Source of the DNA: Nitrospira sp.
GTDB lineage: Bacteria; Nitrospirota; Nitrospiria; Nitrospirales; Nitrospiraceae
Reading direction: 5' to 3'
Length of the DNA stretch: 64,000 nucleotides
NCBI GenBank assembly: GCA_024998595.1
Contig: JACOEK010000007.1
Coordinates: forward strand, 1 to 64,000
The notes beneath the pieces are model-generated. The model was not told the DNA's origin and made no database searches. It saw only the letters and a program-made list of their open reading frames with translations. Of the stretch, positions 1-64,000 are shown piece after piece (the stretch's first letter is position 1; each line of letters opens with the position of its first letter). Made by a program: the position numbers and the translations under genes.

Positions 1-55
1 TCAGGTCGAAGAGCCGATCTACATTCGGCCGGCCGAGCGCGTGAACTGGCTGTAA
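1..55 (+). CDS. C-terminal end of an unidentified protein (partial)
   Basis: Reading frame 2 is open from the left edge and ends in a TAA at 53-55, giving a tail that finishes in ERVNWL. Only 17 residues are inside the window, so the protein cannot be identified. No strong terminator follows before the next gene at 160. Confidence 0.4.
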   Translation, partial: QVEEPIYIRPAERVNWL

Positions 56-159
56 CGGCATCGGAGGCGGTCGGGAGGAGCGCCCGGTGCTCCTCCTGAC
101 CCATCCCATGCCTTCTGCCTGAAGGTCCTCAACACGATTGGAAAGCCTCACACAGATTC

Positions 160-816
160 ATGGACATACGTGGTCGGTTTATCGGACTCCTTCTCGTCGC
201 AACGGCCGCATTGGCCTTCTCGTTTCTCGGACATGTGTGGTTGTTTGAGCAATGGCGCATCCAGCAGGAGCGGCAACTCCATCGCTCGTCCATTCTCACG
301 GAGGTCTTGCGTCTGCAACGACTGGTCATGGATGTGGAAACGAATTTTCGCGGATATCTCCTCACGGAGCAGTCATCGTTTCTCGAACCGATCAATCAGG
401 CGGAAAGCCGACTGGAAACCGGCATGGCGACCTTGACCGAACTTACCGCCACGGTGCCCGGTTTGGAGGCCGGAAGAGGGGTGCTGTTTGCTCGGCTCAA
501 AGAGTTCATTGAGAGCAAGAAAGCGCTGATTGCAGTCGTCGGGACGGATAAGCAGGAGCAGGTCCGGTTTTACGTGCGAGGCGGGAGCGGTCGAGCGTTA
601 TTCTTGACCATCGAAAAGGCCATCGGAGATTTCGAGATGCGCATCGAACGTGAAATCCCTTCGGCCTCTCTCACGTATGAAGCATGGCTGCAACGGACTC
701 GATGGCAACTGTTGTTTTTGGAAAGCCTGGGGGTCGTGGTGTGCGTCTATTTAACGAGAACGATGGGTCTTCCAAAGAAAGCCTACCTTGAACGACGCGC
801 TCGTATTCCTCTGTAA
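160..816 (+). CDS. CHASE3-domain membrane protein
   Basis: A 218-residue protein with a hydrophobic segment at about residues 8-28, a soluble part, and a second hydrophobic segment at about 180-198. The soluble part contains LQRLVMDVETNFRGYLLT near residue 52, the typical start of a CHASE3 extracellular sensor domain. CHASE3 domains normally sit in front of histidine kinase, GGDEF or methyl-accepting modules. Here only about 20 residues follow the second membrane helix, so this is a stand-alone sensor domain with no output module. It may present a signal to a separate kinase or may be a remnant of one. The Shine-Dalgarno sequence is weak, so the start is less certain than the domain call. Confidence 0.7.
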   Translation: MDIRGRFIGLLLVATAALAFSFLGHVWLFEQWRIQQERQLHRSSILTEVLRLQRLVMDVETNFRGYLLTEQSSFLEPINQAESRLETGMATLTELTATVPGLEAGRGVLFARLKEFIESKKALIAVVGTDKQEQVRFYVRGGSGRALFLTIEKAIGDFEMRIEREIPSASLTYEAWLQRTRWQLLFLESLGVVVCVYLTRTMGLPKKAYLERRARIPL

Positions 817-890
817 ACTGTCTTTATAGTTCTTCTCTTCCCGTCTCCACCTCAGCCGTATCAGGGCCTGAGTATTCCCCTCGCGAAAAC

Positions 891-910
891 CGCACAGTGC
901 GTTCTGTGCG
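891..910. promoter_or_regulatory. Inverted repeat CGCAC-N10-GTGCG, site 1
   Basis: CGCAC at 891-895 and GTGCG at 906-910 are separated by exactly 10 bases. The same pattern recurs at 1983-2002 and 4685-4704. It lies 60 bp upstream of a sigma-54 -24 element. Position and symmetry suggest an enhancer site for a dimeric activator; this is inference. Confidence 0.7.
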
Positions 911-915
911 ATTCC

Positions 916-930
916 GCTCACTTTGTGAGC
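916..930. promoter_or_regulatory. Second palindrome upstream of the sigma-54 promoter
   Basis: GCTCAC-TTT-GTGAGC is a perfect 6-3-6 inverted repeat between site 1 and the -24 element at 971. It is not repeated at the other three promoters, so its role is unclear. It could be an additional regulator site or chance. Confidence 0.35.
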
Positions 931-970
931 TCAACACACCAAAAAGCCGAGAATTCTGTTCGTATCTTGA

Positions 971-985
971 TGGCACATGCCTTGC
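971..985 (+). promoter_or_regulatory. Sigma-54 (-24/-12) promoter, P1
   Basis: TGGCAC-N5-TTGC, followed by TT, matches the RpoN consensus at both boxes with the required GG-N10-GC spacing. It lies 55 bp before the microprotein start at 1040 and just downstream of two inverted repeats. Confidence 0.8.
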
Positions 986-1039
986 TTAATCGGCTGGTAC
1001 TACGGTGAGCGCGATCAAGCAGGGGAAAGGAGTCGAGCC

Positions 1040-1141
1040 ATGGTCAAGATAATCAAGAAAGTGGGCGATCGGGAGTTGGCCTGGGTGATGTTGGCGGTAG
1101 CGGCAGTCGCACTGTGGAGCACATGGGGGCTTGCCAGCTAA
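1040..1141 (+). CDS. 33-residue single-span membrane microprotein
   Basis: ATG at 1040 follows a GGAAAGGAG ribosome-binding site and runs 33 codons to TAA at 1139-1141. The first 12 residues are basic and polar (MVKIIKKVGDRE), followed by one hydrophobic helix at about residues 13-31 ending in LAS. No family is recognised. Its own sigma-54 promoter with upstream inverted repeats argues that it is a real, regulated gene. Small single-span proteins of this type often modulate a membrane partner, but the partner is unknown here. Confidence 0.7.
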   Translation: MVKIIKKVGDRELAWVMLAVAAVALWSTWGLAS

Positions 1142-1420
1142 GCGCGCTGATCGGTGATTCGACCCGTTGGACTTGACGTATCCCTTCTTCAGACGCATCA
1201 CGTCAACATTGCCAGGATCTCCGCTGGCCTCTAGACTCCCGATCTTTCTTCCCGTTGTATCAGTTCCTTCACCACCACCTGATTGTGTTCCAGACCTGAA
1301 GCGTCGCTCAGCAGCATGAGCGGCCGCGCTCGAACCCCGCGATAAGGACCTTAACAGCCTAGCCGCTCCGGTTCTGTCCCATGTGACCCGTGGTGATCTA
1401 CGTCGAAACAGGCTGGCCGA
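1142..1420. other. Gap with no recognised feature
   Basis: About 280 bp between the microprotein and the convergent CBS gene. I found no coding frame with a ribosome-binding site, no RNA gene and no convincing terminator hairpin. Confidence 0.5.
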
Positions 1421-1846
1421 TCACTCCTCAATGTCTACGGGCATCCCTACCGAGGCGCGTAGCAGGTCATGACGTGTGACCGAATAGGTGACTCTTCCAT
1501 TCTCTTCGACCGGGAGATTCAGAAGGTGCTTGTCTGCCATGATCTGAATCGCTTCCGCGATGGGGGTTGACTTGCGAACTGAAATGGGATTTTTCACCAT
1601 AAGCTGTTCGGCTGTGAGCCTGTTCAGATCATGCCCCCCGGCGAGGGCGGTGAGGATATCGACCTCGCTGATGAATCCCACATAGGTTCCGTCATGGTCA
1701 ACGACCGGTGCGCCGGAAACATGAGCGGACAGCATTTCGATGGTGATGGCCATTCCGTCCTGTCCGGAATGGAATTGTATGGCATTCGTCCCCACAATTT
1801 GACCGACAGTTTTAAAACCTCCCGCTGGAATACCTACGGTGGGCAT
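1421..1846 (-). CDS. Tandem CBS-domain protein
   Basis: A 141-residue protein made almost entirely of two CBS motifs: residues about 15-68 (SGAPVVDHDGTYVGFISEVDIL) and about 80-135 (LMVKNPISV ... LLNLPV ... TRHDLL). CBS pairs form a Bateman module that binds adenine nucleotides and acts as an energy or redox sensor. No enzyme or channel domain is attached, so it probably acts by binding a partner. A strong ribosome-binding site (AAGGAAAGGAG) precedes the ATG. A perfect sigma-54 promoter lies 48 bp upstream, which links it to the divergent operon starting at 2176. Confidence 0.88.
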   Translation of the reverse strand: MPTVGIPAGGFKTVGQIVGTNAIQFHSGQDGMAITIEMLSAHVSGAPVVDHDGTYVGFISEVDILTALAGGHDLNRLTAEQLMVKNPISVRKSTPIAEAIQIMADKHLLNLPVEENGRVTYSVTRHDLLRASVGMPVDIEE

Positions 1847-1894
1847 AGCGACTCCTTTCCTTGTAATGGCCCTCTTCTTCTCCTCTTCTGTTCA

Positions 1895-1909
1895 GCAAAC
1901 CCAGTGCCA
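1895..1909 (-). promoter_or_regulatory. Sigma-54 promoter for the CBS gene, P2
   Basis: On the minus strand the sequence reads TGGCAC-TGGGT-TTGC, a full match to the -24/-12 consensus. The inverted repeat at 1983-2002 lies 73 bp upstream in this orientation. Confidence 0.82.
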
Positions 1910-1982
1910 GTCCGGGTGACGGTCCGAACCCGTCAATTCCACTGTACGTGATTCGCGAAAAGACAGCCGGCTTGAGCGGTTT

Positions 1983-2002
1983 CGCACGAGATGCACTGTG
2001 CG
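1983..2002. promoter_or_regulatory. Inverted repeat CGCAC-N10-GTGCG, site 2
   Basis: CGCAC at 1983-1987 and GTGCG at 1998-2002, extended to TTCGCAC...GTGCGAA. It sits between divergent sigma-54 promoters P2 (minus) and P3 (plus), so one activator site could serve both the CBS gene and the 2176-4499 operon. Confidence 0.72.
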
Positions 2003-2093
2003 AAATGCCTCAACGCCAATGGGAGACTACGTGATACCACTTCCGTACCATCGCTCAGAGCGGAAATCTCTTTGCCCTACTGCTGCCATCAAT

Positions 2094-2108
2094 AGGACCA
2101 TATTTTGC
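2094..2108 (+). promoter_or_regulatory. Sigma-54 promoter, P3
   Basis: AGGACC-ATATT-TTGC keeps the invariant GG and GC ten bases apart. It closely resembles P4 (AGGATC-ATATC-TTGC). It lies 68 bp before the ATG at 2176 and 91 bp after inverted repeat site 2. Confidence 0.68.
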
Positions 2109-2175
2109 AAAGCTATTTGGCGCAGACCGAAATCCAACAGGCGCACCGTCAGTTTCTGTGCGCAGGGGAGGCGCG

Positions 2176-2442
2176 ATGATTCGTCAAGCTGATTCCCCGG
2201 GTCATGAGGTAATCGATAATCAAATTCTGGTGCTGCTGCACCGCCATCGGCGACTGACCTTTCTCACCCTGGCGGATGCGCTGCCCTTGTACACCTGGCA
2301 ATCTCTGTTCGCCGCGTTGAACCGGTTGAGGACTTTAGACCATGTCGAACTGTTGCCACTGGCTGCAGATTACGAAGTGATATGGCGGTCCGGTCGCGAG
2401 GGGGCCTCCGTGTTGCCGAAGGGAGCCTACTTGCAGGTGTGA
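2176..2442 (+). CDS. Small winged-helix-like protein, copy 1
   Basis: An 88-residue protein. The ATG at 2176 is preferred over an earlier in-frame start at 2158 because AGGGGAGG stands just before it. The core is a helix (ILVLLHRHRRLTFLTLADAL), a second helix (WQSLFAALNRLRTLDHVEL) and a strand pair ending in YEVIW, which looks like a small winged helix. The gene at 5948 has the same layout and length, so the two appear paralogous. It is the first gene of an operon, and its stop overlaps the next ATG (TGATG at 2440-2444). Function is unknown; DNA binding is a fold-based guess. Confidence 0.7.
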   Translation: MIRQADSPGHEVIDNQILVLLHRHRRLTFLTLADALPLYTWQSLFAALNRLRTLDHVELLPLAADYEVIWRSGREGASVLPKGAYLQV

Positions 2443-2807
2443 TGATGCGCGTCTCCTGGCCGGTTGTTCTTGGATGCCTTGCGCTGGCGGGAGCCTGTCA
2501 ATTGTCCGGATGTGGCAATACCGCCTCGGTGTTCGATTTGAAGACCGACGATCCCAGGCGGGATCAGAAAAAAATTGCCGAGTTCTATGTACAAGCAGCA
2601 ACGAGGCTGAGGCAGATGGCGCAGGATTATGACCATCGTGTAGCGGTGTATGAACGCCTGTTTGGTCCGCACTCGGATTGGGTCGAAGGTACGCGCCTCT
2701 TGGCCCAATCGTACGAAGCTGCGGCACAGGAGCAGGAACAGCTAGCCGCTCGGCATCAGCGTCTGCATGATGGTCGTGTTCAAGCTGCTTACCAGGAATC
2801 CCGCTGA
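2442..2807 (+). CDS. Small helical lipoprotein
   Basis: A 121-residue protein with a hydrophobic signal peptide and a lipobox LSGC, after which the mature protein starts CGNT. The rest is predicted alpha-helical and charged (AATRLRQMAQDYDHRV ... LAQSYEAAAQEQEQLA). The mature part has the same style as the lipoprotein at 4876 (QELRTFADRHE ... RQLRVAAEQIEQ), so the two may be related. It is translationally coupled to the upstream winged-helix gene and followed by the SPFH gene, whose mature protein also begins CGNT. No known family was recognised. Confidence 0.75.
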   Translation: MMRVSWPVVLGCLALAGACQLSGCGNTASVFDLKTDDPRRDQKKIAEFYVQAATRLRQMAQDYDHRVAVYERLFGPHSDWVEGTRLLAQSYEAAAQEQEQLAARHQRLHDGRVQAAYQESR

Positions 2808-2834
2808 ATGACATCGGGCAGGAAGGGGGAGGCC

Positions 2835-3740
2835 ATGTGGCGATATACGACGATCGGAGTGATCCTGCTGGGATTGTGCAGTCTGACGGGTTGTGGAAAC
2901 ACTGTCAGCCCGGGGCAGCGAGGTCTCCGCTGGTATCCGCTGACCGAGGGATTGACCACCGAGACCTTGAAGTCGGGGTTCTATTGGAGGGCTCCCTGGA
3001 ACGACGTCTATGTCTATGACGTACGATTGCAGAGCTACACGGAAATGGTCGATGCGCTCAGTTCAGACGATCTGCTGGTCAAGTTGAAAGCGGCCATCAT
3101 CATGCGCCCGATTGCCGAAGAAGTGTATTTCCTCGCGCAGGAGATCGGGCCGGACTTTTATCCGAGGGTCGTCCGACCGGAGTTGCTGGCAGCGGTGCGC
3201 AGCGTCGTGTCGAACTATCCGATGGTCGCCGTTCCGGAAATGAGCGCGGAAATCGCCAGCAAGGTTCAGGCAGTCGTGGTGGAAAAGCTCAAGGGGCGTC
3301 ACTTGGAGGTGCAGAGCGTCGCGCTGGCCGATATTGAATTGGCGAAGATCGTTCTGGAAGCGGTGGAACGTAAGCAAGCCAAGGAGCAGGAAAAGGAACA
3401 AAAGGAATTCGAGCTCGTCATTGCAGAGAAAGAAGCGGAGATCGCCAGACGGCGGGCGCGCGGTGAGGGCGACGCGATACGAATTCGATCGGAAGGCGAG
3501 GCCGAAGGGCTGAAGATTCGCGCGTTGGGCCAGGCGAATGCGCAACAGACGATTACGAAAACCCTTACCCCCGAGTATCTGCAGTACAAGCTGTACGACA
3601 GCCCTAACGCCAAAATGGTCTTGCTGCCGGATCAATTGCGTGTGCCGATTCTGATCAACCCTGACCAGGATCGCGGGGCGAGGCCGGCTCCTGAGAGCCT
3701 CATGCGCACGGAGCAGGACCTGATGGGACGGGGACGCTAG
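2835..3740 (+). CDS. SPFH/prohibitin-family lipoprotein
   Basis: A 301-residue protein from the ATG at 2835, chosen because GGGGGAGG stands directly before it; an upstream in-frame ATG at 2808 lacks one. It resembles the prohibitin/HflC branch of the SPFH family: a PGQRGL start, a band-7 domain to about residue 165, then a long charged coiled coil (KQAKEQEKEQKEFE, IAEKEAEIARRRARGEGDA, EGEAEGLKIRALGQANAQQT). SPFH proteins form large membrane-tethered rings that scaffold proteases and membrane microdomains. Most use an N-terminal membrane helix. Here the N-terminus has a lipobox (LTGC), suggesting lipid anchoring on the periplasmic side, which is unusual. Confidence 0.85.
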   Translation: MWRYTTIGVILLGLCSLTGCGNTVSPGQRGLRWYPLTEGLTTETLKSGFYWRAPWNDVYVYDVRLQSYTEMVDALSSDDLLVKLKAAIIMRPIAEEVYFLAQEIGPDFYPRVVRPELLAAVRSVVSNYPMVAVPEMSAEIASKVQAVVVEKLKGRHLEVQSVALADIELAKIVLEAVERKQAKEQEKEQKEFELVIAEKEAEIARRRARGEGDAIRIRSEGEAEGLKIRALGQANAQQTITKTLTPEYLQYKLYDSPNAKMVLLPDQLRVPILINPDQDRGARPAPESLMRTEQDLMGRGR

Positions 3741-3776
3741 AACCCTCAGCCGCTGGTCGATCGAAGGAGGCGAAGG

Positions 3777-4010
3777 ATGGGATGCAGTCGATGTCAGGGC
3801 CTAATGGTGGACGAGACGTTGTTCAATCCGACTGAAGGGGTGAGCCATACGTGGGTGCCGGTCGCCCGCTGTCTCAATTGCGGCAATCTGGAAGATGCGC
3901 TGATCCGACTCGCCCGTGGCATCTCGCCCCGTCTGGGTCGGCGTACCAGGCCTGGCCCGCAGCGGAGAGGCGTATGGAGCGAGGAGATTCGCGGACAAGG
4001 ACGAGGCTGA
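3777..4010 (+). CDS. Small zinc-ribbon-like protein
   Basis: A 77-residue protein with two Cys pairs, CSRCQ near residue 3 and CLNCG near residue 32, as in a small zinc ribbon. The C-terminal third is rich in Arg, Pro and Gly. The ribosome-binding site AAGGAGGCG precedes the ATG, the same form used by neighbouring cassette genes. It lies between the SPFH and response-regulator genes in the same orientation. No named family is recognised; it may bind nucleic acid or protein. Confidence 0.7.
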   Translation: MGCSRCQGLMVDETLFNPTEGVSHTWVPVARCLNCGNLEDALIRLARGISPRLGRRTRPGPQRRGVWSEEIRGQGRG

Positions 4011-4085
4011 AGTCGTCTGTCTGGGCCTGAGTGCGAGCCATTGACGGACGAGGACTGTTGGATGCAAGAGGAGAAGGGAGGCGCC

Positions 4086-4499
4086 ATGGAGGGCTATGGG
4101 AAGCGCGTACTGATCGCCGATGATGAAGAAAGTGTGCGTCGTTTAGTTGCGGTCGTGCTGGAGCAAGCTGGATATATCGTTCATGCGGCAGTCGATGGCG
4201 TCGAGGCGTTGGGCGAGATGAAAAAACGACGTTTCGATGCGGTCATTTCCGACTTTCACATGCCTCGGTTGGACGGCGAGCAATTCCTTCTCCTTTGTCG
4301 CCTCATGTGGCCGGACATTCCGGTCTTGCTGCTGTCGGCTGACTTGCAAGAACTTCCCCCGTCCCTCAAGCAGCAAGGTGCGCGCATCCTAGTTTCGAAG
4401 CCGTTTGCTCCGGAGACGTTATTACAGTCCTTGCATGAGTCGGTCTCACTGCCCGACAATCACCCCTCATCAGAGCGGATCACGTCAAAAGCGTCATAA
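4086..4499 (+). CDS. Receiver-only response regulator
   Basis: A 137-residue CheY-like receiver domain: acidic pair DDEE near residue 11, phosphoacceptor Asp in AVISDFHMPRLDG near residue 56, and the conserved Lys in LVSKPF near residue 105. No output domain follows. It should take phosphate from a histidine kinase and act by binding a partner. No kinase is present in the window, although the CHASE3 protein at 160 is a sensor without an output. The start at 4086 is chosen because GGGAGGCG directly precedes it. It is the last gene of the operon that begins at 2176. Confidence 0.88.
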   Translation: MEGYGKRVLIADDEESVRRLVAVVLEQAGYIVHAAVDGVEALGEMKKRRFDAVISDFHMPRLDGEQFLLLCRLMWPDIPVLLLSADLQELPPSLKQQGARILVSKPFAPETLLQSLHESVSLPDNHPSSERITSKAS

Positions 4500-4684
4500 G
4501 TCTCAGTTCCATTGGGTCAATCACGCAACGCGTTCCGGCGCGGAGGTTGAGCCTCGCGTTCTGCGCATCTCAGCGCCACTGATCCCTATCCAGAGTCATT
4601 CCGACGAACCGGTCATTGCCTCCTGAGTCGGCCTAAAGAAAAAGGGCAGTGGTCGTATCCCTTCACCATCAGACGGCGCGTTTT

Positions 4685-4704
4685 CGCACGGGCCGAACGG
4701 TGCG
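4685..4704. promoter_or_regulatory. Inverted repeat CGCAC-N10-GTGCG, site 3
   Basis: CGCAC at 4685-4689 and GTGCG at 4700-4704, extended to TTCGCAC...GTGCGGAA. It has the same spacing as sites 1 and 2 and lies 102 bp upstream of P4. Confidence 0.7.
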
Positions 4705-4806
4705 GAATCTGCGATGGATGGCTGTTCTTCATGAGGCTCGCTGTCCTCGATACAGATGAGAAGCGCTGCCATTGGTAGTGTGACCGTGGAGTGCCTTTTC
4801 TCCGGC

Positions 4807-4821
4807 AGGATCATATCTTGC
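4807..4821 (+). promoter_or_regulatory. Sigma-54-like promoter, P4
   Basis: AGGATC-ATATC-TTGC followed by TT has GG and GC in the required register and is nearly identical to P3. It lies 54 bp before the lipoprotein ATG at 4876. Confidence 0.65.
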
Positions 4822-4875
4822 TTCGATCAATGGTGCGGTGGCGTGACGGACTGACCATAAAGAGGAGGGCGAATC

Positions 4876-5205
4876 ATGAACGCTCTGCTGTCACAAGCCT
4901 GTGTCATTCTTGCGTTGGGTACTCTCGTCGGATGCAGCGCCATGTCGGTGAAAGAGTCGCCGTCGATTTTATCTCCGGTGTCGGCGACAGGGACTACGTA
5001 CGGGGCATCCGAAGGCCGGTTTCAATGGCATCAAGACGCCCAGGAACTCCGGACATTTGCTGATCGTCATGAGGTAGAGGCCGAAATGTTGTTACAGCAC
5101 CCAGTGCCGACGGATGCCCGGCTGATCCAGCAGCGGCGGGCACTCGCCCGTCAGTTGAGGGTTGCGGCGGAGCAGATCGAACAACGGGCCGAAGAGATGC
5201 AATAA
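4876..5205 (+). CDS. Small lipoprotein
   Basis: A 109-residue protein with a signal peptide and lipobox LVGC (mature start CSAM). A linker follows, then a helical C-terminal half (DAQELRTFADRHEVEAEM, RQLRVAAEQIEQRAEEM). The ribosome-binding site is AGAGGAGGG. It resembles the lipoprotein at 2442 in size and helical pattern, which supports the idea of two parallel operons. It begins a group that runs through 6481 and is preceded by P4. Function is unknown. Confidence 0.75.
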   Translation: MNALLSQACVILALGTLVGCSAMSVKESPSILSPVSATGTTYGASEGRFQWHQDAQELRTFADRHEVEAEMLLQHPVPTDARLIQQRRALARQLRVAAEQIEQRAEEMQ

Positions 5206-5247
5206 CACTCACCGGGAGCCTGACTAGGCCGCAGGAAGGATCATTCC

Positions 5248-5916
5248 ATGCGTGACCGGTTGGTGCTGATGGCGGGAGTGGTGCTGGCGTTCCTGCTGAT
5301 CACCGGAAGCATGGAGCGCGCCTGGACGGAAGTCTACATCGCAGGGGGAGCCGGCATGACCTTTCCGCTCGACCTCCGGCATGTGCGCGGCACGGGAGCC
5401 AATCATGGCGTGTCATTCGGGAGCTTGGACCTGGCGAATACGGAAGTGTTCGGAGGTAAGGTCGGATATTTCTTCGAGGACAAAGGTTGGGAGTGGGTTG
5501 GTGTGGAGGTCGAAGGGTTCGTCAGCCACCCGCGTGTGACCCATCAAACCTCGTCCGGGCCCGCCACTGAATCTGTGATCGCGGGAACGGGCGAACATGT
5601 CCGGATCGTGACGACCGCGCTCAATGTGCTCGCCCGATATCCTCATGGCCGGTTGCAGCCCTACGCGGGAATCGGCTTGGCAATGGTGAGCGCTACGGTG
5701 TCGGGTCCGAGCCTGGCCGTCTCGGATTCTTCCCCGGGGCTCAATCTTCTGGCGGGAGCCAAGTTTTTTCTGACCGAGCGGGTCGCCGTGTTTTGTGAAG
5801 GACGTTATACCTATGCGTCATTTCAATTCGAAGATGCCGGGCTGGCTGGCGCCGGCGTAAAAGGCGTCTACCAAGCGCCGGGGGTTGTCGCAGGAATGGC
5901 CTGGCATTTCAAATAG
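5248..5916 (+). CDS. Outer-membrane beta-barrel protein
   Basis: A 222-residue protein with a signal peptide ending near residue 27 (MERAWTE). It then shows alternating hydrophobic strands and Gly-rich turns typical of an 8-stranded OmpA/OprF/opacity-type barrel: VYIAGGAGMTF, WVGVEVEGFVSH, LNVLARYPHGRLQPYAGIGLAMV, VFCEGRYTYASFQF, VAGMAWHF at the end. YAGIGLA and the terminal aromatic strand are characteristic of this class. Its likely place is the outer membrane, with a structural or surface role. Ribosome-binding site AGGAAGG. It lies 42 bp downstream of the lipoprotein gene and is probably in the same operon. Confidence 0.85.
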   Translation: MRDRLVLMAGVVLAFLLITGSMERAWTEVYIAGGAGMTFPLDLRHVRGTGANHGVSFGSLDLANTEVFGGKVGYFFEDKGWEWVGVEVEGFVSHPRVTHQTSSGPATESVIAGTGEHVRIVTTALNVLARYPHGRLQPYAGIGLAMVSATVSGPSLAVSDSSPGLNLLAGAKFFLTERVAVFCEGRYTYASFQFEDAGLAGAGVKGVYQAPGVVAGMAWHFK

Positions 5917-5947
5917 CCCGTACTATGGGCGGACAAGGAGGCGCACG

Positions 5948-6223
5948 ATGAATGATGGCAAGCGGCAGGCTGACGGATACGATGTAGGAACCGCGGTGTG
6001 GACCTACTTGCAGCAATGTCAGATTTGCTCGATGGAGGAATTGTTCCGTCATGTGCCGACTTTTACGGCGAACCAATTGTTCCTGACTGTGGATCGGTTG
6101 AGCCGGGAAGGCAAGATCGTGCTGCGGTACAGGAACCGCGCTGAATATGTTATGGTGAGGACTGGTATTGCAGACGAGTGGCCTTGCGAAATGTCGGGCG
6201 CGCCGTTTGAAGACAAGTTATGA
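5948..6223 (+). CDS. Small winged-helix-like protein, copy 2
   Basis: A 91-residue protein starting at the ATG after AAGGAGGCG. It shows helix (VWTYLQQCQICSMEELFRHV), helix (ANQLFLTVDRLSREGKIVL) and strand (AEYVMV), which aligns by eye with the 88-residue protein at 2176. Like that gene it sits in an operon with a lipoprotein. A regulatory role through DNA binding is possible but unproven. Confidence 0.7.
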   Translation: MNDGKRQADGYDVGTAVWTYLQQCQICSMEELFRHVPTFTANQLFLTVDRLSREGKIVLRYRNRAEYVMVRTGIADEWPCEMSGAPFEDKL

Positions 6224-6232
6224 GGAACAGGT

Positions 6233-6481
6233 ATGAAAAAGAAGACAGCGGCGCCCAAAAAAGCGACCACCCGCCCGGCCAAGCAGGTCAGTAAGTCATC
6301 AGCGCCGGAGAAGCGGCCGGGGCCAGTTCAGGATGTGCAAGTGCGCATTGCAGCCAGGGCGCATGAACTCTATGAACAACGTGGCTGCCTAGACGGCTAT
6401 CATCTGCGCGATTGGCTGGAGGCGGAACGGGAAATTCTGGGTCATCCGGTCGAGATGGACAAATCTTCCGAACGCATTTGA
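6233..6481 (+). CDS. DUF2934 protein
   Basis: An 82-residue protein. The first 35 residues are rich in Lys, Pro and Ala. The rest matches the DUF2934 pattern: IAARAHELYEQRG, then LRDWLEAEREI. The family is common in Nitrospira-type and other environmental Gram-negatives, has no established function, and its basic tail suggests nucleic-acid contact. A weak AGGAACAGG site precedes the ATG, 9 bp after the winged-helix gene, so it is the likely last gene of this operon. Confidence 0.82.
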   Translation: MKKKTAAPKKATTRPAKQVSKSSAPEKRPGPVQDVQVRIAARAHELYEQRGCLDGYHLRDWLEAEREILGHPVEMDKSSERI

Positions 6482-6555
6482 TTCCTGTCGATAGATTTCA
6501 GGCGACGTTTCCGATGTCTGTTACCGCCGCTTGTGCGTCACGTCCTGCCGTTCGG

Positions 6556-8373
6556 TTATCTCATGGTGTCTTCCAGCTGATCGACCATTCCTGAAATCGC
6601 ATCGAAGCCGGATTGCCAAAACGCGTGCGAGTTCATGTTCACGCCCACCTCTGCCAGGATGGCCTGAGGCGCCTTCGAGCCGCCTGCTGCCAGCAGGTCC
6701 AGATATTTGGGGACGAATGCGCTCCCCTGTTCCTGGTACATGCGATAGAGCGCCAGTACCAGTAGATTCCCGAAGCTATAGGCATAACAGTAGAACGGGC
6801 TGGCATACAGGTGGGGGATGGTGAGCCATTCCCATTGGAATTCCTGCGGCACGCGCAGCGATTTTCCGAATTGCTGCCTGAGCAAGGTCATATAGGTGCT
6901 CGCCAGATCGTTTGTCGTGGCGCCCTGGGCCACCATGTCGTGAGCAGTCCGTTCGAACGCGACAAAGTACGCCTGCCGCATGACCGTGGCGTAGATGTCA
7001 TCCAACTGATTGACGAGCAGGCTCTGCTTCACGGACTTGCTCGACTCCGAGGCCATCAAGGCATCGGACAGAATGCGCTCACCGAACACGGAGGCTGTCT
7101 CCGCGAGCGGCAGCGTCGAGTGAAAGGTGAAGACATTGTGCTGCTCCGCCATCATGGCGTGAACGGCATGGCCCAATTCATGGGCCATAGTGGCAATGTC
7201 GCGCGCCTCCCCGGTGAAATTCAACATGACATAGGGGGTTAAATTGGGCGTCACGCTGTAACAATAGGCGCCGCCCATTTTCCCTGTCTTCATGCGCGCG
7301 TCGATGTGGCGATCGGCAAAGACGCGTTGCGCGAGTTCGGCCAGACGCGGCGAGAATCCGTAATAGGCGTCGAGTACCATCCGGACCGCATCCGGGTATC
7401 GGTACGTCTTTTGTTCGGCCCGATGCGGCGCATAGATATGGTAACGGTTCATGGTGCCGATGTGGCAGAGTTTGGCCTTGAGTTTGAAATATCGCTGGAA
7501 GATCGGCGCGTTTTTCATACAGACGGCCAGGAGGGCCTCCACAGCGGAGTCGGGGATATCGTTACTGAGGTTCCGGGAGGCCAGCGGCGTCTTGAAGTGG
7601 CGGAGTTGAAGATTCTCCGCCTTCCAATCGTTGATCAGCGTTTTATAAATTTCTCCGAGCAGGTCCTGATGAGATTCGTACACCCGGTACATTTCCCGGT
7701 AGGCGGCTTCCCGCACCGCGGCCTTCGGACTTCGCAGGTAGGCCGTCAATGCTTCCCGATTCATGGTCTTTTTCTTGCCACCGACGCGTAGCGTGAAGGT
7801 GAAGCCGTTGGTCACCACATCGTAGAGCTGATGCACGGCGCTTTGTCCGGTGATGTTCTTGATGTTGATGATTTTCTCTTCCGGCTCCGAGAGCGTGTGC
7901 GGCTTGAAGCGCCGGATGGTTTCCAGGTGATATCGGAAGTCCCCGCTGTTCGCCATCAAGCGTTCCGCATTTTTTTCATCGACACTTTGCCACCACAGAT
8001 CGAAAAACAAGAGGCGATTCTGGAGGGTCGTGAGGTGCTCTTCCACCTTGGTCTTGAATGACCGTGCCTCCAACTGCTTGGTATCCTCTGAAAACCAGAG
8101 ATACGAGTAGGCCCCCAGCCGGCCGGAATCCCTGGCGATCTGTTCCGACAGAGTGAGCAGATTCAAGAAGCTCTGTTCGGGCATGGTTGCGGCAAGGTCT
8201 GCGCGTGCCCCTTCGAAGCGTGCCACTTTGGCGCTCAGGTCTTTCAGATATCGATCGAATTGTTTCACGGGATCGGCAACGAGGTCGGACAGTTCCCACC
8301 GGTCGGCAAACTCGCGGGACGCAGTGGCACGACGGGGTGATGCTACGGACGCAGTCTTGCGAGAAACGGCCAT
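6556..8373 (-). CDS. pepF: M3-family oligoendopeptidase F
   Basis: A 605-residue zinc metallopeptidase of the M3B group, close to the usual length of about 600. The zinc site HELGH is in MAHELGHAVHAMM near residue 395, with the downstream Glu in the helix LAETASVFGE. These cytoplasmic enzymes trim peptides of roughly 7-17 residues. The start at 8373 is chosen because TAGGAG stands before it in the minus orientation; an in-frame ATG at 8412 has none. It is transcribed opposite to both neighbours and appears monocistronic. Confidence 0.92.
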   Translation of the reverse strand: MAVSRKTASVASPRRATASREFADRWELSDLVADPVKQFDRYLKDLSAKVARFEGARADLAATMPEQSFLNLLTLSEQIARDSGRLGAYSYLWFSEDTKQLEARSFKTKVEEHLTTLQNRLLFFDLWWQSVDEKNAERLMANSGDFRYHLETIRRFKPHTLSEPEEKIINIKNITGQSAVHQLYDVVTNGFTFTLRVGGKKKTMNREALTAYLRSPKAAVREAAYREMYRVYESHQDLLGEIYKTLINDWKAENLQLRHFKTPLASRNLSNDIPDSAVEALLAVCMKNAPIFQRYFKLKAKLCHIGTMNRYHIYAPHRAEQKTYRYPDAVRMVLDAYYGFSPRLAELAQRVFADRHIDARMKTGKMGGAYCYSVTPNLTPYVMLNFTGEARDIATMAHELGHAVHAMMAEQHNVFTFHSTLPLAETASVFGERILSDALMASESSKSVKQSLLVNQLDDIYATVMRQAYFVAFERTAHDMVAQGATTNDLASTYMTLLRQQFGKSLRVPQEFQWEWLTIPHLYASPFYCYAYSFGNLLVLALYRMYQEQGSAFVPKYLDLLAAGGSKAPQAILAEVGVNMNSHAFWQSGFDAISGMVDQLEDTMR

Positions 8374-8522
8374 GGTCGAGGCTCCTAGAAAGTGAGTGAT
8401 AGCCGGAATCATACCATCCTCGCCGCCTCAGGGCGTGTAGATTCTTTGAGGGCAGACTGCTCCGGCCGCCGCACCGTTGACAGGCCCCGCTTGAATGTTA
8501 CAATCCGTCCCATGGTGGGGAC

Positions 8523-8852
8523 ATGACCGAACAAGAGATCAATCGGGCCATTCAATATGTGACGGCAGCGACCTCCTATGGACGTGACACGGTGGCGGAC
8601 ATTCTCCGGACCGGGTTGTCGGAGCTGTCGCAGTTATCCTCGCAATCGAGTCGACGCTTCGAGCGAGAAGATTTAATGGGATATTTGTGCCAGTGGACGA
8701 TGAAACGGACCGGCCACCCGGAGCCATTGGTGCGTGAAGTGCTGGATGGGGCCGGCCGGTGGCTGGATGATGTGGCGACCACATTAGCCGAGCAGCGGGA
8801 AGCAGAGGCCAATGCCGGCGATGACGATGAACCCGGGGCGGCATCGGCGTGA
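8523..8852 (+). CDS. Hypothetical protein
   Basis: A 109-residue soluble, mostly helical protein (REDLMGYLCQWTMKRTGHPE in the middle) with an acidic tail (AGDDDEPG). A GGTGGGG stretch lies before the ATG. I do not recognise a family, and no membrane segment or metal motif is seen. It is divergent from pepF and convergent with the TPR gene. Confidence 0.6.
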   Translation: MTEQEINRAIQYVTAATSYGRDTVADILRTGLSELSQLSSQSSRRFEREDLMGYLCQWTMKRTGHPEPLVREVLDGAGRWLDDVATTLAEQREAEANAGDDDEPGAASA

Positions 8853-8932
8853 GGGCGTTCGTCGTTCGCGAACAGCGAGCTGCGCAGTGCCATTCCTGAC
8901 CACAGGCGCTTTGGAAACGATGTTGCGCGGGG

Positions 8933-9250
8933 TCAGGCGGGGAGGGAGCCCTTCAGCAGTTCGAGGTTTTTGGTCACCATCGCGTCGCCATTCTTGGTAG
9001 ACACGTCGATTCCCTGATCCGACACCTGCCGGCATTCATCCACACGGTTCAGTTTCAAGAGCGACTGCGCCAGCGCATAGTACGCGGCGGAATAGGTCGG
9101 TTTTACTGTGATGCACTGCCTCAAGGCTTTCGCGGCCTCCTCGAAGTTGGCATCTTCCATATAGGCTTTTCCCAGCCCGAACCAGGCGACATCATCGTCC
9201 GGTTCAATGGCCAGCACCCGTTTCAGCGGTTCAATTTTTGGATTCGGCAT
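8933..9250 (-). CDS. Small tetratricopeptide-repeat protein
   Basis: A 105-residue protein with about two and a half TPR units: PDDDVAWFGLGKAYMEDANFEEAAKAL, then PTYSAAYYALAQSLLKLNRVDEC. TPRs are helical scaffolds for protein contacts. The ATG at 9250 follows AAGGGAGG and is preferred over a start at 9346. No signal peptide or other domain is present. The partner is unknown. Confidence 0.85.
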   Translation of the reverse strand: MPNPKIEPLKRVLAIEPDDDVAWFGLGKAYMEDANFEEAAKALRQCITVKPTYSAAYYALAQSLLKLNRVDECRQVSDQGIDVSTKNGDAMVTKNLELLKGSLPA

Positions 9251-9378
9251 CGGTTCCTCCCTTGTGGAGACGATAGCAGCGTTCTCTGCGCGTTGTCTAC
9301 GCAGTTTGACGCGTGTTAACCTCAAAAGATGTTTCGTCGTGAGCAATCTGCTGACGACCTTCTCGTGGTGAGTACGGA

Positions 9379-10323
9379 ATGGGAACCACCGGCCTCGTTT
9401 ATGATCCTCGGTATCTAGCGCACGATATGGGTGCCGGTCATCCGGAGTCGCCCAACCGGCTTCGCGCGATCATGCAAAGGTTGGAACAGAGCGGATTAGC
9501 TGTTGGGCTCACGCGTATCGAGCCGAGAAAAGCAGAAGATGAATGGGTGACTCTGGTTCACCGGCCTGAGTACGTGGAGCACCTCAACCGGGAGGCGCCG
9601 ACCAGCGGCCGGGTATCCCTGGATGCCGATACCTCCATGTCGCCGGGATCGCTGACCGCCGCTTATCTGGCCGCTGGCGGAGTCTTGGCCGGGGTGGATG
9701 CCATTATGGCCGACCAGGTGCAACACGTCTTTTGCGCCGTGCGTCCACCTGGCCACCATGCTGAAGCCGGACGGGCCATGGGTTTTTGTCTGTTCAACAA
9801 CGTAGCCATCGCAGCGCGGTATGTGCAGAAGCGCTACGGCTTGCAGCGGGTGCTGATCGTCGATTGGGATGTCCATCATGGCAATGGAACGCAACATAGT
9901 TTCGAGGCAGATCCCTCAGTCTTTTTCTTCAGCACTCATCAGTACCCGCATTACCCCGGAACCGGCCGGGCGACGGAATCCGGTATCGGCGCGGGCGAAG
10001 GCTTCACGATCAACGTGCCGATGGAAGCGGGCGAAGGGGATGACGAGTATCGGGCGGTGTTTCAGAAAGTTCTGGTGCCTGCCGCCGATGCCTTCAAGCC
10101 TGAGTTTGTCATCATTTCGGCCGGATTTGATGCGCACCGGGATGATCCCCTGGCCAGCATGGGCCTCACGGAGGAAGGATATGCGGAGTTGACCTCGATT
10201 GTGGCCGGCATCGCCGATCGGCATTGCCGGGGGCGGCTGCTATCCTCGCTTGAAGGGGGATACAACCTGACGGCCCTGGCTGCCTCGGTGGAGCGGCACA
10301 TCCGGGCGCTGGTGGCGGCATGA
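9379..10323 (+). CDS. Histone-deacetylase-family (AcuC-like) deacetylase
   Basis: A 314-residue zinc deacetylase of the class II HDAC/AcuC/AphA family. Key motifs: GHPESPNR near residue 20, the catalytic His pair in [10 protein letters not shown] near residue 124, zinc ligands in [11 protein letters not shown] near 164, SAGFDAH near 252 and the Gly-rich LEGGYN near 296. Substrates in bacteria are acetylated proteins or polyamines. Its stop overlaps the ATG of the multihaem cytochrome (ATGA at 10320-10323), so the two are translationally coupled. Confidence 0.93.
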
Positions 10324-11594
10324 AATTGTGGCTGAAGGTTCTGCTGGGCCTCGCGGTTATCTCGGGGGCGGTGTACCTCTATTACACCGAGGTGAAACCG
10401 GTCGTGATTTTCGGTCTCCGGTCTGACTATGCGCATGCGATTCCATTTCAGAAAATTCCCGAAGGGTTGACCAGCTTGAAGGCAGAATCCTGCGGGCAAT
10501 GTCACCGGGAAATTTATGAAGAGTGGAAGACCAGCATCCATGCCCATGCCTATGAAGACCCGTTTTTTCAAGCGTACTGGAAAAAAGACAAGCACATCTG
10601 GGTCTGTTTGAACTGTCATACGCCGCTGGAAAATCAGCAGCCGACACTGGTGAGGGATATTCCGCGGGGTCGCGTGGAGAAGGCGACGCAGGAACCGAAT
10701 CCCCATTTTGATGCCGACCTGCAAAAAGAATCGATCACGTGCGCGGCGTGTCATGTCCGCGACGGGGTGATCCTCGGCCCCTTTGATGATTCGGCTGCGC
10801 CGCACCCGACAAAATTCGACCCGACCTTCCGCACCGCGCAGTTTTGTTCGCGTTGCCACAATGTGGTCTCTGGACCCGCGCAGTTCTACAATGTGGGGCC
10901 CTGCGGCACCTACGCCGAATATGAAGGCAAATATTTCATGCAGGAGCGGGGCTTCATTTGCCAAAGCTGCCACATGCCCGAGGTTGATCGCCCGGTGGCG
11001 GAAAACGGCCCGATCAGACGGGGTCGCCGGCATCTGTGGCGCGGCGGCCATGATCCCGATATGGTGAAGCGGGCGGCGGCGATTCAGGTGAAGGTTGATC
11101 CCCCCAAGCCCAAGCCGGGCGAACAAGTGACGCTGACCCTGACCTTCACCAACGCCGGAGCGGGACATAAGCTTCCCACGGGCGATCCGGACCGCCATTT
11201 TACCGTCGAGTTTACGGTGAAAGACGGCGATCAGCGCGTTCTGGCCGAAAAAAGCCATACGATGGGCCGCTGGATTATGTGGCAACCGGCCATTGTGGAG
11301 TTGTACGATAACCGCTTGCTCCCGCTGGCGAGCCGGGAATATCAGTTCGCGTACCGGATGCCGGAGGCGTCGAAGGGGTTGACGTTGAAGGCCCGTGTTC
11401 GGTACCACATTCTGACCGATGGGCAGCATGAAATGTTGAAGACGAAATACGGCCTCATGGCGGATGATCCGTACGCCTTCACGGTGTATGAGCGCGAAGT
11501 GCCGCTAAACGAAAACTTGGCGGCCGCATTTGCCGATCCGTTGCCCGAACCGCCGCCCATGGCCTGTGCGAATCCATCAGTTCCCAAAGGGTAA
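10320..11594 (+). CDS. Pentahaem c-type cytochrome
   Basis: A 424-residue protein with an N-terminal membrane helix or signal anchor ([16 protein letters not shown]). Five CxxCH haem sites are at residues 58, 96, 141, 176 and 214, a pattern like the cytochrome c554 / NapC-NrfB superfamily. The C-terminal 170 residues carry no haem and look like a beta-rich domain ([22 protein letters not shown]). It probably faces the periplasm and transfers electrons. In nitrifiers, multihaem proteins of this class link N-oxide enzymes to the quinone or cytochrome pool, but the redox partner here is unknown. Coupling to an HDAC-type deacetylase is unusual. Confidence 0.85.
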
Positions 11595-11842
11595 GTATTC
11601 ACCGTCCGAGATCGAGGAATCTCCTGCAACGTTCATTTCAACCGCTTCAAACCCGACATCCCTCCACGTTATAGCAATCTGGAGAGGCTCCGATTAGAGC
11701 AAGCTTAAACCCTGCCGGAGTCTCAACTTTTCGACGGGCTTTAGATTAGTCCTTGGTGGGGGGTCGATCCGCACAGACAGCCTGAACGAATGGGAAGAGC
11801 CGTGACTTGGCAGGTCACACGGTGACGGTCACTCACGGTGCT

Positions 11843-12016
11843 CTAGGCAGGCGTGGCGGTCTCCCTCACCCCAGCCTTCTCCAAGCTCTCCATGTAGATC
11901 CTAATCATGCTCCGTTCTGCTTCAGTTAAGGGCAGCTGCATGATGACAGGCGAAAGGAGCGTCTCTGCTGCATCACAAAATGCCTTGACCTCAGGTCGAA
12001 GGTTCAAAGGGTTCAT
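11843..12016 (-). CDS. 57-residue micro-protein, copy A of a tandem pair
   Basis: Starts at the ATG whose complement is 12014-12016 and ends at TAG (complement 11843-11845). The pattern is RPEVKAFCDAAETLL, then a PLTEAERSMIRIYMESL helix and a short tail. The protein at 12146-12310 has the same order of motifs (RPEV, F, AAE, L, PLSEEE, I, Y, L), showing a duplication. A GAAAGGCGG stretch upstream can act as ribosome-binding site. The layout suggests a small two-helix soluble protein, size-compatible with a regulator or antitoxin, but nothing in the sequence fixes a function. Confidence 0.62.
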   Translation of the reverse strand: MNPLNLRPEVKAFCDAAETLLSPVIMQLPLTEAERSMIRIYMESLEKAGVRETATPA

Positions 12017-12039
12017 AGGAGGGGCCGCCTTTCGTGAGA

Positions 12040-12090
12040 ACTGTCGGCGGTGCGTTAAGCCGCTGGCAATGCGAGAGTGCAGGAAGGGAA
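12040..12090 (-). repeat. Upstream repeat elements of micro-gene copy A
   Basis: Two elements, 13 bp at 12040-12052 (plus strand ACTGTCGGCGGTG) and 14 bp at 12077-12090 (GTGCAGGAAGGGAA), recur in the same order and similar spacing upstream of copy B. They may be conserved promoter or regulator sequence. Confidence 0.6.
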
Positions 12091-12145
12091 TAGGCTCTCA
12101 CGCTACACCCTACCTGCCGAGATATCAAGAGCGCAAGAAAGCGCC

Positions 12146-12310
12146 TTACAAACTATCGTCGGTGCCAAGGAAGTCTCTAAGCCTATCCACATAGCGGGCG
12201 ATTTCAGACGCCTCCTCCTCGGAAAGCGGTGTGCCTGTGTCAGCAGAACCTTTAATCAATGCTTCGGCAGCTCGCATGAACACACGAACCTCAGGACGAA
12301 TGGTAGACAT
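12146..12310 (-). CDS. 54-residue micro-protein, copy B of a tandem pair
   Basis: Starts at the ATG whose complement is 12308-12310 and ends in TAA (complement 12146-12148). The pattern is RPEVRVFMRAAEALI, then TPLSEEEASEIARYVDRL and a short acidic tail. It is similar to copy A over its whole length but far from identical, so selection has kept the reading frame through considerable divergence. TAGGCGG lies about 7 bases upstream of the ATG. Function is unknown. Confidence 0.65.
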   Translation of the reverse strand: MSTIRPEVRVFMRAAEALIKGSADTGTPLSEEEASEIARYVDRLRDFLGTDDSL

Positions 12311-12334
12311 GTTTTGACCGCCTAATCAGGAGCG

Positions 12335-12387
12335 ACTGTCGGCGGTGGAAGTGCCCGCAGGCAGGGGAATTAGGTGCAGGAAGGGAA
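12335..12387 (-). repeat. Upstream repeat elements of micro-gene copy B
   Basis: ACTGTCGGCGGTG at 12335-12347 and GTGCAGGAAGGGAA at 12374-12387 repeat the elements found at 12040-12090. The duplicated unit is therefore about 295 bp: gene plus regulatory region. Confidence 0.6.
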
Positions 12388-12445
12388 AAGACACCGATGG
12401 TCAAAGATGCATCAACGCAACTAAGCATCTCATTGGTAGAAGGGA

Positions 12446-12479
12446 AAGGCCACTAGGAAAGGCGCTAGTGATGGGCCTT
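12446..12479. other. Hairpin-forming inverted repeat
   Basis: AAGGCCACTAG at 12446-12456 can pair with CTAGTGATGGGCCTT at 12465-12479, with a small bulge. There is no T-run, so this may be an RNA hairpin or a protein site and not a terminator. Confidence 0.4.
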
Positions 12480-12525
12480 CGTAATCGCAGGGCGCAGACA
12501 AGGTCGCTCCTATGACGTGGCCAAA

Positions 12526-12560
12526 GATTATTCAGACGGTTGCCTGAAGAATCTTTCCTA
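12526..12560 (+). terminator. Possible terminator hairpin
   Basis: GATTATTCAG at 12526-12535 pairs with CTGAAGAATC at 12544-12553 with one mismatch, followed by TTTCCT. It is only a moderately convincing intrinsic terminator. Confidence 0.35.
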
Positions 12561-12763
12561 TCAGTACACCCTCCACATTCCTCCCAGCCTTTCGAGACTG
12601 CTAAACTTGCCCCGGGTCAAGAACGCTACTCACCCAGGTTACTCACCCACAAGACCCACGCGCCAATGATACGTCTTCACTCGTCTGACAAGAGTTCTGT
12701 TGTGTTCATTGGTGAGGGTTCGGTAAGCTGTTGGCCGGGTAGATCACTTAACGAGGATACGCG

Positions 12764-13657
12764 ATGCAACATCCATTACTCATCGATTGTGAGACGCTTC
12801 AGAAACGTTTAGGGCAGCCGGGCCTGGTTATCCTCGATGTGCGGGGACGGTCCACGTACGAGTTCGGCGGCCATATTCCCGGCGCCGTCCATTCCACCTG
12901 GCATGAATATAGCGATCCCGAGGCGGTCGCCAAGGGCTTGCTGGATCCGGATCTGAGCCGGATCGAGAAGCAGGTGCAGTCGCTTGGGATCAACCGGGAC
13001 AGCGAGGTCGTCATCTATTCCAATCCATTCGACAACTGGGGCGATGAAGGCCGCATGTTTTGGATGTTGGAATACCTGGGCCATAAGAATATCAAGGTGC
13101 TGGACGGCGGATGGGTGAAGTGGATCCATGAGCGGCGCCCGTTCGAGCATGGCGCGGTTCGGTGCACGCCCGGCAACTTCACGGTCTCGCCCGTGGCCTC
13201 GGCGATCATCATGAAGGATGAGTTGAAAGGCATCGTGCGGAAGCCGCATCCGGAAACCACCATCGTGGACGCACGGAGTCTGGAAGAATACCTCGGCAAG
13301 GAAGTGTCCGGCATTCCGAGGCCCGGCCATATACCTGGCGCCGTGCATGTCGCGTGGAGCGGTTTTCTCAATGCGGATGCCACGGTGAAGGATCTGGCGG
13401 CCATTCACGAGCAGCTGGAACTCAAGGGGTTGAATCCGAAATATGAAACGGTGTGTTACTGCACGGGCGGCGTACGTTCGGGGTGGCTCTATTTCGTGCT
13501 GCGCCTCGCGGGCTATGCGCGGTTGCGCAACTATCCGGGCTCCTGGTGGGAGTGGAGCCGGGATTTTGCCTGCCCCGTGGAGAAGGATCTGCTCGCGTTG
13601 CAGAAACTGCTCGGCCTGTCGGAATCGCAGGTGCCGACCGGTATGCGTCCGTCTTGA
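12764..13657 (+). CDS. sseA: Two-domain rhodanese-type sulfurtransferase
   Basis: A 297-residue thiosulfate or 3-mercaptopyruvate sulfurtransferase with the usual two rhodanese domains. The N-terminal one (LVILDVRGRSTYEFGGHIPGAVH) lacks a catalytic loop Cys. The C-terminal one (IVDARSLEEYLGK) carries the active Cys at residue 233 in CTGGVRSG. The loop resembles the CxGxxR form of thiosulfate-type enzymes; the actual donor cannot be read from sequence. The role is sulfur transfer, cyanide detoxification or Fe-S supply. A GAGG stretch precedes the ATG. The gene stands alone after the lower-GC gap. Confidence 0.92.
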   Translation: MQHPLLIDCETLQKRLGQPGLVILDVRGRSTYEFGGHIPGAVHSTWHEYSDPEAVAKGLLDPDLSRIEKQVQSLGINRDSEVVIYSNPFDNWGDEGRMFWMLEYLGHKNIKVLDGGWVKWIHERRPFEHGAVRCTPGNFTVSPVASAIIMKDELKGIVRKPHPETTIVDARSLEEYLGKEVSGIPRPGHIPGAVHVAWSGFLNADATVKDLAAIHEQLELKGLNPKYETVCYCTGGVRSGWLYFVLRLAGYARLRNYPGSWWEWSRDFACPVEKDLLALQKLLGLSESQVPTGMRPS

Positions 13658-13737
13658 CAGGATAGGGGACCGCCTTTATGCTGAATTACAGCGGATATGG
13701 ATTCATGCAGTGCACATACTTACTGAGGAGGCGTTTC

Positions 13738-14094
13738 ATGCAGACTGCTATGTGGCGGGGAGTCGTGGTGGCCGGAATCATGATGGCGCTCGTCGGAGCG
13801 CCGATGGTGTCCAGCGTGGCCTTCGCGGCGGGGAATAAGCATCAAGCGGAAGCCGTGGAGCATGCTAAGGAAGCGGTCGCGCATGGGAAGCAGGGCCACG
13901 CGGATGCGTTAGTGAAACATGCCGAAGCGGCGCTCAAGCATGCCGAGGGCGCGATGGCGGAGACCAAGAATCCTCATGTGGGTGAAGCCATCAAGGGCCT
14001 CAAGGACGGGATCGAGCACGGCAAGGCGGGTCATGCGGATGTGGCGACCAAAGCGGTCGAGAACGCCCTACCCCATCTGTCCGAAGGCATGTAA
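13738..14094 (+). CDS. SmbP-like small metal-binding protein
   Basis: A 118-residue periplasmic protein. The ATG at 13738 after GAGGAGG is preferred over earlier in-frame starts. The signal peptide ends at VAFAA near residue 31. The mature part is His-rich with heptad-like spacing: HAKEAVAHGKQGHADALVKHAE, LKHAEGA, GIEHGKAGHADVATKA. This repeat matches SmbP of Nitrosomonas europaea, a four-helix-type protein that binds several Cu(II) or other divalent ions. A role in copper buffering fits an ammonia or nitrite oxidiser. It is followed by a strong terminator and is likely monocistronic. Confidence 0.85.
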   Translation: MQTAMWRGVVVAGIMMALVGAPMVSSVAFAAGNKHQAEAVEHAKEAVAHGKQGHADALVKHAEAALKHAEGAMAETKNPHVGEAIKGLKDGIEHGKAGHADVATKAVENALPHLSEGM

Positions 14095-14125
14095 GCAGTT
14101 CTTGCGCATCGACGACGCGTACGAT

Positions 14126-14160
14126 AAAACGGGCAGGGGCATCCCTGCCCGTTTTTCTTT
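14126..14160 (+). terminator. Strong intrinsic terminator
   Basis: ACGGGCAGGG and CCCTGCCCGT form a GC-rich stem around a short GCAT loop and are followed by TTTTCTTT. It ends the SmbP-like gene. Confidence 0.9.
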
Positions 14161-14175
14161 GTGCAGAAAGGCAGC

Positions 14176-14970
14176 ATGATGCGGGTCGGATATGTTCAGT
14201 GCGATCCGGTGTTCGGCGCGGTCGCGCACAACCTCGATGTCGTGACGGCTCATCTGGAACAGGCCGAGGCCGATCTCATGGTGCTGCCGGAGCTGTTTGC
14301 CACCGGCTATCAGTTCACGTCCCAGGAGGAAGTGTCGCGATTGGCGGAAACGGTGCCGGATGGGCCGACGACTCAGCGTCTGCTGGAGATCGCCGCGCGC
14401 CGCAAGACGACCATCGTCGCAGGATTGGCGGAACGGGCAGGCACGAGGTATTTCAATTCGGCAGTGGTGGTCGGGGCGAAGGGGTTCATCGGCTGTTACC
14501 GGAAGACGCATCTATTTTTTGAAGAAACCCTATTCTTCAGCCCGGGCGACAGCGGCTTTCAGGTGTGGGATATCGGCGCAGCCAAGATCGGCGTCATGAT
14601 CTGCTTCGACTGGTACTATCCGGAGTCGGCCCGCACCCTGGCTCTGATGGGGGCCGACGTCATTGCGCATCCGTCCAACCTGGTCTTGCCGAACTGCCCG
14701 GACTCTATGGTGACACGCTGTCTGGAAAATCGCGTCTTCAGTGTGACGGCGAATAGGATCGGCAGTGAAGCCCGCGGCGGAAAAGATCGGCTGACGTTTA
14801 TCGGCCTGAGCGAAATCGTCAGCCCTCGGGGGCATATCCTGCATCGTGCGCCGCGTGACCGTGAAGACGTGACCGTCGTCGCGATCGATCCGGCGGAGGC
14901 GAGGCAGAAGGCGCTCAATAGTTATAACGATCTTCTCCGCGACCGCCGCCCGGCCATGTATGGTGGCTGA
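14176..14970 (+). CDS. Nitrilase-superfamily carbon-nitrogen hydrolase
   Basis: A 264-residue enzyme. The catalytic triad is visible: Glu39 in VLPELFATGYQF, Lys110 in YRKTHLFFEE, and Cys143 in MICFDWYYPE. It hydrolyses a C-N bond of an amide or nitrile; the length and single-domain form fit the omega-amidase/Nit or N-carbamoyl-type amidase branches, but the substrate cannot be assigned. An AAAGGCAG stretch precedes the ATG at 14176. It starts right after the SmbP terminator, so it has its own promoter or depends on read-through. Confidence 0.88.
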   Translation: MMRVGYVQCDPVFGAVAHNLDVVTAHLEQAEADLMVLPELFATGYQFTSQEEVSRLAETVPDGPTTQRLLEIAARRKTTIVAGLAERAGTRYFNSAVVVGAKGFIGCYRKTHLFFEETLFFSPGDSGFQVWDIGAAKIGVMICFDWYYPESARTLALMGADVIAHPSNLVLPNCPDSMVTRCLENRVFSVTANRIGSEARGGKDRLTFIGLSEIVSPRGHILHRAPRDREDVTVVAIDPAEARQKALNSYNDLLRDRRPAMYGG

Positions 14971-15033
14971 GAACGGTCGATTGCCTTTCATCACTCAACT
15001 TGCGCCACTCACGGCCTCACGGTAGGATGAACC

Positions 15034-15594
15034 ATGACAACTCCACTCAGCAAAGGCGTGCTGCTCGTGGCGACGCCGGCATTGAACGATCCCAATTTCA
15101 GGCAGGCAGTGGTCCTGCTTTGTGAGCATGGACCGGAAGGAGCGCTAGGAGTGATCGTCAATCGTCCGACGGCCATGTCTATCTCCGAAGCGCTCCCGCA
15201 GGTTCCGATCCTGGAAGGCCAAACGCACGTGCTGTACTCGGGCGGTCCTGTGCAAACCAACCAAGTCATGATGCTGTATCGCATCAGTGACACGCCGGAG
15301 AATTCTCACCAAGTGATCGACGGCGTCTGTCTCGGCGGGGATTTGGAGATCATGGAACGGATTCTCATGGAGCAGCCTGGAAAGGAATCGTTCCGGGCTT
15401 ACCTCGGGTATTCCGGCTGGGGCCCAGGACAGTTGGAGTCGGAGATGCAGACCGGTTCGTGGATTACGCTGCCGGCTGATCCCTCGATCGTCTTCGAGAA
15501 AGAATCGACACGCATCTGGTCGGATATTGTGCTGTCCCTCGATGAGACGTCTCGCCACTACGCCGATATGCCGTTTGATCCCACCAGCAACTAG
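15034..15594 (+). CDS. AlgH/YqgE family protein (UPF0301)
   Basis: A 186-residue protein matching UPF0301 throughout: KGVLLVATPALNDPNFRQAVVLLCEH, GALGVIVNRPT, VLYSGGPV, YLGYSGWGPGQLE. The fold is known, but a biochemical role is not settled; AlgH was named for an effect on alginate genes in Pseudomonas. The length is normal. It is convergent with uvrA, with a hairpin between them. Confidence 0.93.
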   Translation: MTTPLSKGVLLVATPALNDPNFRQAVVLLCEHGPEGALGVIVNRPTAMSISEALPQVPILEGQTHVLYSGGPVQTNQVMMLYRISDTPENSHQVIDGVCLGGDLEIMERILMEQPGKESFRAYLGYSGWGPGQLESEMQTGSWITLPADPSIVFEKESTRIWSDIVLSLDETSRHYADMPFDPTSN

Positions 15595-15620
15595 ATAAGA
15601 GCGTGCAGCAGATCGAGTAT

Positions 15621-15639
15621 CGCCTCTGGTTCAGAGGCG
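15621..15639. terminator. Hairpin between convergent genes
   Basis: CGCCTCTG at 15621-15628 and CAGAGGCG at 15632-15639 form a perfect 8-bp stem with a 3-base loop between the algH and uvrA stops. The T-tract is weak (GAATTT), so it may act as a bidirectional transcript end. Confidence 0.55.
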
Positions 15640-15676
15640 GAATTTCCGTTCTCTCTCAGCCATACGCTGTCAACCA

Positions 15677-18463
15677 TTAGCTCTGCAGTATTTTCGCCAG
15701 GAACCGTCCTGTGTGCGACTGGGCCACTTTGGCGACCTGTTCCGGTCGGCCTTCGGCAACGATATGTCCGCCGGCCTCGCCGCCTTCCGGGCCGAGATCG
15801 ATGATCCAGTCGGCCGTTTTGATCACATCGAGATTGTGCTCCACGACGATGAGCGTATTGCCGGCATCCACCAGTTTGTGCAGGACGGTCAACAGCTTCT
15901 TGATGTCGTCGAGGTGCAGGCCGGTCGTCGGCTCATCCAGGATATACAGCTGGTTGTGCGCCGACGGATCTTTCAGTTCCGCGGCGATCTTCAGCCGCTG
16001 TGCTTCCCCTCCGGACAATGTGTTCGCCGCTTGTCCAAGCCGCAGGTAGCCCAATCCGATCGACGAGAGCAGATAGAGCTTTTCTGTCAGCTTCGGGGAG
16101 CCCGAAAAAAAGGCCTGCGCCTCGGCGACCGTCAGGTTCAAGACATCGTGAATGGTTTTGCTGCGATATCTGATGGCGAGAATCTCCGGTTTGAACCGTC
16201 GGCCGTTGCACTGCTCGCAGGTCGCATAGATATCCTCGAAGAAATACATCTCCAGCTTTTCATATCCGTTTCCTTCGCAGCGTTCGCAGCGCCCGCCGGC
16301 TGCATTGAACGAGAAATGTCCCGGGGTGAGGCCTTGTCGCAGGGCCTCCCGTTCGGAGGCGAAGAGCTGGCGAATCTCGTCGAACGCCTTGAGATAGGTA
16401 ATGGGGTTCGAGCGCGGGGTCCGGCCGATGGGCTGCTGGTCGATGAGGCGCACACCTTTGAGATGTTCCAGTCCTTTGATGGCCTGAAACCGTCCCATCG
16501 GCCGCGATTCGATCCGAAAGGCGCGCGCGGCGGCGCGATACACCGTGTCCTCAATGAGAGTGCTTTTCCCGGAGCCTGAGACACCGGTGATGCAGACCAG
16601 CATGTGCAGGGGGATTCTTACCAACAGGTTTTTAAGATTGTGTTCGGCGGCTCCGGCGATGCTCAGCACCTTGCTGTTGCCTGGCCGACGGGTTTTCGGC
16701 AGCGGGATACGTTCCTCGCCTCGCAGGTAGCGGGCGGTCAGGGACTTCTGGTCGCCGAGGAATTGCGCGCGTGGCGCGGCGCAGACGACCTGGCCGCCCT
16801 GTTCTCCTGAGGCGGGCCCCATTTCAACGATATGGTCGGCGGCCTGAATCATGAGAGGGTCGTGCTCGACAACGACGACGGTATTCCCTTCGTCGGCCAA
16901 GTCACGGAGAATGCCGGCCAGCGTAGCGGTGTCCCGCGCATGGAGTCCGATCGTCGGTTCGTCGAGCACATACAAGGTTCCCACCAGACGGGAGCCGAGT
17001 TGATTCGCCAGGGCGATTCGTTGCGCTTCCCCACCGGAAAGCGTTTTGGTTTGTCGGGAGAGCGTCAGGTAGTTCAATCCCACACGCAGCATAAAATTCA
17101 GCTTGGCCTGCAGTTGCCGCAGGATGTCCTTGGCAATCTCCGCGTCAAATGCCGGGAGGGTGAGTCGCTGAAACCATTCCGTGGCGGCCTGAATGGTAAG
17201 GTCGTTCAGTTGAATGAAATCGTGCCCGGCCACTTTGACGAACCGAGCGGCCGGTTTCAGTCGGCTGCCCTGGCAAGCCGGGCAGGTGGCAGGACTGCGA
17301 TAGCGGCTGAGCAGGACCCTCACGTGCAACTTGTAGCGCTTGGTTTCCAGGTATTCGAAGTATTGCCGGACGCCTTCCACCTGCTCGTTGCCTTCCCAGA
17401 TGAGCTGTTGCACCTCGGTCGGCAGGTCCTGAAATGGAGCGGTCAAATCGACCTCTAGCTTCTTCATGCCGAGCAACAGCTGTTTCTGCCACCAGTCCGA
17501 CCCCGGTTTGCTCCAGGGCTCAATCACGCCGCCGGCCAGCGACTTGCTGCGATCGGGGATGACCAGGTCCCGGTCGTAGCGCAGGATGTTTCCGAATCCC
17601 TTGCACTCGGGGCAGGCGCCTAAGGGATGGTTGAACGAGAACAGTAACGGACGCAGGGGCTCGAACATTCTCCCGCAGCCCTGGCAGCGAAAATGGGTGC
17701 TATAGGTTCGCATCCCATGGCCGATGACATCGACTTGGCAGATCCCGTCGGCTTCCTGGAAGGCGACTTCGATGGCTTCGATGAGACGGTGGCGATTGTC
17801 GGCTCTGAGGACCAGCCGATCCAGGACGACTTGAATACCGGACTCGCGTGATTCCGGGAGCGTGACCTGGTCGTGAAGGTCCAACAGCTCGTCGCCGCAG
17901 CGCAGTCGGGTGAAGCCTCGTTTTGTTAACGAGTCGAGCAGCGACCGGTCGTGCCCTGGTCCCAGATCGTTGACGGGGAATAAAATCATCGCCCGCGCGT
18001 CGGGAAATTGCGCGAGCAGTTCTTCGGCCAGTGAACCGGGGTGGTATCCGCGAGCTTCCTGGTGACAGTCCGGGCAGACCGGTTTGCCGATCTTGGCGAA
18101 AAGAAGCCGCAAAAGGTCCGCGACCTCGGTAGCGGTTCCGACCGTCGAGCGGGCCGTGCGAATAGGGTTTTTTTGTTCGATGGCGATCGCGGGGCGGATG
18201 TTGATGAGGCGGTCGACGTCGGGGCGATTCACCTTATCGAGAAACATGCGTGCATAGGTCGAGAGGGATTCGACATAGCGCCACTGTCCTTCCGCAAACA
18301 ACGTGTCGAACGCCAGGGAGGATTTGCCGGAGCCCGACAAGCCCGTGATCGCGGTGACCTTGTTGTGCGGAATACGCAGCGAGATGTTTTTGAGATTGTT
18401 CTGGCGTGCCCCTTCGATGATCAGTTCGTCGCCTGGTCGGGTCGGGGGTGTACGGGGTGCCAC
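15677..18463 (-). CDS. uvrA: UvrA-family excinuclease ATPase
   Basis: A 928-residue ABC ATPase with two nucleotide-binding halves: Walker A GLSGSGKSS near residue 40 and GVSGSGKST near 620; signature LSGGEAQR in both; zinc-finger Cys pairs CPDC, CQGC/CPEC, CPAC, and CERC/CEQC in the second half. It recognises bulky DNA damage and loads UvrB. Several family positions are diverged (for example MYFFEDIYATC where classical UvrA has a MxFLPDVYVxC-like stretch, and RTARSTVGTATEVADLLRLL). It could therefore be a UvrA paralogue of the UvrA2 type and not the only UvrA. GTG start after GAGGAG. It is far from uvrB (42.5 kb). Confidence 0.88.
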   Translation of the reverse strand: MAPRTPPTRPGDELIIEGARQNNLKNISLRIPHNKVTAITGLSGSGKSSLAFDTLFAEGQWRYVESLSTYARMFLDKVNRPDVDRLINIRPAIAIEQKNPIRTARSTVGTATEVADLLRLLFAKIGKPVCPDCHQEARGYHPGSLAEELLAQFPDARAMILFPVNDLGPGHDRSLLDSLTKRGFTRLRCGDELLDLHDQVTLPESRESGIQVVLDRLVLRADNRHRLIEAIEVAFQEADGICQVDVIGHGMRTYSTHFRCQGCGRMFEPLRPLLFSFNHPLGACPECKGFGNILRYDRDLVIPDRSKSLAGGVIEPWSKPGSDWWQKQLLLGMKKLEVDLTAPFQDLPTEVQQLIWEGNEQVEGVRQYFEYLETKRYKLHVRVLLSRYRSPATCPACQGSRLKPAARFVKVAGHDFIQLNDLTIQAATEWFQRLTLPAFDAEIAKDILRQLQAKLNFMLRVGLNYLTLSRQTKTLSGGEAQRIALANQLGSRLVGTLYVLDEPTIGLHARDTATLAGILRDLADEGNTVVVVEHDPLMIQAADHIVEMGPASGEQGGQVVCAAPRAQFLGDQKSLTARYLRGEERIPLPKTRRPGNSKVLSIAGAAEHNLKNLLVRIPLHMLVCITGVSGSGKSTLIEDTVYRAAARAFRIESRPMGRFQAIKGLEHLKGVRLIDQQPIGRTPRSNPITYLKAFDEIRQLFASEREALRQGLTPGHFSFNAAGGRCERCEGNGYEKLEMYFFEDIYATCEQCNGRRFKPEILAIRYRSKTIHDVLNLTVAEAQAFFSGSPKLTEKLYLLSSIGLGYLRLGQAANTLSGGEAQRLKIAAELKDPSAHNQLYILDEPTTGLHLDDIKKLLTVLHKLVDAGNTLIVVEHNLDVIKTADWIIDLGPEGGEAGGHIVAEGRPEQVAKVAQSHTGRFLAKILQS

Positions 18464-18605
18464 GGTGGAATGCTCCTCTCGAAGGATGACCGATCATCGT
18501 AGCAAGCGCCGCAGTCGTCTGCAATGTCATCTGCCTGCGCGGGCGGTGAGACCTGTGTGATCCGCTCGACAGATTCGTATAATGGCTGGCTCATGGGGAG
18601 GGCTC

Positions 18606-19397
18606 ATGATAGATCGTTTGGCTTATTTCGCGCGTATCGGATATCAAGGCTCGGTCGTTCAGTCGATTGAGGCGTTACGCGCTTTGCATCTGGCTCATGT
18701 CCTGACCGTCCCGTTTGAGAATCTCGACATCCACGTCGGGCGGCCGATCTCGCTTGAGCCGTCAGATCTGTTTGAGAAGATCGTCTTGGGCAAACGGGGC
18801 GGCTACTGCTTCGAACTCAACGGCCTGTTTGCGCTCTTGTTGGAAGACCTCGGGTTCGCCGTCACCAGTCTGGCCGCCCGGGTGCTGTATGGGACGGAAG
18901 GCGTAAGGCCGCGGAGTCATCAACTGCTGATCGTGCATCTGGACGGGGAGGGTTGGCTTGTGGATGTGGGATTCGGTGGGCAGGGATTGCGTGAGCCATT
19001 GCCCTTTAAGGCTGGCCTGGAACATCGGCAAGGGCCGGATCAATTTCGGCTCACGACGGACGAGCGGGGAGAGTATGTGCTGCAATCTCGCATGGAAGGA
19101 GCCTGGACGAATCTCTACTCCTTCACGCTCGACCCCTGGCTGCCGGTGGACTATCAGTTCGCCAACTACTATCACTCGCACGCACCTGAGTCGCCATTTG
19201 TGCAGCGCTGGATGTGCACGATACCCCCTCAGGAAGGGCGTACAACATTCATCGGGAACCTGCTCAGAATTCGAGAGCAAAAGGCCGTGCGGGAACTTCA
19301 TGTGAAAAGTGAAGGAGCGTGTAAACAGCTGCTCCAGGAGCACTTTGGGATAACTCTTAACCATCACTTGATGTTCTTTGTGGTGGATGGTGAATAG
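18606..19397 (+). CDS. nat: Arylamine N-acetyltransferase
   Basis: A 263-residue NAT-family enzyme that moves acetyl from CoA to arylamines or arylhydrazines. The Cys-His-Asp triad is complete: Cys68 in RGGYCFELN, His105 in RSHQLLIV, Asp120 in VDVGFGG. The start at 18606 has GGGGAGGG immediately upstream; an in-frame ATG at 18582 does not. It is divergent from uvrA and convergent with the DUF3147 gene. Length is slightly below the usual 270-280. Confidence 0.93.
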   Translation: MIDRLAYFARIGYQGSVVQSIEALRALHLAHVLTVPFENLDIHVGRPISLEPSDLFEKIVLGKRGGYCFELNGLFALLLEDLGFAVTSLAARVLYGTEGVRPRSHQLLIVHLDGEGWLVDVGFGGQGLREPLPFKAGLEHRQGPDQFRLTTDERGEYVLQSRMEGAWTNLYSFTLDPWLPVDYQFANYYHSHAPESPFVQRWMCTIPPQEGRTTFIGNLLRIREQKAVRELHVKSEGACKQLLQEHFGITLNHHLMFFVVDGE

Positions 19398-19476
19398 CCG
19401 TTCGTGAGGTCGTGAGAAGCGAAGAAGGAGGGGCGTGTCGAGTCCGGCGGTAGTCGTGCCGAGAGGTCGGTGTTGC

Positions 19477-19815
19477 TTACCGCGCCAGGAATTTCACGAG
19501 TGCGACGCAGCACATGTAGAGGACCATTGACCCTGCCATGGAAAGCCAGAAGCCGATACGCTCCACCCCATAGATCATGCAGCCGACATAAACCAGCCAG
19601 GGCGGCACAAACCAGAGGAGGTTCTTGGCGTAGGTCACGAGGTGTTCGCTGCCCCCGTTGAGATAGATGAGGATAAACGTTGCGCCGGTCATCGCGGGAA
19701 AGGTGCTGGCGAAGGCGGCAAGAAACGACCGGCCCTGCGAGCCGAGGTAAGTCGAGATACTGACGATGGTGCCGCCCAACAAGAAGTACAGGACATACTT
19801 CGCCCACTCACCCAT
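19477..19815 (-). CDS. DUF3147-like membrane protein
   Basis: A 112-residue integral membrane protein with four predicted helices (YVLYFLLGGTIVSISTYL; AAFASTFPAMTGATFILIYL; LLWFVPPWLVYVGCMIYG; GFWLSMAGSMVLYMCCVALV). The pattern resembles the DUF3147 family of small four-helix proteins with no assigned role. GAAGGAGGCGG lies before the ATG. The MBL hydrolase gene lies 12 bp upstream on the same strand, so the two are probably co-transcribed. Confidence 0.7.
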   Translation of the reverse strand: MGEWAKYVLYFLLGGTIVSISTYLGSQGRSFLAAFASTFPAMTGATFILIYLNGGSEHLVTYAKNLLWFVPPWLVYVGCMIYGVERIGFWLSMAGSMVLYMCCVALVKFLAR

Positions 19816-19827
19816 CCGCCGCCTCCT

Positions 19828-20847
19828 TCACTTCCCGCGGAAGGCTTCTCGCGCCTCCGCCTCGATCTCATGTCCCAGTCCTGTGTACCGTGGCGAAAAG
19901 TGGAACACGACTAAGTCGCGCGCCCCGGCTTTCTTTGCCATCACGCCGGCCTGCCTGGCCGTGAGGTGGTACCGGTCCCGTGCCTTGTCCGCATCCCGAT
20001 CCAGATAGGGGGCTTCACAGTAAAAGATGTCGGCGCCGCGCGCAAGCTCCACGATCTTGCGTTCGTTGGTTTGATCGTACCGAGCATCCACGACATAGGC
20101 GATCTTCTGGCCGCGAGTGATGGTAAGGAATCGCTCGCGGACCTCGCCCAGGACACATTCCCTCTCCTCCTTCCGGTGTTCATGGTAGAGCGTGGCGATG
20201 AAGCAAAAGTCGTCCGGCTTGCCCTGCCATAAATACTGCTTCACTTCCTTCAGCCAAGAGCCCACCGGCAGCCCGGCTTCGTGCAGCCGCTCCTTGTTGA
20301 CGTTTACATGAAACTGTTCCTGCAGCGCATAGGCGAATGAGGGGATGCGGTGATTGAGCGACGTTGCGCGCACGGTGAACATGGGGTCACGGAGCGCAGT
20401 GAAGGATCCGTCGGCGGTGCAGTCGCTCAGCGTTGAGTTGAGTCCGTCGCAACGCTGAAAACCGTCCATGGCGGGGAAGGTCGCCGTCCTGATGCCGTCG
20501 GAGTGGAATTCCTGCACGGTGATGGTGAGTGGGTATCCGTCCACCAGGTTCCAGGTGTAGCCGTGAAGTTTCCCTTGAACATTGGCGATCAGTCCCGGCG
20601 GTCCGTAGAGCCGCAGAGTCTTGCCGCGCCCCAGGGCCACGCGGAGCAACGCATCGAACCCGATAAAGTGATCCATGTGGGTGTGAGAGATGAAGATCTC
20701 ACTCGCGCGCAACAGGCGCGTTGGCCCAAGGGCCTCGTTGTGGCCGAGGTCGAACAGAAGGGCGCGTTTCGACCATCGCACTTCGACGAACAGGCCGGGG
20801 TCGCCGAAGACGTCATTCACGAGGATGCTGGAGAAGGAGGGGGTCAT
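19828..20847 (-). CDS. Metallo-beta-lactamase-fold hydrolase, RNase Z-like
   Basis: A 339-residue MBL-fold enzyme. Metal ligands are in SHTHMDHF at residues 54-61, with further ligands likely in NHRIPS, VVDARYD and FHFSPRY. The layout LFDLGH ... ISHTHMDH ... YGPPGL resembles RNase Z/ElaC-type phosphodiesterases, but there are insertions (residues about 120-220), so tRNA 3'-processing is not certain. It is in line with DUF3147 and the CPBP and TolC genes on the minus strand. Confidence 0.8.
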   Translation of the reverse strand: MTPSFSSILVNDVFGDPGLFVEVRWSKRALLFDLGHNEALGPTRLLRASEIFISHTHMDHFIGFDALLRVALGRGKTLRLYGPPGLIANVQGKLHGYTWNLVDGYPLTITVQEFHSDGIRTATFPAMDGFQRCDGLNSTLSDCTADGSFTALRDPMFTVRATSLNHRIPSFAYALQEQFHVNVNKERLHEAGLPVGSWLKEVKQYLWQGKPDDFCFIATLYHEHRKEERECVLGEVRERFLTITRGQKIAYVVDARYDQTNERKIVELARGADIFYCEAPYLDRDADKARDRYHLTARQAGVMAKKAGARDLVVFHFSPRYTGLGHEIEAEAREAFRGK

Positions 20848-20940
20848 GGTGCTGTCGTGCTTGTGAGAAGCGGTGAATGCATCGTGAGTGCAACTGTTAC
20901 TTTAGGTTCTTCCGGCAGCTGCAACGGGGCCCCGGTCAGG

Positions 20941-21624
20941 TCAAGTCAAGATCGCTCGCATCACACTGTATAAGACGATGACTTCGACGGCGTGGGCTAC
21001 GATGGGGACATACAGATTTCTGGAGGCCACCCACAGACTTCCCCACACCAGGCCGTCCCACACGGCAATCCAGTGGAGCTGTTGAAAGGTTGCCACCAGG
21101 AACGGATCGAACGCAAACAGCAAGGCGCTCAACGGCACAGCGATTTGGGCGGGAAGTCCCAGAGCCAGCAGTCGGCCTAACAGAAAGCCGCGAAAGTTCA
21201 ACTCGACTAAGGTCGCGATGAGGAGGATGACCCAGGGCACCATGAGGAGCAGAGGAATTTTGGCATGTGGAGTGTCGGCGAGAAATCGATAGTCTTCTCC
21301 AAGCAGAGGCACCACATAGAGGATCATCAGAAGGTTGACTGTGCCGAGTGCCAGCCCAGTAGTCGTGCCCCAGCGGAGTCCCTGTGGAATGAGAGGGCTC
21401 GACAGGCCGAGCCGTTTCACTGTCGCGCCGTTGAGGCGGCTCCAGATTAGGAAGGCGGTATAGGCGCAGAGCTGGGGAATGAATTGATAGAGGCTCTGCT
21501 CCCGAAACTCGCGAGGAGAAGCGTAATAGAGGAGCGTGGCGGTGAGAGGGAGCAGCGCAAGGGCTGCTCCCCGTTCGTGGCTCTGAGTGGCATTGGCGGC
21601 CGACGCATCCTCAGGCCTGATCAT
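20941..21624 (-). CDS. CPBP-family intramembrane protease-like protein
   Basis: A 227-residue membrane protein with about six to seven hydrophobic segments. The family motifs are partly present: VELNFRG near residue 144 (usual EExxFRG, here with Val for the first Glu) and a final helix with IVAHAVEV, where the conserved His lies. Loss of the first Glu may weaken or abolish protease activity. CPBP proteins process prenylated peptides or act in bacteriocin immunity; the role here is unknown. It starts 6 bp after the TolC-like stop codon, so it is co-transcribed with that gene. Confidence 0.75.
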   Translation of the reverse strand: MIRPEDASAANATQSHERGAALALLPLTATLLYYASPREFREQSLYQFIPQLCAYTAFLIWSRLNGATVKRLGLSSPLIPQGLRWGTTTGLALGTVNLLMILYVVPLLGEDYRFLADTPHAKIPLLLMVPWVILLIATLVELNFRGFLLGRLLALGLPAQIAVPLSALLFAFDPFLVATFQQLHWIAVWDGLVWGSLWVASRNLYVPIVAHAVEVIVLYSVMRAILT

Positions 21625-21630
21625 GAGCAG

Positions 21631-23181
21631 TTATTCGAGCCGCAAGCTGTACCGTTCGAGTGTGGTGGCTTTATTGCGAGCCAGATTCGACAAGGATTTG
21701 TTGTAGTCGAGGACGGCGCGAAGCTCATTCCCCTGGGCAGTGGCCAGATCGCGCTGAAAGTCGAGCACGAATCTGGTTGTGCTGAGGCCCACCTTCAACC
21801 GTTCTTGTTCGGCCTGTAACTGTTTTTCGGCCATGATACGGGCTGAGCGAGTCGTCTCGATCCGTTTGAAATCGGTGTGCACGCGGCGAACGGCTTCACG
21901 AACACCCACGATCACTTGTTGGCGAACGCTTTGGAGGGAGGCCTGAGCATTCCTTGCCTCTAACTGCCGTTTGTTAAAGGTGCTGTAGGCAGATCGATTG
22001 CCGAGCGGGTAACTGAATACGAGCCCGGCGCCATAGTTGTAGAAATCGCCGCCGAAATTCCTTCTAGTCGCGTCCCCATAATCTGCGCCAAGGCCAGAGA
22101 GCCCCATGGTGCCCTGAAACGACAGGGTCGGCAAGATTTGGTTCTTGGCAAACTTTGTATTGAGTTCGCTTGTCTCGACGTTTTTGCCGGCCTGGAGAAT
22201 TTCCGGTCGACGTTCCATGGCGATGTCGATGGCTTCTTGAAGACTGATGGCTTCCAGCGAGGTGGTAGGGGGATCGGTCGGGATCAATCGGAGATCTTGC
22301 CGGAGTTCCTCTTCTGCGGGATTCAGGAGGCGGCGCAATTGGTCCTCCTGATCGCGAATCGATTTTTCGGCAACGAGGATCTGCTCGACACGCGAAGCGA
22401 CGGCAGCTTCCGCCTGCAGCACATCCACGATCGACATGACCCCGGCCTTGGCTTTGGCTCGATTACTCGCGAGTAGTTCTTCCGCCGCCTTGAGTGCCGC
22501 CTGAGCGACTTTGAGATTCTCATTAGCGAACACCATCTCCCAGAAAGTTTGTTCAACCGTCGCGATCACGGTGAGCACCCGGTCAAGAAAGACATGTCCT
22601 TCGACGGTGGCATTGTTCTGAGCGATGGAAATAAACGTTTGATTCAGGGCGGTCCCAAAATTCTTTAACAAGGGCTGGGTCACTGTTAACGCGAGACCTC
22701 CCGTCCACGCAGGGTTGAAGAGGAAGGTGTTGGTCCCGCTCACATAGCTGCGTTGAGGGCTGTAGTTGATGTCGTAATTACCGCCGGTAGGGAGGTTTTG
22801 AGTGATATCGGCGGTCACCCCGGACGTGTTCTGGTCAAACTTGGTGATATCCTGCAAGTTGGAGCCGGTGAATCCGAGGATCGGACGGTTGAGCGGCGCA
22901 ACTTGTCGATTGTACTGTCCGTTAAGACTGACGGTGGGATCAAACTTCGCCTGCTCGATGATAATATCGGCCAGACGACTTTCCTTCGTTTGACGGCCGA
23001 TATGGATATCGAGATTGTTCTGTAATGCTTTTAGGACAGCATCGGCCAACGACATCGCTTCGCGTCGTTCGGTGGGAACAGGCTTGTTCACTTCCAGGGC
23101 GAAAGAGGAGGACGCCGTCCAGAGGAGAAGCGCGGCGGCGCTTCCGATGAACAAACATCCCCGGAGTATGGGATTCGTCAT
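21631..23181 (-). CDS. TolC-family outer-membrane efflux protein
   Basis: A 516-residue protein with a signal peptide ending SSSFA near residue 28. The body has two related halves of long helices with short strands, as in TolC/OEP trimers (SLADAVLKALQNNLDIHIGR; SLQEAIDIAMERRPEILQAGKNVE; final LERYSLRLE). It would form the outer-membrane channel of a tripartite pump or type I secretion route. No inner-membrane pump or adaptor gene is nearby. AAGGAG before the ATG at 23181 decides the start over an in-frame codon at 23217. Confidence 0.9.
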   Translation of the reverse strand: MTNPILRGCLFIGSAAALLLWTASSSFALEVNKPVPTERREAMSLADAVLKALQNNLDIHIGRQTKESRLADIIIEQAKFDPTVSLNGQYNRQVAPLNRPILGFTGSNLQDITKFDQNTSGVTADITQNLPTGGNYDINYSPQRSYVSGTNTFLFNPAWTGGLALTVTQPLLKNFGTALNQTFISIAQNNATVEGHVFLDRVLTVIATVEQTFWEMVFANENLKVAQAALKAAEELLASNRAKAKAGVMSIVDVLQAEAAVASRVEQILVAEKSIRDQEDQLRRLLNPAEEELRQDLRLIPTDPPTTSLEAISLQEAIDIAMERRPEILQAGKNVETSELNTKFAKNQILPTLSFQGTMGLSGLGADYGDATRRNFGGDFYNYGAGLVFSYPLGNRSAYSTFNKRQLEARNAQASLQSVRQQVIVGVREAVRRVHTDFKRIETTRSARIMAEKQLQAEQERLKVGLSTTRFVLDFQRDLATAQGNELRAVLDYNKSLSNLARNKATTLERYSLRLE

Positions 23182-23287
23182 GACAAACTCCTTGATGCGA
23201 AGTCCGGGTTGGGCCATACTGAAATGGGATTTGATGCTGGCGTGGTATCATAATTGGGGATCGGTGTCCATGCTGGAAGGAGATCGA

Positions 23288-23689
23288 TTGATTTCACATA
23301 CGATGGCTGGTATCCGGATTGCTGCCGTGCTGTGCATCTTATGTTCTGTTTCATCGGCAGCGGCACAGTCTGTTTCGGGCGTACGCGGCTTGAATGGGGG
23401 CGTGGCCCCACTGTTTGGGCTTGTGGGTCCCGGCAATCTGTATATCGATAACCAGGGCACGCAGGGGTTTATCTATAATTTCGGAAATAACTTCGAGTCC
23501 TATAGTTTCCGGAATCCCACCACCGGCCAGGCGTGGAGTGGTGCGCTGATGACGCTTGGTCCCCAATTGTCGGTCGGCCTCATTCAGGGAGCGAATCAAT
23601 CAGGCTCTCCCGTCGTGTTTCCTCCCGTGCCGCGCGACGTCGGCCCCGTGCCTCCGATTCAATCAGGCCTGCTCGAAGATATTCCCTAG
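23288..23689 (+). CDS. Secreted hypothetical protein
   Basis: A 133-residue protein. The TTG at 23288 is chosen because GGAAGGAG lies 5 bases upstream; an in-frame ATG follows at 23303. The signal peptide ends SSAAAQS near residue 27. The mature part is rich in Gly, Asn and Pro with no Cys (PGNLYIDNQGTQGFIYNFG; FPPVPRDVGPVPPIQ). No family is recognised. It is divergent from the TolC-like gene, so the two could share a regulatory region. Confidence 0.6.
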   Translation: MISHTMAGIRIAAVLCILCSVSSAAAQSVSGVRGLNGGVAPLFGLVGPGNLYIDNQGTQGFIYNFGNNFESYSFRNPTTGQAWSGALMTLGPQLSVGLIQGANQSGSPVVFPPVPRDVGPVPPIQSGLLEDIP

Positions 23690-24246
23690 CCAGCCCAGAC
23701 GCGTGCGGAGAGAGCCCCTCGTGTGTTGAACAGGGTAGGGCACTCCAAGCACCTATTCTAATCACAGCTCCTCCTATCATCTCTCTCGATCCAAACTGCG
23801 GCCTTTCGCAGCAGCATTCTGTCCAACTTAAAAGACCTGTTTCTGTGGCGGTTTGGTGTGCAGCGGCAAGGCTGTCACAGCGGGACCTCACTGAAAGGTT
23901 GATTGTCCACAGAATTCACAGGCTGCATTTTGAGCGTGTATCATCTGGGATTGATGGTAGCTAACGTATAAATATTGGATTTATTTGATATTGTATCCGT
24001 TGAAGGATGTCGCCTTGACCGGTGGATTTGCGGCGGTACAGCGCTTGCTTTGCCTCCCGGTCAGTGCGTTTCATTTCCTGTTTCGCAGCGAGACGACAAA
24101 AACAATGCGCCCATGTCAAAGATGTCAATTGAATCGCCTATCGAGAACGGAAAGAATGCCGACAGACGGTGATAGGCGCGGTGTCGTGCGACCCGCTGGG
24201 TCTCAGCCCCTGTTATGACCGTTCAAGATTAAAGGAGATTGTTTGT
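23690..24246. other. Gap, nothing firmly recognised
   Basis: About 560 bp. 23930-24000 is clearly AT-rich (includes TATAAATATTGG) and could hold a promoter for the glycosyltransferase gene, but no -35/-10 pair is convincing. No RNA gene or supported reading frame was seen. Confidence 0.4.
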
Positions 24247-25320
24247 ATGAGGATTGCCCAGGTATCGCCGCTTTGGGAGAGCGTCCCTCCGAAGTTGTAC
24301 GGAGGAACGGAACGCATCGTCTCTTACCTGACGGAAGAACTTGTCCGCCAAGGTCATGATGTGACGCTCTTCGCCAGCGGTGACTCGGTCACCAAGGCAA
24401 AGTTGGAATCTCCCTGCCAGCAGGCGCTGCGTTTGAATACCGGGATTTTCAACCGCGAAGCCCCGCTCATTCAAATGATGGAGCAGGTATTCGCTGCTGC
24501 CGACCAATTCGACCTCATCCACTCCCATCTCGATTTTTTAGCATTTTCGCTCTCCCGCCGCTGTCGCGTGCCCGTCGTCACGACACTGCACGGCCGGTTG
24601 GATTTGCCCGAGCTCGTGCCGGTCTTCCGTGAATTTGCGGAGTTGCCCTTGGTATCCATTTCGGACTCGCAGCGTCGGCCGTTGCCTTGGTGTAACTGGG
24701 CCAACACCGTCTATCACGGCTTGCCAAAAGATTTGTATAAGTTCAATGCGGAACCGGGCAAGTACCTGGCGTTCCTTGGCCGCGTCTCTCCGGAAAAGTG
24801 CCCGGATCAAGCCATAGAATTGGCGAAACGTGTCGGATTGCCTCTGAAGATGGCAGCGAAGGTCGATCCGGCCGATCGTGCCTACTTCGAGCGGGTGGTG
24901 GAACCGTTACTCGACCATCCTCTGGTCGAGTTTGTCGGAGAAATCACCGATGCGGAAAAGAGCGACTTCATCGGGAACGCAATCGGGCTGATCTGTCCCT
25001 ATGACTGGCCCGAACCGTTCGGCCTCGTGTTGATCGAAAGTCTTGCCTGTGGTACACCTGTCCTCGCCTACCGCCGGGGATCTATTCCCGAAATCATCGG
25101 TCATGGTGTGACGGGTTTCATCAGTGAAAACCTCGATGAAATGGTGAGTCAGGTAGCCAAGCTTGGCACGATCGATCGCCACCGATGCCGGCAGGTGTTC
25201 GATGAGCGATTCACCGCCCAGCGCATGACCCACGACTACGTGAAAATCTATCAACAACTCATCACAGATGCCGCTGCATTCCCGGGTAAAACCGGGCAGC
25301 AGCACGCTTCGAACCTCTAG
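24247..25320 (+). CDS. GT4-family glycosyltransferase
   Basis: A 357-residue GT-B-fold glycosyltransferase. The N-terminal domain starts MRIAQVSPLWESVPPKLYGGTER, with the Gly-rich donor/acceptor loop typical of GT4. The C-terminal domain has FLGRVSPEKCPD near residue 178 and the E-x7-E motif in EPFGLVLIE near 257, then GTPVLAYRRGSIPEI. It transfers a sugar from an activated donor; the product is not predictable. AAAGGAG before the ATG. It heads a run of five genes that ends with a glycogen-debranching-type enzyme, so a storage or compatible-solute glycan role is plausible. Confidence 0.88.
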   Translation: MRIAQVSPLWESVPPKLYGGTERIVSYLTEELVRQGHDVTLFASGDSVTKAKLESPCQQALRLNTGIFNREAPLIQMMEQVFAAADQFDLIHSHLDFLAFSLSRRCRVPVVTTLHGRLDLPELVPVFREFAELPLVSISDSQRRPLPWCNWANTVYHGLPKDLYKFNAEPGKYLAFLGRVSPEKCPDQAIELAKRVGLPLKMAAKVDPADRAYFERVVEPLLDHPLVEFVGEITDAEKSDFIGNAIGLICPYDWPEPFGLVLIESLACGTPVLAYRRGSIPEIIGHGVTGFISENLDEMVSQVAKLGTIDRHRCRQVFDERFTAQRMTHDYVKIYQQLITDAAAFPGKTGQQHASNL

Positions 25321-25353
25321 TCGTCGCGATCCCAACCTCGCGGAAGGACCAGT

Positions 25354-26634
25354 ATGGCAGACGAGTCGCAGTCCAGTCCTGAATCCAATGTCACAGGATG
25401 GAGGTTATTGGGGACCCGAGATTTCGGTTGTCTCTGGGCCGGCCAGGTCGTCTCCCAAATCGGCGACGGCCTGAATAAGGTTGCGCTTCTGTGGTTCGTG
25501 TATGAAATGACCGGGTCGGCGCTCAAGATGACCGCCATCGGGTTGTTGCAGACGATCCCGCCCCTGCTCTTCGGTCCCCTCATCGGTGTCTATCTCGATT
25601 ATCTCCCTAAGAAAACGGTGATGATCGTCGTCGACCTCTTACGAACGCTGATGGTGCTGCTGATACCGCTGTTCTATACGTTCGATATGTTGACGCTCGA
25701 ACGCCTCTACGTACTGGTTTTCCTTGTCTCCATCGTGTCCACCGTGTTCGGGCCGGCGCTGGCCTCTTCTGTGCCTCTCATTGTTCAGCGGTCGCAACTT
25801 ACGACGGCGAATGCATTTCTCCAGAGCACCACTAATATCGGGGTGTTGCTGGGACCGGCCATGAGCGGCCTGGGTATCGCCCTCATCGGCGCGCAAAATG
25901 TCCTCTATGTGGACGCCGCGACGTTCTTCGTGTCCGCCCTCTTCTTGTTCCCGATTCGTGTGAGAGAGAATAAGACGGTAAAAGGATTGGATGTGCTGGC
26001 CACTCCCGTCATGCAGGACATGATGGTAGGTTTTCGTTTCGTCTTCCTGCAACACCGGGTGGTGTTCTCCTTGATGATTACGGCCGTCCTTTACAATCTG
26101 GCGATCAGTGCATTTGTGTTTCTCCTCCCTGTTGTGGCGAAGGAGCTGCTGCAAGTCGGGCCGATGGAACTTGGGTGGTTATGGTCCGCTTTAGGAATCG
26201 GAATGCTGGCGGCGTCCATTTGGCTGGCGCGGATGCCGCAGGGCACGTTCCAGGAGCGTATCAGTAAGATCGGCCGCTCGTTGACTATCGGGGGCATCGC
26301 GGTCTGCGCGTTGGGATTGATTCAAACGCCGGTGCTGTTCAGCACGTTCTTATTGATCGTCATCATCGGCGGCAGCACCTCGCTGTTCTACCCGGTTGTC
26401 TGGGCAATGCTGCAGGAGGTGACTCCGGAGCATTTGCTCGGGCGTGTGTTCACCACGTTTAGCGTCGGTGGGATGGCCTCGGCTATGGTCGGCATGGCGG
26501 GATTCGGATGGGCCGCCGACACCCTGGGCCCTGCCGTGAGTCTCATCGGTATCGGACTGCTCCTCTTGCTCACTGCGATGGTCACGCTGCAGGTTAGCCG
26601 CCGTGGCCTCGTGGTGAGTCCGGCTGTCGCATAA
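25354..26634 (+). CDS. MFS transporter, copy 1
   Basis: A 426-residue major facilitator protein with about 12 hydrophobic helices. The N-terminal signature WAGQVVSQIGDGLNKVALLW and the loop YLDYLPKKTVMIV (motif A position) place it in the MFS_3-like efflux group. It is clearly homologous over its length to the MFS protein at 27992. CGGAAGG precedes the ATG. Substrate unknown; export is more likely than import for this group. Confidence 0.88.
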   Translation: MADESQSSPESNVTGWRLLGTRDFGCLWAGQVVSQIGDGLNKVALLWFVYEMTGSALKMTAIGLLQTIPPLLFGPLIGVYLDYLPKKTVMIVVDLLRTLMVLLIPLFYTFDMLTLERLYVLVFLVSIVSTVFGPALASSVPLIVQRSQLTTANAFLQSTTNIGVLLGPAMSGLGIALIGAQNVLYVDAATFFVSALFLFPIRVRENKTVKGLDVLATPVMQDMMVGFRFVFLQHRVVFSLMITAVLYNLAISAFVFLLPVVAKELLQVGPMELGWLWSALGIGMLAASIWLARMPQGTFQERISKIGRSLTIGGIAVCALGLIQTPVLFSTFLLIVIIGGSTSLFYPVVWAMLQEVTPEHLLGRVFTTFSVGGMASAMVGMAGFGWAADTLGPAVSLIGIGLLLLLTAMVTLQVSRRGLVVSPAVA

Positions 26635-26841
26635 CCACCCTCTTTCCATAACGATCTTTCCGACGGTTGCGGCGGCTCGCCCGGTAGGCTGTCACACAAG
26701 CTAACGCTGCACGATAGCGAAGGGCGACAGGCGGAGTTGCTTTCTCCACCTCCGTCGCGTATGTCTTTTCACTCGGGTGTTGTTCGGGACGAAATCAAGG
26801 CCGGCGTTGCCGGTCGGTTTATTTCTACACATGAGGGGCAT

Positions 26842-27891
26842 ATGCCTATGCGGACTATTCAGACCGTGTGCGCGGTAGGGACCTTGACGTTCGTTGTGGC
26901 GTTAAGCCTAGGGATCGCCGGTTCGATGGCCTCGGAACAGCAGCCGTCGGAGACAAAACCGGAAGGTCCACCGGTTTCTGGACCGAAGGATTCCGATGGG
27001 AAAGTAAAGGAATCAGAGACGAAACCGAAGGAGTCAGAATCCAAACCCAAGGAGCCGGATTCCAAACCGAAGGAGCCAGACTCCAAGCCGCCCGACCAAA
27101 AATTAAAGGAAAGCGACGCGAAGCCCAAAGAGAGTGAGTCAAAAGGGAAAGACGCGGACAACAAACCTAAAGGCCCGGAGCCTAAAGCCAAGGAAACGCC
27201 GACCAAGCCCAAAGAATCGGAACATAAGGCGAAGGACGGGGAGTCCAAATCCAAGGAGCCGGACCAAAAAGCCAAGGAGCCGGACTCGAAATCGAAAGAG
27301 TCTGACATTGCCGCTGAGCATCCCTGTCCCTCGGTCCCGCAAGCGGTTGAAGCCAAGCCCGCGGTAGAAGCGCCGGCTTCTTCCGGAGATTCCGCTACGA
27401 CGGAACGTCAGAAATCGCCTGAGCCGGAAGCCAAGAAGCCGGTACGCTCGTCGATGGTAACGGCCAAGTTGGCACTTATGGCAGATCCACATCTCTTCCC
27501 CTACGACATCGAAGTTGATGCCAAGGACAAGGACCTCGTGTTGCTTGGAAAAGTCGGGCAGGAGGCGGATAAGCGCGTGGCCACCGATATCATACGATGT
27601 CTCGAAGGCGTCCATGCCGTAGAAAACCGTCTGAAAGTCGAAGCGGACGCGGCCCATGGGCTGTTCGCGGAGCGCGACAAGATCATCACCCAACTGGTGA
27701 AGGAGCGGTTCGAGAAAAGCAAAACCTTGCAATCAGTCAAGTTCGATGTGAAAACAGAGGACGGCATTGTCACGCTGAACGGAGCGACGCGGTTTCAGAT
27801 TATCGTCCTCGAAGCCGCCCAGGCGGCACGACAGGTGCCGGGCGTGCGCGCGGTGAATACCGACGCGGTGCGATTGGTGGCCGGAGAATGA
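26842..27891 (+). CDS. Exported BON-domain protein with a K/P/E/S heptad-like repeat
   Basis: A 349-residue protein. The ATG at 26842 follows GAGGGG; an earlier start at 26737 is possible. The signal peptide ends GSMAS near residue 32. Residues about 36-160 are a low-complexity region of roughly 7-residue units of the form SKPKEPD/SKPKESE. Two BON domains follow, about 215-275 and 283-349 (VLLGKVGQEADKRVATDIIRCL; DGIVTLNGATRFQIIV). BON domains bind membranes or proteins in the periplasm. The charged repeat is probably an extended spacer through the periplasm. It sits between two MFS paralogues. Confidence 0.82.
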   Translation: MPMRTIQTVCAVGTLTFVVALSLGIAGSMASEQQPSETKPEGPPVSGPKDSDGKVKESETKPKESESKPKEPDSKPKEPDSKPPDQKLKESDAKPKESESKGKDADNKPKGPEPKAKETPTKPKESEHKAKDGESKSKEPDQKAKEPDSKSKESDIAAEHPCPSVPQAVEAKPAVEAPASSGDSATTERQKSPEPEAKKPVRSSMVTAKLALMADPHLFPYDIEVDAKDKDLVLLGKVGQEADKRVATDIIRCLEGVHAVENRLKVEADAAHGLFAERDKIITQLVKERFEKSKTLQSVKFDVKTEDGIVTLNGATRFQIIVLEAAQAARQVPGVRAVNTDAVRLVAGE

Positions 27892-27991
27892 ACAGGTGTC
27901 ATGAGGCCGATGCCATGGGAGGTTCGACACGCAGTCTGCTGATGCTATAGAAGCGGGGCGCGCAAGCGGGGCCGGGTCTGGACGCCCGAAC

Positions 27992-29287
27992 GTGAAATGG
28001 TCGCCGCATCTGTTGACGCGCGACTTCACGCTGGTCTGGTGGGGCCAGATGGTCTCGCAGATCGGCGATGGAGTGTCGAAACTCGCGTTGCTTTGGTTTG
28101 TCTACTCCATCACCGGTTCTCCTCTCAAGACCACCATGATCGGGCTGTTGCAGACACTGCCGCCCATTCTGTTCGGTCCCTTCATCGGCGTGATCGTCGA
28201 TCGTGTTCCCAAAAAACTCCTGCTGATCAGCAGTGATCTGATTCGTGCGTTGGTGCTGGGCGTGTTGCCCTGTTTGCTGCCGGTGGACTCGTTCAGCATT
28301 GAGCGGCTGTATCTCATGGTATTCGTCCATGCGGTTGCGTCCGCCGTGTTCGGTCCTGCCCTGACCGCCGCAATCCCTTCGCTGGTGTCCCGCCACGAAT
28401 TCACGGCGGCCAACGCCTTACTCCAGACGACGACCAGCATCGGCATCATTGTCGGCCCGGCGCTGAGCGGGGTCGGCATTGCGACGATGAGTTCCCAAGA
28501 GGTGCTCTGTGTGAACGCCGTCAGTTATGTGATTTCTGCGCTCTGCTTTTTGTTCATCCGATTTCCGCGCATGGAAGCGGCGCCGGCGGGGGCTGGCTCC
28601 CTGGCCGGAACGTTCCGGGATGTGGTGGAGGGGTTTCAGTATGTGCTCCATCGGCAACGGGTCATTCTCATGTTGATCGGCGCTGCCTCCATGTACACCT
28701 TCGCCACCAGTGCGTTCAGCACGCTCTTTCCGGTGTTCGGAAAGAAGCTGCTTGATCTGGGCCCGATCGAAGTCGGGTATTTGTGGTCCGCCTTCGGTGT
28801 CGGGTTGCTGTTGGTCTCCCTGGGGCTCGTGTCCTTGTCATCCTGGTCGCTGCCCAAACGAATTCAGTTGATGGCGGTGTCCAGTTTCCTCAGCGGTCTG
28901 ACGCTGTTAGGCTTGCTCTTCACGTCCAACCGGTTAGTGGCCGCTGCGCTGATGGTGATCATTGGGATGGGCGCCGGCACCCTCACGCCGGTGGCCTGGG
29001 GAGTGCTTCAGGAGATCGCGCCGACGACGTTATTGGGGCGAGTATTGGCTATTTACAATCTTGGCGCGATGACCTCGGCCATCGCCGGCATGACGATCTT
29101 CGGCTGGGTGACGCAGGAGTTCGGCGAGCGGCCCAGCGTGTTCGGCATCGGGGTCGGTCTCTTTTTATCGGCGCTCGTGTCCATGCGAGTGGCCCGATGG
29201 GTGCAGGTCAATTGGTCGGAGGCGAGCCTTCCAACCGAAGAAGCGGCCAGGCCCGTCGTCATGGTGACGCAGCCGACTAGTCATTGA
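27992..29287 (+). CDS. MFS transporter, copy 2
   Basis: A 431-residue major facilitator protein with 12 predicted helices, starting at a GTG. The N-terminus WWGQMVSQIGDGVSKLALLW and the whole layout match the MFS protein at 25354, so the two arose by duplication, but they have diverged in sequence. The BON gene is inserted between them. No strong ribosome-binding site is visible, which leaves the exact start open. Substrate unknown. Confidence 0.87.
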   Translation: MKWSPHLLTRDFTLVWWGQMVSQIGDGVSKLALLWFVYSITGSPLKTTMIGLLQTLPPILFGPFIGVIVDRVPKKLLLISSDLIRALVLGVLPCLLPVDSFSIERLYLMVFVHAVASAVFGPALTAAIPSLVSRHEFTAANALLQTTTSIGIIVGPALSGVGIATMSSQEVLCVNAVSYVISALCFLFIRFPRMEAAPAGAGSLAGTFRDVVEGFQYVLHRQRVILMLIGAASMYTFATSAFSTLFPVFGKKLLDLGPIEVGYLWSAFGVGLLLVSLGLVSLSSWSLPKRIQLMAVSSFLSGLTLLGLLFTSNRLVAAALMVIIGMGAGTLTPVAWGVLQEIAPTTLLGRVLAIYNLGAMTSAIAGMTIFGWVTQEFGERPSVFGIGVGLFLSALVSMRVARWVQVNWSEASLPTEEAARPVVMVTQPTSH

Positions 29288-29427
29288 GTCCACCCCAGAC
29301 TTTGTGCATCGAAAGGACCCACGGACGGGTCCATAAACGAAGCGAGCAGAAGGCAGGAAGCTGTTGGCGCGTCGTGGCGAGTGCCGCGCGCATCGCATCG
29401 ATCGTTCAGGGATGACGGGAGGAAAAC

Positions 29428-31596
29428 GTGGAAGAAATCATCAGCGTCAATGATCAGTTTTATATCCTGGCCAGTTCCTCGATGGCGGATGACCGGACGC
29501 GTGTGCTCAAACATGGAGAGACCTTTGGGGTGTTCGACCGGTATGGCGACATTCAGCCGGTGGGTCGTGGAACACAGGGTGTGTTTCATCAAGGGACGCG
29601 TTTTCTCTCACGGCAGGAATTATTTCTGAACAACGATCGACCGATGCTGCTGAGCTCCACGGTCAAGGAAGACAATGCCTTGCTCGCCGTGGACTTGACG
29701 AATCCGGATCTGTATCGGGATGGACGAATCGCAATCCCGCGCGGAAGCGTGCACGTATTTCGCTCGCGTTTTCTCTGGAACGGCGTGAGTTATGAGCGGT
29801 TTCGCCTGTCGAACTACAGCCTAGCGCCGGTAAAAATGACCCTCTCGATCCGATTCGAGGCCGACTTCGCGGACATCTTTGAAGTCCGCGGCAAAAAACG
29901 CGAGCGTAAAGGCCGCATGTTGCCGAACGTCTTACGGAAAGATCTGTTGGTGTTGAGGTACGAAGGGCTGGACGAAGTGACGCGGGAGGCGCGGATTCAG
30001 TTTGTTCCGGAGCCGTTGGAGATCACCGCATCCCAGGCCACCTTCGGCATCGAGTTGGAGCCGAAAGGGGAAATTGCCGTGGCGGTGATGGTCGCCTGCG
30101 ATGAGGTGGAGAGTCACCGAACGCTCTTATCCTATGACGCGGCAATGGCGGAAGCTGGGCTGGCATTTGGGGCGGCCGAGCAAACCGAAGATTGTTCCAT
30201 CCAGACGACCAATGCGCAGTTCAATGAGTGGTGGAATCGTTCCGTGTTGGATGTTCGCATGATGGTAACCGATACGAGCGAGGGGCCGTATCCGTACGCC
30301 GGCGTGCCCTGGTTCAGCACTCCCTTCGGGCGGGATGGGGTGATCACGGCGTTGGAGTGTTTGTGGATCAGGCCGGAATTGGCGCGTGGTGTCTTGGGCT
30401 ATCTGGCTTCGACCCAGGCGAAGGAGGTAAACGCCGCTCAGGATGCCGAGCCGGGAAAGATCCTCCACGAAACTCGCAAGGGGGAGATGGCGGCGCTGCA
30501 CGAAATTCCTTTCGGACTCTATTATGGCAGTGTCGATTCCACCCCGTTGTTCGTCATGTTGGCCGGTGCTTATTACGAGCGCACGGCGGATCTTCCGTTC
30601 ATTCAGTCCATCTGGCCCAATATCGAAGCAGCATTAACCTGGATGGATACCTTCGGCGACCCCGACCGCGATGGATTCGTGGAGTATGTGCGGAAATCAC
30701 CCACGGGGTTGGATAATCAGGGCTGGAAGGACTCCCACGATTCGATTTCTCATGCAGACGGTTCGTTGGCCGAAGGGCCGATCGCGTTGTGTGAAGTACA
30801 GGGGTATGTGTATGACGCGAAGGTGCAGGCGTCTAAACTCGCCGAGGCGTTGGGATACGTCGATCGCGCCAGTCAGCTTCGACGGCAGGCTCGATCACTC
30901 AAGGAACGGTTTGAGGAGGCCTTCTGGTGCGAAGCCTCGGCCACCTATGCCCTGGCCCTGGATGGTCAGAAGCGGCCTTGTGAGGTGAAGACGTCGAACG
31001 CCGGTCACTGTCTCTACACGGGTATTGCCAGCGATGAGCATGCCCGGCGGGTCGCGGAAACGCTGATGTCCGATGAGTTATTCAGCGGATGGGGAGTCCG
31101 CACGCTGGCCGATTCCGAACGTCGCTATAACCCCATGTCTTACCACAACGGATCGATCTGGCCGCATGACAATGCGATGATCGCCGTCGGTCTCGCGCGT
31201 TATGGCCTCAAATCCGGAGTGGAAAAAATCATGACGGGGATGTTCGAGGTGAGTTTGGTTCTCGACTTTCACCGGTTGCCGGAACTGTTCTGCGGCTTTG
31301 TGCGTCGACCCGGCCAGGGCCTGACACGATATCCCGTGGCCTGTAATCCGCAGGCCTGGGCTGCCGGCTCGGCCTTCATGGTGCTCCAAGCCTGTCTGGG
31401 CTTGTCGATTGTCGCGTCGGAACAGAAGGTGATATTCAATCATCCCATCCTTCCGGAGTTTATCGACAAGATGCAAATCAAGAATTTGACGGTCGGAACC
31501 GCATCGGTGGATCTCTTGCTTCGTCGGCATGACCTCGATGTCGGGATCACGGTCATTCGGCGTGTCGGGAAAGTTGAGGTCGTGTCGGTCAAATAG
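29428..31596 (+). CDS. Amylo-alpha-1,6-glucosidase-type glycoside hydrolase
   Basis: A 722-residue protein with the two-part architecture of glycogen-debranching-type enzymes. An N-terminal beta domain (about 15-215; FGVFDRYGDIQPVGRG, GVFHQGTRFLSR) precedes an alpha/alpha-barrel catalytic domain with PFGRDGVITALE near residue 303, GWKDSHDSISH near 434 and NGSIWPHDNAMIA near 574. It would release glucose from alpha-1,6 branches or a related alpha-glucan. GTG start after GGGAGG. With the GT4 gene it suggests alpha-glucan turnover. Confidence 0.88.
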   Translation: MEEIISVNDQFYILASSSMADDRTRVLKHGETFGVFDRYGDIQPVGRGTQGVFHQGTRFLSRQELFLNNDRPMLLSSTVKEDNALLAVDLTNPDLYRDGRIAIPRGSVHVFRSRFLWNGVSYERFRLSNYSLAPVKMTLSIRFEADFADIFEVRGKKRERKGRMLPNVLRKDLLVLRYEGLDEVTREARIQFVPEPLEITASQATFGIELEPKGEIAVAVMVACDEVESHRTLLSYDAAMAEAGLAFGAAEQTEDCSIQTTNAQFNEWWNRSVLDVRMMVTDTSEGPYPYAGVPWFSTPFGRDGVITALECLWIRPELARGVLGYLASTQAKEVNAAQDAEPGKILHETRKGEMAALHEIPFGLYYGSVDSTPLFVMLAGAYYERTADLPFIQSIWPNIEAALTWMDTFGDPDRDGFVEYVRKSPTGLDNQGWKDSHDSISHADGSLAEGPIALCEVQGYVYDAKVQASKLAEALGYVDRASQLRRQARSLKERFEEAFWCEASATYALALDGQKRPCEVKTSNAGHCLYTGIASDEHARRVAETLMSDELFSGWGVRTLADSERRYNPMSYHNGSIWPHDNAMIAVGLARYGLKSGVEKIMTGMFEVSLVLDFHRLPELFCGFVRRPGQGLTRYPVACNPQAWAAGSAFMVLQACLGLSIVASEQKVIFNHPILPEFIDKMQIKNLTVGTASVDLLLRRHDLDVGITVIRRVGKVEVVSVK

Positions 31597-31631
31597 AGGG
31601 CAATGCGTGGACCGGTACGCGGAGGTGGCAA

Positions 31632-33188
31632 CTAGGGAGCGTCAGCCAGTTGCCAGAGCATGGCCAGGACATAACGTGCGGCGGCTGCGAGAATGTCCGG
31701 ATTGGCAGTGTCGGCGGTGTCCGTGGGTTGATGGAAATGAGGATGAACTCCGCCGCTCACGACCGTGACTGTGGGAATTCCCGCCTCTTTGAACGGCACA
31801 TGGTCCCCGCCGGGGAAAAAGCCGAATACATCAATCCGGTCTGCTAATCCTGCTGCGTGACCGGCCTGTTGCGCGGCAGCTTTTTCTGTCCCGGTGACAC
31901 CGATCGTCAGGCGTCCGTTTCCTTCCGCTGCGTGGTCGACGTTGATCATCGCGAGAGTCGACCGTAACGGGACGGCCGGCTGCGTGACATAGAACTTCGA
32001 TCCCAACAACCCCTGTTCCTCTCCGCTGAACGATACCAAGACAATCGACCGTTTCGGCTTCACCGGTATGGTATGGAGGATGCGGGCAACCTCCAGCAGC
32101 ACCGCCGTTCCGGAGGCGTTATCGTCTGCTCCGGCGAAGAGCAGCCCGCCTTGCCTCCCGAAGTGATCGCGATGCGCACCGATGACGATCGCTTCTTCCG
32201 CCTTGGCCTGGTCATTTCCCGGCACGATGAAGACGACGTTGTGGAGCATGCCGCCATGCTCCGTGCTGTGCCAACGCATCGTGACGACCGTATCCGTTGC
32301 CGTCGATTGAGGAATGTGGCCATCGTTCAGGTTCTGCTGCAACGTGCGCAGTCGATCGTCGTCGCCTGGTCGGTCGGCGCGGAGCATGGCCATCGCGCGG
32401 GCGGTGCTGATCCAAGCGCCGGGAATCGTGCGGCGGGCATCCGTTAATCCGTAAAAGGCGCTCGGTCGGCCGGTGACCCCGCGGCGTACTTCATAGGCGT
32501 TAAGGATCGGCCCGGTCGCGGTGAGATATCCGAGCGCGCCGTGGGCGTGAGCGGCATGGGCTTTATCTGCATGAGAGATCGACTTGGAATACCGCTCCGG
32601 TTTGCCGCGGAGAAAAAGCACAACCTTGTTGCGAACGTCGAGGTCTGCATACTCATCGAATCCGCCTTCCGGATCGGAGATTCCATACCCGACAAACACG
32701 ACTGGCGCTTGCACGTCTGCCGAAGGGGAATCGAGAACAGGAAGGTAATCGAGACCGATCTGGTCCGGCGGCGAGTCGGAAGTCGATGCCACGCGCAAGA
32801 CCGTATCCTCGCCGACAATCGTTGCGCGGACGGGCGTAGACTGTATGCGAATCGGTTTGCGGGTATTCGCAGACTCGGTGCGTGGCTCCGACAAGGATGG
32901 TGGTTGTGTGTGCAGATCGAGGAACCGTTGCCGAACGAACTCGGCGGAGGCGAGATCGTCAGGGGTGCCGGTCTGACGGCCGTTAAAAGCTGGTCCGCTT
33001 AGGGTACGGACATCTTCCAGCATGCGCTGGCTGGAGATGAGGTCCAATGATTGAGAGATCGATACGGGGACTTCCGGCTGGTTCTCGGCGAATAACGGAA
33101 CAGGCGAAAGCACGAACCAGAGGCTAATGATCAGCCGCCTGGACCATTTGGGTCTTCGGCTTTTGAAGAAGGGTGAAGCTTGCTTCAT
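31632..33188 (-). CDS. Secreted M28-family aminopeptidase with PA domain
   Basis: A 518-residue zinc peptidase. The start at 33188 gives a signal peptide (RRLIISLWFVLSPVPLFA); in-frame starts further upstream are possible and no ribosome-binding site is strong. A PA (protease-associated) domain lies around 160-250 (PVVFVGYGISDPEGG). The M28 catalytic domain carries GAHRDHFG, GADDNASG, SGEEQG, INVDHAAEG and a final HFHQPTDTAD, giving all five expected metal ligands. It removes N-terminal residues from peptides in the periplasm or outside. Confidence 0.9.
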   Translation of the reverse strand: MKQASPFFKSRRPKWSRRLIISLWFVLSPVPLFAENQPEVPVSISQSLDLISSQRMLEDVRTLSGPAFNGRQTGTPDDLASAEFVRQRFLDLHTQPPSLSEPRTESANTRKPIRIQSTPVRATIVGEDTVLRVASTSDSPPDQIGLDYLPVLDSPSADVQAPVVFVGYGISDPEGGFDEYADLDVRNKVVLFLRGKPERYSKSISHADKAHAAHAHGALGYLTATGPILNAYEVRRGVTGRPSAFYGLTDARRTIPGAWISTARAMAMLRADRPGDDDRLRTLQQNLNDGHIPQSTATDTVVTMRWHSTEHGGMLHNVVFIVPGNDQAKAEEAIVIGAHRDHFGRQGGLLFAGADDNASGTAVLLEVARILHTIPVKPKRSIVLVSFSGEEQGLLGSKFYVTQPAVPLRSTLAMINVDHAAEGNGRLTIGVTGTEKAAAQQAGHAAGLADRIDVFGFFPGGDHVPFKEAGIPTVTVVSGGVHPHFHQPTDTADTANPDILAAAARYVLAMLWQLADAP

Positions 33189-33214
33189 GGCATGGACTGC
33201 GTCAGCGAATAGCA

Positions 33215-33652
33215 TCAGATCGAGGTGGCATGGGCCTTCTGGGCCGACCAACGTTGATACCAGCGCCAGAGTGGTCGTTGCAGAAATTGTGGAAGCGGAT
33301 AGCCTAGGCCGTGGGTATAGCCGTCATCGCGATCCAGAACAGCGAATGCCCACCAATATTTCTTCTGAAATGCCGCACAGCGCGTCCGTATGTCTTCATC
33401 GCTGAGCGGCATGGACTGCCGAAGGGCTGCGCCGATCGCCTCATCGGAGGTCATGTCACGAACAAGCGATTCGATTTGGGCAGGCGTGAGCCGCAGGTGC
33501 CGCATGAAAGATTGGTCCAACGCAGAGGGATAGGCATAGGTTCCGAGGGTTCCGGCCTGAAACGCTCGCACCTTGTCGATCAGACGGGGAAGCCATATCA
33601 ACCCGGCCGCGGTGTCGCTCCATCGTCGAGGCGGATGCTGTCGAAGGTCCAT
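33215..33652 (-). CDS. DUF5069 protein
   Basis: A 145-residue soluble protein with the DUF5069 pattern (MDLRQHPPRRWSD; GLIWLPRLIDKVRAFQAGTLGTY; repeated WRWYQRW-like end). The start at 33652 fits the family N-terminus; a GTG start at 33802 would add 50 unrelated residues. No function is known for the family. It lies 26 bp upstream of the M28 start on the same strand. Confidence 0.75.
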   Translation of the reverse strand: MDLRQHPPRRWSDTAAGLIWLPRLIDKVRAFQAGTLGTYAYPSALDQSFMRHLRLTPAQIESLVRDMTSDEAIGAALRQSMPLSDEDIRTRCAAFQKKYWWAFAVLDRDDGYTHGLGYPLPQFLQRPLWRWYQRWSAQKAHATSI

Positions 33653-33846
33653 GAATGATCCAAGCTGCGGCTCGACCGAGTAGGTTTCTGAAGGAGGGAC
33701 TATAGCATAGGGGAAGAGCCCCGTTGCAGAGAGCGAAGGGCTCAAGGTACTATCGGTTCCCGGGCCGGCGACCGGGCCGGATTGCTGGTCATGATACGGC
33801 ACCCGACCGCGGGAGCAGCTCGACCGACAACGTAAAGGAATCAGCT

Positions 33847-34092
33847 ATGGCAGAGCAAGGAAAAGGTCTCTACGACTCTCAGTACGCCCGGTTTCGGGAG
33901 AATCAGGGTACGCATCAAGGCTATGAATTTCAACATGGGCCGGTGGGCAATATCGCTCCGCCCCTGGTGACGTTCATGGATAAAATAAAATGGTGGACAT
34001 TGCGCGGGTGGCGACGGAAGAAAATCCTGGCTGAACGTGATCGGTATCAGCAGGACATCATCCAGATCAAGTCAGCCCATCCGAAATCGTGA
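33847..34092 (+). CDS. Small hypothetical protein
   Basis: An 81-residue basic soluble protein (KIKWWTLRGWRRKKILAERDRYQQDII in the C-terminal half). AAAGGAAT precedes the ATG at 33847. No family was recognised and no membrane helix or Cys pair is present. It lies 27 bp before the next gene and is probably co-transcribed with it. Confidence 0.55.
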   Translation: MAEQGKGLYDSQYARFRENQGTHQGYEFQHGPVGNIAPPLVTFMDKIKWWTLRGWRRKKILAERDRYQQDIIQIKSAHPKS

Positions 34093-34119
34093 AGTCCGCG
34101 CTCTAGGAGGAGAACTTCC

Positions 34120-34953
34120 GTGCAATATGGACATGAGCGAGTCAGGAAGATACAGGTAGGTCGCGACGGTGAGAAGTTCGGTGCCGCAGTTCTCGTCAGG
34201 GCCATGGATTTTTGTGTCGGGGTGGTGGTCGTCGCAGGTGTATTGGCGGGCGGGATAGGAACCGCATGGGCGGTGCCGAAGGAAACCTCGACGGAGAAGG
34301 CGGAGCATTTGCGGCAACAGGCGAATCCCCAGCTGTTTAACGATTGGACGTTTGACAAGGATGAAGTAGGATCACTTCCCAAGGGGTTCGTGGCCGTAGC
34401 GTCGGGAGAGCAAGGGGGAGGGGCGTGGAAGGTGGAGGCGCAATCAGCCGTGCCGTCCGCTCCCAATGTGGTGCTCGGGACATCCGGTTGCGGAGGGTGC
34501 AACGAAATTCTGGTCGCGCAGGGGTTTCAGTACGAATACCCGGATCTGGTCGTTCGCATTCAGCAGGGGGCCGGTCATGCGGGAGGGCAGGTCGGTGTGG
34601 TGTTCGGGATGAAAGATGCCCAGAATTATTATGCGACCATCGTGGATGTTTCTCAGAAAACCATTCAGGTTGTCCGTGTCATCGAAGGAAAAGAGTCGGT
34701 CCTTGGCCGGGCGGCGATCAAGCCGAAGCCGGTTGAATGGCACACCCTCCGAGTGCAGCGCAATACGATTATCAGCAAGGATTTCGTTGAAACATTTTTC
34801 GATGGGAGCTTGGCATTATCCGTGGAAGATCAGGCGCTTGGAGTGGGGCAGGTCGGGATGCTCGTGCGGGGTGACGCGTCGGCGCGCTTCGATAATTTCA
34901 ATGCGGCTCCCTTATATTCAAGCCGCCCCCTGTCGGCTCCGGCGGCCTATTAG
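34120..34953 (+). CDS. Exported protein with a LamG/DUF1080-like beta-sandwich
   Basis: A 277-residue protein. GTG at 34120 after AGGAGGAG gives a long n-region before the hydrophobic signal (VGVVVVAGVLAGGIGTAWA); an in-frame ATG at 34204 would give a normal signal peptide. The mature part looks like a concanavalin-type jelly roll as in DUF1080/LamG proteins: NDWTFDKDEVGSLPKGF, VGVVFGMKDAQNYYATIVD, WHTLRVQRNTI, VGMLVRGDASARFDNF. A CGGC motif (TSGCGGCNEI) is unusual for this fold. It probably binds or acts on a glycan in the periplasm; no catalytic residues can be assigned. Confidence 0.65.
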   Translation: MQYGHERVRKIQVGRDGEKFGAAVLVRAMDFCVGVVVVAGVLAGGIGTAWAVPKETSTEKAEHLRQQANPQLFNDWTFDKDEVGSLPKGFVAVASGEQGGGAWKVEAQSAVPSAPNVVLGTSGCGGCNEILVAQGFQYEYPDLVVRIQQGAGHAGGQVGVVFGMKDAQNYYATIVDVSQKTIQVVRVIEGKESVLGRAAIKPKPVEWHTLRVQRNTIISKDFVETFFDGSLALSVEDQALGVGQVGMLVRGDASARFDNFNAAPLYSSRPLSAPAAY

Positions 34954-35020
34954 CCTATTATTGGGTCGCGGAATCACCCAGAAACGAGTGAGAAAGGTTT
35001 TTTTCAAGACAATTTCGCGC

Positions 35021-35049
35021 TTGCCTTTCCCATTTTGCTAGGCTACAGT
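35021..35049 (+). promoter_or_regulatory. Sigma-70-type promoter of the RRM protein gene
   Basis: TTGCCT at 35021-35026, a 17-bp spacer and TACAGT at 35044-35049. Transcription would start near 35056, about 195 bp before the ATG at 35252. Confidence 0.65.
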
Positions 35050-35055
35050 GAAGGT

Positions 35056-35251
35056 GCTTCATTGCGAAGAGCCTTGGCGGTGAAGTAGATAAAGAATTAC
35101 AGGGCTCGATTCGATGTTGTTTTGGGTTCTTCCCGGGAATTTCGGAAGCCAGAGCTAAGATTGCCGCTGTGTTTGCATCTTCGCCCCATTCCTTCCTCGT
35201 TTCTTTCTCGAGTCCCAGACAACACCATTTTATTCTCAAAGGAGGAACCCA
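35056..35251 (+). other. Long 5' leader of the RRM protein gene
   Basis: From the predicted start point to the ATG there is about 195 nt without a supported reading frame, ending in a strong AAAGGAGG. Long leaders before cold-shock and RRM genes often regulate mRNA stability or translation. No known riboswitch family is recognised. Confidence 0.5.
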
Positions 35252-35551
35252 ATGGGTTCGAAGATCTACGTTGGCGGCTTGCCATATTCAACCACCGAGC
35301 AACAGCTGAGTGACCTGTTCGCGGTGCATGGCGCGGTGACTTCTGCGCGCATCATCACCGATAAGTTCACCGGCCAATCACGCGGCTTCGGCTTTGTGGA
35401 AATGTCGGGAGATTCTGAGGCGCAGGCAGCCATCAACGCGTTGAACGGGACACAATTCGGTGGCCGCACCTTGACGGTCAACGAAGCCCGCCCACAGGAG
35501 CCCCGCTCCGGTGGTGGTGGCGGACGTGGAATGGGCGGGGGCCGGAACTAA
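35252..35551 (+). CDS. RRM-type RNA-binding protein with Gly-rich tail
   Basis: A 99-residue protein with a single RRM: RNP2 KIYVGGLPY near residue 4 and RNP1 RGFGFVEM near residue 45, ending near residue 80, then a tail of Gly and Arg (SGGGGGRGMGGG). The form matches cyanobacterial-type Rbp proteins, induced by cold in several bacteria. It acts in the cytoplasm as an RNA chaperone or stabiliser. Its own promoter, long leader and terminator make it a single-gene unit. Confidence 0.93.
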   Translation: MGSKIYVGGLPYSTTEQQLSDLFAVHGAVTSARIITDKFTGQSRGFGFVEMSGDSEAQAAINALNGTQFGGRTLTVNEARPQEPRSGGGGGRGMGGGRN

Positions 35552-35577
35552 GCTGGGCCCGTTTCTATATACCTATT

Positions 35578-35612
35578 CAGGGGCTGCCGACAGGGTAGCC
35601 CCTGCGTTTTTC
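35578..35612 (+). terminator. Intrinsic terminator of the RRM gene
   Basis: CAGGGGCT at 35578-35585 and AGCCCCTG at 35597-35604 form an 8-bp stem, followed by CGTTTTTCTT. Confidence 0.88.
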
Positions 35613-35699
35613 TTACCGTGTTGTCCTCTCTCTGGTTTGCAGGGCCATCAGGTTGCCTGCCCCTGTTTTCCCAAGATAGAGATTTAGGAGTGTCGTTGC

Positions 35700-37049
35700 A
35701 TGGTGTCGTTTGCCGAATTGTCTCTTACATCGTTTCTCGCTGACCGTTTACAGCAGGCCGGGTTTACCGCGCCGACTCCCATTCAGAGTGCGGCGATTCC
35801 GCTGGCGCTGCAGGGGCGCGATCTCTTAGCCCAGGCCAAGACGGGGAGCGGGAAAACGCTGGCGTTTCTCATTCCCTTGATTGAACGGGCCGTCAAGGAA
35901 GGCTGGAAGCCCGCGGGCCATGCGTCCGCGCAGACCGGATCGTCACGGTCTCCTCGCGCCCTTGTGCTGGCGCCGACCCGTGAGTTGGCCCTCCAGATTG
36001 AAATGGAACTGCGCAAGTATGCGCCACCGGCGGTGACGTCGCTGGCAGTGTATGGCGGCGTTCCTATCGAGCGGCATTATCGCGCCCTTCGCCAGCCGCC
36101 GATGATCGTGATCGGGACACCGGGGCGTTTGTTGGACGTGGCGGGAACCCGCCATTTGGACCTGCGCGGTATTGAGTATGTCGTGATGGATGAAGCCGAT
36201 CAAATGCTCGATCGGGGGTTTCTGCGCGACATTCAGCGTATTTTACAACTGCTTCCCGCGCAGCGGCAGACCATGCTGTTTTCCGCGACGTTCTCGCCGG
36301 AAATTCTCACGCTGGCCGAATCGATGCTGAAGAATCCTGCTCGTACGGCCGTGGATCCGGGCGTGAATACGCCGACCACCATCACGCATGCCTATTACGT
36401 GGTGCCCAGCGAAGCGTCGCGGGTGCAACTGATTCACACGCTGCTTCAATCTCCGGAGTCCGGCGATCAGTCGATGGTGTTTTGCGATCAGAAGTATAAA
36501 GTGAAGCGGCTGGCTGCCCGGTTGGGCGGTGAACCGGCCTCCGTGGGAGCCATTACCGGTAACCACTCGCAGGCACAACGTGAGCGGACATTGACGGCGT
36601 TCCGTTCCGGGCGGTTACGCTCATTGGTGGCGACCGATGTCGCGGCACGCGGGTTGGATGTGCCGGCGGTTTCGCAGGTGATTCATTATGAGTTGCCCGG
36701 CAACCCGACCTCGTACGTCCACCGTACCGGTCGGACGGGCCGAGCTGAACGATCCGGAGCCACCCTCTTGATTCTCTCTCCGCAAGAGGAGCATGAATAT
36801 CTCGCCATGGTGCGCCGGCTGCGAATCCAAACGAAGCGTCTGACACTGCCGACCTTGGCGACGTTGCCGCCTCCTGCGCATGAGCCGGAGTCGAACGGCC
36901 AATCTCGGCATGATGGACGTGGGCGGGATGCCAGACCGCGTCGTACCGGCGAGCGACCCAACTCCACGACTCAGGATGCCAGAGGTGGACAGGGTCGCCG
37001 GGGATGGCGTGCCGATCGTCCTGCCGCTCCGCGCCGCGGCAATAGTTGA
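35700..37049 (+). CDS. DEAD-box RNA helicase (RhlE-like)
   Basis: A 449-residue ATP-dependent RNA helicase with the full motif set: Q motif (GFTAPTPIQ), Walker A AKTGSGKT near residue 46, PTRELALQ, GTPGR, DEAD in VVMDEADQML near 165, SAT, and HRTGRTGRAER near 344. The tail (about 395-449) is Arg/Gly-rich and probably binds RNA. The ATG follows TAGGAG. It lies just downstream of the RRM gene, and such pairs often act together in cold adaptation and RNA turnover. Confidence 0.95.
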   Translation: MVSFAELSLTSFLADRLQQAGFTAPTPIQSAAIPLALQGRDLLAQAKTGSGKTLAFLIPLIERAVKEGWKPAGHASAQTGSSRSPRALVLAPTRELALQIEMELRKYAPPAVTSLAVYGGVPIERHYRALRQPPMIVIGTPGRLLDVAGTRHLDLRGIEYVVMDEADQMLDRGFLRDIQRILQLLPAQRQTMLFSATFSPEILTLAESMLKNPARTAVDPGVNTPTTITHAYYVVPSEASRVQLIHTLLQSPESGDQSMVFCDQKYKVKRLAARLGGEPASVGAITGNHSQAQRERTLTAFRSGRLRSLVATDVAARGLDVPAVSQVIHYELPGNPTSYVHRTGRTGRAERSGATLLILSPQEEHEYLAMVRRLRIQTKRLTLPTLATLPPPAHEPESNGQSRHDGRGRDARPRRTGERPNSTTQDARGGQGRRGWRADRPAAPRRGNS

Positions 37050-37104
37050 TGCATTGCATGGCCGGTCAGAGAAACTGTCCGGCAGGATTGAGGAGGATGC
37101 CTCG

Positions 37105-37638
37105 ATGAGATCTGCTCGGAATCTGTGGCTGAGCCTGGCGGTAGCCGCCGCTTGTCTGACATTCGACGAAGGGGCCTTCGCGCAAGGCGAGCTCGTCATT
37201 GCCGACGGGATGAAGGTGTCGTTGGAGTATACGTTGACGCTTCCCGACAAAAGCGTGGCCGATTCGAATGTCGGTCAGGAGCCGATCACGTTCGTGCAGG
37301 GGGCGCATGAAATCGTTCCCGGTCTCGAAAAGGCTCTCGACGGCATGAAGGCCGGACAGAAGCGGCGCATCGACGTGGCGGCTCAAGACGCCTATGGTCC
37401 CTACAACAACAAGCTGCGGCAAAGTATCGATAAGGATAAGCTGCCCAAGGATGTGAAGGTCGGGGACATTTTGCAGGCTTCGGATAACCGGCTGGTCAAG
37501 GTTTTGGAAGTCAATGAGAAGAAAGTCCTCATCGATCTCAATCATCCGCTGGCGGGGAAAATGCTCACCTTCGATGTGAACATCCTCAAAGTGGAAAAGG
37601 GCGACGCCACGGACGCTCCTGAAAAGAAAACTCCCTAA
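37105..37638 (+). CDS. Exported FKBP-type peptidyl-prolyl isomerase (SlyD-like)
   Basis: A 177-residue protein with a signal peptide ending EGAFAQG near residue 27. It then follows the SlyD-like FKBP layout: GMKVSLEYTLTLPDKSVADS, PITFVQGAHEIVPGLEKALDGMKAG, an insert-in-flap region (KLRQSIDKDKL ... VLEVNEKKVLIDLNHPLAGK) and LTFDVNIL. Prolyl isomerase and chaperone activity in the periplasm is likely. GAGGAGG before the ATG decides the start. It follows the helicase gene by 55 bp and converges with dnaE2. Confidence 0.9.
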   Translation: MRSARNLWLSLAVAAACLTFDEGAFAQGELVIADGMKVSLEYTLTLPDKSVADSNVGQEPITFVQGAHEIVPGLEKALDGMKAGQKRRIDVAAQDAYGPYNNKLRQSIDKDKLPKDVKVGDILQASDNRLVKVLEVNEKKVLIDLNHPLAGKMLTFDVNILKVEKGDATDAPEKKTP

Positions 37639-37648
37639 GCGACCTCTT

Positions 37649-40600
37649 TCATCCTATCGGCGAGCCAACCGGTAAATCGGCCGGTTGTGCTCCCCGCCGG
37701 TATGATGCCTTCCGAATCGACGTGACGGTCAGCGTCACGGCGGCAAAGTGTGCTTCGACTCGTCCTTCAATGACATAGACGCAATTCGTGTCCAGTAGAT
37801 GGCAGGTCTTCCGGTACAGGTCCGGAAAGATGGTGGCGTCATACAATCCGCTCAGGTCTTCGAAGCTGACAAACTCCATCGGGTCGCCCTGTTTCGTATG
37901 GACGACCTTTTCCGTAATCAGTGCGCCCATCATGGTAATCGAGTGGCCGATATAGTGTGCCATGTCACAGGCAGGAACGACCGTTGGGGGAACGTGGCCG
38001 GCTGGAACGAGGTCGAGAGGGTGACAACGCAGAGGAAAGCCGAATGTTTCGATCTCCTCTGCAATCAGCCGCGACAGCGAATATTCCGGCGGGATGGGAA
38101 GATACCTAGGCGGCGAGTGCTCCCGCCAGGCCAGTAGACGCCAGAGCAGGGCCGGTCTGGTGAGCTCACCCGCGAGGCGATCGAAGCAGCCGGCTTTGAT
38201 GAGCAGCCGAACCTGCGAGGGATCCGGTCCGACTCGTTCCAGAAAATCCTGGAGCGATCGAAACGGCCCTTGAGCGGCTCGTTTCGCCATCACGTCATCG
38301 ACGACTTCCTTCCGGAGTCCTTTGATCTGCATCAACCCGACGCGCAGGTTCTTTTCCCGCCCCTGATAGGCCCAGTCGCTTTCATTCAGATCCGGCGGCT
38401 GGATGGTCAGCCCCATCCGCCGCGCTTCGGACACATAGGCAAACGTCGAGTAGAACCCGCCTTGATTACTGATGACTGCGGCCATGAATTCAGCCGGGTA
38501 ATGGGCGCGAAGATAGGCCGATTTGAAAGACACCTGCGCATAACTGGCCGAATGAGGTTTGCAGAAACTATAACCGGCGAAACTCATGATCATGGCCCAG
38601 ATCTGTTCGATGGCGCGCAGCTCCGCTCCCCGTGCCAGCGCTCCGGCGCAAAACTGCCGCTGGTAATCGCGAAGCTGCCGTTGTTTGTGTTTCTTGCTGA
38701 GAATCTTCCGTAGCTGATCTCCGTCTTCGATCGAGAATCCGCCGAGCGCCACGGCGACTTTCATGACATCCTCCTGATAGACCATGATGCCGAAGGTCTC
38801 CGACAGCGCGTCGTGCAGCGTCGGATGAAGGGCGCGGTAGGGTTGCCCATGGGCCCGGCGGATGAAGTCGTCCGCAAACCGGTGCGCGGCCGGCCGGACC
38901 ATGGAGGAGACGATCGTCAGATATTCGAAGTCGTCGGCCTGTGCCTGTTGCGCGGCCGGCATGGTGGTCCAGAGTTTTTTGAGCAGGAGTCGCGTGGCGG
39001 GTGATTCCACATAAAAGCATCCCATCGTGTCGCTATGCCGAATCAGCGCGCTGGTCCGCGCATCGGTGAGCGGGTCCCAGGCCGCATAGTCGATCTGCCG
39101 GCCGGTATGCCGGGCGATGGCGGCCAGCGCATCACGAATGACCGCCAGCGAGCGATTGCCGAGCAGATCAATTTTCACGAGTCCGGCTTCTTCTGCTTGA
39201 TCTTTTTCCCACTGAATGAGCGGGACGCCCTTGGCTGAACGTTCGACCGGTACGTACCGCCGGATCTCGTCCGGCACGAGGACGATGCCGCCGCAGTGCA
39301 GGCTGAGATTGCGGAAATGTCCATCGAGTTGAAGCGCCCAGTGAATGATGTCTGGCCAAGGGGCGGAGAGTTGCGCGTGCCGGCAGAGGCGCGCCGTCCA
39401 GGCGCGTGACTCCATGTCAGCCGCCGCGGCAAAGTGGTCTGTCTGTCGCAGGATCAAGGGCAACACCCGGCCGATTTCGGCCTTCGGCAAGCCATACACT
39501 TTTGCTGTTTCACGAATCGCCGCACGGACCGCCAACGTGTTTTGATTGGCGACCATGGCGGCCGACCGCTCGCCATATTGGGCAAAGACCCGGTCGAGGA
39601 CGGCGTCTCGTTCATCCCAGGGAAAGTCGATATCGATGTCCGGCGGGTCATGCCGTCCGGGGTTGAGGAAGCGTTCAAAGACGAGGCGATGGCGGATCGG
39701 ATCGACGTGCGTAATATGCAAACAATAGGACACGATCGACGCAGCCGCGGAGCCCCGGCCACAGGTGCGTGGGGCTTGCCGGACGATCTCCTCGACGATC
39801 AAAAAATAATCCGCATAACCCTTGTCGCGAATGACGGCGAGTTCATAGTCGATGCGCGCAGAGACTGCAGAGGAGAGTGTTCCGTACCGCCGGTATGCGC
39901 CTTCGTACGTCTGTGTGCGAAGGCGGTCGAAGGCTTGGGATGGGGTGAGGTGTCGAAACGACGGGAAGATGAGGTGTTTAAAGTCCCAGTCGGTGGCACA
40001 GTGGTCAGCGATCTGCCGGCTGTTGGTGAGAGCTTCCGGCACATGGGGAAATTGTCGTGCAAGTTCGGCCGCCGGCATCATCCACTGGGTAGGTTTGCAG
40101 CAGGCGTCATTAGGCAGTCGAGATAAAGTGGTATTCAATGCAATGGCGCGCAAGAGACGATGAAGTTGATAATCGGACGGAGTCAGGAATTGCGCGCGGG
40201 TCGTCGCCACCGGCGGCAAGCCGGATTGGCGGCTGAATGCCAGGGTCTCGGCCATATCCAGCCCCGGCGTCAACTCGACGAAAATATCCTCCGCTGCCTG
40301 TCGATGCCATTCGGTGAGAGACGCCTGGTCATCGGAAAGAATGATCAGCCCCGCCCGGTATTGGGCGACTGTCTTGATGAAGTCGAAAGTGTCGTCATGC
40401 CGCGCGGAGAGAATGCGGCAGAGATTGCCATACCCGGCGGGAGTTTTTGCGAGCAGGACGGCACGATGCGTCTCGTGAGTGAGCTCTGTGCCGAGGATCG
40501 GTTTGATGCCGGATGCGCGGGCCACCTCGAGGAACCGGATGGCGCCATACAAGCCGTTGGTGTCCGTGAGCGCCAGGGTGTCAGCGCCTTGCGCGCGCGC

Positions 40601-40687
40601 CGTCCGGCAGAGAGTTTCGAGTGAGGGAACGCCTTGCATCGGAGAATAAGACGAATGGACATGCAAATGAACGAATGGAGAGGGCAT
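37649..40687 (-). CDS. dnaE2: Error-prone DNA polymerase III alpha, DnaE2/ImuC type
   Basis: A 1012-residue C-family polymerase. The PHP domain starts VHLHVHSSYSPMQG near residue 7. The catalytic Asp pair is in PDIDIDFPW near 350. The finger and thumb regions (CGRGSAAASIVSYCL; GKILSKKHKQRQ-like region; FCKPHSASYA) are present, followed by helix-hairpin-helix and a C-terminal OB fold (ALITEKVVHTKQGDPMEFVSFEDL). The length and the position directly behind imuB identify the SOS mutasome polymerase and not the replicative DnaE. It copies damaged DNA with low fidelity. It is last in the lexA-like-imuB-dnaE2 operon, 12 bp after imuB. Confidence 0.93.
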   Translation of the reverse strand: MPSPFVHLHVHSSYSPMQGVPSLETLCRTARAQGADTLALTDTNGLYGAIRFLEVARASGIKPILGTELTHETHRAVLLAKTPAGYGNLCRILSARHDDTFDFIKTVAQYRAGLIILSDDQASLTEWHRQAAEDIFVELTPGLDMAETLAFSRQSGLPPVATTRAQFLTPSDYQLHRLLRAIALNTTLSRLPNDACCKPTQWMMPAAELARQFPHVPEALTNSRQIADHCATDWDFKHLIFPSFRHLTPSQAFDRLRTQTYEGAYRRYGTLSSAVSARIDYELAVIRDKGYADYFLIVEEIVRQAPRTCGRGSAAASIVSYCLHITHVDPIRHRLVFERFLNPGRHDPPDIDIDFPWDERDAVLDRVFAQYGERSAAMVANQNTLAVRAAIRETAKVYGLPKAEIGRVLPLILRQTDHFAAAADMESRAWTARLCRHAQLSAPWPDIIHWALQLDGHFRNLSLHCGGIVLVPDEIRRYVPVERSAKGVPLIQWEKDQAEEAGLVKIDLLGNRSLAVIRDALAAIARHTGRQIDYAAWDPLTDARTSALIRHSDTMGCFYVESPATRLLLKKLWTTMPAAQQAQADDFEYLTIVSSMVRPAAHRFADDFIRRAHGQPYRALHPTLHDALSETFGIMVYQEDVMKVAVALGGFSIEDGDQLRKILSKKHKQRQLRDYQRQFCAGALARGAELRAIEQIWAMIMSFAGYSFCKPHSASYAQVSFKSAYLRAHYPAEFMAAVISNQGGFYSTFAYVSEARRMGLTIQPPDLNESDWAYQGREKNLRVGLMQIKGLRKEVVDDVMAKRAAQGPFRSLQDFLERVGPDPSQVRLLIKAGCFDRLAGELTRPALLWRLLAWREHSPPRYLPIPPEYSLSRLIAEEIETFGFPLRCHPLDLVPAGHVPPTVVPACDMAHYIGHSITMMGALITEKVVHTKQGDPMEFVSFEDLSGLYDATIFPDLYRKTCHLLDTNCVYVIEGRVEAHFAAVTLTVTSIRKASYRRGAQPADLPVGSPIG

Positions 40688-40699
40688 GGTCGTATCGCC

Positions 40700-41881
40700 T
40701 CAATGCGTTCTACCGTAACGAATGATGTCGGTTCCAAAGCGTGCTCTCAGCCGGTCCAGGGTGAGCGCCACCTGCTGCGCGCGGGTTCGGTGGTTGGGTA
40801 CTGAATCGATGCCATCGAACAGTTCACCTTGTTCGGCCGGTACGGTCAGTGCAGTGGCGCTCAGCGTCAGCATGCGGATGCGAATGCGCCGCCGGGCGCC
40901 TTGCCGGAACAAGGCCCGGAGCGGCGGCGTCAAATCGATTTCCCAATAACTGGGCGGATCGATAGGGTGATGGACGGCTGAGCGGACGTGATCGCTTGCC
41001 AGAATTGTCAGCGCGAGTTGCCCGCAGACCCGTTGTTGAGTGCGCAACATGTGACAGAGTTGTTCGAGCAGATCGGCCAGGCAATGCCATATGGCCACAT
41101 CATCGATCTCGTCCGGTTCCAGTGCGCGAGAGACTTCCAATTGGGGTTGAATCGGTGGCGGCGTGACCGGTGTGGAATCAATGCCTTGGGCCCAACGCAG
41201 CAAAGGCGTGGCCCACTTGCCGACGGCAAGAGTCAGGGCGGGCAGGGGAGTGTCGGCCACGTCGCCGAATGTGCGGAGATTCAGATCGTTCAAGCATTGA
41301 CGAAAGGATTTCATCCGGGGGTGATGAAGCACCGGCAAAATCTCAATCGAGAGGGGCGCCATGAAGGCTCGCTCCGAACCGTGACGGACTTCATAGAGCT
41401 GGGCCGGTTGCACGAGACCGGCGGCGGTTTGTGCGACGAGTTTGTTGCTGCCGATTCCCGACACGCCGTCGAATCGAGCCTGCATGGCAATGTCCCGTTG
41501 CAGGCGCGCAGCCGTGTCGCAGGGCGGCCCGAAGAGCCGCGTCGTGCCGGTCAAGTCGAGCAGGAAGGCGCCCGATGTTATCGGCTCCCAGACCGGGGCA
41601 TAACGGGTGATGATGCGGGACAGCATGGCATGCGCCTGAGCGGTGCGGACGACATCAGGTGTCAGAATGTACAGGGCGGGGCAGCGCTGCAGAGCTTGTT
41701 GGACAGTCATGCCTGGATAGAGGCCATCGAGGACCGCCTCGGCAGATACGTCCTGCAGCAGGGTACGTGGCTGTGCGACGGGGGCGACACCGAGAGGTCT
41801 GTTGCGGAGGCGGGGTTCGATCAGACGGGCGAGCGCCAGTTCGAAGGAGGGCACTGCAAGGCATACTATCTGGCGATCCAT
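40700..41881 (-). CDS. imuB: ImuB-like Y-family polymerase subunit
   Basis: A 393-residue Y-family protein from the ATG at 41881 (a GTG at 41929 is possible but would overlap the upstream gene). The position of the first catalytic Asp of Pol IV (IDMDxFFA) reads CLAVPSFELA, and the second site SxDE reads ITSGAFLLD, so both metal-binding sites are lost, as in ImuB. ImuB works as a non-catalytic adaptor that ties DnaE2 to the beta clamp. The usual partner ImuA is absent from this operon. Near the C-terminus GELFDGID may be the clamp-binding segment. Confidence 0.88.
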   Translation of the reverse strand: MDRQIVCLAVPSFELALARLIEPRLRNRPLGVAPVAQPRTLLQDVSAEAVLDGLYPGMTVQQALQRCPALYILTPDVVRTAQAHAMLSRIITRYAPVWEPITSGAFLLDLTGTTRLFGPPCDTAARLQRDIAMQARFDGVSGIGSNKLVAQTAAGLVQPAQLYEVRHGSERAFMAPLSIEILPVLHHPRMKSFRQCLNDLNLRTFGDVADTPLPALTLAVGKWATPLLRWAQGIDSTPVTPPPIQPQLEVSRALEPDEIDDVAIWHCLADLLEQLCHMLRTQQRVCGQLALTILASDHVRSAVHHPIDPPSYWEIDLTPPLRALFRQGARRRIRIRMLTLSATALTVPAEQGELFDGIDSVPNHRTRAQQVALTLDRLRARFGTDIIRYGRTH

Positions 41882-41903
41882 TATGTCACCGGGCCGCACG
41901 ATC

Positions 41904-42449
41904 TTAAGACTTGCAGTAGCGGATGACACCGATGACGAGGCCTTCGATGCGCAGAGAATCCGTGGAAGTGATTGTGATCGGCTTCATCGTGTCATTGGCC
42001 GGACGCAGCTCGATCGTCGAGCCTTTGCGATAATAGGTTTTAATCGTGGCGTCGTTGTTGACGATGGCAATCACCGTCTGGCCGTTCCGGGCCGTGTGTT
42101 GTTTTCGGACGATGACAAGATCGCCGGGAAGAATGCCTTCATCTCGCATCGACTCGCCCTTGACCCGTAAGGCAAACGTTTCGCCGCTGCCTTTCATGCC
42201 GGAAGGAACTTCAACGAGTTCGGTTTGAGGAATCGGTTCGATGGGATCGCCCGCCGCCACCAAGCCGGCGAGGGGAATGTGCGCCGAAGCCGTGAGGTGA
42301 TCGATGGCCAATCGAACGGCGAAGGGAATCTTGTGGGTGCCGATTTCATAGCGCGCGATGGTCTGGCGGGTGGTTTTGAGCCGGTCGGCCAACTGTTCCT
42401 GAGTGAGCCCCAGAGCCTGGCGGGCGGTTTTGAGATCTGTCGAGTGCAT
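41904..42449 (-). CDS. LexA-like repressor: XRE helix-turn-helix plus S24 autoprotease
   Basis: A 181-residue protein. Residues 5-55 are an XRE-type helix-turn-helix (ARQALGLTQEQLADRLKTTR), not the winged helix of classical LexA. Residues 62-181 form the S24 domain: cleavage site Ala66-Gly67, catalytic Ser100 in KGESMRDEG and Lys137 in ATIKTYY. RecA-stimulated self-cleavage would release the operon under DNA damage. It is the first gene of the imuB-dnaE2 operon and divergent from uvrB. The ATG lies inside a perfect palindrome and no ribosome-binding site is visible, so the mRNA may be leaderless. Confidence 0.87.
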   Translation of the reverse strand: MHSTDLKTARQALGLTQEQLADRLKTTRQTIARYEIGTHKIPFAVRLAIDHLTASAHIPLAGLVAAGDPIEPIPQTELVEVPSGMKGSGETFALRVKGESMRDEGILPGDLVIVRKQHTARNGQTVIAIVNNDATIKTYYRKGSTIELRPANDTMKPITITSTDSLRIEGLVIGVIRYCKS

Positions 42450-42466
42450 GTAACGAATCGTTACAT
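42448..42466. promoter_or_regulatory. Palindromic operator over the start of the LexA-like gene
   Basis: ATGTAACGA-A-TCGTTACAT is a perfect 9-1-9 palindrome covering the start codon of the LexA-like gene. TTGACA on the minus strand (42485-42480) is a good -35 element, with a weak -10 (TAACGA) inside the palindrome. uvrB starts 62 bp away on the other strand; TAAGAT at 42514-42519 may be its -10. It is most likely the SOS operator bound by the LexA-like protein. Confidence 0.78.
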
Positions 42467-42527
42467 AGCAGAGAGGGCCTGTCAAGAGGAAGCGATTTGG
42501 TCAGGGGGCATGCTAAGATGATTCGGT

Positions 42528-44525
42528 ATGCCTCCTTTTAAGCTCGACGCTCCATTCAAGCCCTGCGGCGATCAAGGTCAGGCCATTGAGAAGCTGACAT
42601 CCGGAATCCTGGCCGGCAAGCAACATCAGGCGTTGCTCGGGGTCACCGGTTCCGGCAAGACTTTCACGATGGCCAATGTCGTCGAACGGGTGCAGAAGCC
42701 GACCCTCGTGCTCGTGCACAATAAAACCCTGGCCGGGCAGCTGTACCAGGAATTTAAACAATTTTTTCCGCACAATGCCGTCGAGTATTTCATCAGTTAT
42801 TACGATTACTACCAGCCGGAAGCTTATATCCCCCAGAGCGACACGTATATTGCGAAGGATGCCTCGATCAACGACGCCATTGATCAGATGCGCCATGCGG
42901 CGACGACATCGCTGCTGCAGCGGAACGATGTGTTGATCGTCTCATCGGTCTCCTGCATCTACGGCCTCGGGTCGCCGGAGGTCTACCATGACATGTTGGT
43001 CTATCTCGAAGAGGGGATGGAAACCCGGCGCGAGAAGATTCTGGCCAAGTTGGTCGATATTCAATATGCGCGCAACGATGTGGATTTCCACCGTGGAACG
43101 TTTCGTGCGCGCGGCGACGTCATCGAGATTTTCCCGGCCTCGTCGGAGGCGAAGTCAGTGCGCATCGAACTGTTCGGCGATACGGTCGATGCCATCCATG
43201 AGATCGATCCGCTGACCGGTAAATCGCTGGGCAAATTACCGAAGATCGCCATCTATCCGAACACGCACTATCTCATTGCGCCCGACCGGTATGAACGGGC
43301 GATTACGGGGATCGAGGAGGAATTGGATGCGCGGGTGGCGGCGTTCAGGAAAAGCGGCCAATTGCTGGAGGCACAACGGATCGAGCAGCGGACGAAGTTC
43401 GATCTCGAAATGATCCGCGCCATGGGGTATTGCCACGGGATCGAAAACTATTCACGCCACTTGAGCGGGCGCGCGCCGGGAGACCCTCCGCCGACGCTGC
43501 TGGACTATTTCCCCAAAGACTTTTTGTTGATCGTCGATGAGTCGCATGCGACGGTGCCGCAGATCGGCGGCATGTACGAAGGCGACTTTTCCAGGAAGCG
43601 AACGCTTGTAGACTATGGATTCCGGCTGCCATCCGCCGTCGATAATCGACCCCTGAAGTTTGCCGAGTTCGAACGGATGGTGAAGCAGGTGATTTATGTA
43701 TCGGCGACGCCCGGTCCCTATGAGCTGGAGCATGCCAAGGGCGAGGTTATTGAGCAGATCATTCGTCCGACCGGCTTGATGGACCCCCTCATCGACGTGC
43801 GACCGGCAAAAGGGCAGGTGGACAATCTTCTGGCCGAAGTGCGGGCAGAGGCGGCCAAGGGCAATCGTGTCCTGGTGACGACCTTGACCAAACGCATGGC
43901 CGAAGACCTCACGGAGTATTACCATGACCTCGGTGTGAAGGTGCGGTATCTGCATTCGGATATCAAGACGCTGGAGCGGGCAGAGATTATTCGCGACCTC
44001 CGGCGCGGCCTGTTTGATGTGCTCGTAGGCATCAATCTGTTGCGGGAGGGCCTTGACCTTCCGGAGGTCGGCTTGGTCGCCATCCTGGATGCGGATAAAG
44101 AAGGCTTTCTCCGCTCGCATCGCTCCCTGATCCAAACGGCAGGCCGTGCGGCGAGAAATTTAGACGGGCGGGTCATTTTTTACGGGGACACGGTCACCGA
44201 CTCGATGCGGAGCGCGATGGATGAGACGACACGCCGGCGTCATATCCAGGAAGCCTACAATATCGCCAATGGTATTACCCCGGAAAGCATCAAGAAGCTC
44301 ATTCCGGTGCTCGACTATGCGTCCGGAGGGACGAATGCCGGTCAGTTGGAACTGGCGGCGGAGTCGCCGGAAGCGTATACGGCGACGGGGGATACCGAGC
44401 AGCTGATTCGCCGACTGGAGGTTGAAATGAAGGCGGCGGCGAAGAAATTGGAGTTCGAGCGGGCGGCGGAATTGCGGAACCGGATCAGATCGCTGAAGTT
44501 GAAGGCGCTGGAATTAGCTCAGTAG
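42528..44525 (+). CDS. uvrB: UvrABC system protein B
   Basis: A 665-residue helicase-like damage verifier of nucleotide excision repair, of normal length. Walker [10 protein letters not shown] near residue 38; beta-hairpin region [19 protein letters not shown] near 90-110; DEAD-like DESHATVP near 337; motif [12 protein letters not shown]-terminal UVR domain ([24 protein letters not shown]) that binds UvrC. It is divergent from the LexA-like gene and probably shares its operator, which fits SOS induction. Confidence 0.97.
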
Positions 44526-44563
44526 TGGCTTGGTGGCAGGCTGGGCGACGGGTCGGATCGTCG

Positions 44564-44824
44564 TCACATCTGTTTATAGAGATAGGCTCCCAGGAACATC
44601 CCTAACACACTGAGCAGGCTGACCTTAATGCTGAAGCCGAAGGTCAGTTTGAGGAGTACCAGGTCAAGAGTAAGCGGCGGATTGATGCCTGGAGAGAAAT
44701 TACTGGCAAAGATGTTTTGAATCGCGCCGTTCGGGGCCATGACGCGAAGAATTTCTCCGAAAATCCCGCCCAGCATTCCGCCGATCAGGATAAAGATCAG
44801 CAGCACGCCGATCGATTTTCTCAT
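44564..44824 (-). CDS. DUF4321 membrane protein
   Basis: An 86-residue protein with two hydrophobic helices (IGVLLIFILIGGMLGGIFGEIL; FSIKVSLLSVLGMFLGAYLY). The GG-rich first helix and the LDLVLLKLTFGFSIKVS stretch match DUF4321, an uncharacterised small membrane family. The start at 44824 is placed after CAGGAG; a GTG at 44845 precedes that site. It is convergent with uvrB. Confidence 0.75.
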   Translation of the reverse strand: MRKSIGVLLIFILIGGMLGGIFGEILRVMAPNGAIQNIFASNFSPGINPPLTLDLVLLKLTFGFSIKVSLLSVLGMFLGAYLYKQM

Positions 44825-44845
44825 CCAATGCGTCTCCTGGTTCAC

Positions 44846-45235
44846 ACTGTCGGCGGTATGTGCCGGCTTGAGGCACCATATCGGAAGCGTAAAATGATGT
44901 CAACAAAATGCATGCCAGATGACGTCATGGTTATATATTGCTGACTGCGCTACGATTGTCCGGAGCATCTTCCATGCACTTCCCCTGGTATGCGGGATGA
45001 AGAGGGGAAATAGGTTGCTTCCCGTTTCTCTGCAAAAGAGTCCTGGATTGCCCCGTTCTACAGAATCTCATGCAGGGTAGTCTCCCCATGGACATCGTGT
45101 CTGGGGCCTGCCGAATATCTTGACTTCACGCGCCCCCCTTCTATAGACTGCCCGATGCTATTTTTTTGATGTTTTTCGAGGCGATCGGAGCTCTGGCTCG
45201 AACCCGGCTTCGATGGCCTTTTTCTTTGGTGACTG
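44846..45235. other. Upstream region of ffh
   Basis: 390 bp with a sigma-70-type promoter at 45120-45147. I checked for a signal-recognition-particle RNA and saw none. The rest holds no recognisable feature. Confidence 0.45.
45120..45147 (+). promoter_or_regulatory. Sigma-70-type promoter for ffh
   Basis: TTGACT at 45120-45125, 16-bp spacer, TATAGA at 45142-45147. The transcript would begin about 80 bp before the GTG start at 45236 and may run through the rpsP-rimM-trmD-rplS genes. Confidence 0.7.
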
Positions 45236-46585
45236 GTGCTTGACGCGCTGAGCGAAAAATTTGAACGGATCCTCAAGAAGCTTCGTGGGCAGGGTGTGCT
45301 CACGGAGGACAACATTGCCGAAGCGCTGAAGGAAGTCCGTCTCGCACTGCTTGAAGCGGACGTGAACTTCAAAGTCGTCAAGGATTTCCTGGATCGCGTT
45401 CGTGAAAAAGCGATCGGTCAGGAAGTGCTGAAAAGCCTGACGCCGGGTCACCAGGTCGTCAAAGTCGTGTGGGACGAACTCCGCGGCATGATGGGCGGGG
45501 AGCGGTCCGGTATCAGTCTCGCCTCCAGGCCGCCGACAATTCTCATGATGGTCGGATTGCAGGGAGCCGGGAAAACCACGACCTCCGGCAAGCTAGCCCG
45601 GTTATTCAAGAGCCAGGGGAAGCGTGTGTTGCTTGTGGCGGCCGACCCGCGTCGCCCTGCTGCAGGCGATCAGTTGGCCAGCCTCGGACACGACCTGGGG
45701 ATCGATGTTCATCGGTTCGATCAAGTCGATGCCTCGCGCGCCGACGTGGTGCGTATTTGCCAGCGCGGTGTGGAACGTGCCCAGGAGCAGGGCTACGACC
45801 TCGTCGTCCTCGATACCGGCGGTCGGCTGCATGTCGATGACGAATTGATGGCCGAACTGGTGGCGGTCAAACAGGCCGTGAGCCCCCATGAGGTGCTCCT
45901 GGTTGCCGATGCGATGACCGGTCAGGACGCGGTCAATATGGCCGGCCAGTTCGACCGGCAGGTCGGTCTTACCGGGGTGATCCTGACGAAGGTCGAAGGC
46001 GACGCACGGGGCGGCGCCGTGCTCTCAATCCGCGCCGTGACCGGGAAGCCGATTAAATTTCTGGGCATGGGAGAAAAACTCGATGCCTTGGAGCCATTCC
46101 ATCCGGATCGGATGGCCTCGCGGATCCTCGGAATGGGTGATGTCCTTTCGTTGATCGAAAAGGCGCAGGAGACGTTTTCGCGGGAAGAGGCCGAGGCCGC
46201 CCAAAAGAAACTGACCAGCAGCACGTTTACACTGGAAGACTTCCGGTCGCAGCTGGGGCAGATGAATCGACTGGGTTCGTTCGAGCAAATTCTGGGGATG
46301 TTGCCGGGCGGGCAAAAATTGAAAGATCTCGCGAATAGCGGATTGCCTGAAAAAGAAATGAAGCGGGTTGCGGCCATGATCGACTCCATGACCACGCGCG
46401 AGCGACGCGACCATACGCTGATCAATGGCAGCCGGAAAAAACGGATTGCGCGCGGCAGCGGGACGAGCGTGCAAGAGGTCAATCGCTTGATCAAGCAGTT
46501 CTTGCAAGCCCGGAAAATTGCCAAAGTGATGTCGGGCGGAGCCGGCGGGCGGCGTCAGTTGGCGCAAATGCTTCGAGGGATGTAA
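45236..46585 (+). CDS. ffh: Signal recognition particle protein Ffh
   Basis: A 449-residue SRP GTPase. N domain residues 1-85, G domain with GLQGAGKTTT near 107, and Met-rich M domain from about 300 (QMNRLGSFEQILGMLPGG; GSGTSVQEVNRLIKQF). It targets membrane proteins co-translationally with FtsY. Two motif changes are odd: the usual DTAGR is DTGGR (VVLDTGGRLHVD) and the DxxRPAA segment reads AADPRRPAAGDQL. GTG start with a weak ribosome-binding site. It is upstream of rpsP as in many bacteria. Confidence 0.95.
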   Translation: MLDALSEKFERILKKLRGQGVLTEDNIAEALKEVRLALLEADVNFKVVKDFLDRVREKAIGQEVLKSLTPGHQVVKVVWDELRGMMGGERSGISLASRPPTILMMVGLQGAGKTTTSGKLARLFKSQGKRVLLVAADPRRPAAGDQLASLGHDLGIDVHRFDQVDASRADVVRICQRGVERAQEQGYDLVVLDTGGRLHVDDELMAELVAVKQAVSPHEVLLVADAMTGQDAVNMAGQFDRQVGLTGVILTKVEGDARGGAVLSIRAVTGKPIKFLGMGEKLDALEPFHPDRMASRILGMGDVLSLIEKAQETFSREEAEAAQKKLTSSTFTLEDFRSQLGQMNRLGSFEQILGMLPGGQKLKDLANSGLPEKEMKRVAAMIDSMTTRERRDHTLINGSRKKRIARGSGTSVQEVNRLIKQFLQARKIAKVMSGGAGGRRQLAQMLRGM

Positions 46586-46691
46586 ACGGGCGTGAGCGGT
46601 TTTGTGCGTACGTATTCACTGGGAGAGAAGAGAGTCCTAACCGAGCGGACCCAGCCGATGGCTGAACGCTCATTATATTGAGGAGGTTCTA

Positions 46692-47000
46692 GTGGCGGTT
46701 CATTTACGATTGGCACGGACGGGGCGACACAAGCGGCCGATGTATCGGGTTATCGCGGCGGATTCACGCAAGCCGCGCGACGGCCGGTTTTTGGAGATTC
46801 TGGGCATTTTCGATCCGCTGAAGAATCCGGCCGTGCCGGTGCTGAAGTCGGAACGGGTGCTCTCATGGTTGCGGCATGGCGCGCAGCCCACGACGACGGT
46901 ACGGACGCTGTTGAAGCGGCACGGGGTCTGGAAGGAGTTCGAGACCGAGAAGAGTGCCAAGGCTGAAAAGCCGGGAAAAGACGAGAAGAGCAAAAAGTAA
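46692..47000 (+). CDS. rpsP: 30S ribosomal protein S16
   Basis: A 102-residue protein starting at GTG after a strong GAGGAGG. It opens VHLRLARTGRHKRPMYRVIAADS and continues GRFLEILGIFDPLKNP, the S16 signature. The last 20 residues are a Lys/Glu extension (AEKPGKDEKSKK) beyond the usual length. S16 helps assemble the 30S body. First of the conserved rpsP-rimM-trmD-rplS group. Confidence 0.97.
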   Translation: MAVHLRLARTGRHKRPMYRVIAADSRKPRDGRFLEILGIFDPLKNPAVPVLKSERVLSWLRHGAQPTTTVRTLLKRHGVWKEFETEKSAKAEKPGKDEKSKK

Positions 47001-47009
47001 TCAGATCTC

Positions 47010-47537
47010 ATGACGCCGCTCGATCAGGCAGAGCTGGTGACCATTGGACGGATCGAACGATCCTTCGGGGTGCGAGGCGAAGCGCGTGTGCGGTCGCTGA
47101 GCGACGTACCGGGGCGATTTGAGGCGCTTCGCGAGGTAACGATTGTCGCGTCGAGCGGCAAAAGCCTTGTGACTCGTGTCACGCACGTACGGTCCGGTGG
47201 GCCGACATTGATTATGGGGTTCGAAGCGTTTACGACGCCGGAGCAGGTCGCCGAGTTTCGCGGTGGACTTTTGCAGGTTCCGCGTGGAGACTCGCCGGCG
47301 CTGCCGACCGATCAATACTATCAATGCGACTTGATCGGGATGGTTGTCCAAGATGAAGGCGGAACGGTATTAGGCCAGCTTGAAGAAGTTCTGGCCATGT
47401 CGGATAACCAGGCTTTCGTGGTGCGACAGGACGGAAAAGAGTTGCTGATTCCTGCAGCAAAACAAATCGTCCTGTCGGTAGATGTCGCGAAGCGGGTGAT
47501 GACCGTTCGGCTCCCTGAAGGGTTCGGAGATCTGTAA
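47010..47537 (+). CDS. rimM: 16S rRNA processing protein RimM
   Basis: A 175-residue ribosome maturation factor. The N-terminal domain begins ELVTIGRIERSFGVRGEARVRSLSD, and the C-terminal PRC-barrel domain holds YYQCDLIGMVV and ELLIPAAKQIVLSVDVAKRVMTVRLPEGF. It binds S19 and helps form the 30S head. It lies 9 bp after rpsP and 1 bp before trmD. Confidence 0.96.
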   Translation: MTPLDQAELVTIGRIERSFGVRGEARVRSLSDVPGRFEALREVTIVASSGKSLVTRVTHVRSGGPTLIMGFEAFTTPEQVAEFRGGLLQVPRGDSPALPTDQYYQCDLIGMVVQDEGGTVLGQLEEVLAMSDNQAFVVRQDGKELLIPAAKQIVLSVDVAKRVMTVRLPEGFGDL

Positions 47538-47538
47538 G

Positions 47539-48312
47539 ATGCGGTGCGCGGTTCTGACATTGTTTCCCGATATGGTGGCCCCGGTGCTTGGCCACAGTAT
47601 TCTGAAGCGGGCCCAGGAAAAGGGGTTGCTGGACGTTTCTGTCCAGAATCTGCGGGACTATACCTTCGACCGGCACAAAACGGCGGATGACGTCCCGTAT
47701 GGCGGGGGCGCGGGTATGGTCATGAAAGCTGAACCGGTTCTACAGGCCGTCGATGCGCTGCGCGCCCGGTATCAGGCGTCTCATCCAGAGACGACCTTGC
47801 GGGTGATCATGCCGTCTCCTCAGGGACGGCCGTTTACGCAGGACATCGCGCAGTCTCTTGCGCTGGATGACCGGGTTGTGGTGTTTGTCTGCGGGCATTA
47901 TGAGGGTATGGATGCGCGTGTGAATGAAGCGCTGCATCCGGAAGAGATCTCCGTCGGCGATTATGTGTTGACCGGAGGAGAACTGGCGGCGTTGGTGATG
48001 ATCGACGCTGCGGCCCGCTTGGTCCCCGGCGTGCTCGGTGATGCGGCGTCGGCGGCCGAGGAATCGTTTACCGAGGGATTATTGGAGTATCCGCACTATA
48101 CCAGGCCTGCGGAGGTGCGCGGGATGGCGGTTCCTGAGGTGTTGGTATCGGGGCACCACGAGGCGATTCGCCTGTGGCGTCGCAAGGAAGCGTTGCGGAA
48201 CACCTATCTGAAGCGACCGGATCTCCTGCGGGATCGCGAGCTTGGATTGGAAGATCGACGGTTGTTGAGCGAAGTGATGCAAGAGAGTCTTGTACAGGTA
48301 CCTGTTCGATGA
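47539..48312 (+). CDS. trmD: tRNA (guanine-N1)-methyltransferase TrmD
   Basis: A 257-residue SPOUT methyltransferase that makes m1G37 in tRNA and prevents +1 frameshifts. Signatures: [34 protein letters not shown] near residue 51, [15 protein letters not shown] near 113, and [19 protein letters not shown] near 136 (the knot that binds S-adenosylmethionine). The C-terminal helical domain is present. Its length is slightly over the usual 245. Confidence 0.97.
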
Positions 48313-48328
48313 GAGGAGGAGAGAGATT

Positions 48329-48733
48329 ATGAATCGGCTAGAGCGGATCCAACGATCCTTAACCAAGAAAACGGCGCCCAAGTTCGAGATCGGGGATACC
48401 GTTCGTGTTCACGTGAAGGTCGTTGAAGGTGAGAAAGAACGTATCCAGGTCTACGAAGGGACGGTCATCGCCCGAAAAGGGACGTTGAATAGCGAAACCT
48501 TCACGGTGCGAAAATTGTCGTATAACGTCGGGGTCGAACGGACCTTTCCGATCCATTCACCCAACGTGGCAAAAGTCGACGTCGTCCGCCAGGGGCGTGT
48601 CCGTCGCGCCAAGTTGTATTATTTGCGGACGAAGAAGGGCAAGTTCGCCAAGGTGGAAGACCGCGAGTTCAAAGTCGAAAGCAAGGCACAGACTGCAGCG
48701 AAAGCCGAAGCGGCCGCTGCCGCAAAGGCCTAG
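48329..48733 (+). CDS. rplS: 50S ribosomal protein L19
   Basis: A 134-residue protein from the ATG after GAGGAGGAGAG. The body [26 protein letters not shown], the RKGT loop and the [18 protein letters not shown] segment are typical L19. A 15-residue Ala/Lys tail ([15 protein letters not shown]) extends the usual 115-residue length. L19 lies at the subunit interface. It is the last ribosomal gene of the group. Confidence 0.97.
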
Positions 48734-48771
48734 CACTGCCCCTCGCATAAGCTCAGGACAGAGGCGCACGT

Positions 48772-49461
48772 TTGGTTGGTAGCCTGAACCCGACGACAGG
48801 GGGACCCACCGAGGAATTCGAGGTGGAGGCTCGGTCGCGCGGGTACCGGCATATTGCCGGTCTGGATGAGGCCGGACGTGGGCCTCTCGCCGGTCCTGTC
48901 GTCGCAGCGGCTGTGTTATTGCCGCGACGATGCCGCCTGCCGGGACTCAACGATTCCAAACAGATCGTCGAATCGGACCGTGTTCGGCTCTTTGCTGAGA
49001 TTGTTCGCCGCGCGACCGGTGTCGGCATCGGCTCTGCGACGGAGGCGGAGATCGATCGCCTGAACATTCTTCAGGCCTCTCGGTTGGCGATGCGGCGTGC
49101 GCTGATGGCGCTTCCGATTCAACCGGACTTCCTGCTCCTGGATGCGGTTACCCTCTCCGGCCTTTCAATTCCCCAGCGTCCCATCATTAAAGGCGATGGG
49201 CTGTCGTGTTCTATTGCCGCAGCATCGATTGTGGCCAAGGTGACGCGAGACCGTCTGATGGTCGAATACCACCGTTGGTATCCCCAATACAATTTTGCAG
49301 AGCATAAAGGTTATGGCACTCCGGAACATCTTCGTTTGCTTCGAGAGCATGGGCCCTGTGCGATTCATCGGCGCAGTTTCGCGCCCGTGCAACATTTCTT
49401 TGCGGGAGACGAGACGCTAGGTCTTTCGCTGTCCGATCAGAGTGAGAGTCGGCTCGACTGA
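48772..49461 (+). CDS. rnhB: Ribonuclease HII
   Basis: A 229-residue enzyme that removes ribonucleotides from DNA. The active site opens with IAGLDEAGRGPLAGPV (Asp32, Glu33) and continues with FLLLDAV near residue 124, then AASIVAKVTRDRLM and the HKGYGTPEH motif. TTG is the best start at 48772; a shorter product is possible. The stop overlaps the next ATG (TGATG). Confidence 0.94.
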   Translation: MVGSLNPTTGGPTEEFEVEARSRGYRHIAGLDEAGRGPLAGPVVAAAVLLPRRCRLPGLNDSKQIVESDRVRLFAEIVRRATGVGIGSATEAEIDRLNILQASRLAMRRALMALPIQPDFLLLDAVTLSGLSIPQRPIIKGDGLSCSIAAASIVAKVTRDRLMVEYHRWYPQYNFAEHKGYGTPEHLRLLREHGPCAIHRRSFAPVQHFFAGDETLGLSLSDQSESRLD

Positions 49462-49847
49462 TGCGTGACCGACGCCGCGCGCTGGGAGATGAAGGGGAAG
49501 GGCAAGCCGAAGCCTATCTTCGCAAACAGGGGTTTCGAATCCTGGGCCGAAATGTGCGCTCCCCGCTAGGCGAACTCGATCTGATCGCGGATGATCGGGG
49601 GATTCTGGTGTTTGTCGAGGTCAAGCGACGCCGAACGGGAGCCTACGGTGGCGCAATCGAGGCAGTGGGGGCGCGCAAACGCGCCAAGCTAATTCAATTG
49701 GCTTCGCAATATCTGGCACAACATCGCCTTCACGACCGTGCCTGTCGGTTCGATGTCGTGTTGATTCAAGACGATGCCGGAAGCGGCGCAGCCGTGCAAC
49801 ATATTGCGAATGCATTCGACGTCGCAGGGGATGATCTGCGATGGTAG
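49461..49847 (+). CDS. UPF0102/YraN family protein
   Basis: A 128-residue protein with the endonuclease-like core of UPF0102: GDEGEGQAEAYLRKQGFRILGRNVRSPLGELDLIADDRGILVFVEVKRR, with the D...E-x-K arrangement of the restriction-endonuclease fold. Function remains uncertain; it commonly follows rnhB, as here, with overlapping stop and start. Confidence 0.92.
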   Translation: MRDRRRALGDEGEGQAEAYLRKQGFRILGRNVRSPLGELDLIADDRGILVFVEVKRRRTGAYGGAIEAVGARKRAKLIQLASQYLAQHRLHDRACRFDVVLIQDDAGSGAAVQHIANAFDVAGDDLRW

Positions 49848-49953
49848 GATGCCTTTACATGTCTGACTGGTGTGCCGGGTGCGTCTCGTGCCATGCCATG
49901 TGGGCAGGGTCCGACGTATTGCTGCGCTCTGACCGCTACCGTCGTCGCCGTTC

Positions 49954-50622
49954 ATGATTCAACTTTTTCACGTCTCAAAATATTACGACCGCCGCCCGGC
50001 CCTTTCCGATGTGACGCTGGAAATCGAGAAAGGCGAATTTGTGCTCTTGATGGGGCCCAGCGGTGCGGGAAAATCGACTCTGCTCAAGTTGTTGATCGGG
50101 GCGGAGCGTCCGGAGGAAGGCCAGATTCTTGTGCAGGGTCGCAGCCTGTCGAAACTGCGCCCTTCGGAAATTCCCGTGCTACGTCGCAAGGTGGGAGTCG
50201 TCCTGCAGGATTTCCGGCTCCTGCCGAAGAAGACGGTGTTCGAGAACGTCTCGCTGCCCTTGTTGGTGCAGGGCGCGTCAACAACGGAAATTCGGCGCAA
50301 AGTCGCGGAGGCGCTGCGGTCTGTCGGCCTGGATCATAAAAAAGATCTCTTTCCGCCCGGCCTGTCCACGGGAGAGCAGCAGCGCATATGTATTGCCCGT
50401 GCGATCGTCAATGGGCCGATCATGTTGCTGGCCGATGAACCGACCGGGAATTTGGACCCGTATTTGACGAGCGAGATCATCGAGCTGTTCAAGTCGATCA
50501 ATGCGCGAGGTACGACCATCATCGTCGCGACGCATGATCCCAATGTGCTGGCACAGGTCAATCGGCGGGTGATCACCCTGGATCACGGAAAAGTGGTATC
50601 CCCGGCACAGGTGGCCTCGTGA
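49954..50622 (+). CDS. ftsE: Cell-division ATP-binding protein FtsE
   Basis: A 222-residue ABC ATPase: Walker A GPSGAGKST near residue 36, Q-loop VLQDFRLLPKKTVFENV, signature LSTGEQQR near 138, Walker B MLLADEPTGNLD near 160. With FtsX it forms a divisome complex that activates periplasmic peptidoglycan hydrolases. Its end overlaps ftsX by 4 bp. Next comes the EnvC-like gene, the expected target of FtsEX. Confidence 0.95.
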   Translation: MIQLFHVSKYYDRRPALSDVTLEIEKGEFVLLMGPSGAGKSTLLKLLIGAERPEEGQILVQGRSLSKLRPSEIPVLRRKVGVVLQDFRLLPKKTVFENVSLPLLVQGASTTEIRRKVAEALRSVGLDHKKDLFPPGLSTGEQQRICIARAIVNGPIMLLADEPTGNLDPYLTSEIIELFKSINARGTTIIVATHDPNVLAQVNRRVITLDHGKVVSPAQVAS

Positions 50623-51518
50623 GGCGCTTGCTGTATCTCTTGCGAGAAGCCGTCGCCAATGTCTTGACGAATAGGACCACCACCCTGGTCGCGGTGGCGA
50701 CGACGGCCTTTACGTTTGCCTGCGTGGGCGTCTTTTTGTTGCTCTACGTGAATTTGAGGACCATGGCCTCTTCGCTCGAACAGGATATTCAGGTCATGGT
50801 GTATCTGCAGGACGACCTGACCGAACAGGCACGGAACGACATAGAGCAACAACTGAAAGTCGATCGAGCGATCGGATCGTTGACGTTTGTGTCGAAGGAG
50901 CGTGCGCTCGCTGATTTTCAGGCCCAGTTTCCATCCGAGTCGCGACTGTTGCAGGGACTCGGGCAAAACCCGCTCCCCGCCTCATTCGTCGTCACGTTGG
51001 TCGCGGAGTCTCGCTCATCCGATGCCATGCGGCGATGGGCCAATCGGACACAACTGATTCCCGGCGTCAGTCAGGTTCAGTACAGCCAGGAATGGGTGGA
51101 GGCCTTGGCGGGCATCGTCCGGTATATTGAGTTGGCGGCCATTATTGTCGGCGTGATTTTGTCGGCCGCTTCGGTGACGATCATCGCCAACACGATTCGC
51201 CTGGCCCTCTATTCCCGCCGCGAGGAAATAGAAATTCTGGGGTTGATCGGGGCGAGCACTACGTTTATCCGTGTGCCGTATTTGCTGGAAGGCGCCGCAT
51301 TGGGTTTGTGTGGGAGCGCGCTTTCGCTGGTGATCCTTAAAGCCGGGTTCGAATTGTTCCGGCATCAAATTCATTCCGCCACGCGGTTTCTGGGTGTCGA
51401 TGCGCTCCTGACATTTTTCTCCTTCGACATGTGCCTGGTGCTGATGCTGGTGGGACTGTTTCTGGGATGCGCGGGCAGTTTTCTCTCGCTGTTACGGTTT
51501 GGAGAGGGCCGGGCATGA
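50619..51518 (+). CDS. ftsX: Cell-division membrane protein FtsX
   Basis: A 299-residue protein with four membrane helices. The first helix (TTAFTFACVGVFLLLYV, about 28-47) is followed by the large periplasmic domain (about 50-165, MVYLQDDLTEQARNDIEQQL), then three more helices (IELAAIIVGVILSAASVTII; LLEGAALGLCGSALSLVIL; MCLVLMLVGLFLGCAGSFL). The periplasmic domain passes the ATPase signal to EnvC-type activators. It starts within ftsE (GTG at 50619) and ends over the next ATG. Confidence 0.93.
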   Translation: MRRLLYLLREAVANVLTNRTTTLVAVATTAFTFACVGVFLLLYVNLRTMASSLEQDIQVMVYLQDDLTEQARNDIEQQLKVDRAIGSLTFVSKERALADFQAQFPSESRLLQGLGQNPLPASFVVTLVAESRSSDAMRRWANRTQLIPGVSQVQYSQEWVEALAGIVRYIELAAIIVGVILSAASVTIIANTIRLALYSRREEIEILGLIGASTTFIRVPYLLEGAALGLCGSALSLVILKAGFELFRHQIHSATRFLGVDALLTFFSFDMCLVLMLVGLFLGCAGSFLSLLRFGEGRA

Positions 51519-52711
51519 CGCGGATCCAATGGGGATGGGTGGTGCTGAGCCTCCACGTGGCTGTGTTCATGAGCCCGATGTCTGCCGATGCCGAGCGTAA
51601 GGATTCCTATGCCGATAAGATCGAGCAGGAAAAGAAAACGCTGGAGAAGCTGCGCGGCACCATTGTCGAAAAACGGAAAAAGGCTGACGAAGCTGAAAAG
51701 AAACGCGAGTCGGTGCTGCAGGGACTACAGTCGCTGGACGAGCGTCTGGTGCGCTATCGGCAGGAACATCAGGATACCGTCAGGAAGCTCAAAAAGAAGG
51801 ATGCAGAAATCGAGCATATGAGCGTACAGCTGAGCCGTCTATCCGAACGTATCGACGAGCGGCAAGACGCCATTGCCGCCCGGTTGCGAGTTCAGTATGT
51901 CGAGGGGCGGTTTTGGCAACTGAAGACGCTCCTTGCCGCCAGCTCATCCGGTGACTTTCAGCGCCGGTTTCGGTATCTCTCCGCTGTAACACAACGAGAG
52001 TATGAGATCATGGAGACGTATCGGAAGGATGCCGAGCGGATCGCCGAGGTGGAACGGAGCCGGGAAGAAGCGCGCCAGGGTATTCTGGCCTATAAGGTCA
52101 GCACAGAGGAAAAACTGGCTCAAATTCAGGGGCTCAAGAAGCAAAAACGCGTCTATCTCGCGAAAATTACGCAGGAAAAAGAGTCGCATGATCGAGCGGT
52201 GGAGGAGCTGGAGCGCTCCGCGAGCCGAGTCGATAGTTTATTGAAAGAACTCGAGACCAGGCGACGGGCCGCCTTGGCGAACCGCCCTCCATCCGCCGGG
52301 GGAGGTCTCCGGGCATTGCGGGGAACCCTCTTATGGCCGACCGATGGCCAGGTGGTCTCTTATTTTGGCAGGCAGAAGCACCCTACCTTCAACACCTACA
52401 TTCAGCGAAAAGGGATTGAGATTCGCGCGGCGGAAGGGAGTAATATACGATCGGTGCTTGCCGGTCAGGTTGTGTATGCGGACTGGTTGAAAGGCTACGG
52501 ACTCGTTATAATCATGGATCATGCCAATGGAGTGTTTTCTCTCTACGCCCACGCGTCAAAAATTTTGACGTCTGTGGGCGCCCGGATTGAAGCCGGGGAT
52601 GCGATCGGGGAAACAGGCGACACGGGCATGACAGGTGAAAATACGCTCTATTTCGAGCTGCGCGAGGGGGCGGAACCGGTGGATCCCCTGGTGTGGCTGT
52701 CAAAGCGGTAG
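51515..52711 (+). CDS. envC: EnvC-like murein hydrolase activator (M23 domain)
   Basis: A 398-residue exported protein starting at ATG 51515 inside the ftsX stop (ATGA). The signal peptide ends SADAE near residue 27. Coiled coils fill about 30-260 (EKKTLEKLRGTIVEKRKKADEAEKKRES). A C-terminal LytM/M23 domain starts near 285 (LLWPTDGQVVSYFGRQKHPTFNTYIQRKGIEI). The usual zinc ligands are altered: the HxxxD motif reads NTYIQRKGI and the HxH motif reads YAHASKI. It therefore looks degenerate and, like EnvC, would activate amidases and not cut itself. Operon with ftsEX and ctpA. Confidence 0.92.
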   Translation: MTRIQWGWVVLSLHVAVFMSPMSADAERKDSYADKIEQEKKTLEKLRGTIVEKRKKADEAEKKRESVLQGLQSLDERLVRYRQEHQDTVRKLKKKDAEIEHMSVQLSRLSERIDERQDAIAARLRVQYVEGRFWQLKTLLAASSSGDFQRRFRYLSAVTQREYEIMETYRKDAERIAEVERSREEARQGILAYKVSTEEKLAQIQGLKKQKRVYLAKITQEKESHDRAVEELERSASRVDSLLKELETRRRAALANRPPSAGGGLRALRGTLLWPTDGQVVSYFGRQKHPTFNTYIQRKGIEIRAAEGSNIRSVLAGQVVYADWLKGYGLVIIMDHANGVFSLYAHASKILTSVGARIEAGDAIGETGDTGMTGENTLYFELREGAEPVDPLVWLSKR

Positions 52712-52737
52712 ACCTCGGGAAGGAAGGAACCCACGTT

Positions 52738-54084
52738 ATGGAACAGCGGCGGAGCCGGCGGTGGTTATATCTTTTGCTGATGGTGACAGTAGCTCTGGGA
52801 GTCGGGATCGTGCTGGAAAAAGGTTTGGAGCGGACCGGCCACGCCTCTGAAACCTACGAAGAGCTGCGCACCTTTTCCGAGGTGTTGACTCAGGTTCAAA
52901 AACACTATGTCGACGACACCAAGGTAAAAGACCTGGTGCAAGGGGCAATTCGCGGAATGCTGTCGACGCTGGATCCACACTCGGCCTATATGACTCCCGA
53001 GATGTATAAGGAGATGCAAGTCGAGACAAAAGGCGAGTTCGGCGGCGTGGGCATTCAGATCGGTGTGAAGGAAAATCGATTGGCTGTGATTTCTCCGATC
53101 GAGGGGACACCCGCGCACAGGGCTGGGATTAAGGCCGGTGATTTCATCACCAAGGTGAACGACGAACCCACCAAAGATCTGACGCTGATGGATGCGGTGC
53201 AGAAGATGCGCGGCCCCAAGGGTACCAAAGTGAACTTGACCATTCAGCGGGACGGCACCGCAGACCCCCTGGCGTTTTCGCTGGTTCGGGATACCATCAA
53301 GATTGAAAGCGTGAAGTTCAAGGTGCTCGACAACACGATCGGATATGTACGATTGACGCAGTTCCAGGAAGCTACGGGAAGAGATCTGGGTCGGGCCTTG
53401 AAGCAATTCAAAGAACAGAAGGTTCAGGGTACGATTCTCGACTTGCGCAACAACCCCGGCGGGTTATTAACGGCGGCAGTCGATGTCTCGGAGCAGTTCG
53501 TGGGGAACGGGAAACTGATCGTCTATACGAAGGGGCGCGAGGGGAAAAAGGACGAGTGGTTCTCGAAGACCAAGGAGACGTTAGAAGATTCTCCGATGAT
53601 CATCCTCGTCAATGAAGGCTCCGCCAGCGCATCCGAAATTGTCGCCGGCGCCCTGCAGGACTGGGGACGTGCGGTCATCGTCGGAACCACGTCATTCGGC
53701 AAGGGGTCCGTGCAGACGATTTTGCCGCTGGGCGACGGGTCAGGGCTCCGGCTTACCACAGCCAAGTACTACACCCCCAAGGGACGCTCGATTCAGTCGA
53801 CCGGGATCACGCCGGATATCGTCGTCAAGCTGCAGGCGCAGGCGGTGGCGAAAGCGGGCGAAAAAGACGCAAAAGAGACTGAGCCGAAGACGGCGAAAGC
53901 TCCGGCCTCCGGCAAAGACCCGGCATCAACCAAGCCGGCGGATGAATCTGCGCATAAAAATGGCGCGGTGTCGTTGGGTGACGCAGCCGGAGATATCTCC
54001 GTAGAAGACGATGTTCAGTTGCAAAAGGCTGTTGAACTTCTGAAGACCTGGAAGATCTTCAAGGAGCTTCGACCGGCGGCGTAG
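52738..54084 (+). CDS. ctpA: C-terminal processing protease (S41, CtpA/Prc family)
   Basis: A 448-residue protease. The N-terminal membrane helix (WLYLLLMVTVALGVGIVLEKG) is followed by a PDZ domain at about 100-180 (GVGIQIGVKENRLAVISPIEGTPAHRAGI), then the S41 domain with GSASASE near 297 and catalytic Lys322 in TSFGKGSVQT. The tail (about 375-425) is Lys/Ala/Pro-rich. It degrades or trims periplasmic proteins, often cell-wall hydrolases, which fits its place behind the ftsEX-envC genes. AAGGAAGG precedes the ATG at 52738. Confidence 0.95.
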   Translation: MEQRRSRRWLYLLLMVTVALGVGIVLEKGLERTGHASETYEELRTFSEVLTQVQKHYVDDTKVKDLVQGAIRGMLSTLDPHSAYMTPEMYKEMQVETKGEFGGVGIQIGVKENRLAVISPIEGTPAHRAGIKAGDFITKVNDEPTKDLTLMDAVQKMRGPKGTKVNLTIQRDGTADPLAFSLVRDTIKIESVKFKVLDNTIGYVRLTQFQEATGRDLGRALKQFKEQKVQGTILDLRNNPGGLLTAAVDVSEQFVGNGKLIVYTKGREGKKDEWFSKTKETLEDSPMIILVNEGSASASEIVAGALQDWGRAVIVGTTSFGKGSVQTILPLGDGSGLRLTTAKYYTPKGRSIQSTGITPDIVVKLQAQAVAKAGEKDAKETEPKTAKAPASGKDPASTKPADESAHKNGAVSLGDAAGDISVEDDVQLQKAVELLKTWKIFKELRPAA

Positions 54085-54550
54085 AAGTTGTAGATTGAAG
54101 CTGCCCGCGGATGGCGGCAAGAAGTGCATCTTCCGATCCTGAAAATCCTGGTTGCGTTCTCAAGAGGTGGGACGCAACCAGGGATTCCAGATCCGCCAAT
54201 GTCCGGATGTTGAGTCGGAAATAGAGATAACTCACCAACGCATCAGACAGGCCCGGCAACGAAGCCCATTCAGCCACTTCCTTGGGCAACGGGGTTTTGA
54301 GCTCCTCATAGGCGCGGATCGTCCCGGTTGCGAGAAATTCCTCGATTTTTCCTGCTAGGTCCTTCCCGATTCCAGGAATTTCCTGCAGCTGCCGACGCGT
54401 GGCCAGATCGGTGAGATCTCCGGTAATCGTGAGGACTACCTCCGCCGCCTTCCGGTAGGCACGGACACGGTAGGGGTTGGCGCGCAGGGCCGCCAAGAGG
54501 TTGGCCATGGCCTGAAAGATGTCCGCGAGTTGATTGAGACGGTCATTCAT
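54059..54550 (-). CDS. Helix-hairpin-helix protein resembling the Pol X N-terminal domain
   Basis: A 163-residue protein. Residues 1-45 (LADIFQAMANLLAALRANPYRVRAYRKAAEVV) and the HhH motif LQEIPGIGKDLAGKIEEFLATG near 60 match the 8-kDa domain of X-family polymerases (polB/PolX). No polymerase or PHP domain follows, so this is a DNA-binding module on its own. It probably recognises DNA ends or gaps. The start at 54550 is set by homology; no clear ribosome-binding site. It overlaps the 3' end of ctpA by 26 bp, tail to tail. Confidence 0.82.
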   Translation of the reverse strand: MNDRLNQLADIFQAMANLLAALRANPYRVRAYRKAAEVVLTITGDLTDLATRRQLQEIPGIGKDLAGKIEEFLATGTIRAYEELKTPLPKEVAEWASLPGLSDALVSYLYFRLNIRTLADLESLVASHLLRTQPGFSGSEDALLAAIRGQLQSTTSTPPVEAP

Positions 54551-54623
54551 CGTGGTTGTCGTCGCGCAGGATGGCCCATTCTGGGGGCAATGCATGGCAA
54601 AGGGCAAGACCTGTCCTGCCTTG

Positions 54624-54653
54624 TTGACAACCGGTTTTCCTGTTTCATAGGAT
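54624..54653 (+). promoter_or_regulatory. Sigma-70-type promoter for thiS
   Basis: TTGACA at 54624-54629, 18-bp spacer, TAGGAT at 54648-54653, 25 bp before the GTG start of thiS. No TPP riboswitch (THI box) lies between it and the gene. Confidence 0.7.
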
Positions 54654-54677
54654 GAGTTCAAGCATTGAGGAGGCAGG

Positions 54678-54884
54678 GTGACTATTCACGTTAATGGTGA
54701 ATCACGAGGAATCGGCGACGGACAAACAGTTGCTGGCCTCTTGCAGGAATTGGACATTCGAACGGATCGCGTAGCGGTCGAAGTGAACTTGGAAATTCTG
54801 GACCGTAAGGACTTTGAAATCCGAGGACTTCGCGAGGGCGATCGGGTGGAAATATTGAGTTTTATCGGCGGCGGAGCGAACTAA
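54678..54884 (+). CDS. thiS: Thiazole sulfur carrier protein ThiS
   Basis: A 68-residue ubiquitin-fold sulfur carrier (TVAGLLQELDIRTDRVAVEVNLEIL; LREGDRVEILSFIGGG). It carries sulfur as a thiocarboxylate on its C-terminal Gly for the thiazole half of thiamine. The encoded end is GGGAN, two residues past the Gly stretch, so the protein would need trimming to expose a terminal GG. GTG start after GAGGAGG. It is 3 bp before thiG. Confidence 0.9.
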   Translation: MTIHVNGESRGIGDGQTVAGLLQELDIRTDRVAVEVNLEILDRKDFEIRGLREGDRVEILSFIGGGAN

Positions 54885-54887
54885 GGA

Positions 54888-55667
54888 ATGAATACGATGC
54901 ATGATCGGTTGGTGATCGCCGGCAGGGAATTTCAATCACGCCTGTGGGTTGGGACCGGAAAATACAAAGATTTCGCGGAGACCAAAAAAGCGATTGACGC
55001 TTCCGGCGCCGACGTGGTGACCGTCGCCGTCCGCCGCGTGAATATTACGGATCGCTCCAAGGAAAATCTCCTCGATTATCTCGATCCAAAGAAATATATC
55101 ATTTTGCCGAATACGGCCGGTTGTTACACCGTGGAAGACGCGGTGCGTTATGCCAGATTGGGGCGCGCGGCCGGTGTGTCCGATCTGGTCAAACTGGAAG
55201 TGATCGGTGATGAGAAAACCCTCTTCCCCGATACGGCTGGATTGATCGAGGCGGCCAAGATTCTCATCAAGGAGGGATTTATCGTCCTTCCATATACCAA
55301 TGACGATCCGATCGTCGCCAAGAAGCTCGTAGACATCGGTTGTCCCGCCGTCATGCCGCTGGCTGCTCCGATCGGGTCCGGATTGGGCATCCGCAATCCC
55401 TACAATCTGAAGATCATCATGGAAACGGTCAAGGTGCCGATCATTGTCGATGCCGGGGTGGGAACGGCGTCGGATGCGGCATTGGCAATGGAATATGGGG
55501 CCGATGCCGTCTTGATGAACACCGCCATTGCCGGCGCACAAGATCCTCTTGCCATGGCGGAAGCGATGAAATATGCCGTGTGGGCCGGCCGGTTGGCATA
55601 CAAGGCTGGACGTATTCCGCGCAAGCTGTACGCCACGGCGAGCAGCCCCATCGAAGGTATGCTTTGA
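54888..55667 (+). CDS. thiG: Thiazole synthase ThiG
   Basis: A 259-residue (beta/alpha)8 enzyme: [54 protein letters not shown], and [37 protein letters not shown], a strong ThiG signature. It condenses deoxyxylulose 5-phosphate with a glycine-derived imine and ThiS sulfur. Full length. Directly behind thiS. Confidence 0.97.
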
Positions 55668-55764
55668 GACCTGTTCAGGACGCGTAAGTGCTGAGTCGTT
55701 TGTGTGGGTTGAAGGCCATGCCTCGACATCCCACTGACTACGTACCACGCACAAATTTCCCCTG

Positions 55765-56391
55765 ATGCCTCCTGTCGATTTCCGTCTGTACCTCATCACC
55801 GATCGTCATCAAACCGCTGGGCGTCCGCTCATGTCGGTACTCGGCCAGGCCGTCCGTGCCGGCGTGCGCGCAGTTCAGCTTCGCGAGCGAGACCTGCCGA
55901 TCCGCGAGTTGCGTTCACTGGCAATGGAGTTTCAGCGTGAGTTGCCGGATGTTCGGCTGTTCATCAACGATCGCGTGGATCTGGCGCTGGGCCTGCGTGC
56001 TCATGGTGTGCACTTGCGCGAAAGCAGTCTGGCCGCAGGGGTGGTGCGAGGCATGCTAGCGCCGTCGCAATTGCTCGGGCTCTCGGTGCATTCCCTCGAC
56101 GGTGTTAAGGCGGCTGAACAGCAAGGTGCGGACTTCGTGGTGTTGGGCCCGATGTATGACACCCCCTCGAAGCGCGTGTACGGGCCGCCGATTGGATTGA
56201 GTATTCTCGAACAGGCTGCGCGGAGCGTGCGGGTTCCGATCTTTGCCATCGGCGGGATCACGGCGACCCGGGCACGTGAGGTGCGACGCGCGGGGGCGTT
56301 TGGCGTGGCGGTGCTGTCGTCTATTTTAAGCGCGGTGAATGTCGAACAGGCGACCGAGGAAATGCTCGCCGCAATCGAGGTCGAATCATGA
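55765..56391 (+). CDS. thiE: Thiamine-phosphate synthase ThiE
   Basis: A 208-residue TIM-barrel enzyme: LYLITDRHQT, VRAVQLRERDLP, VRLFINDRVDLAL, GVHLRESSL, GLSVHSLDGVKAAEQQGADFVVLGPMYDTPSK, and PIFAIGGITATRA. It joins hydroxymethylpyrimidine diphosphate to thiazole phosphate. The ATG at 55765 has only a weak ribosome-binding site. It ends 155 bp before mpa, so the thiamine and proteasome groups are adjacent. Confidence 0.95.
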   Translation: MPPVDFRLYLITDRHQTAGRPLMSVLGQAVRAGVRAVQLRERDLPIRELRSLAMEFQRELPDVRLFINDRVDLALGLRAHGVHLRESSLAAGVVRGMLAPSQLLGLSVHSLDGVKAAEQQGADFVVLGPMYDTPSKRVYGPPIGLSILEQAARSVRVPIFAIGGITATRAREVRRAGAFGVAVLSSILSAVNVEQATEEMLAAIEVES

Positions 56392-56546
56392 TGCTTCACA
56401 GGGACGCGCAATGTTCAGTGCGCGAGCAGTCGTCGCGTCGAGGCGCTCCTGCTGCAGTTGACCACCATATATACGGATGATAGAATCCGAAACAGTGTTG
56501 ATGACCGTCATGGACAAGGATTTTCAACGATTCGACGAGTGGGGCG

Positions 56547-58316
56547 ATGGCCGAATCAAAAGGGAGTTCAGGCCGACTCCGGTCCTTCCGTGATTCCGTC
56601 AAGCGCCTGACTCAATCACTTTCCGACGGAGATGGAGTCGTGACGCACAAGAACGACGAACATGCCCGCGAGGTTGAAAAACTTCGGACCCAAATCCAGT
56701 CTATGGAGGAGGAGATTCGGCGGCTCTACCAGTCACGTTACCAGCACGAGCAGACGACGAAGCAGAATGAAAAGCTCGTCGCCACCCTCCAAGAAGCCAA
56801 GTCACAAATCGAAACATTGCGAGCTGAAGTCGAGAAGCTGACGGCTCCTCCTTCTACGTACGGCATTTTCTCCAGCCTGGATACCGATGGCACGGGGAAT
56901 GTGTATGTCTCCGGGCGCAAAATGAAGGTGAGCCTTCATCCTTCCATCAAAGCGAAGGAGCTGCGCAAAGGCCAGGAAGTCATTCTCAACGAGGCGCTGA
57001 ATGTCATTGCGGTCCGCGGGTTCGACGTTCAGGGTGAAGTCGTCCGTTTGAAAGATGTGCTGGAGGGAAACCGTGCGTTAGTCACCTTGCATTTCGACGA
57101 GGAGAAGGTGGCGGAACTCGGTGAACCGTTGATCCGTGAGCGCCTGAGCGTCGGCGATCACCTCTTGTATGATCCACGGTCGGGCTGCGTCATTGAAAAA
57201 CTGCCGAAGTCCGAAGCCGAGGAACTGGTGCTGGAGGAAGTGCCGGACGTGGACTACGAGCACATCGGCGGACTCCAGAAGGAAATCGAGCAGGTGCGTG
57301 ATGCGGTGGAGTTGCCCTTTCTGTATCCGCATATTTTTGCAAACTACAAACTCAGCGCTCCGAAAGGCGTGTTGCTCTACGGCCCGCCTGGTTGCGGCAA
57401 GACGTTGATCGCCAAGGCCGTTGCCAGTTCGATCGCCAAGAAACTGGGGCATCTCAAAGACAAACAGCTGCGCAGCTACTTCCTCCATGTGAAGGGGCCT
57501 GAATTGCTGAATAAGTATGTCGGCGAGTCGGAGCGTCAGGTGCGTGAGGTGTTCAAGAAGGCCAAAGAGCGAGCCGACGATGGCCATCCGGTGATTGTGT
57601 TTTTCGACGAGATGGATGCCTTGTTCCGCACCCGGGGCACCGGTATTTCGTCGGACATCGAATCGACCATCGTGCCGCAGTTTTTGTCCGAGATTGACGG
57701 AGTTGAACGGTTAACCAATGTCATCGTCATCGGCGCAAGCAACCGGCAAGATTTGATCGATCCGGCAGTCCTCCGCGCGGGCCGTCTCGATGTGAAGGTG
57801 AAGGTCGGTCGACCGGATGCCACGGCAGCCCGCGATATTTTCTCCAAGTATGTCTCGACCGATTTGCCGTTTGCCGAGGAGGATCTGAAGCGGCATGGCG
57901 GGGATGCTCGCGCGCTGGTGGATTCCCTTATGAACATGACCGTCGATGCCATGTACGCCACAACCGACGAAAACAAGTTTATCGAAGTGACCTACGCGAA
58001 CGGCGAAAAAGAAGTGCTGTATTTTAAGGATTTCGCCAGCGGCGCCCTCATCGAGGGTATCGTATCACGAGCCAAAAAATTCGCCGTCAAACGCGCCATT
58101 GCTCAAGAGGGGAGCGGTCTGCGGGCCGATGACCTGATCCGGGCGATTCGCGAAGAATTCAAAGAGCACGAAGACTTGCCAAACACGACCAATCCGGACG
58201 ATTGGGCGAAGGTCGCCGGCAAGAAGGGCGAGAAGATTGTCCATCTTCGGACGATCAGCGGCGGGCCGTCGGAGGCGCGCCAAATCGAAACCGTCAACAC
58301 GGGCCACTACCTGTAG
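56547..58316 (+). CDS. mpa: Proteasomal ATPase Mpa/ARC
   Basis: A 589-residue AAA ATPase. A coiled coil at about 35-95 binds Pup in the known enzymes; an OB domain spans about 95-220. The AAA module has Walker A GPPGCGKT at residue 279, Walker B FFDEMDALF near 354, and ASNRQDLIDPAVLRAGRLD. The protein ends GHYL, the penultimate-Tyr docking motif (GQYL in mycobacteria) that opens the 20S gate. It unfolds tagged proteins and feeds them to the proteasome. It lies 14 bp before dop. Confidence 0.96.
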   Translation: MAESKGSSGRLRSFRDSVKRLTQSLSDGDGVVTHKNDEHAREVEKLRTQIQSMEEEIRRLYQSRYQHEQTTKQNEKLVATLQEAKSQIETLRAEVEKLTAPPSTYGIFSSLDTDGTGNVYVSGRKMKVSLHPSIKAKELRKGQEVILNEALNVIAVRGFDVQGEVVRLKDVLEGNRALVTLHFDEEKVAELGEPLIRERLSVGDHLLYDPRSGCVIEKLPKSEAEELVLEEVPDVDYEHIGGLQKEIEQVRDAVELPFLYPHIFANYKLSAPKGVLLYGPPGCGKTLIAKAVASSIAKKLGHLKDKQLRSYFLHVKGPELLNKYVGESERQVREVFKKAKERADDGHPVIVFFDEMDALFRTRGTGISSDIESTIVPQFLSEIDGVERLTNVIVIGASNRQDLIDPAVLRAGRLDVKVKVGRPDATAARDIFSKYVSTDLPFAEEDLKRHGGDARALVDSLMNMTVDAMYATTDENKFIEVTYANGEKEVLYFKDFASGALIEGIVSRAKKFAVKRAIAQEGSGLRADDLIRAIREEFKEHEDLPNTTNPDDWAKVAGKKGEKIVHLRTISGGPSEARQIETVNTGHYL

Positions 58317-58330
58317 GCACGCGATATTCC

Positions 58331-59830
58331 ATGAACGAGACTCATTCGCACAGCCTGTCCCGTGTCATCGGCACGGAGACTGAATTCGGTATTGCCAGCC
58401 GGGATCCAAATGCCGCGGATCCAGTGGCTAACTCCATTCACGTCATCGGGTATTACCCGAATCTTCCCGCGCCCCATGCGGTGTGGGACTATGAGAATGA
58501 AAACCCCTTGCTGGATGCTCGCGGGTTCGAGGTCGATGGGGAGCGCGAGCGGCCCGGCCCTGACTACAATCGGCAGCTCAATAAGGTGTTGGCAAACGGG
58601 GGGCGACTGTATGTCGACGGCGCGCACCCGGAATATTCCACTCCTGAATGCACCAATGCCCGGGAAGTCGTGGCGTTTGAGCGGGTGGGTGAGCGCATCA
58701 TTGCCCAGGCGCTGGCCGGGATCACAGAGGCGCGCGGCCGCGATCAATTCGTACTGTATAAGAATAATTCGGACGGCAAGGGCAACAGCTACGGCTACCA
58801 CGAGGACTATCTGGTCTCGCGTGCGGTGTCCTTCGATCGGATCACGCAGGTGCTCACGCCCTTTCTCGTGACGCGGCCCATTTATGCCGGGTCGGGCAAG
58901 GTGGGAGCCGAGAACCAGACCCCTTCCGTCGATTACCAGATTTCACAGCGGGCTGATTTTTTTGAAACCCTCGTCGATCTCAACACGATGGTCCGGCGGC
59001 CGATTATCAATACGCGCGATGAACCGCATTCCGATGCGGTAAAATACCGGCGCCTCCATGTGATCGTCGGGGACGCCAACATGGCGGAGTTATCCACCTA
59101 TCTCAAAGTTGGGACTCTGTCGATTGTGCTGGATTTGTTGGAGACCGGAGCCGATCTTCCTCGGATAAACCTGGCCGACCCGGTGAACGCCATCAAGCAG
59201 GTGTCGCGGGATGTGCTGGTAAGGGAGAGTCTCAAACTCACCGACGGAAGTGTTACGACGGCGATTGCGGTACAGCGAGCCTACCTCAAGGCGGCGCAGA
59301 GTTATTATGCCTGCCATGAACTCGATCAAGTCACGAAGGACATCCTGGTGCGCTGGGAGGACGTGCTCGACCGCCTGGAACGGGACCCACGCTTGTTGGT
59401 GCGGGAGTTAGACTGGGTAGCCAAGCGGTACCTGATTGAATCCTATATGGACCGCAAGTCCTGTGGATGGGATGATCCGCGCGTGCGACTGATGGATTTG
59501 CAATATCATGATGTCCGTCCGGAACGGGGGTTGTACTACACTCTCGAACGTAGCCATATGATCGAACGGGTGGTGTTGGATCATGAGATTTCGCGGGCGG
59601 AGATGAATCCTCCGGTTGGAACAAGGGCCTATTTCCGCGGCCAGTGCGTGAAGAAATACCCGAACGCCGTCTACGGGGTGAGCTGGACGTCTGTGCTTTT
59701 TGATGTCGGGCAGAACAAGATCAAGCGGATTCCTTTAATGGACCCCCTGCGCGGCACCGAAGCGCTGACGGGAGAACTTCTGGCCCATGCAGAAACCGCG
59801 GCTGCGCTGCTCGAAAAACTTTCGACCTGA
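58331..59830 (+). CDS. dop: Pup deamidase / depupylase Dop
   Basis: A 499-residue carboxylate-amine-ligase-fold enzyme. It opens VIGTETEFGIASRDP; HPEYSTPECTNAREVVAFE and FVLYKNNSDGKGNSYGYHEDYLVSR follow, with INTRDEPHSDAVKYRRLHVIVGDANM in the middle. The length, about 40 residues more than PafA, and VIGTETEFG identify Dop, which deamidates Pup-Gln and removes Pup from substrates. The presence of Dop suggests a modifier ending in Gln or a need for depupylation. It lies 13 bp before prcB. Confidence 0.94.
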   Translation: MNETHSHSLSRVIGTETEFGIASRDPNAADPVANSIHVIGYYPNLPAPHAVWDYENENPLLDARGFEVDGERERPGPDYNRQLNKVLANGGRLYVDGAHPEYSTPECTNAREVVAFERVGERIIAQALAGITEARGRDQFVLYKNNSDGKGNSYGYHEDYLVSRAVSFDRITQVLTPFLVTRPIYAGSGKVGAENQTPSVDYQISQRADFFETLVDLNTMVRRPIINTRDEPHSDAVKYRRLHVIVGDANMAELSTYLKVGTLSIVLDLLETGADLPRINLADPVNAIKQVSRDVLVRESLKLTDGSVTTAIAVQRAYLKAAQSYYACHELDQVTKDILVRWEDVLDRLERDPRLLVRELDWVAKRYLIESYMDRKSCGWDDPRVRLMDLQYHDVRPERGLYYTLERSHMIERVVLDHEISRAEMNPPVGTRAYFRGQCVKKYPNAVYGVSWTSVLFDVGQNKIKRIPLMDPLRGTEALTGELLAHAETAAALLEKLST

Positions 59831-59843
59831 CTGCGACCACCAC

Positions 59844-60668
59844 ATGAACCCTATGTCCTTTCTGCCACATCACGACGGCTCCAGTTTCTTCGACTTTCTT
59901 ACCCAGCACCATCCCGAGTTAAGACCGGGTCTGCAGGACATCTCGATGCAGCGCGCGGCGCTTCCGGTAGACCTCGTCCGGCCGGGTACCATCCCGGTGC
60001 CGCATGGAACGACGGTTCTCGCGTTGAAATATCGGGACGGTGCGATTATTGCCGGCGACCGACGGGCGACGGAAGGGTTTCAGATTGCCGATCGTCGCAT
60101 CGAAAAAGTGTTCCGCATCGATGAGTATTCCGCCATGGCCATCGCCGGCGCGGCAGGTCCCTGTATTGAAATGGCCAAGCTCTTTCAAACCGAGCTTGAA
60201 CATTATGAAAAGCTGGAAGGCGTCCAACTGTCCTGCGAGGGGAAGGCCAACAAGCTGGGCCAAATGGTGAAGGCCAACCTGCCGATGGTCTTCCAGGGAT
60301 TGGTCGTGATGCCTCTCTATGTGGGGTACGATCTGAAGCGACAGGAAGGTCGTATCTTTAAGTATGACATCACGGGTGGTCGTTACGAAGAGTCCGATCA
60401 TCATTCCATCGGCTCCGGCGGTAAGGACGCGCGCAATACCATGCGAGAACACTACCGGCTCGGGCTCGACGAAGAAAACGCCATCCGCGTGGCACTGTTG
60501 GCATTGTACAATGCGGCGGATGAAGACGTCGGAACGGGAGGGCCTGATCTGGTCCGAGGTATCTATCCGACAGCGAAAATTGTCAGCGGCGCCGGTATCA
60601 CCGACGTGCCAGAAACTCGGGTTCGTGCTCTGTATGAAACCATGATTGCCGAACGAAGGAGATCGTAA
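59844..60668 (+). CDS. prcB: 20S proteasome beta subunit
   Basis: A 274-residue precursor. The propeptide is residues 1-55, and cleavage after PVPHG exposes the nucleophile Thr56 (TTVLALKYRDGAIIAGDRRAT). The mature part has the family core (RIEKVFRIDEYSAMAIAGAAGP; SIGSGGKDARNTM; VGTGGPDLVRGIYPTA). It forms the proteolytic inner rings. The start at 59844 follows dop by 13 bp; an in-frame ATG at 59787 lies within dop. Confidence 0.96.
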   Translation: MNPMSFLPHHDGSSFFDFLTQHHPELRPGLQDISMQRAALPVDLVRPGTIPVPHGTTVLALKYRDGAIIAGDRRATEGFQIADRRIEKVFRIDEYSAMAIAGAAGPCIEMAKLFQTELEHYEKLEGVQLSCEGKANKLGQMVKANLPMVFQGLVVMPLYVGYDLKRQEGRIFKYDITGGRYEESDHHSIGSGGKDARNTMREHYRLGLDEENAIRVALLALYNAADEDVGTGGPDLVRGIYPTAKIVSGAGITDVPETRVRALYETMIAERRRS

Positions 60669-60671
60669 TCG

Positions 60672-61355
60672 ATGCCGTTGCCCTACTACGTCTCGCCTGA
60701 ACAGATGATGCAGGATAAGGCGGAGTATGCCAAAAAAGGCATCGCCAAGGGACGTTCGATTATTGCCTTGGAATATGTGGACGGTATTGTGCTGGCGGCG
60801 GACAATCCCAGTTCTTCCCTGCACAAGGTTTCAGAGGTCTACGATCGTATCGCTTTTGCCGGGGCCGGAAAATATAGCGAGTTCGAGCATCTCCGGAAGG
60901 CGGGCATACGCCATGCCGATCTGACCGGCTATATGTACAGCCGCGAAGATGTGAGCGCCAGGACCCTCTCGAACGCCTATTCGCAAAGCCTGGGGACGGC
61001 CTTCAGTACGGATGTGAAGCCGTTGGAGGTGGAAATCCTCGTGGTGCAAGTCGGCGTAAACGGCCAGGCGAACGAAATCTTTCGCATCTCGTTCGACGGC
61101 AGCATTGCGGATGAAAAGAGTTTCGCGGTGATCGGCGGGCGATCGGAAGCGGTGCAGCAATACTTGCGCGAACATGCGACGCCGCAGCCGCCGACGCTCA
61201 AAGACGGACTCCGGCGTTGTCTCTCCGCTCTGGAGCAGGTCGCCACACAGAAAATTCCTTCTGAAAACCTCGAAGTCGCCGTATTGGATAGGCATCGCCA
61301 GGGTCGGAAGTTCAGACGGTTGACCAGCGCCGATATCTCCCACCTGTTCGCATAA
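60672..61355 (+). CDS. prcA: 20S proteasome alpha subunit
   Basis: A 227-residue subunit without a propeptide or catalytic Thr. The N-terminus MPLPYYVSPEQMMQDKAEYAKKGIAKGRSII resembles PrcA, including the gate-forming region, then VDGIVLAADNPSSSLHKVSEVYDRIAFAGAGKYSEF. Outer alpha rings gate the chamber and dock Mpa through its C-terminus. It starts 3 bp after prcB. Confidence 0.96.
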   Translation: MPLPYYVSPEQMMQDKAEYAKKGIAKGRSIIALEYVDGIVLAADNPSSSLHKVSEVYDRIAFAGAGKYSEFEHLRKAGIRHADLTGYMYSREDVSARTLSNAYSQSLGTAFSTDVKPLEVEILVVQVGVNGQANEIFRISFDGSIADEKSFAVIGGRSEAVQQYLREHATPQPPTLKDGLRRCLSALEQVATQKIPSENLEVAVLDRHRQGRKFRRLTSADISHLFA

Positions 61356-61510
61356 CGTTCCTGCCTCGACATGGCCGCGTTTCCGATATAGTCGATGATC
61401 GGTCGGGTCATTTTCCGGCCGTGCAAGGCCCCGAAATGGCAGCCGGAGTCTGTTGAAGCCATCTGCGTCAGGGTGTATCCTGACAGGAGTCGCTTGGAGA
61501 ATGCGTCTCT
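61356..61510. other. prcA-pafA spacer without a Pup gene
   Basis: 155 bp in which I looked in all frames for a Pup- or UBact-type gene of 50-70 codons and found none. No terminator is evident. Confidence 0.5.
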
Positions 61511-62887
61511 ATGCAACAGCGAATTTTCGGCCTCGAAAACGAGTATGGTCTGATTTTTTCTCCCAATGGGAAGATCTATCTTCCGATGGAGAAAGTGCTG
61601 GGCTATATCTTTGAAGGACTGATTCCGAATAGCTGGCCGTCCAATGCGTTTCTGGTCAACGGAGCGCGATTCTATCAGGATACCGGCTGCCACCCCGAGT
61701 ACTCGACGCCTGAATGCGATAACATCCTCGATCTGGTCATTCACGATAAGGCCGGCGAGCGCTTACTGGAAGCCTGCTTACCGGCGGCCGAGGAGCGCTT
61801 GCGGGAAGAGGGGCTTTCGGGTGAAATCTATATTTTTAAAAACAATACGGATTCGCTTGGGAACACGTATGGGTGTCATGAAAACTACCTCATGCGCCGG
61901 GACGTGGATTTCTGGAAGGTGACCGAACAACTCATCCCGTTTTTCGTGACCCGGCAGATCTATTCCGGCGCGGGCAAGGTGTTGAAAGTCTCCGGCAAGC
62001 CGCAGTACTTCATTTCCCAACGCGCGCAGCACATCCACGAAAAGACGTCCTCCTCGACGACCTCCTCGCGCAGCATCATCAATACGAGAGATGAACCCCA
62101 TGCCGATGCGGAGAAATATCGGCGGCTCCACATCATCGTGGGGGATTCCAATATGTCGGAGTATGCCACCTATTTGAAGGTTGGCACCGCCACGTTAGTC
62201 TTGTCCATGATCGAATCGGGATTCGCGGTGACCGGCATGGAACTCGAAGACCCCGTCAAGGCCATCCGCGAAATCTCCCGCGATCCCACTCTCACGAAGA
62301 AGGTGAAGCTGGATGACGGTCGCCAGATGACGGCCATTGAAATCCAGCGCGTCTACGTGAAGCGCGCAACGGAATTCCTGGCTGCGCAGGATCATGATCC
62401 GGTCTTGGATGATGTGTTGGATAAGTGGGTTTCCGTCCTGGATCGCCTGGAAGAGGATCCGATGCAGTTGGTGCATGAGGTCGATTGGGTGATGAAAAAG
62501 CATCTCATTCAATCGTACACGGACAAGAAAGACTGCGGGTGGGATGATCCCAGAGTGTTTCTGTTGGATTTGCAATTTCATGACGTCAAACGTACACGCG
62601 GGCTGTATTATTTGATGGAGAATCGTGGCATGGCCACCAGGGTCGTGGAGGAAGAGGCGGTGCAACGTGCCATGTCGGTGCCGCCCCAGACCACCAGAGC
62701 GAAAGTCCGTGGCGACTTCATCCGTTTCGCGAGAGCCAAGAATCGTTCATACACGGTTGACTGGACCTATCTTAAACTGAACGGGTATTGGGAAGAGACG
62801 ATTCTCTGCATGGACCCCTTCAGCGCAGTCAACCGGCGGGTTGAGGAGTTATTGTCGCAAGTCTCCGGTGCGCGATTGTACCGATGA
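61511..62887 (+). CDS. pafA: Pup ligase PafA
   Basis: A 458-residue glutamine-synthetase-like ligase. IFGLENEYGLIF at the start carries the two Glu residues of the GIETEFG motif. Also HPEYSTPECDNILDLVIHDKAGERLLE, YIFKNNTDSLGNTYGCHENYL, RDEPHADAEKYRRLHIIVGDSNMSE, and QPPQTTRAKVRGDF-like VPPQTTRAKVRGDF near the end. It attaches the modifier to substrate lysines using ATP. It is separated from prcA by 155 bp and overlaps the next gene at ATGA. Confidence 0.95.
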   Translation: MQQRIFGLENEYGLIFSPNGKIYLPMEKVLGYIFEGLIPNSWPSNAFLVNGARFYQDTGCHPEYSTPECDNILDLVIHDKAGERLLEACLPAAEERLREEGLSGEIYIFKNNTDSLGNTYGCHENYLMRRDVDFWKVTEQLIPFFVTRQIYSGAGKVLKVSGKPQYFISQRAQHIHEKTSSSTTSSRSIINTRDEPHADAEKYRRLHIIVGDSNMSEYATYLKVGTATLVLSMIESGFAVTGMELEDPVKAIREISRDPTLTKKVKLDDGRQMTAIEIQRVYVKRATEFLAAQDHDPVLDDVLDKWVSVLDRLEEDPMQLVHEVDWVMKKHLIQSYTDKKDCGWDDPRVFLLDLQFHDVKRTRGLYYLMENRGMATRVVEEEAVQRAMSVPPQTTRAKVRGDFIRFARAKNRSYTVDWTYLKLNGYWEETILCMDPFSAVNRRVEELLSQVSGARLYR

Positions 62888-63903
62888 GACGGGTCGATGG
62901 ATTCAATCGAGCCAAGGCCATGTCGTTCCTCGATCGCTTTCTCATTATCTCGGTCGTGCTGCTGGCCAGCGTGTTTCCTGTTGAGCTGTTCCCGAACACG
63001 GGACCTGTGCCTCGAGGCGGGGACGGTCAGTTCAGCGGTAAACAGGGGCAGGTCGTGATCGTCACCATCCCGGACCTCAAGGAGGCCGCAAGCGTCAAAG
63101 GGCGCTTCATGGGACGTACCGTGACGCTGTTTCCGAATCCCGCGGCGGGCGGAACGGGCTATATCGGATTGCTCGGGATCGACTTGCAAGATGAACCAGG
63201 CCCGCATGAGCTGACGATCGATGCGCAATTGGGCGAGCAGACCAGACATTTTTCCTATCAGGTGCTCGTGGTGAAGGAAAAGTTTGCCGTCGAACATCTC
63301 AAATTGCCCAAGGATAAAGTCGATCTGGATGAGAAGGCGGCCGCGCGTTGGAAGGCTGAGCAGGAGCAGGTGCGCAAGGCTTTAGCGGAGGAGTCGGCGA
63401 TGCGCCTCTGGCAAGCGGGGTTCATCGAGCCGGTTCACGGCAAACGGACCGGCATCTTCGGCAGTGTTCGCATTATGAATGGGCAGCCCAGAAATCCCCA
63501 CAACGGAGAGGATATCGGCGCGCCGATGGGGACCGACGTGATGGCCAGCAATGATGGGGTCGTGCGGCTCGTTGTCGATCATATTTTTTCGGGGCGAGGC
63601 ATTTTTATCGATCACGGCCTCGGTCTCTATTCGATGTATTTTCACCTGTCGGAGGCCCTGGTCAACGAAGGTGATCTGGTCAAAGCCGGCCAGGTTATCG
63701 GGAAGGTCGGCGCCACCGGCCGAGCGACCGGCCCGCATCTCCACTGGGGGATGAAGGTCAACGGTGCCCGCGTGAATCCCTATGCGCTGCTCGAGTTACC
63801 CTTTCCGCAGAATCCTGACGCGGCACGCCCGGTGTTGGCTGCGCCGCCGGTTCCTTCTCCGATGGAATCAGCCCCGACGGCAGTCGGCGGTGATAGCCGA
63901 TAG
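62884..63903 (+). CDS. M23-family metallopeptidase, membrane-linked
   Basis: A 339-residue protein starting in the pafA stop (ATGA), so translation is coupled. The N-terminal hydrophobic segment (FLDRFLIISVVLLASVF) acts as a signal anchor; a beta-rich domain spans about 45-135. A C-terminal LytM/M23 domain has both zinc motifs: HNGEDIGAPMG (HxxxD) and HLHWGMKVNG (HxH). It should cut peptidoglycan cross-links in the periplasm. Its coupling to the Pup ligase gene has no obvious functional reason. Confidence 0.9.
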   Translation: MRRVDGFNRAKAMSFLDRFLIISVVLLASVFPVELFPNTGPVPRGGDGQFSGKQGQVVIVTIPDLKEAASVKGRFMGRTVTLFPNPAAGGTGYIGLLGIDLQDEPGPHELTIDAQLGEQTRHFSYQVLVVKEKFAVEHLKLPKDKVDLDEKAAARWKAEQEQVRKALAEESAMRLWQAGFIEPVHGKRTGIFGSVRIMNGQPRNPHNGEDIGAPMGTDVMASNDGVVRLVVDHIFSGRGIFIDHGLGLYSMYFHLSEALVNEGDLVKAGQVIGKVGATGRATGPHLHWGMKVNGARVNPYALLELPFPQNPDAARPVLAAPPVPSPMESAPTAVGGDSR

Positions 63904-64000
63904 GGCGTCTCTCCGTTCCTTTACCCATCTCGTCAATTGCCGCTCGAAAGATCTTCAAGCGGCGTGTGAGGGATCCTCAGTTCTCCTGCCGGGCTGGTGA
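63904..64000. other. Right edge, nothing recognised
   Basis: 97 bp after the M23 gene stop. No supported gene start and no clear terminator before the window ends. Confidence 0.4.

Follow-up and report, generated by a model that had tools for sequence, protein, structure and literature searches.

A stretch of Nitrospira sp. DNA of 64,000 nucleotides, here called the window, carries three copies of an inverted repeat close to four putative -24/-12 promoters, which raises the question of whether these elements constitute a sigma-54 regulon and which activator would control it. Nitrospira are of major importance as nitrite oxidisers and as comammox organisms, and to our knowledge the control of transcription in this genus is almost undescribed. 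The reading preferred here, with a probability of about 0.83, is that one phosphorylation-controlled sigma-54 activator, that of the C10 kinase/activator pair described below, drives promoters P1 to P4 as well as others, likely as a response to envelope or toxic-compound stress. The observation on which the initial annotation was built was confirmed, while its interpretation was supported in part.

The inverted repeat and the 34-bp element

A pattern search of the window located CGCAC-N10-GTGCG at 891-910, 1983-2002 and 4685-4704, and all three repeats as well as P1 to P4 were found where the initial annotation had placed them. The three copies compare with 0.11 expected from 100 dinucleotide shuffles (shuffle maximum 1). 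The exact palindrome occurs 12 times in the genome; the three copies of the window reached PWM scores of 39.8-46.9, the remaining nine at most 12.4. Because the element described here accounts for only 3 of the 12 genomic copies, the bare palindrome is weak evidence. As a marker of the regulon, the role in which it had been proposed, it held for the three conserved copies of the window but not for the nine unrelated ones, and it was dropped.

The palindrome was found to form the core of a longer, asymmetric site of 34 bp, GMGCG-n4-CGCAC-n4-YGCAC-n-GTGCG-AWT, with three direct repeats at a 9-bp period. A model in the form of a perfect 38-bp palindrome (GAGCG-N4-CGCAC-N10-GTGCG-N4-CGCTC) gave a poorer fit, and shuffled sequence contained no match to the asymmetric site. 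Candidate activator site 1 (886..919, minus strand, 34-mer GAGCGGAATCGCACAGAACGCACTGTGCGGTTTT on that strand), around the first core, scored 41.9 with the PWM and had a profile E-value of 1.1e-6; its spacing to P1 is fixed across 12 aligned loci. Candidate site 2 (1974..2007, plus strand), around the second core, had the highest PWM score of the training set (46.9) and a profile E-value of 1.5e-8, and candidate site 3 (4676..4709, plus strand), around the third, is conserved in relatives (PWM 39.8, profile E-value 1.0e-6).

Promoters, spacing and sigma factor

The -24/-12 promoter P1 (971..985, plus strand, TGGCACATGCCTTGC) has a footprint in 12 loci, and P2 (1895..1909, minus strand, TGGCACTGGGTTTGC) is kept in most of 12 aligned loci, the alignment showing other sequence at its position in L050/L051. 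In P3 (2094..2108, plus strand, AGGACCATATTTTGC), GG and TTGCA are invariant across 12 aligned loci, and for P4 (4807..4821, plus strand, AGGATCATATCTTGC) a GGGATCATATCTTGCTT-like block is kept in 8 aligned loci; the sub-type RGGAYCATATMTTGC is common to P3 and P4. Across all four, the alignment footprints show a conserved GG-N10-GC core at -24/-12. The consensus TGGCAC-N5-TTGC, with P1 and P2 among its matches, occurs 12 times genome-wide compared with 10 times for the reversed-pattern control. Due to this absence of enrichment, the bare -24/-12 consensus is weak evidence as well and was not accepted as stand-alone evidence; it was the comparison across Nitrospira that rescued the finding.

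The distance from the core centre to the -24 GG is 72-137 bp, within enhancer range; activator sites are usually found 80-150 bp ahead of the promoter (PMC4987338). The proposal that the repeats are activator sites upstream of sigma-54 promoters is supported, as is the proposal that the middle site serves two divergent promoters, P2 and P3. Helical phasing of the site-promoter distances was weak (p 0.013), for promoters that had been picked from candidate lists. The sigma factor itself is encoded by a single rpoN copy, the only PF04552 match in the genome (3.1e-56). The GGAGGCG ribosome binding sites, which had been taken as a further mark of the regulon, are an ordinary Shine-Dalgarno sequence and read GGAGGTGCG in relatives.

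Genes of the locus

The CBS, SPFH (Band_7), receiver, outer-membrane barrel and DUF2934 proteins that had been named as gene content were all recovered with Pfam. Directly upstream of site 1 lies the gene for an orphan CHASE3-domain membrane protein (160..816, plus strand; Pfam CHASE3 3.8e-18), a sensor module without kinase that keeps its place in L043, L045, L046, L047, L109 and L172. Its position suggests a tie to the regulon, and it may serve as a second sensor or as a decoy for the kinase. Transcription from P1 is expected for the gene at 1040..1141 (plus strand), which encodes a 33-aa single-pass membrane protein, MVKIIKKVGDRELAWVMLAVAAVALWSTWGLAS, with a GDRELAW motif and without a Pfam match. 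Besides the copy of the window, 22 distinct homologous copies were found, with mostly synonymous differences (e.g. 13 synonymous and 0 nonsynonymous in comparison to L043). The control of this gene is conserved even in genomes without the SPFH operon, and in some genomes it adjoins efflux genes. The gene for a two-CBS-domain protein (1421..1846, minus strand; Pfam CBS 3.2e-21), with homologs in L043 and other loci, is expected to be transcribed from P2.

The first gene after P3 encodes a small conserved protein without a Pfam or NCBIfam match (2176..2442, plus strand). It is followed on the same strand by open reading frames for a small lipoprotein-like protein with homologs in most related loci (2442..2807), an SPFH/Band-7 protein with a lipoprotein-like N terminus (2835..3740; Pfam Band_7 1.8e-27), which was found in 22 of 61 genomes, a conserved small protein with two CxxC pairs, CSRC and CLNC, that is zinc-ribbon-like (3777..4010), and a stand-alone receiver-domain protein (4086..4499; Pfam Response_reg 2.8e-21). 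After P4, likewise on the plus strand, a lipoprotein-like protein with homologs (4876..5205) is encoded first, then an outer-membrane beta-barrel protein (5248..5916; Pfam OMP_b-brl 9e-13), a DUF2582 winged-helix protein (5948..6223; Pfam 2.6e-5, barely above the family cut-off) and a DUF2934 protein (6233..6481; Pfam 3.1e-13).

Conservation across genomes

In Nitrospira relatives the sites, P1 to P4 and the ribosome binding sites stand out as conserved blocks while the remaining intergenic DNA drifts, and the spacing between site and promoter is near-constant despite the drift of the flanks. Of the 29 genomes from the same genus, 27 had profile matches with E<1e-3, as did the same-family genera g10, g11 and g14; other families of the order gave only three scattered matches, none better than 0.004. 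Some strong sites, those in L156/L159, L164 and L232, showed no convincing -24/-12 element at the thresholds used.

The candidate regulator

An RpoN activator gene had been anticipated to the left of position 1. This was rejected because in UBC2 (G009/L158), the closest complete relative among the genomes compared, TolB/TonB/ExbD/TolQ-like genes and no activator are found there; the UBC2 regulator is about 1.9 Mb away from the locus, which counts against the assignment made below. The most likely regulator, judged by sequence, is a CHASE3-HAMP-PAS kinase together with an NtrC-type activator, encoded at G000:C10:13017-16377. The membrane histidine kinase (about 14383-16377, 664 aa) has the architecture CHASE3-HAMP-PAS-HisKA-HATPase. 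The activator, EBP214 (13017-14411, 464 aa), combines a receiver (PF00072 3.6e-26; phosphoacceptor Asp in LLDLKM), an AAA+ domain (PF00158, Sigma54_activat, 1.6e-66) with Walker A GETGSGKE and GAFTGA loop, and a Fis-type HTH (PF02954 1.3e-8) with a recognition helix strongly conserved across genera. Its contig is a different one of the same genome than that of the window.

The genome has 32 strong activator genes, and the only site close to any of them is that at C10:16514, which precedes the kinase open reading frame by 137 bp. Over 28 defined positions this site has 0-1 mismatches in 17 same-genus loci and 4 mismatches in G007, and nearly all of these loci have opposed -24/-12 elements on both flanks of it. 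It lies between divergent sigma-54 promoters, one directed towards kinase and activator and the other towards an EmrA/TolC-type efflux operon with outer_NodT-type and EmrA-like components. An activator ortholog (66%) adjoins the SPFH locus in L055/L058, a P2-type divergent promoter faces a kinase ortholog (60%) in L059, and linkage on the same contig over about 8-37 kb was found in G001, G007, G012, G014, G019, G020, G023 and G049. Moreover, the sites follow the kinase/activator operon in genomes without the SPFH locus.

In an out-of-sample test with regions of 20 kb each around activators of 64-75% identity, the site (PWM>=24) was present in 15 of 20 orthologous-activator regions and in 0 of 20 controls (one-sided Fisher about 4e-7); co-occurrence counts across genomes are not phylogenetically independent. 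Exceptions were also found. In G024 the activator is present (97%) without a strong site, although with an activator contig of 3.3 kb, loss of the upstream site may account for this. Two modest sites occur in G011, where activator and kinase orthologs were not found. In the sister family f3, with activators of 61-65% identity, strong sites nearby are mostly absent. Taken together, the sequence data strongly suggest the assignment of site and regulator.

Alternative explanations

The sites could be sigma-54 enhancers of another activator, either the in-locus EBP163-family pair of G007/G001-type genomes or the paralog EBP41 (C15). EBP163 and its kinase lie divergently between two sites in G007, and EBP163 orthologs occur near the SPFH gene in L053, L057, L060-L064 and L092. 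However, a search of 41 genomes gave orthologs of more than 50% identity in just 2, whereas sites are present in most genomes of the genus, and EBP163, the first candidate, was dropped as general regulator for this reason; a more fitting role for it in those genomes is that of a target or second input branch. EBP41 has a recognition helix similar to that of the C10 activator (LGVTRWMLDRR versus LGLTRFALDRR), but no site is linked to it, and the out-of-sample association tracks EBP214 orthologs. Control by either of the two is accordingly improbable.

Less probable still is that a regulator unrelated to sigma-54, e.g. one of the winged-helix proteins of the locus, uses the repeat as its operator, with sigma-54 promoters downstream by coincidence. 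Dyad sites are typical for many regulators, and small proteins are encoded at 2176-2442 and 5948-6223, one with the DUF2582 match; yet repressors and class I/II activators seldom act at the distances observed, a single site serves two divergent promoters, and the site tracks the kinase/activator operon even where the SPFH locus is missing. An origin by chance, with palindromes and -24/-12 matches both spurious products of GC-rich intergenic sequence, might be favoured by the 12 versus 10 consensus matches and the nine unrelated palindromes, but is excluded because site, promoter and spacing are conserved in as many as 12 diverged loci for each promoter, shuffled sequence gave 0 matches, and the site was found in 15 of 20 activator regions versus 0 of 20 controls.

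Proposed regulon and its significance

The preferred reading, a regulon under the C10 activator, draws on the site, promoters, conservation, spacing, gene content, autoregulatory site and genomic linkage brought out by sequence comparison. The three repeats would be enhancer sites (UAS) for a single sigma-54 activator. The CHASE3 membrane histidine kinase would phosphorylate the NtrC-type activator, which presumably binds the 34-bp site and, via DNA looping, would open RpoN polymerase at P1 to P4 and at a small set of further promoters, its own included. Predicted outputs are the 33-aa membrane protein, the CBS protein, the SPFH and lipoprotein/barrel operons, and EmrA/TolC-type and RND efflux. 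Candidate targets beyond the locus comprise RND and EmrA-type efflux, a solute-binding protein, UspA, FNT and a 33-aa membrane protein. Envelope or toxicant stress is a plausible signal given this gene content. That the regulon is a Nitrospiraceae-specific stress response built around an asymmetric enhancer of several half-sites, with the 33-aa protein as its core output tuning efflux or membrane integrity, is a tentative and rather doubtful extension.

A concrete regulator, a putative binding site and a target list with efflux pumps, an SPFH protein and a conserved small membrane protein are hereby proposed, and several unnamed genes gain a likely functional context. Because the likely kinase and activator can now be named, a regulon of the stress type in an important nitrifier is opened to experiment.

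Comparison with known systems

Literature searches on a Nitrospira sigma-54 regulon, a CHASE3 sigma-54 system and Nitrospira SPFH proteins returned nothing relevant, in agreement with the initial annotation, which had called the system undescribed; one paper co-expressed Nitrospira rpoN, solely in a quorum-sensing reporter assay. The enterobacterial ZraS-ZraR (HydHG) system likewise couples a membrane kinase to an NtrC-type activator in a sigma-54 envelope stress response, with autoregulation via divergent sigma-54 promoters and a small envelope regulon (PMC4987338). The NCBIfam models for ZraR (334 of 760 bits) and ZraS (193 of 479) match below cut-off, and the AtoC and NtrC models outscore the ZraR model for the C10 activator. 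Unlike ZraSR, the Nitrospira kinase has CHASE3, the targets are efflux, SPFH and the 33-aa membrane protein, and the neighbours are non-Zra; a zraP-like periplasmic chaperone was not found in the operon divergent from kinase and activator.

The phage shock activator PspF similarly serves sigma-54 promoters of membrane-protective small membrane proteins, but it has no receiver, is controlled by PspA and recognises a site, TAGTGTAATTCGCTAACT, unlike that of Nitrospira (PMC4987338). The C10 activator has a receiver and scores 240.9 versus 443.55 bits with the PspF model, below cut-off. The sites of NtrC, TGCACC(A/T)4TGGTGCA, and GlrR, TGTC-N10-GACA, consist of dyad half-sites for Fis-type HTH dimers as here, the N10 spacing of GlrR being identical to that of the Nitrospira core (PMC4987338); unlike in these, the Nitrospira dyad lies inside the asymmetric 34-bp element with additional GMGCG and YGCAC repeats. 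The same general link to the envelope was drawn by Francke et al. (2011, PMC3162934), who presented sigma-54 as controller of the bacterial exterior; theirs is a broad comparative theme, whereas a specific site, regulator and set of targets in Nitrospiraceae are put forward here.

Repeats, promoters and an asymmetric site

The coordinates in the initial annotation for the repeats (891-910, 1983-2002 and 4685-4704, the cores of what became sites 1-3 at 886..919 (-), 1974..2007 (+) and 4676..4709 (+)) and for the candidate -24/-12 promoters P1-P4 (971-985 (+), 1895-1909 (-), 2094-2108 (+) and 4807-4821 (+)) were all right when checked against the sequence. The three exact copies of CGCAC-N10-GTGCG in the window compare with 0.11 expected; the 4.23-Mb genome holds 12, versus 4 for the reversed control, and with a refined matrix the window's three score 39.8-46.9 and the other nine at most 12.4. 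Because TGGCAC-N5-TTGC alone is at background level genome-wide (12 versus 10), other evidence was required for promoter calls.

A scan with the SPFH protein (gene at 2835..3740 (+)) yielded 76 loci, about 69 from the Nitrospira group, and these 702 kb contained 27 exact cores versus 3 for the reversed control, with the same promoters at the same distances recurring. When 29 sites were aligned, with the inner half-site setting their orientation, they gave an asymmetric element, GMGCG-nwTT-CGCAC-rrnn-YGCAC-n-GTGCG-AWT, composed of three direct repeats with a 9-bp period and one inverted GTGCG. In alignments of the P2/P3, P1 and P4 regions, the site, the -24/-12 elements and the ribosome site are conserved blocks amid drifting DNA. 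P3 and P4 form a conserved sub-type, RGGAYCATATMTTGC, unlike the P1/P2 type TGGCAY-N5-TTGC, and this sub-type is perhaps a strength class. The ORF downstream of P1 (1040..1141 (+)) encodes a 33-aa single-pass membrane protein, and its interspecies changes are mostly synonymous. Adjoining site 1, an orphan CHASE3 protein without a kinase (160-816 (+)) might serve as an accessory sensor or as a decoy; a CHASE3 sensor is found in the proposed master kinase too.

From site centre to -24 GG the distance is 72-137 bp, within the usual enhancer range (PMC4987338). The distances fall into clusters separated by roughly one helical turn (Rayleigh R 0.52, Monte-Carlo p 0.013; a weak test, because the promoters were chosen out of candidates), as expected for DNA looping.

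The candidate regulator

RpoN, on which the initially proposed sigma-54 regulon depends, is present in single copy. Only one of the 32 strong sigma-54 activator genes of the genome has a site nearby, namely EBP214 on contig C10 (13017-14411), an NtrC-type activator paired with a CHASE3-HAMP-PAS histidine kinase (about 14383-16377). Upstream of this pair lies a site variant one base shorter, GCGRGATCGCAC-RR-GCGCAC-R-GTGCGAAAYCGCTCA, conserved with 0-1 mismatches over 28 positions in 17 same-genus loci and flanked by AGGC-N6-GTTGCA facing the kinase and NGGCAYGCGCCTTGCT facing an efflux operon. The latter includes an outer_NodT-type channel and an EmrA-like adaptor, and the gene between adaptor and kinase is, judged by its sequence alone, a putative MFS pump. 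Immediately 3' of the activator, a LuxR-type response regulator and a second kinase (L214:3159-4939) possibly share its operon.

Of 29 same-genus genomes, 24 have one copy of EBP214, about 90% identical or more. It lies at a contig edge as a part gene in G044 (95%), G016 (98%) and G010 (there with the kinase); neither activator nor kinase was found in G011, and activator, kinase and sites were all not found in G008. The activator lies 8-37 kb from the SPFH/33-aa locus in several genomes and adjoins it in two loci (L055 and L058), and in L059 a P2-type promoter faces the kinase ortholog. Co-occurrence was significant over 61 genomes (Fisher 4e-5), a value that overstates independence given their relatedness and that scored G010 and G016 as lacking the activator found at their contig edges; G011 and G024 fit imperfectly. 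Out of sample, sites scoring at least 24 were found in 15 of 20 20-kb regions around activators 64-75% identical, from other genera and a sister family, versus 0 of 20 controls from the same genomes. Among 246 genomes of the phylum the activator occurs in 53, of Nitrospiraceae and one sister family only, and in the latter nearby sites are mostly absent. The case proposed for site and regulator is comparative throughout.

In other Nitrospira the SPFH locus has a distinct kinase/NtrC-type activator pair, EBP163, as its neighbour: L163 (2941-5959; G007), L053, L057, L060-L064 and L092. Since one site of the asymmetric type and a P2-type promoter precede it in G007, a cascade is suggested there.

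Candidate targets and role

With a sequence profile trained on 27 sites, 27 of 29 same-genus genomes gave strong sites (E<1e-3), as did three same-family genera (g10, g11 and g14); other families of the order gave three weak matches only. Besides the window's three, its genome has credible sites at C10:16514, C2:29850 and C2:353212; those on C6 are weaker. Genes for an RND permease and a solute-binding protein diverge from the C2:29850 site, each with a -24/-12 element, an arrangement seen again in the complete relative UBC2 (L264), G021 (L268) and genus g14 (L231). The permease ORF (L261:4129-5628; also in L268) has about 500 aa and spans the first half of ACR_tran, and the g14 homolog has 1059 aa; the short ORF is a split gene, a frameshift or an assembly error. 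In relatives the candidate targets extend to UspA-like, FNT-like and SulP-like genes, named by sequence and not by Pfam. A strong conserved site also lies near tandem lipoprotein-like paralogs (CVDLSFRITPENLSVKP) at L156:6340 (UBC2) and L159:6198 (G021), where no recognisable -24/-12 element was found.

Efflux, SPFH, lipoproteins, an outer-membrane barrel and a small membrane protein suggest that the system may respond to envelope or toxic-compound stress; anion stress would also fit the FNT and SulP genes of relatives.

Relation to known systems

No published description of such a system was found in a literature search whose scope left out many subscription papers. EBP214 has the sequence features of the NtrC class, and its enhancer binding and activation are predicted. 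It is not PspF, because it has a receiver domain. The C10 pair falls below the ZraS/ZraR membership models. It resembles ZraSR in design: kinase and activator appear to control their own expression, the sigma-54 promoters are divergent, and the candidate targets belong to the envelope.
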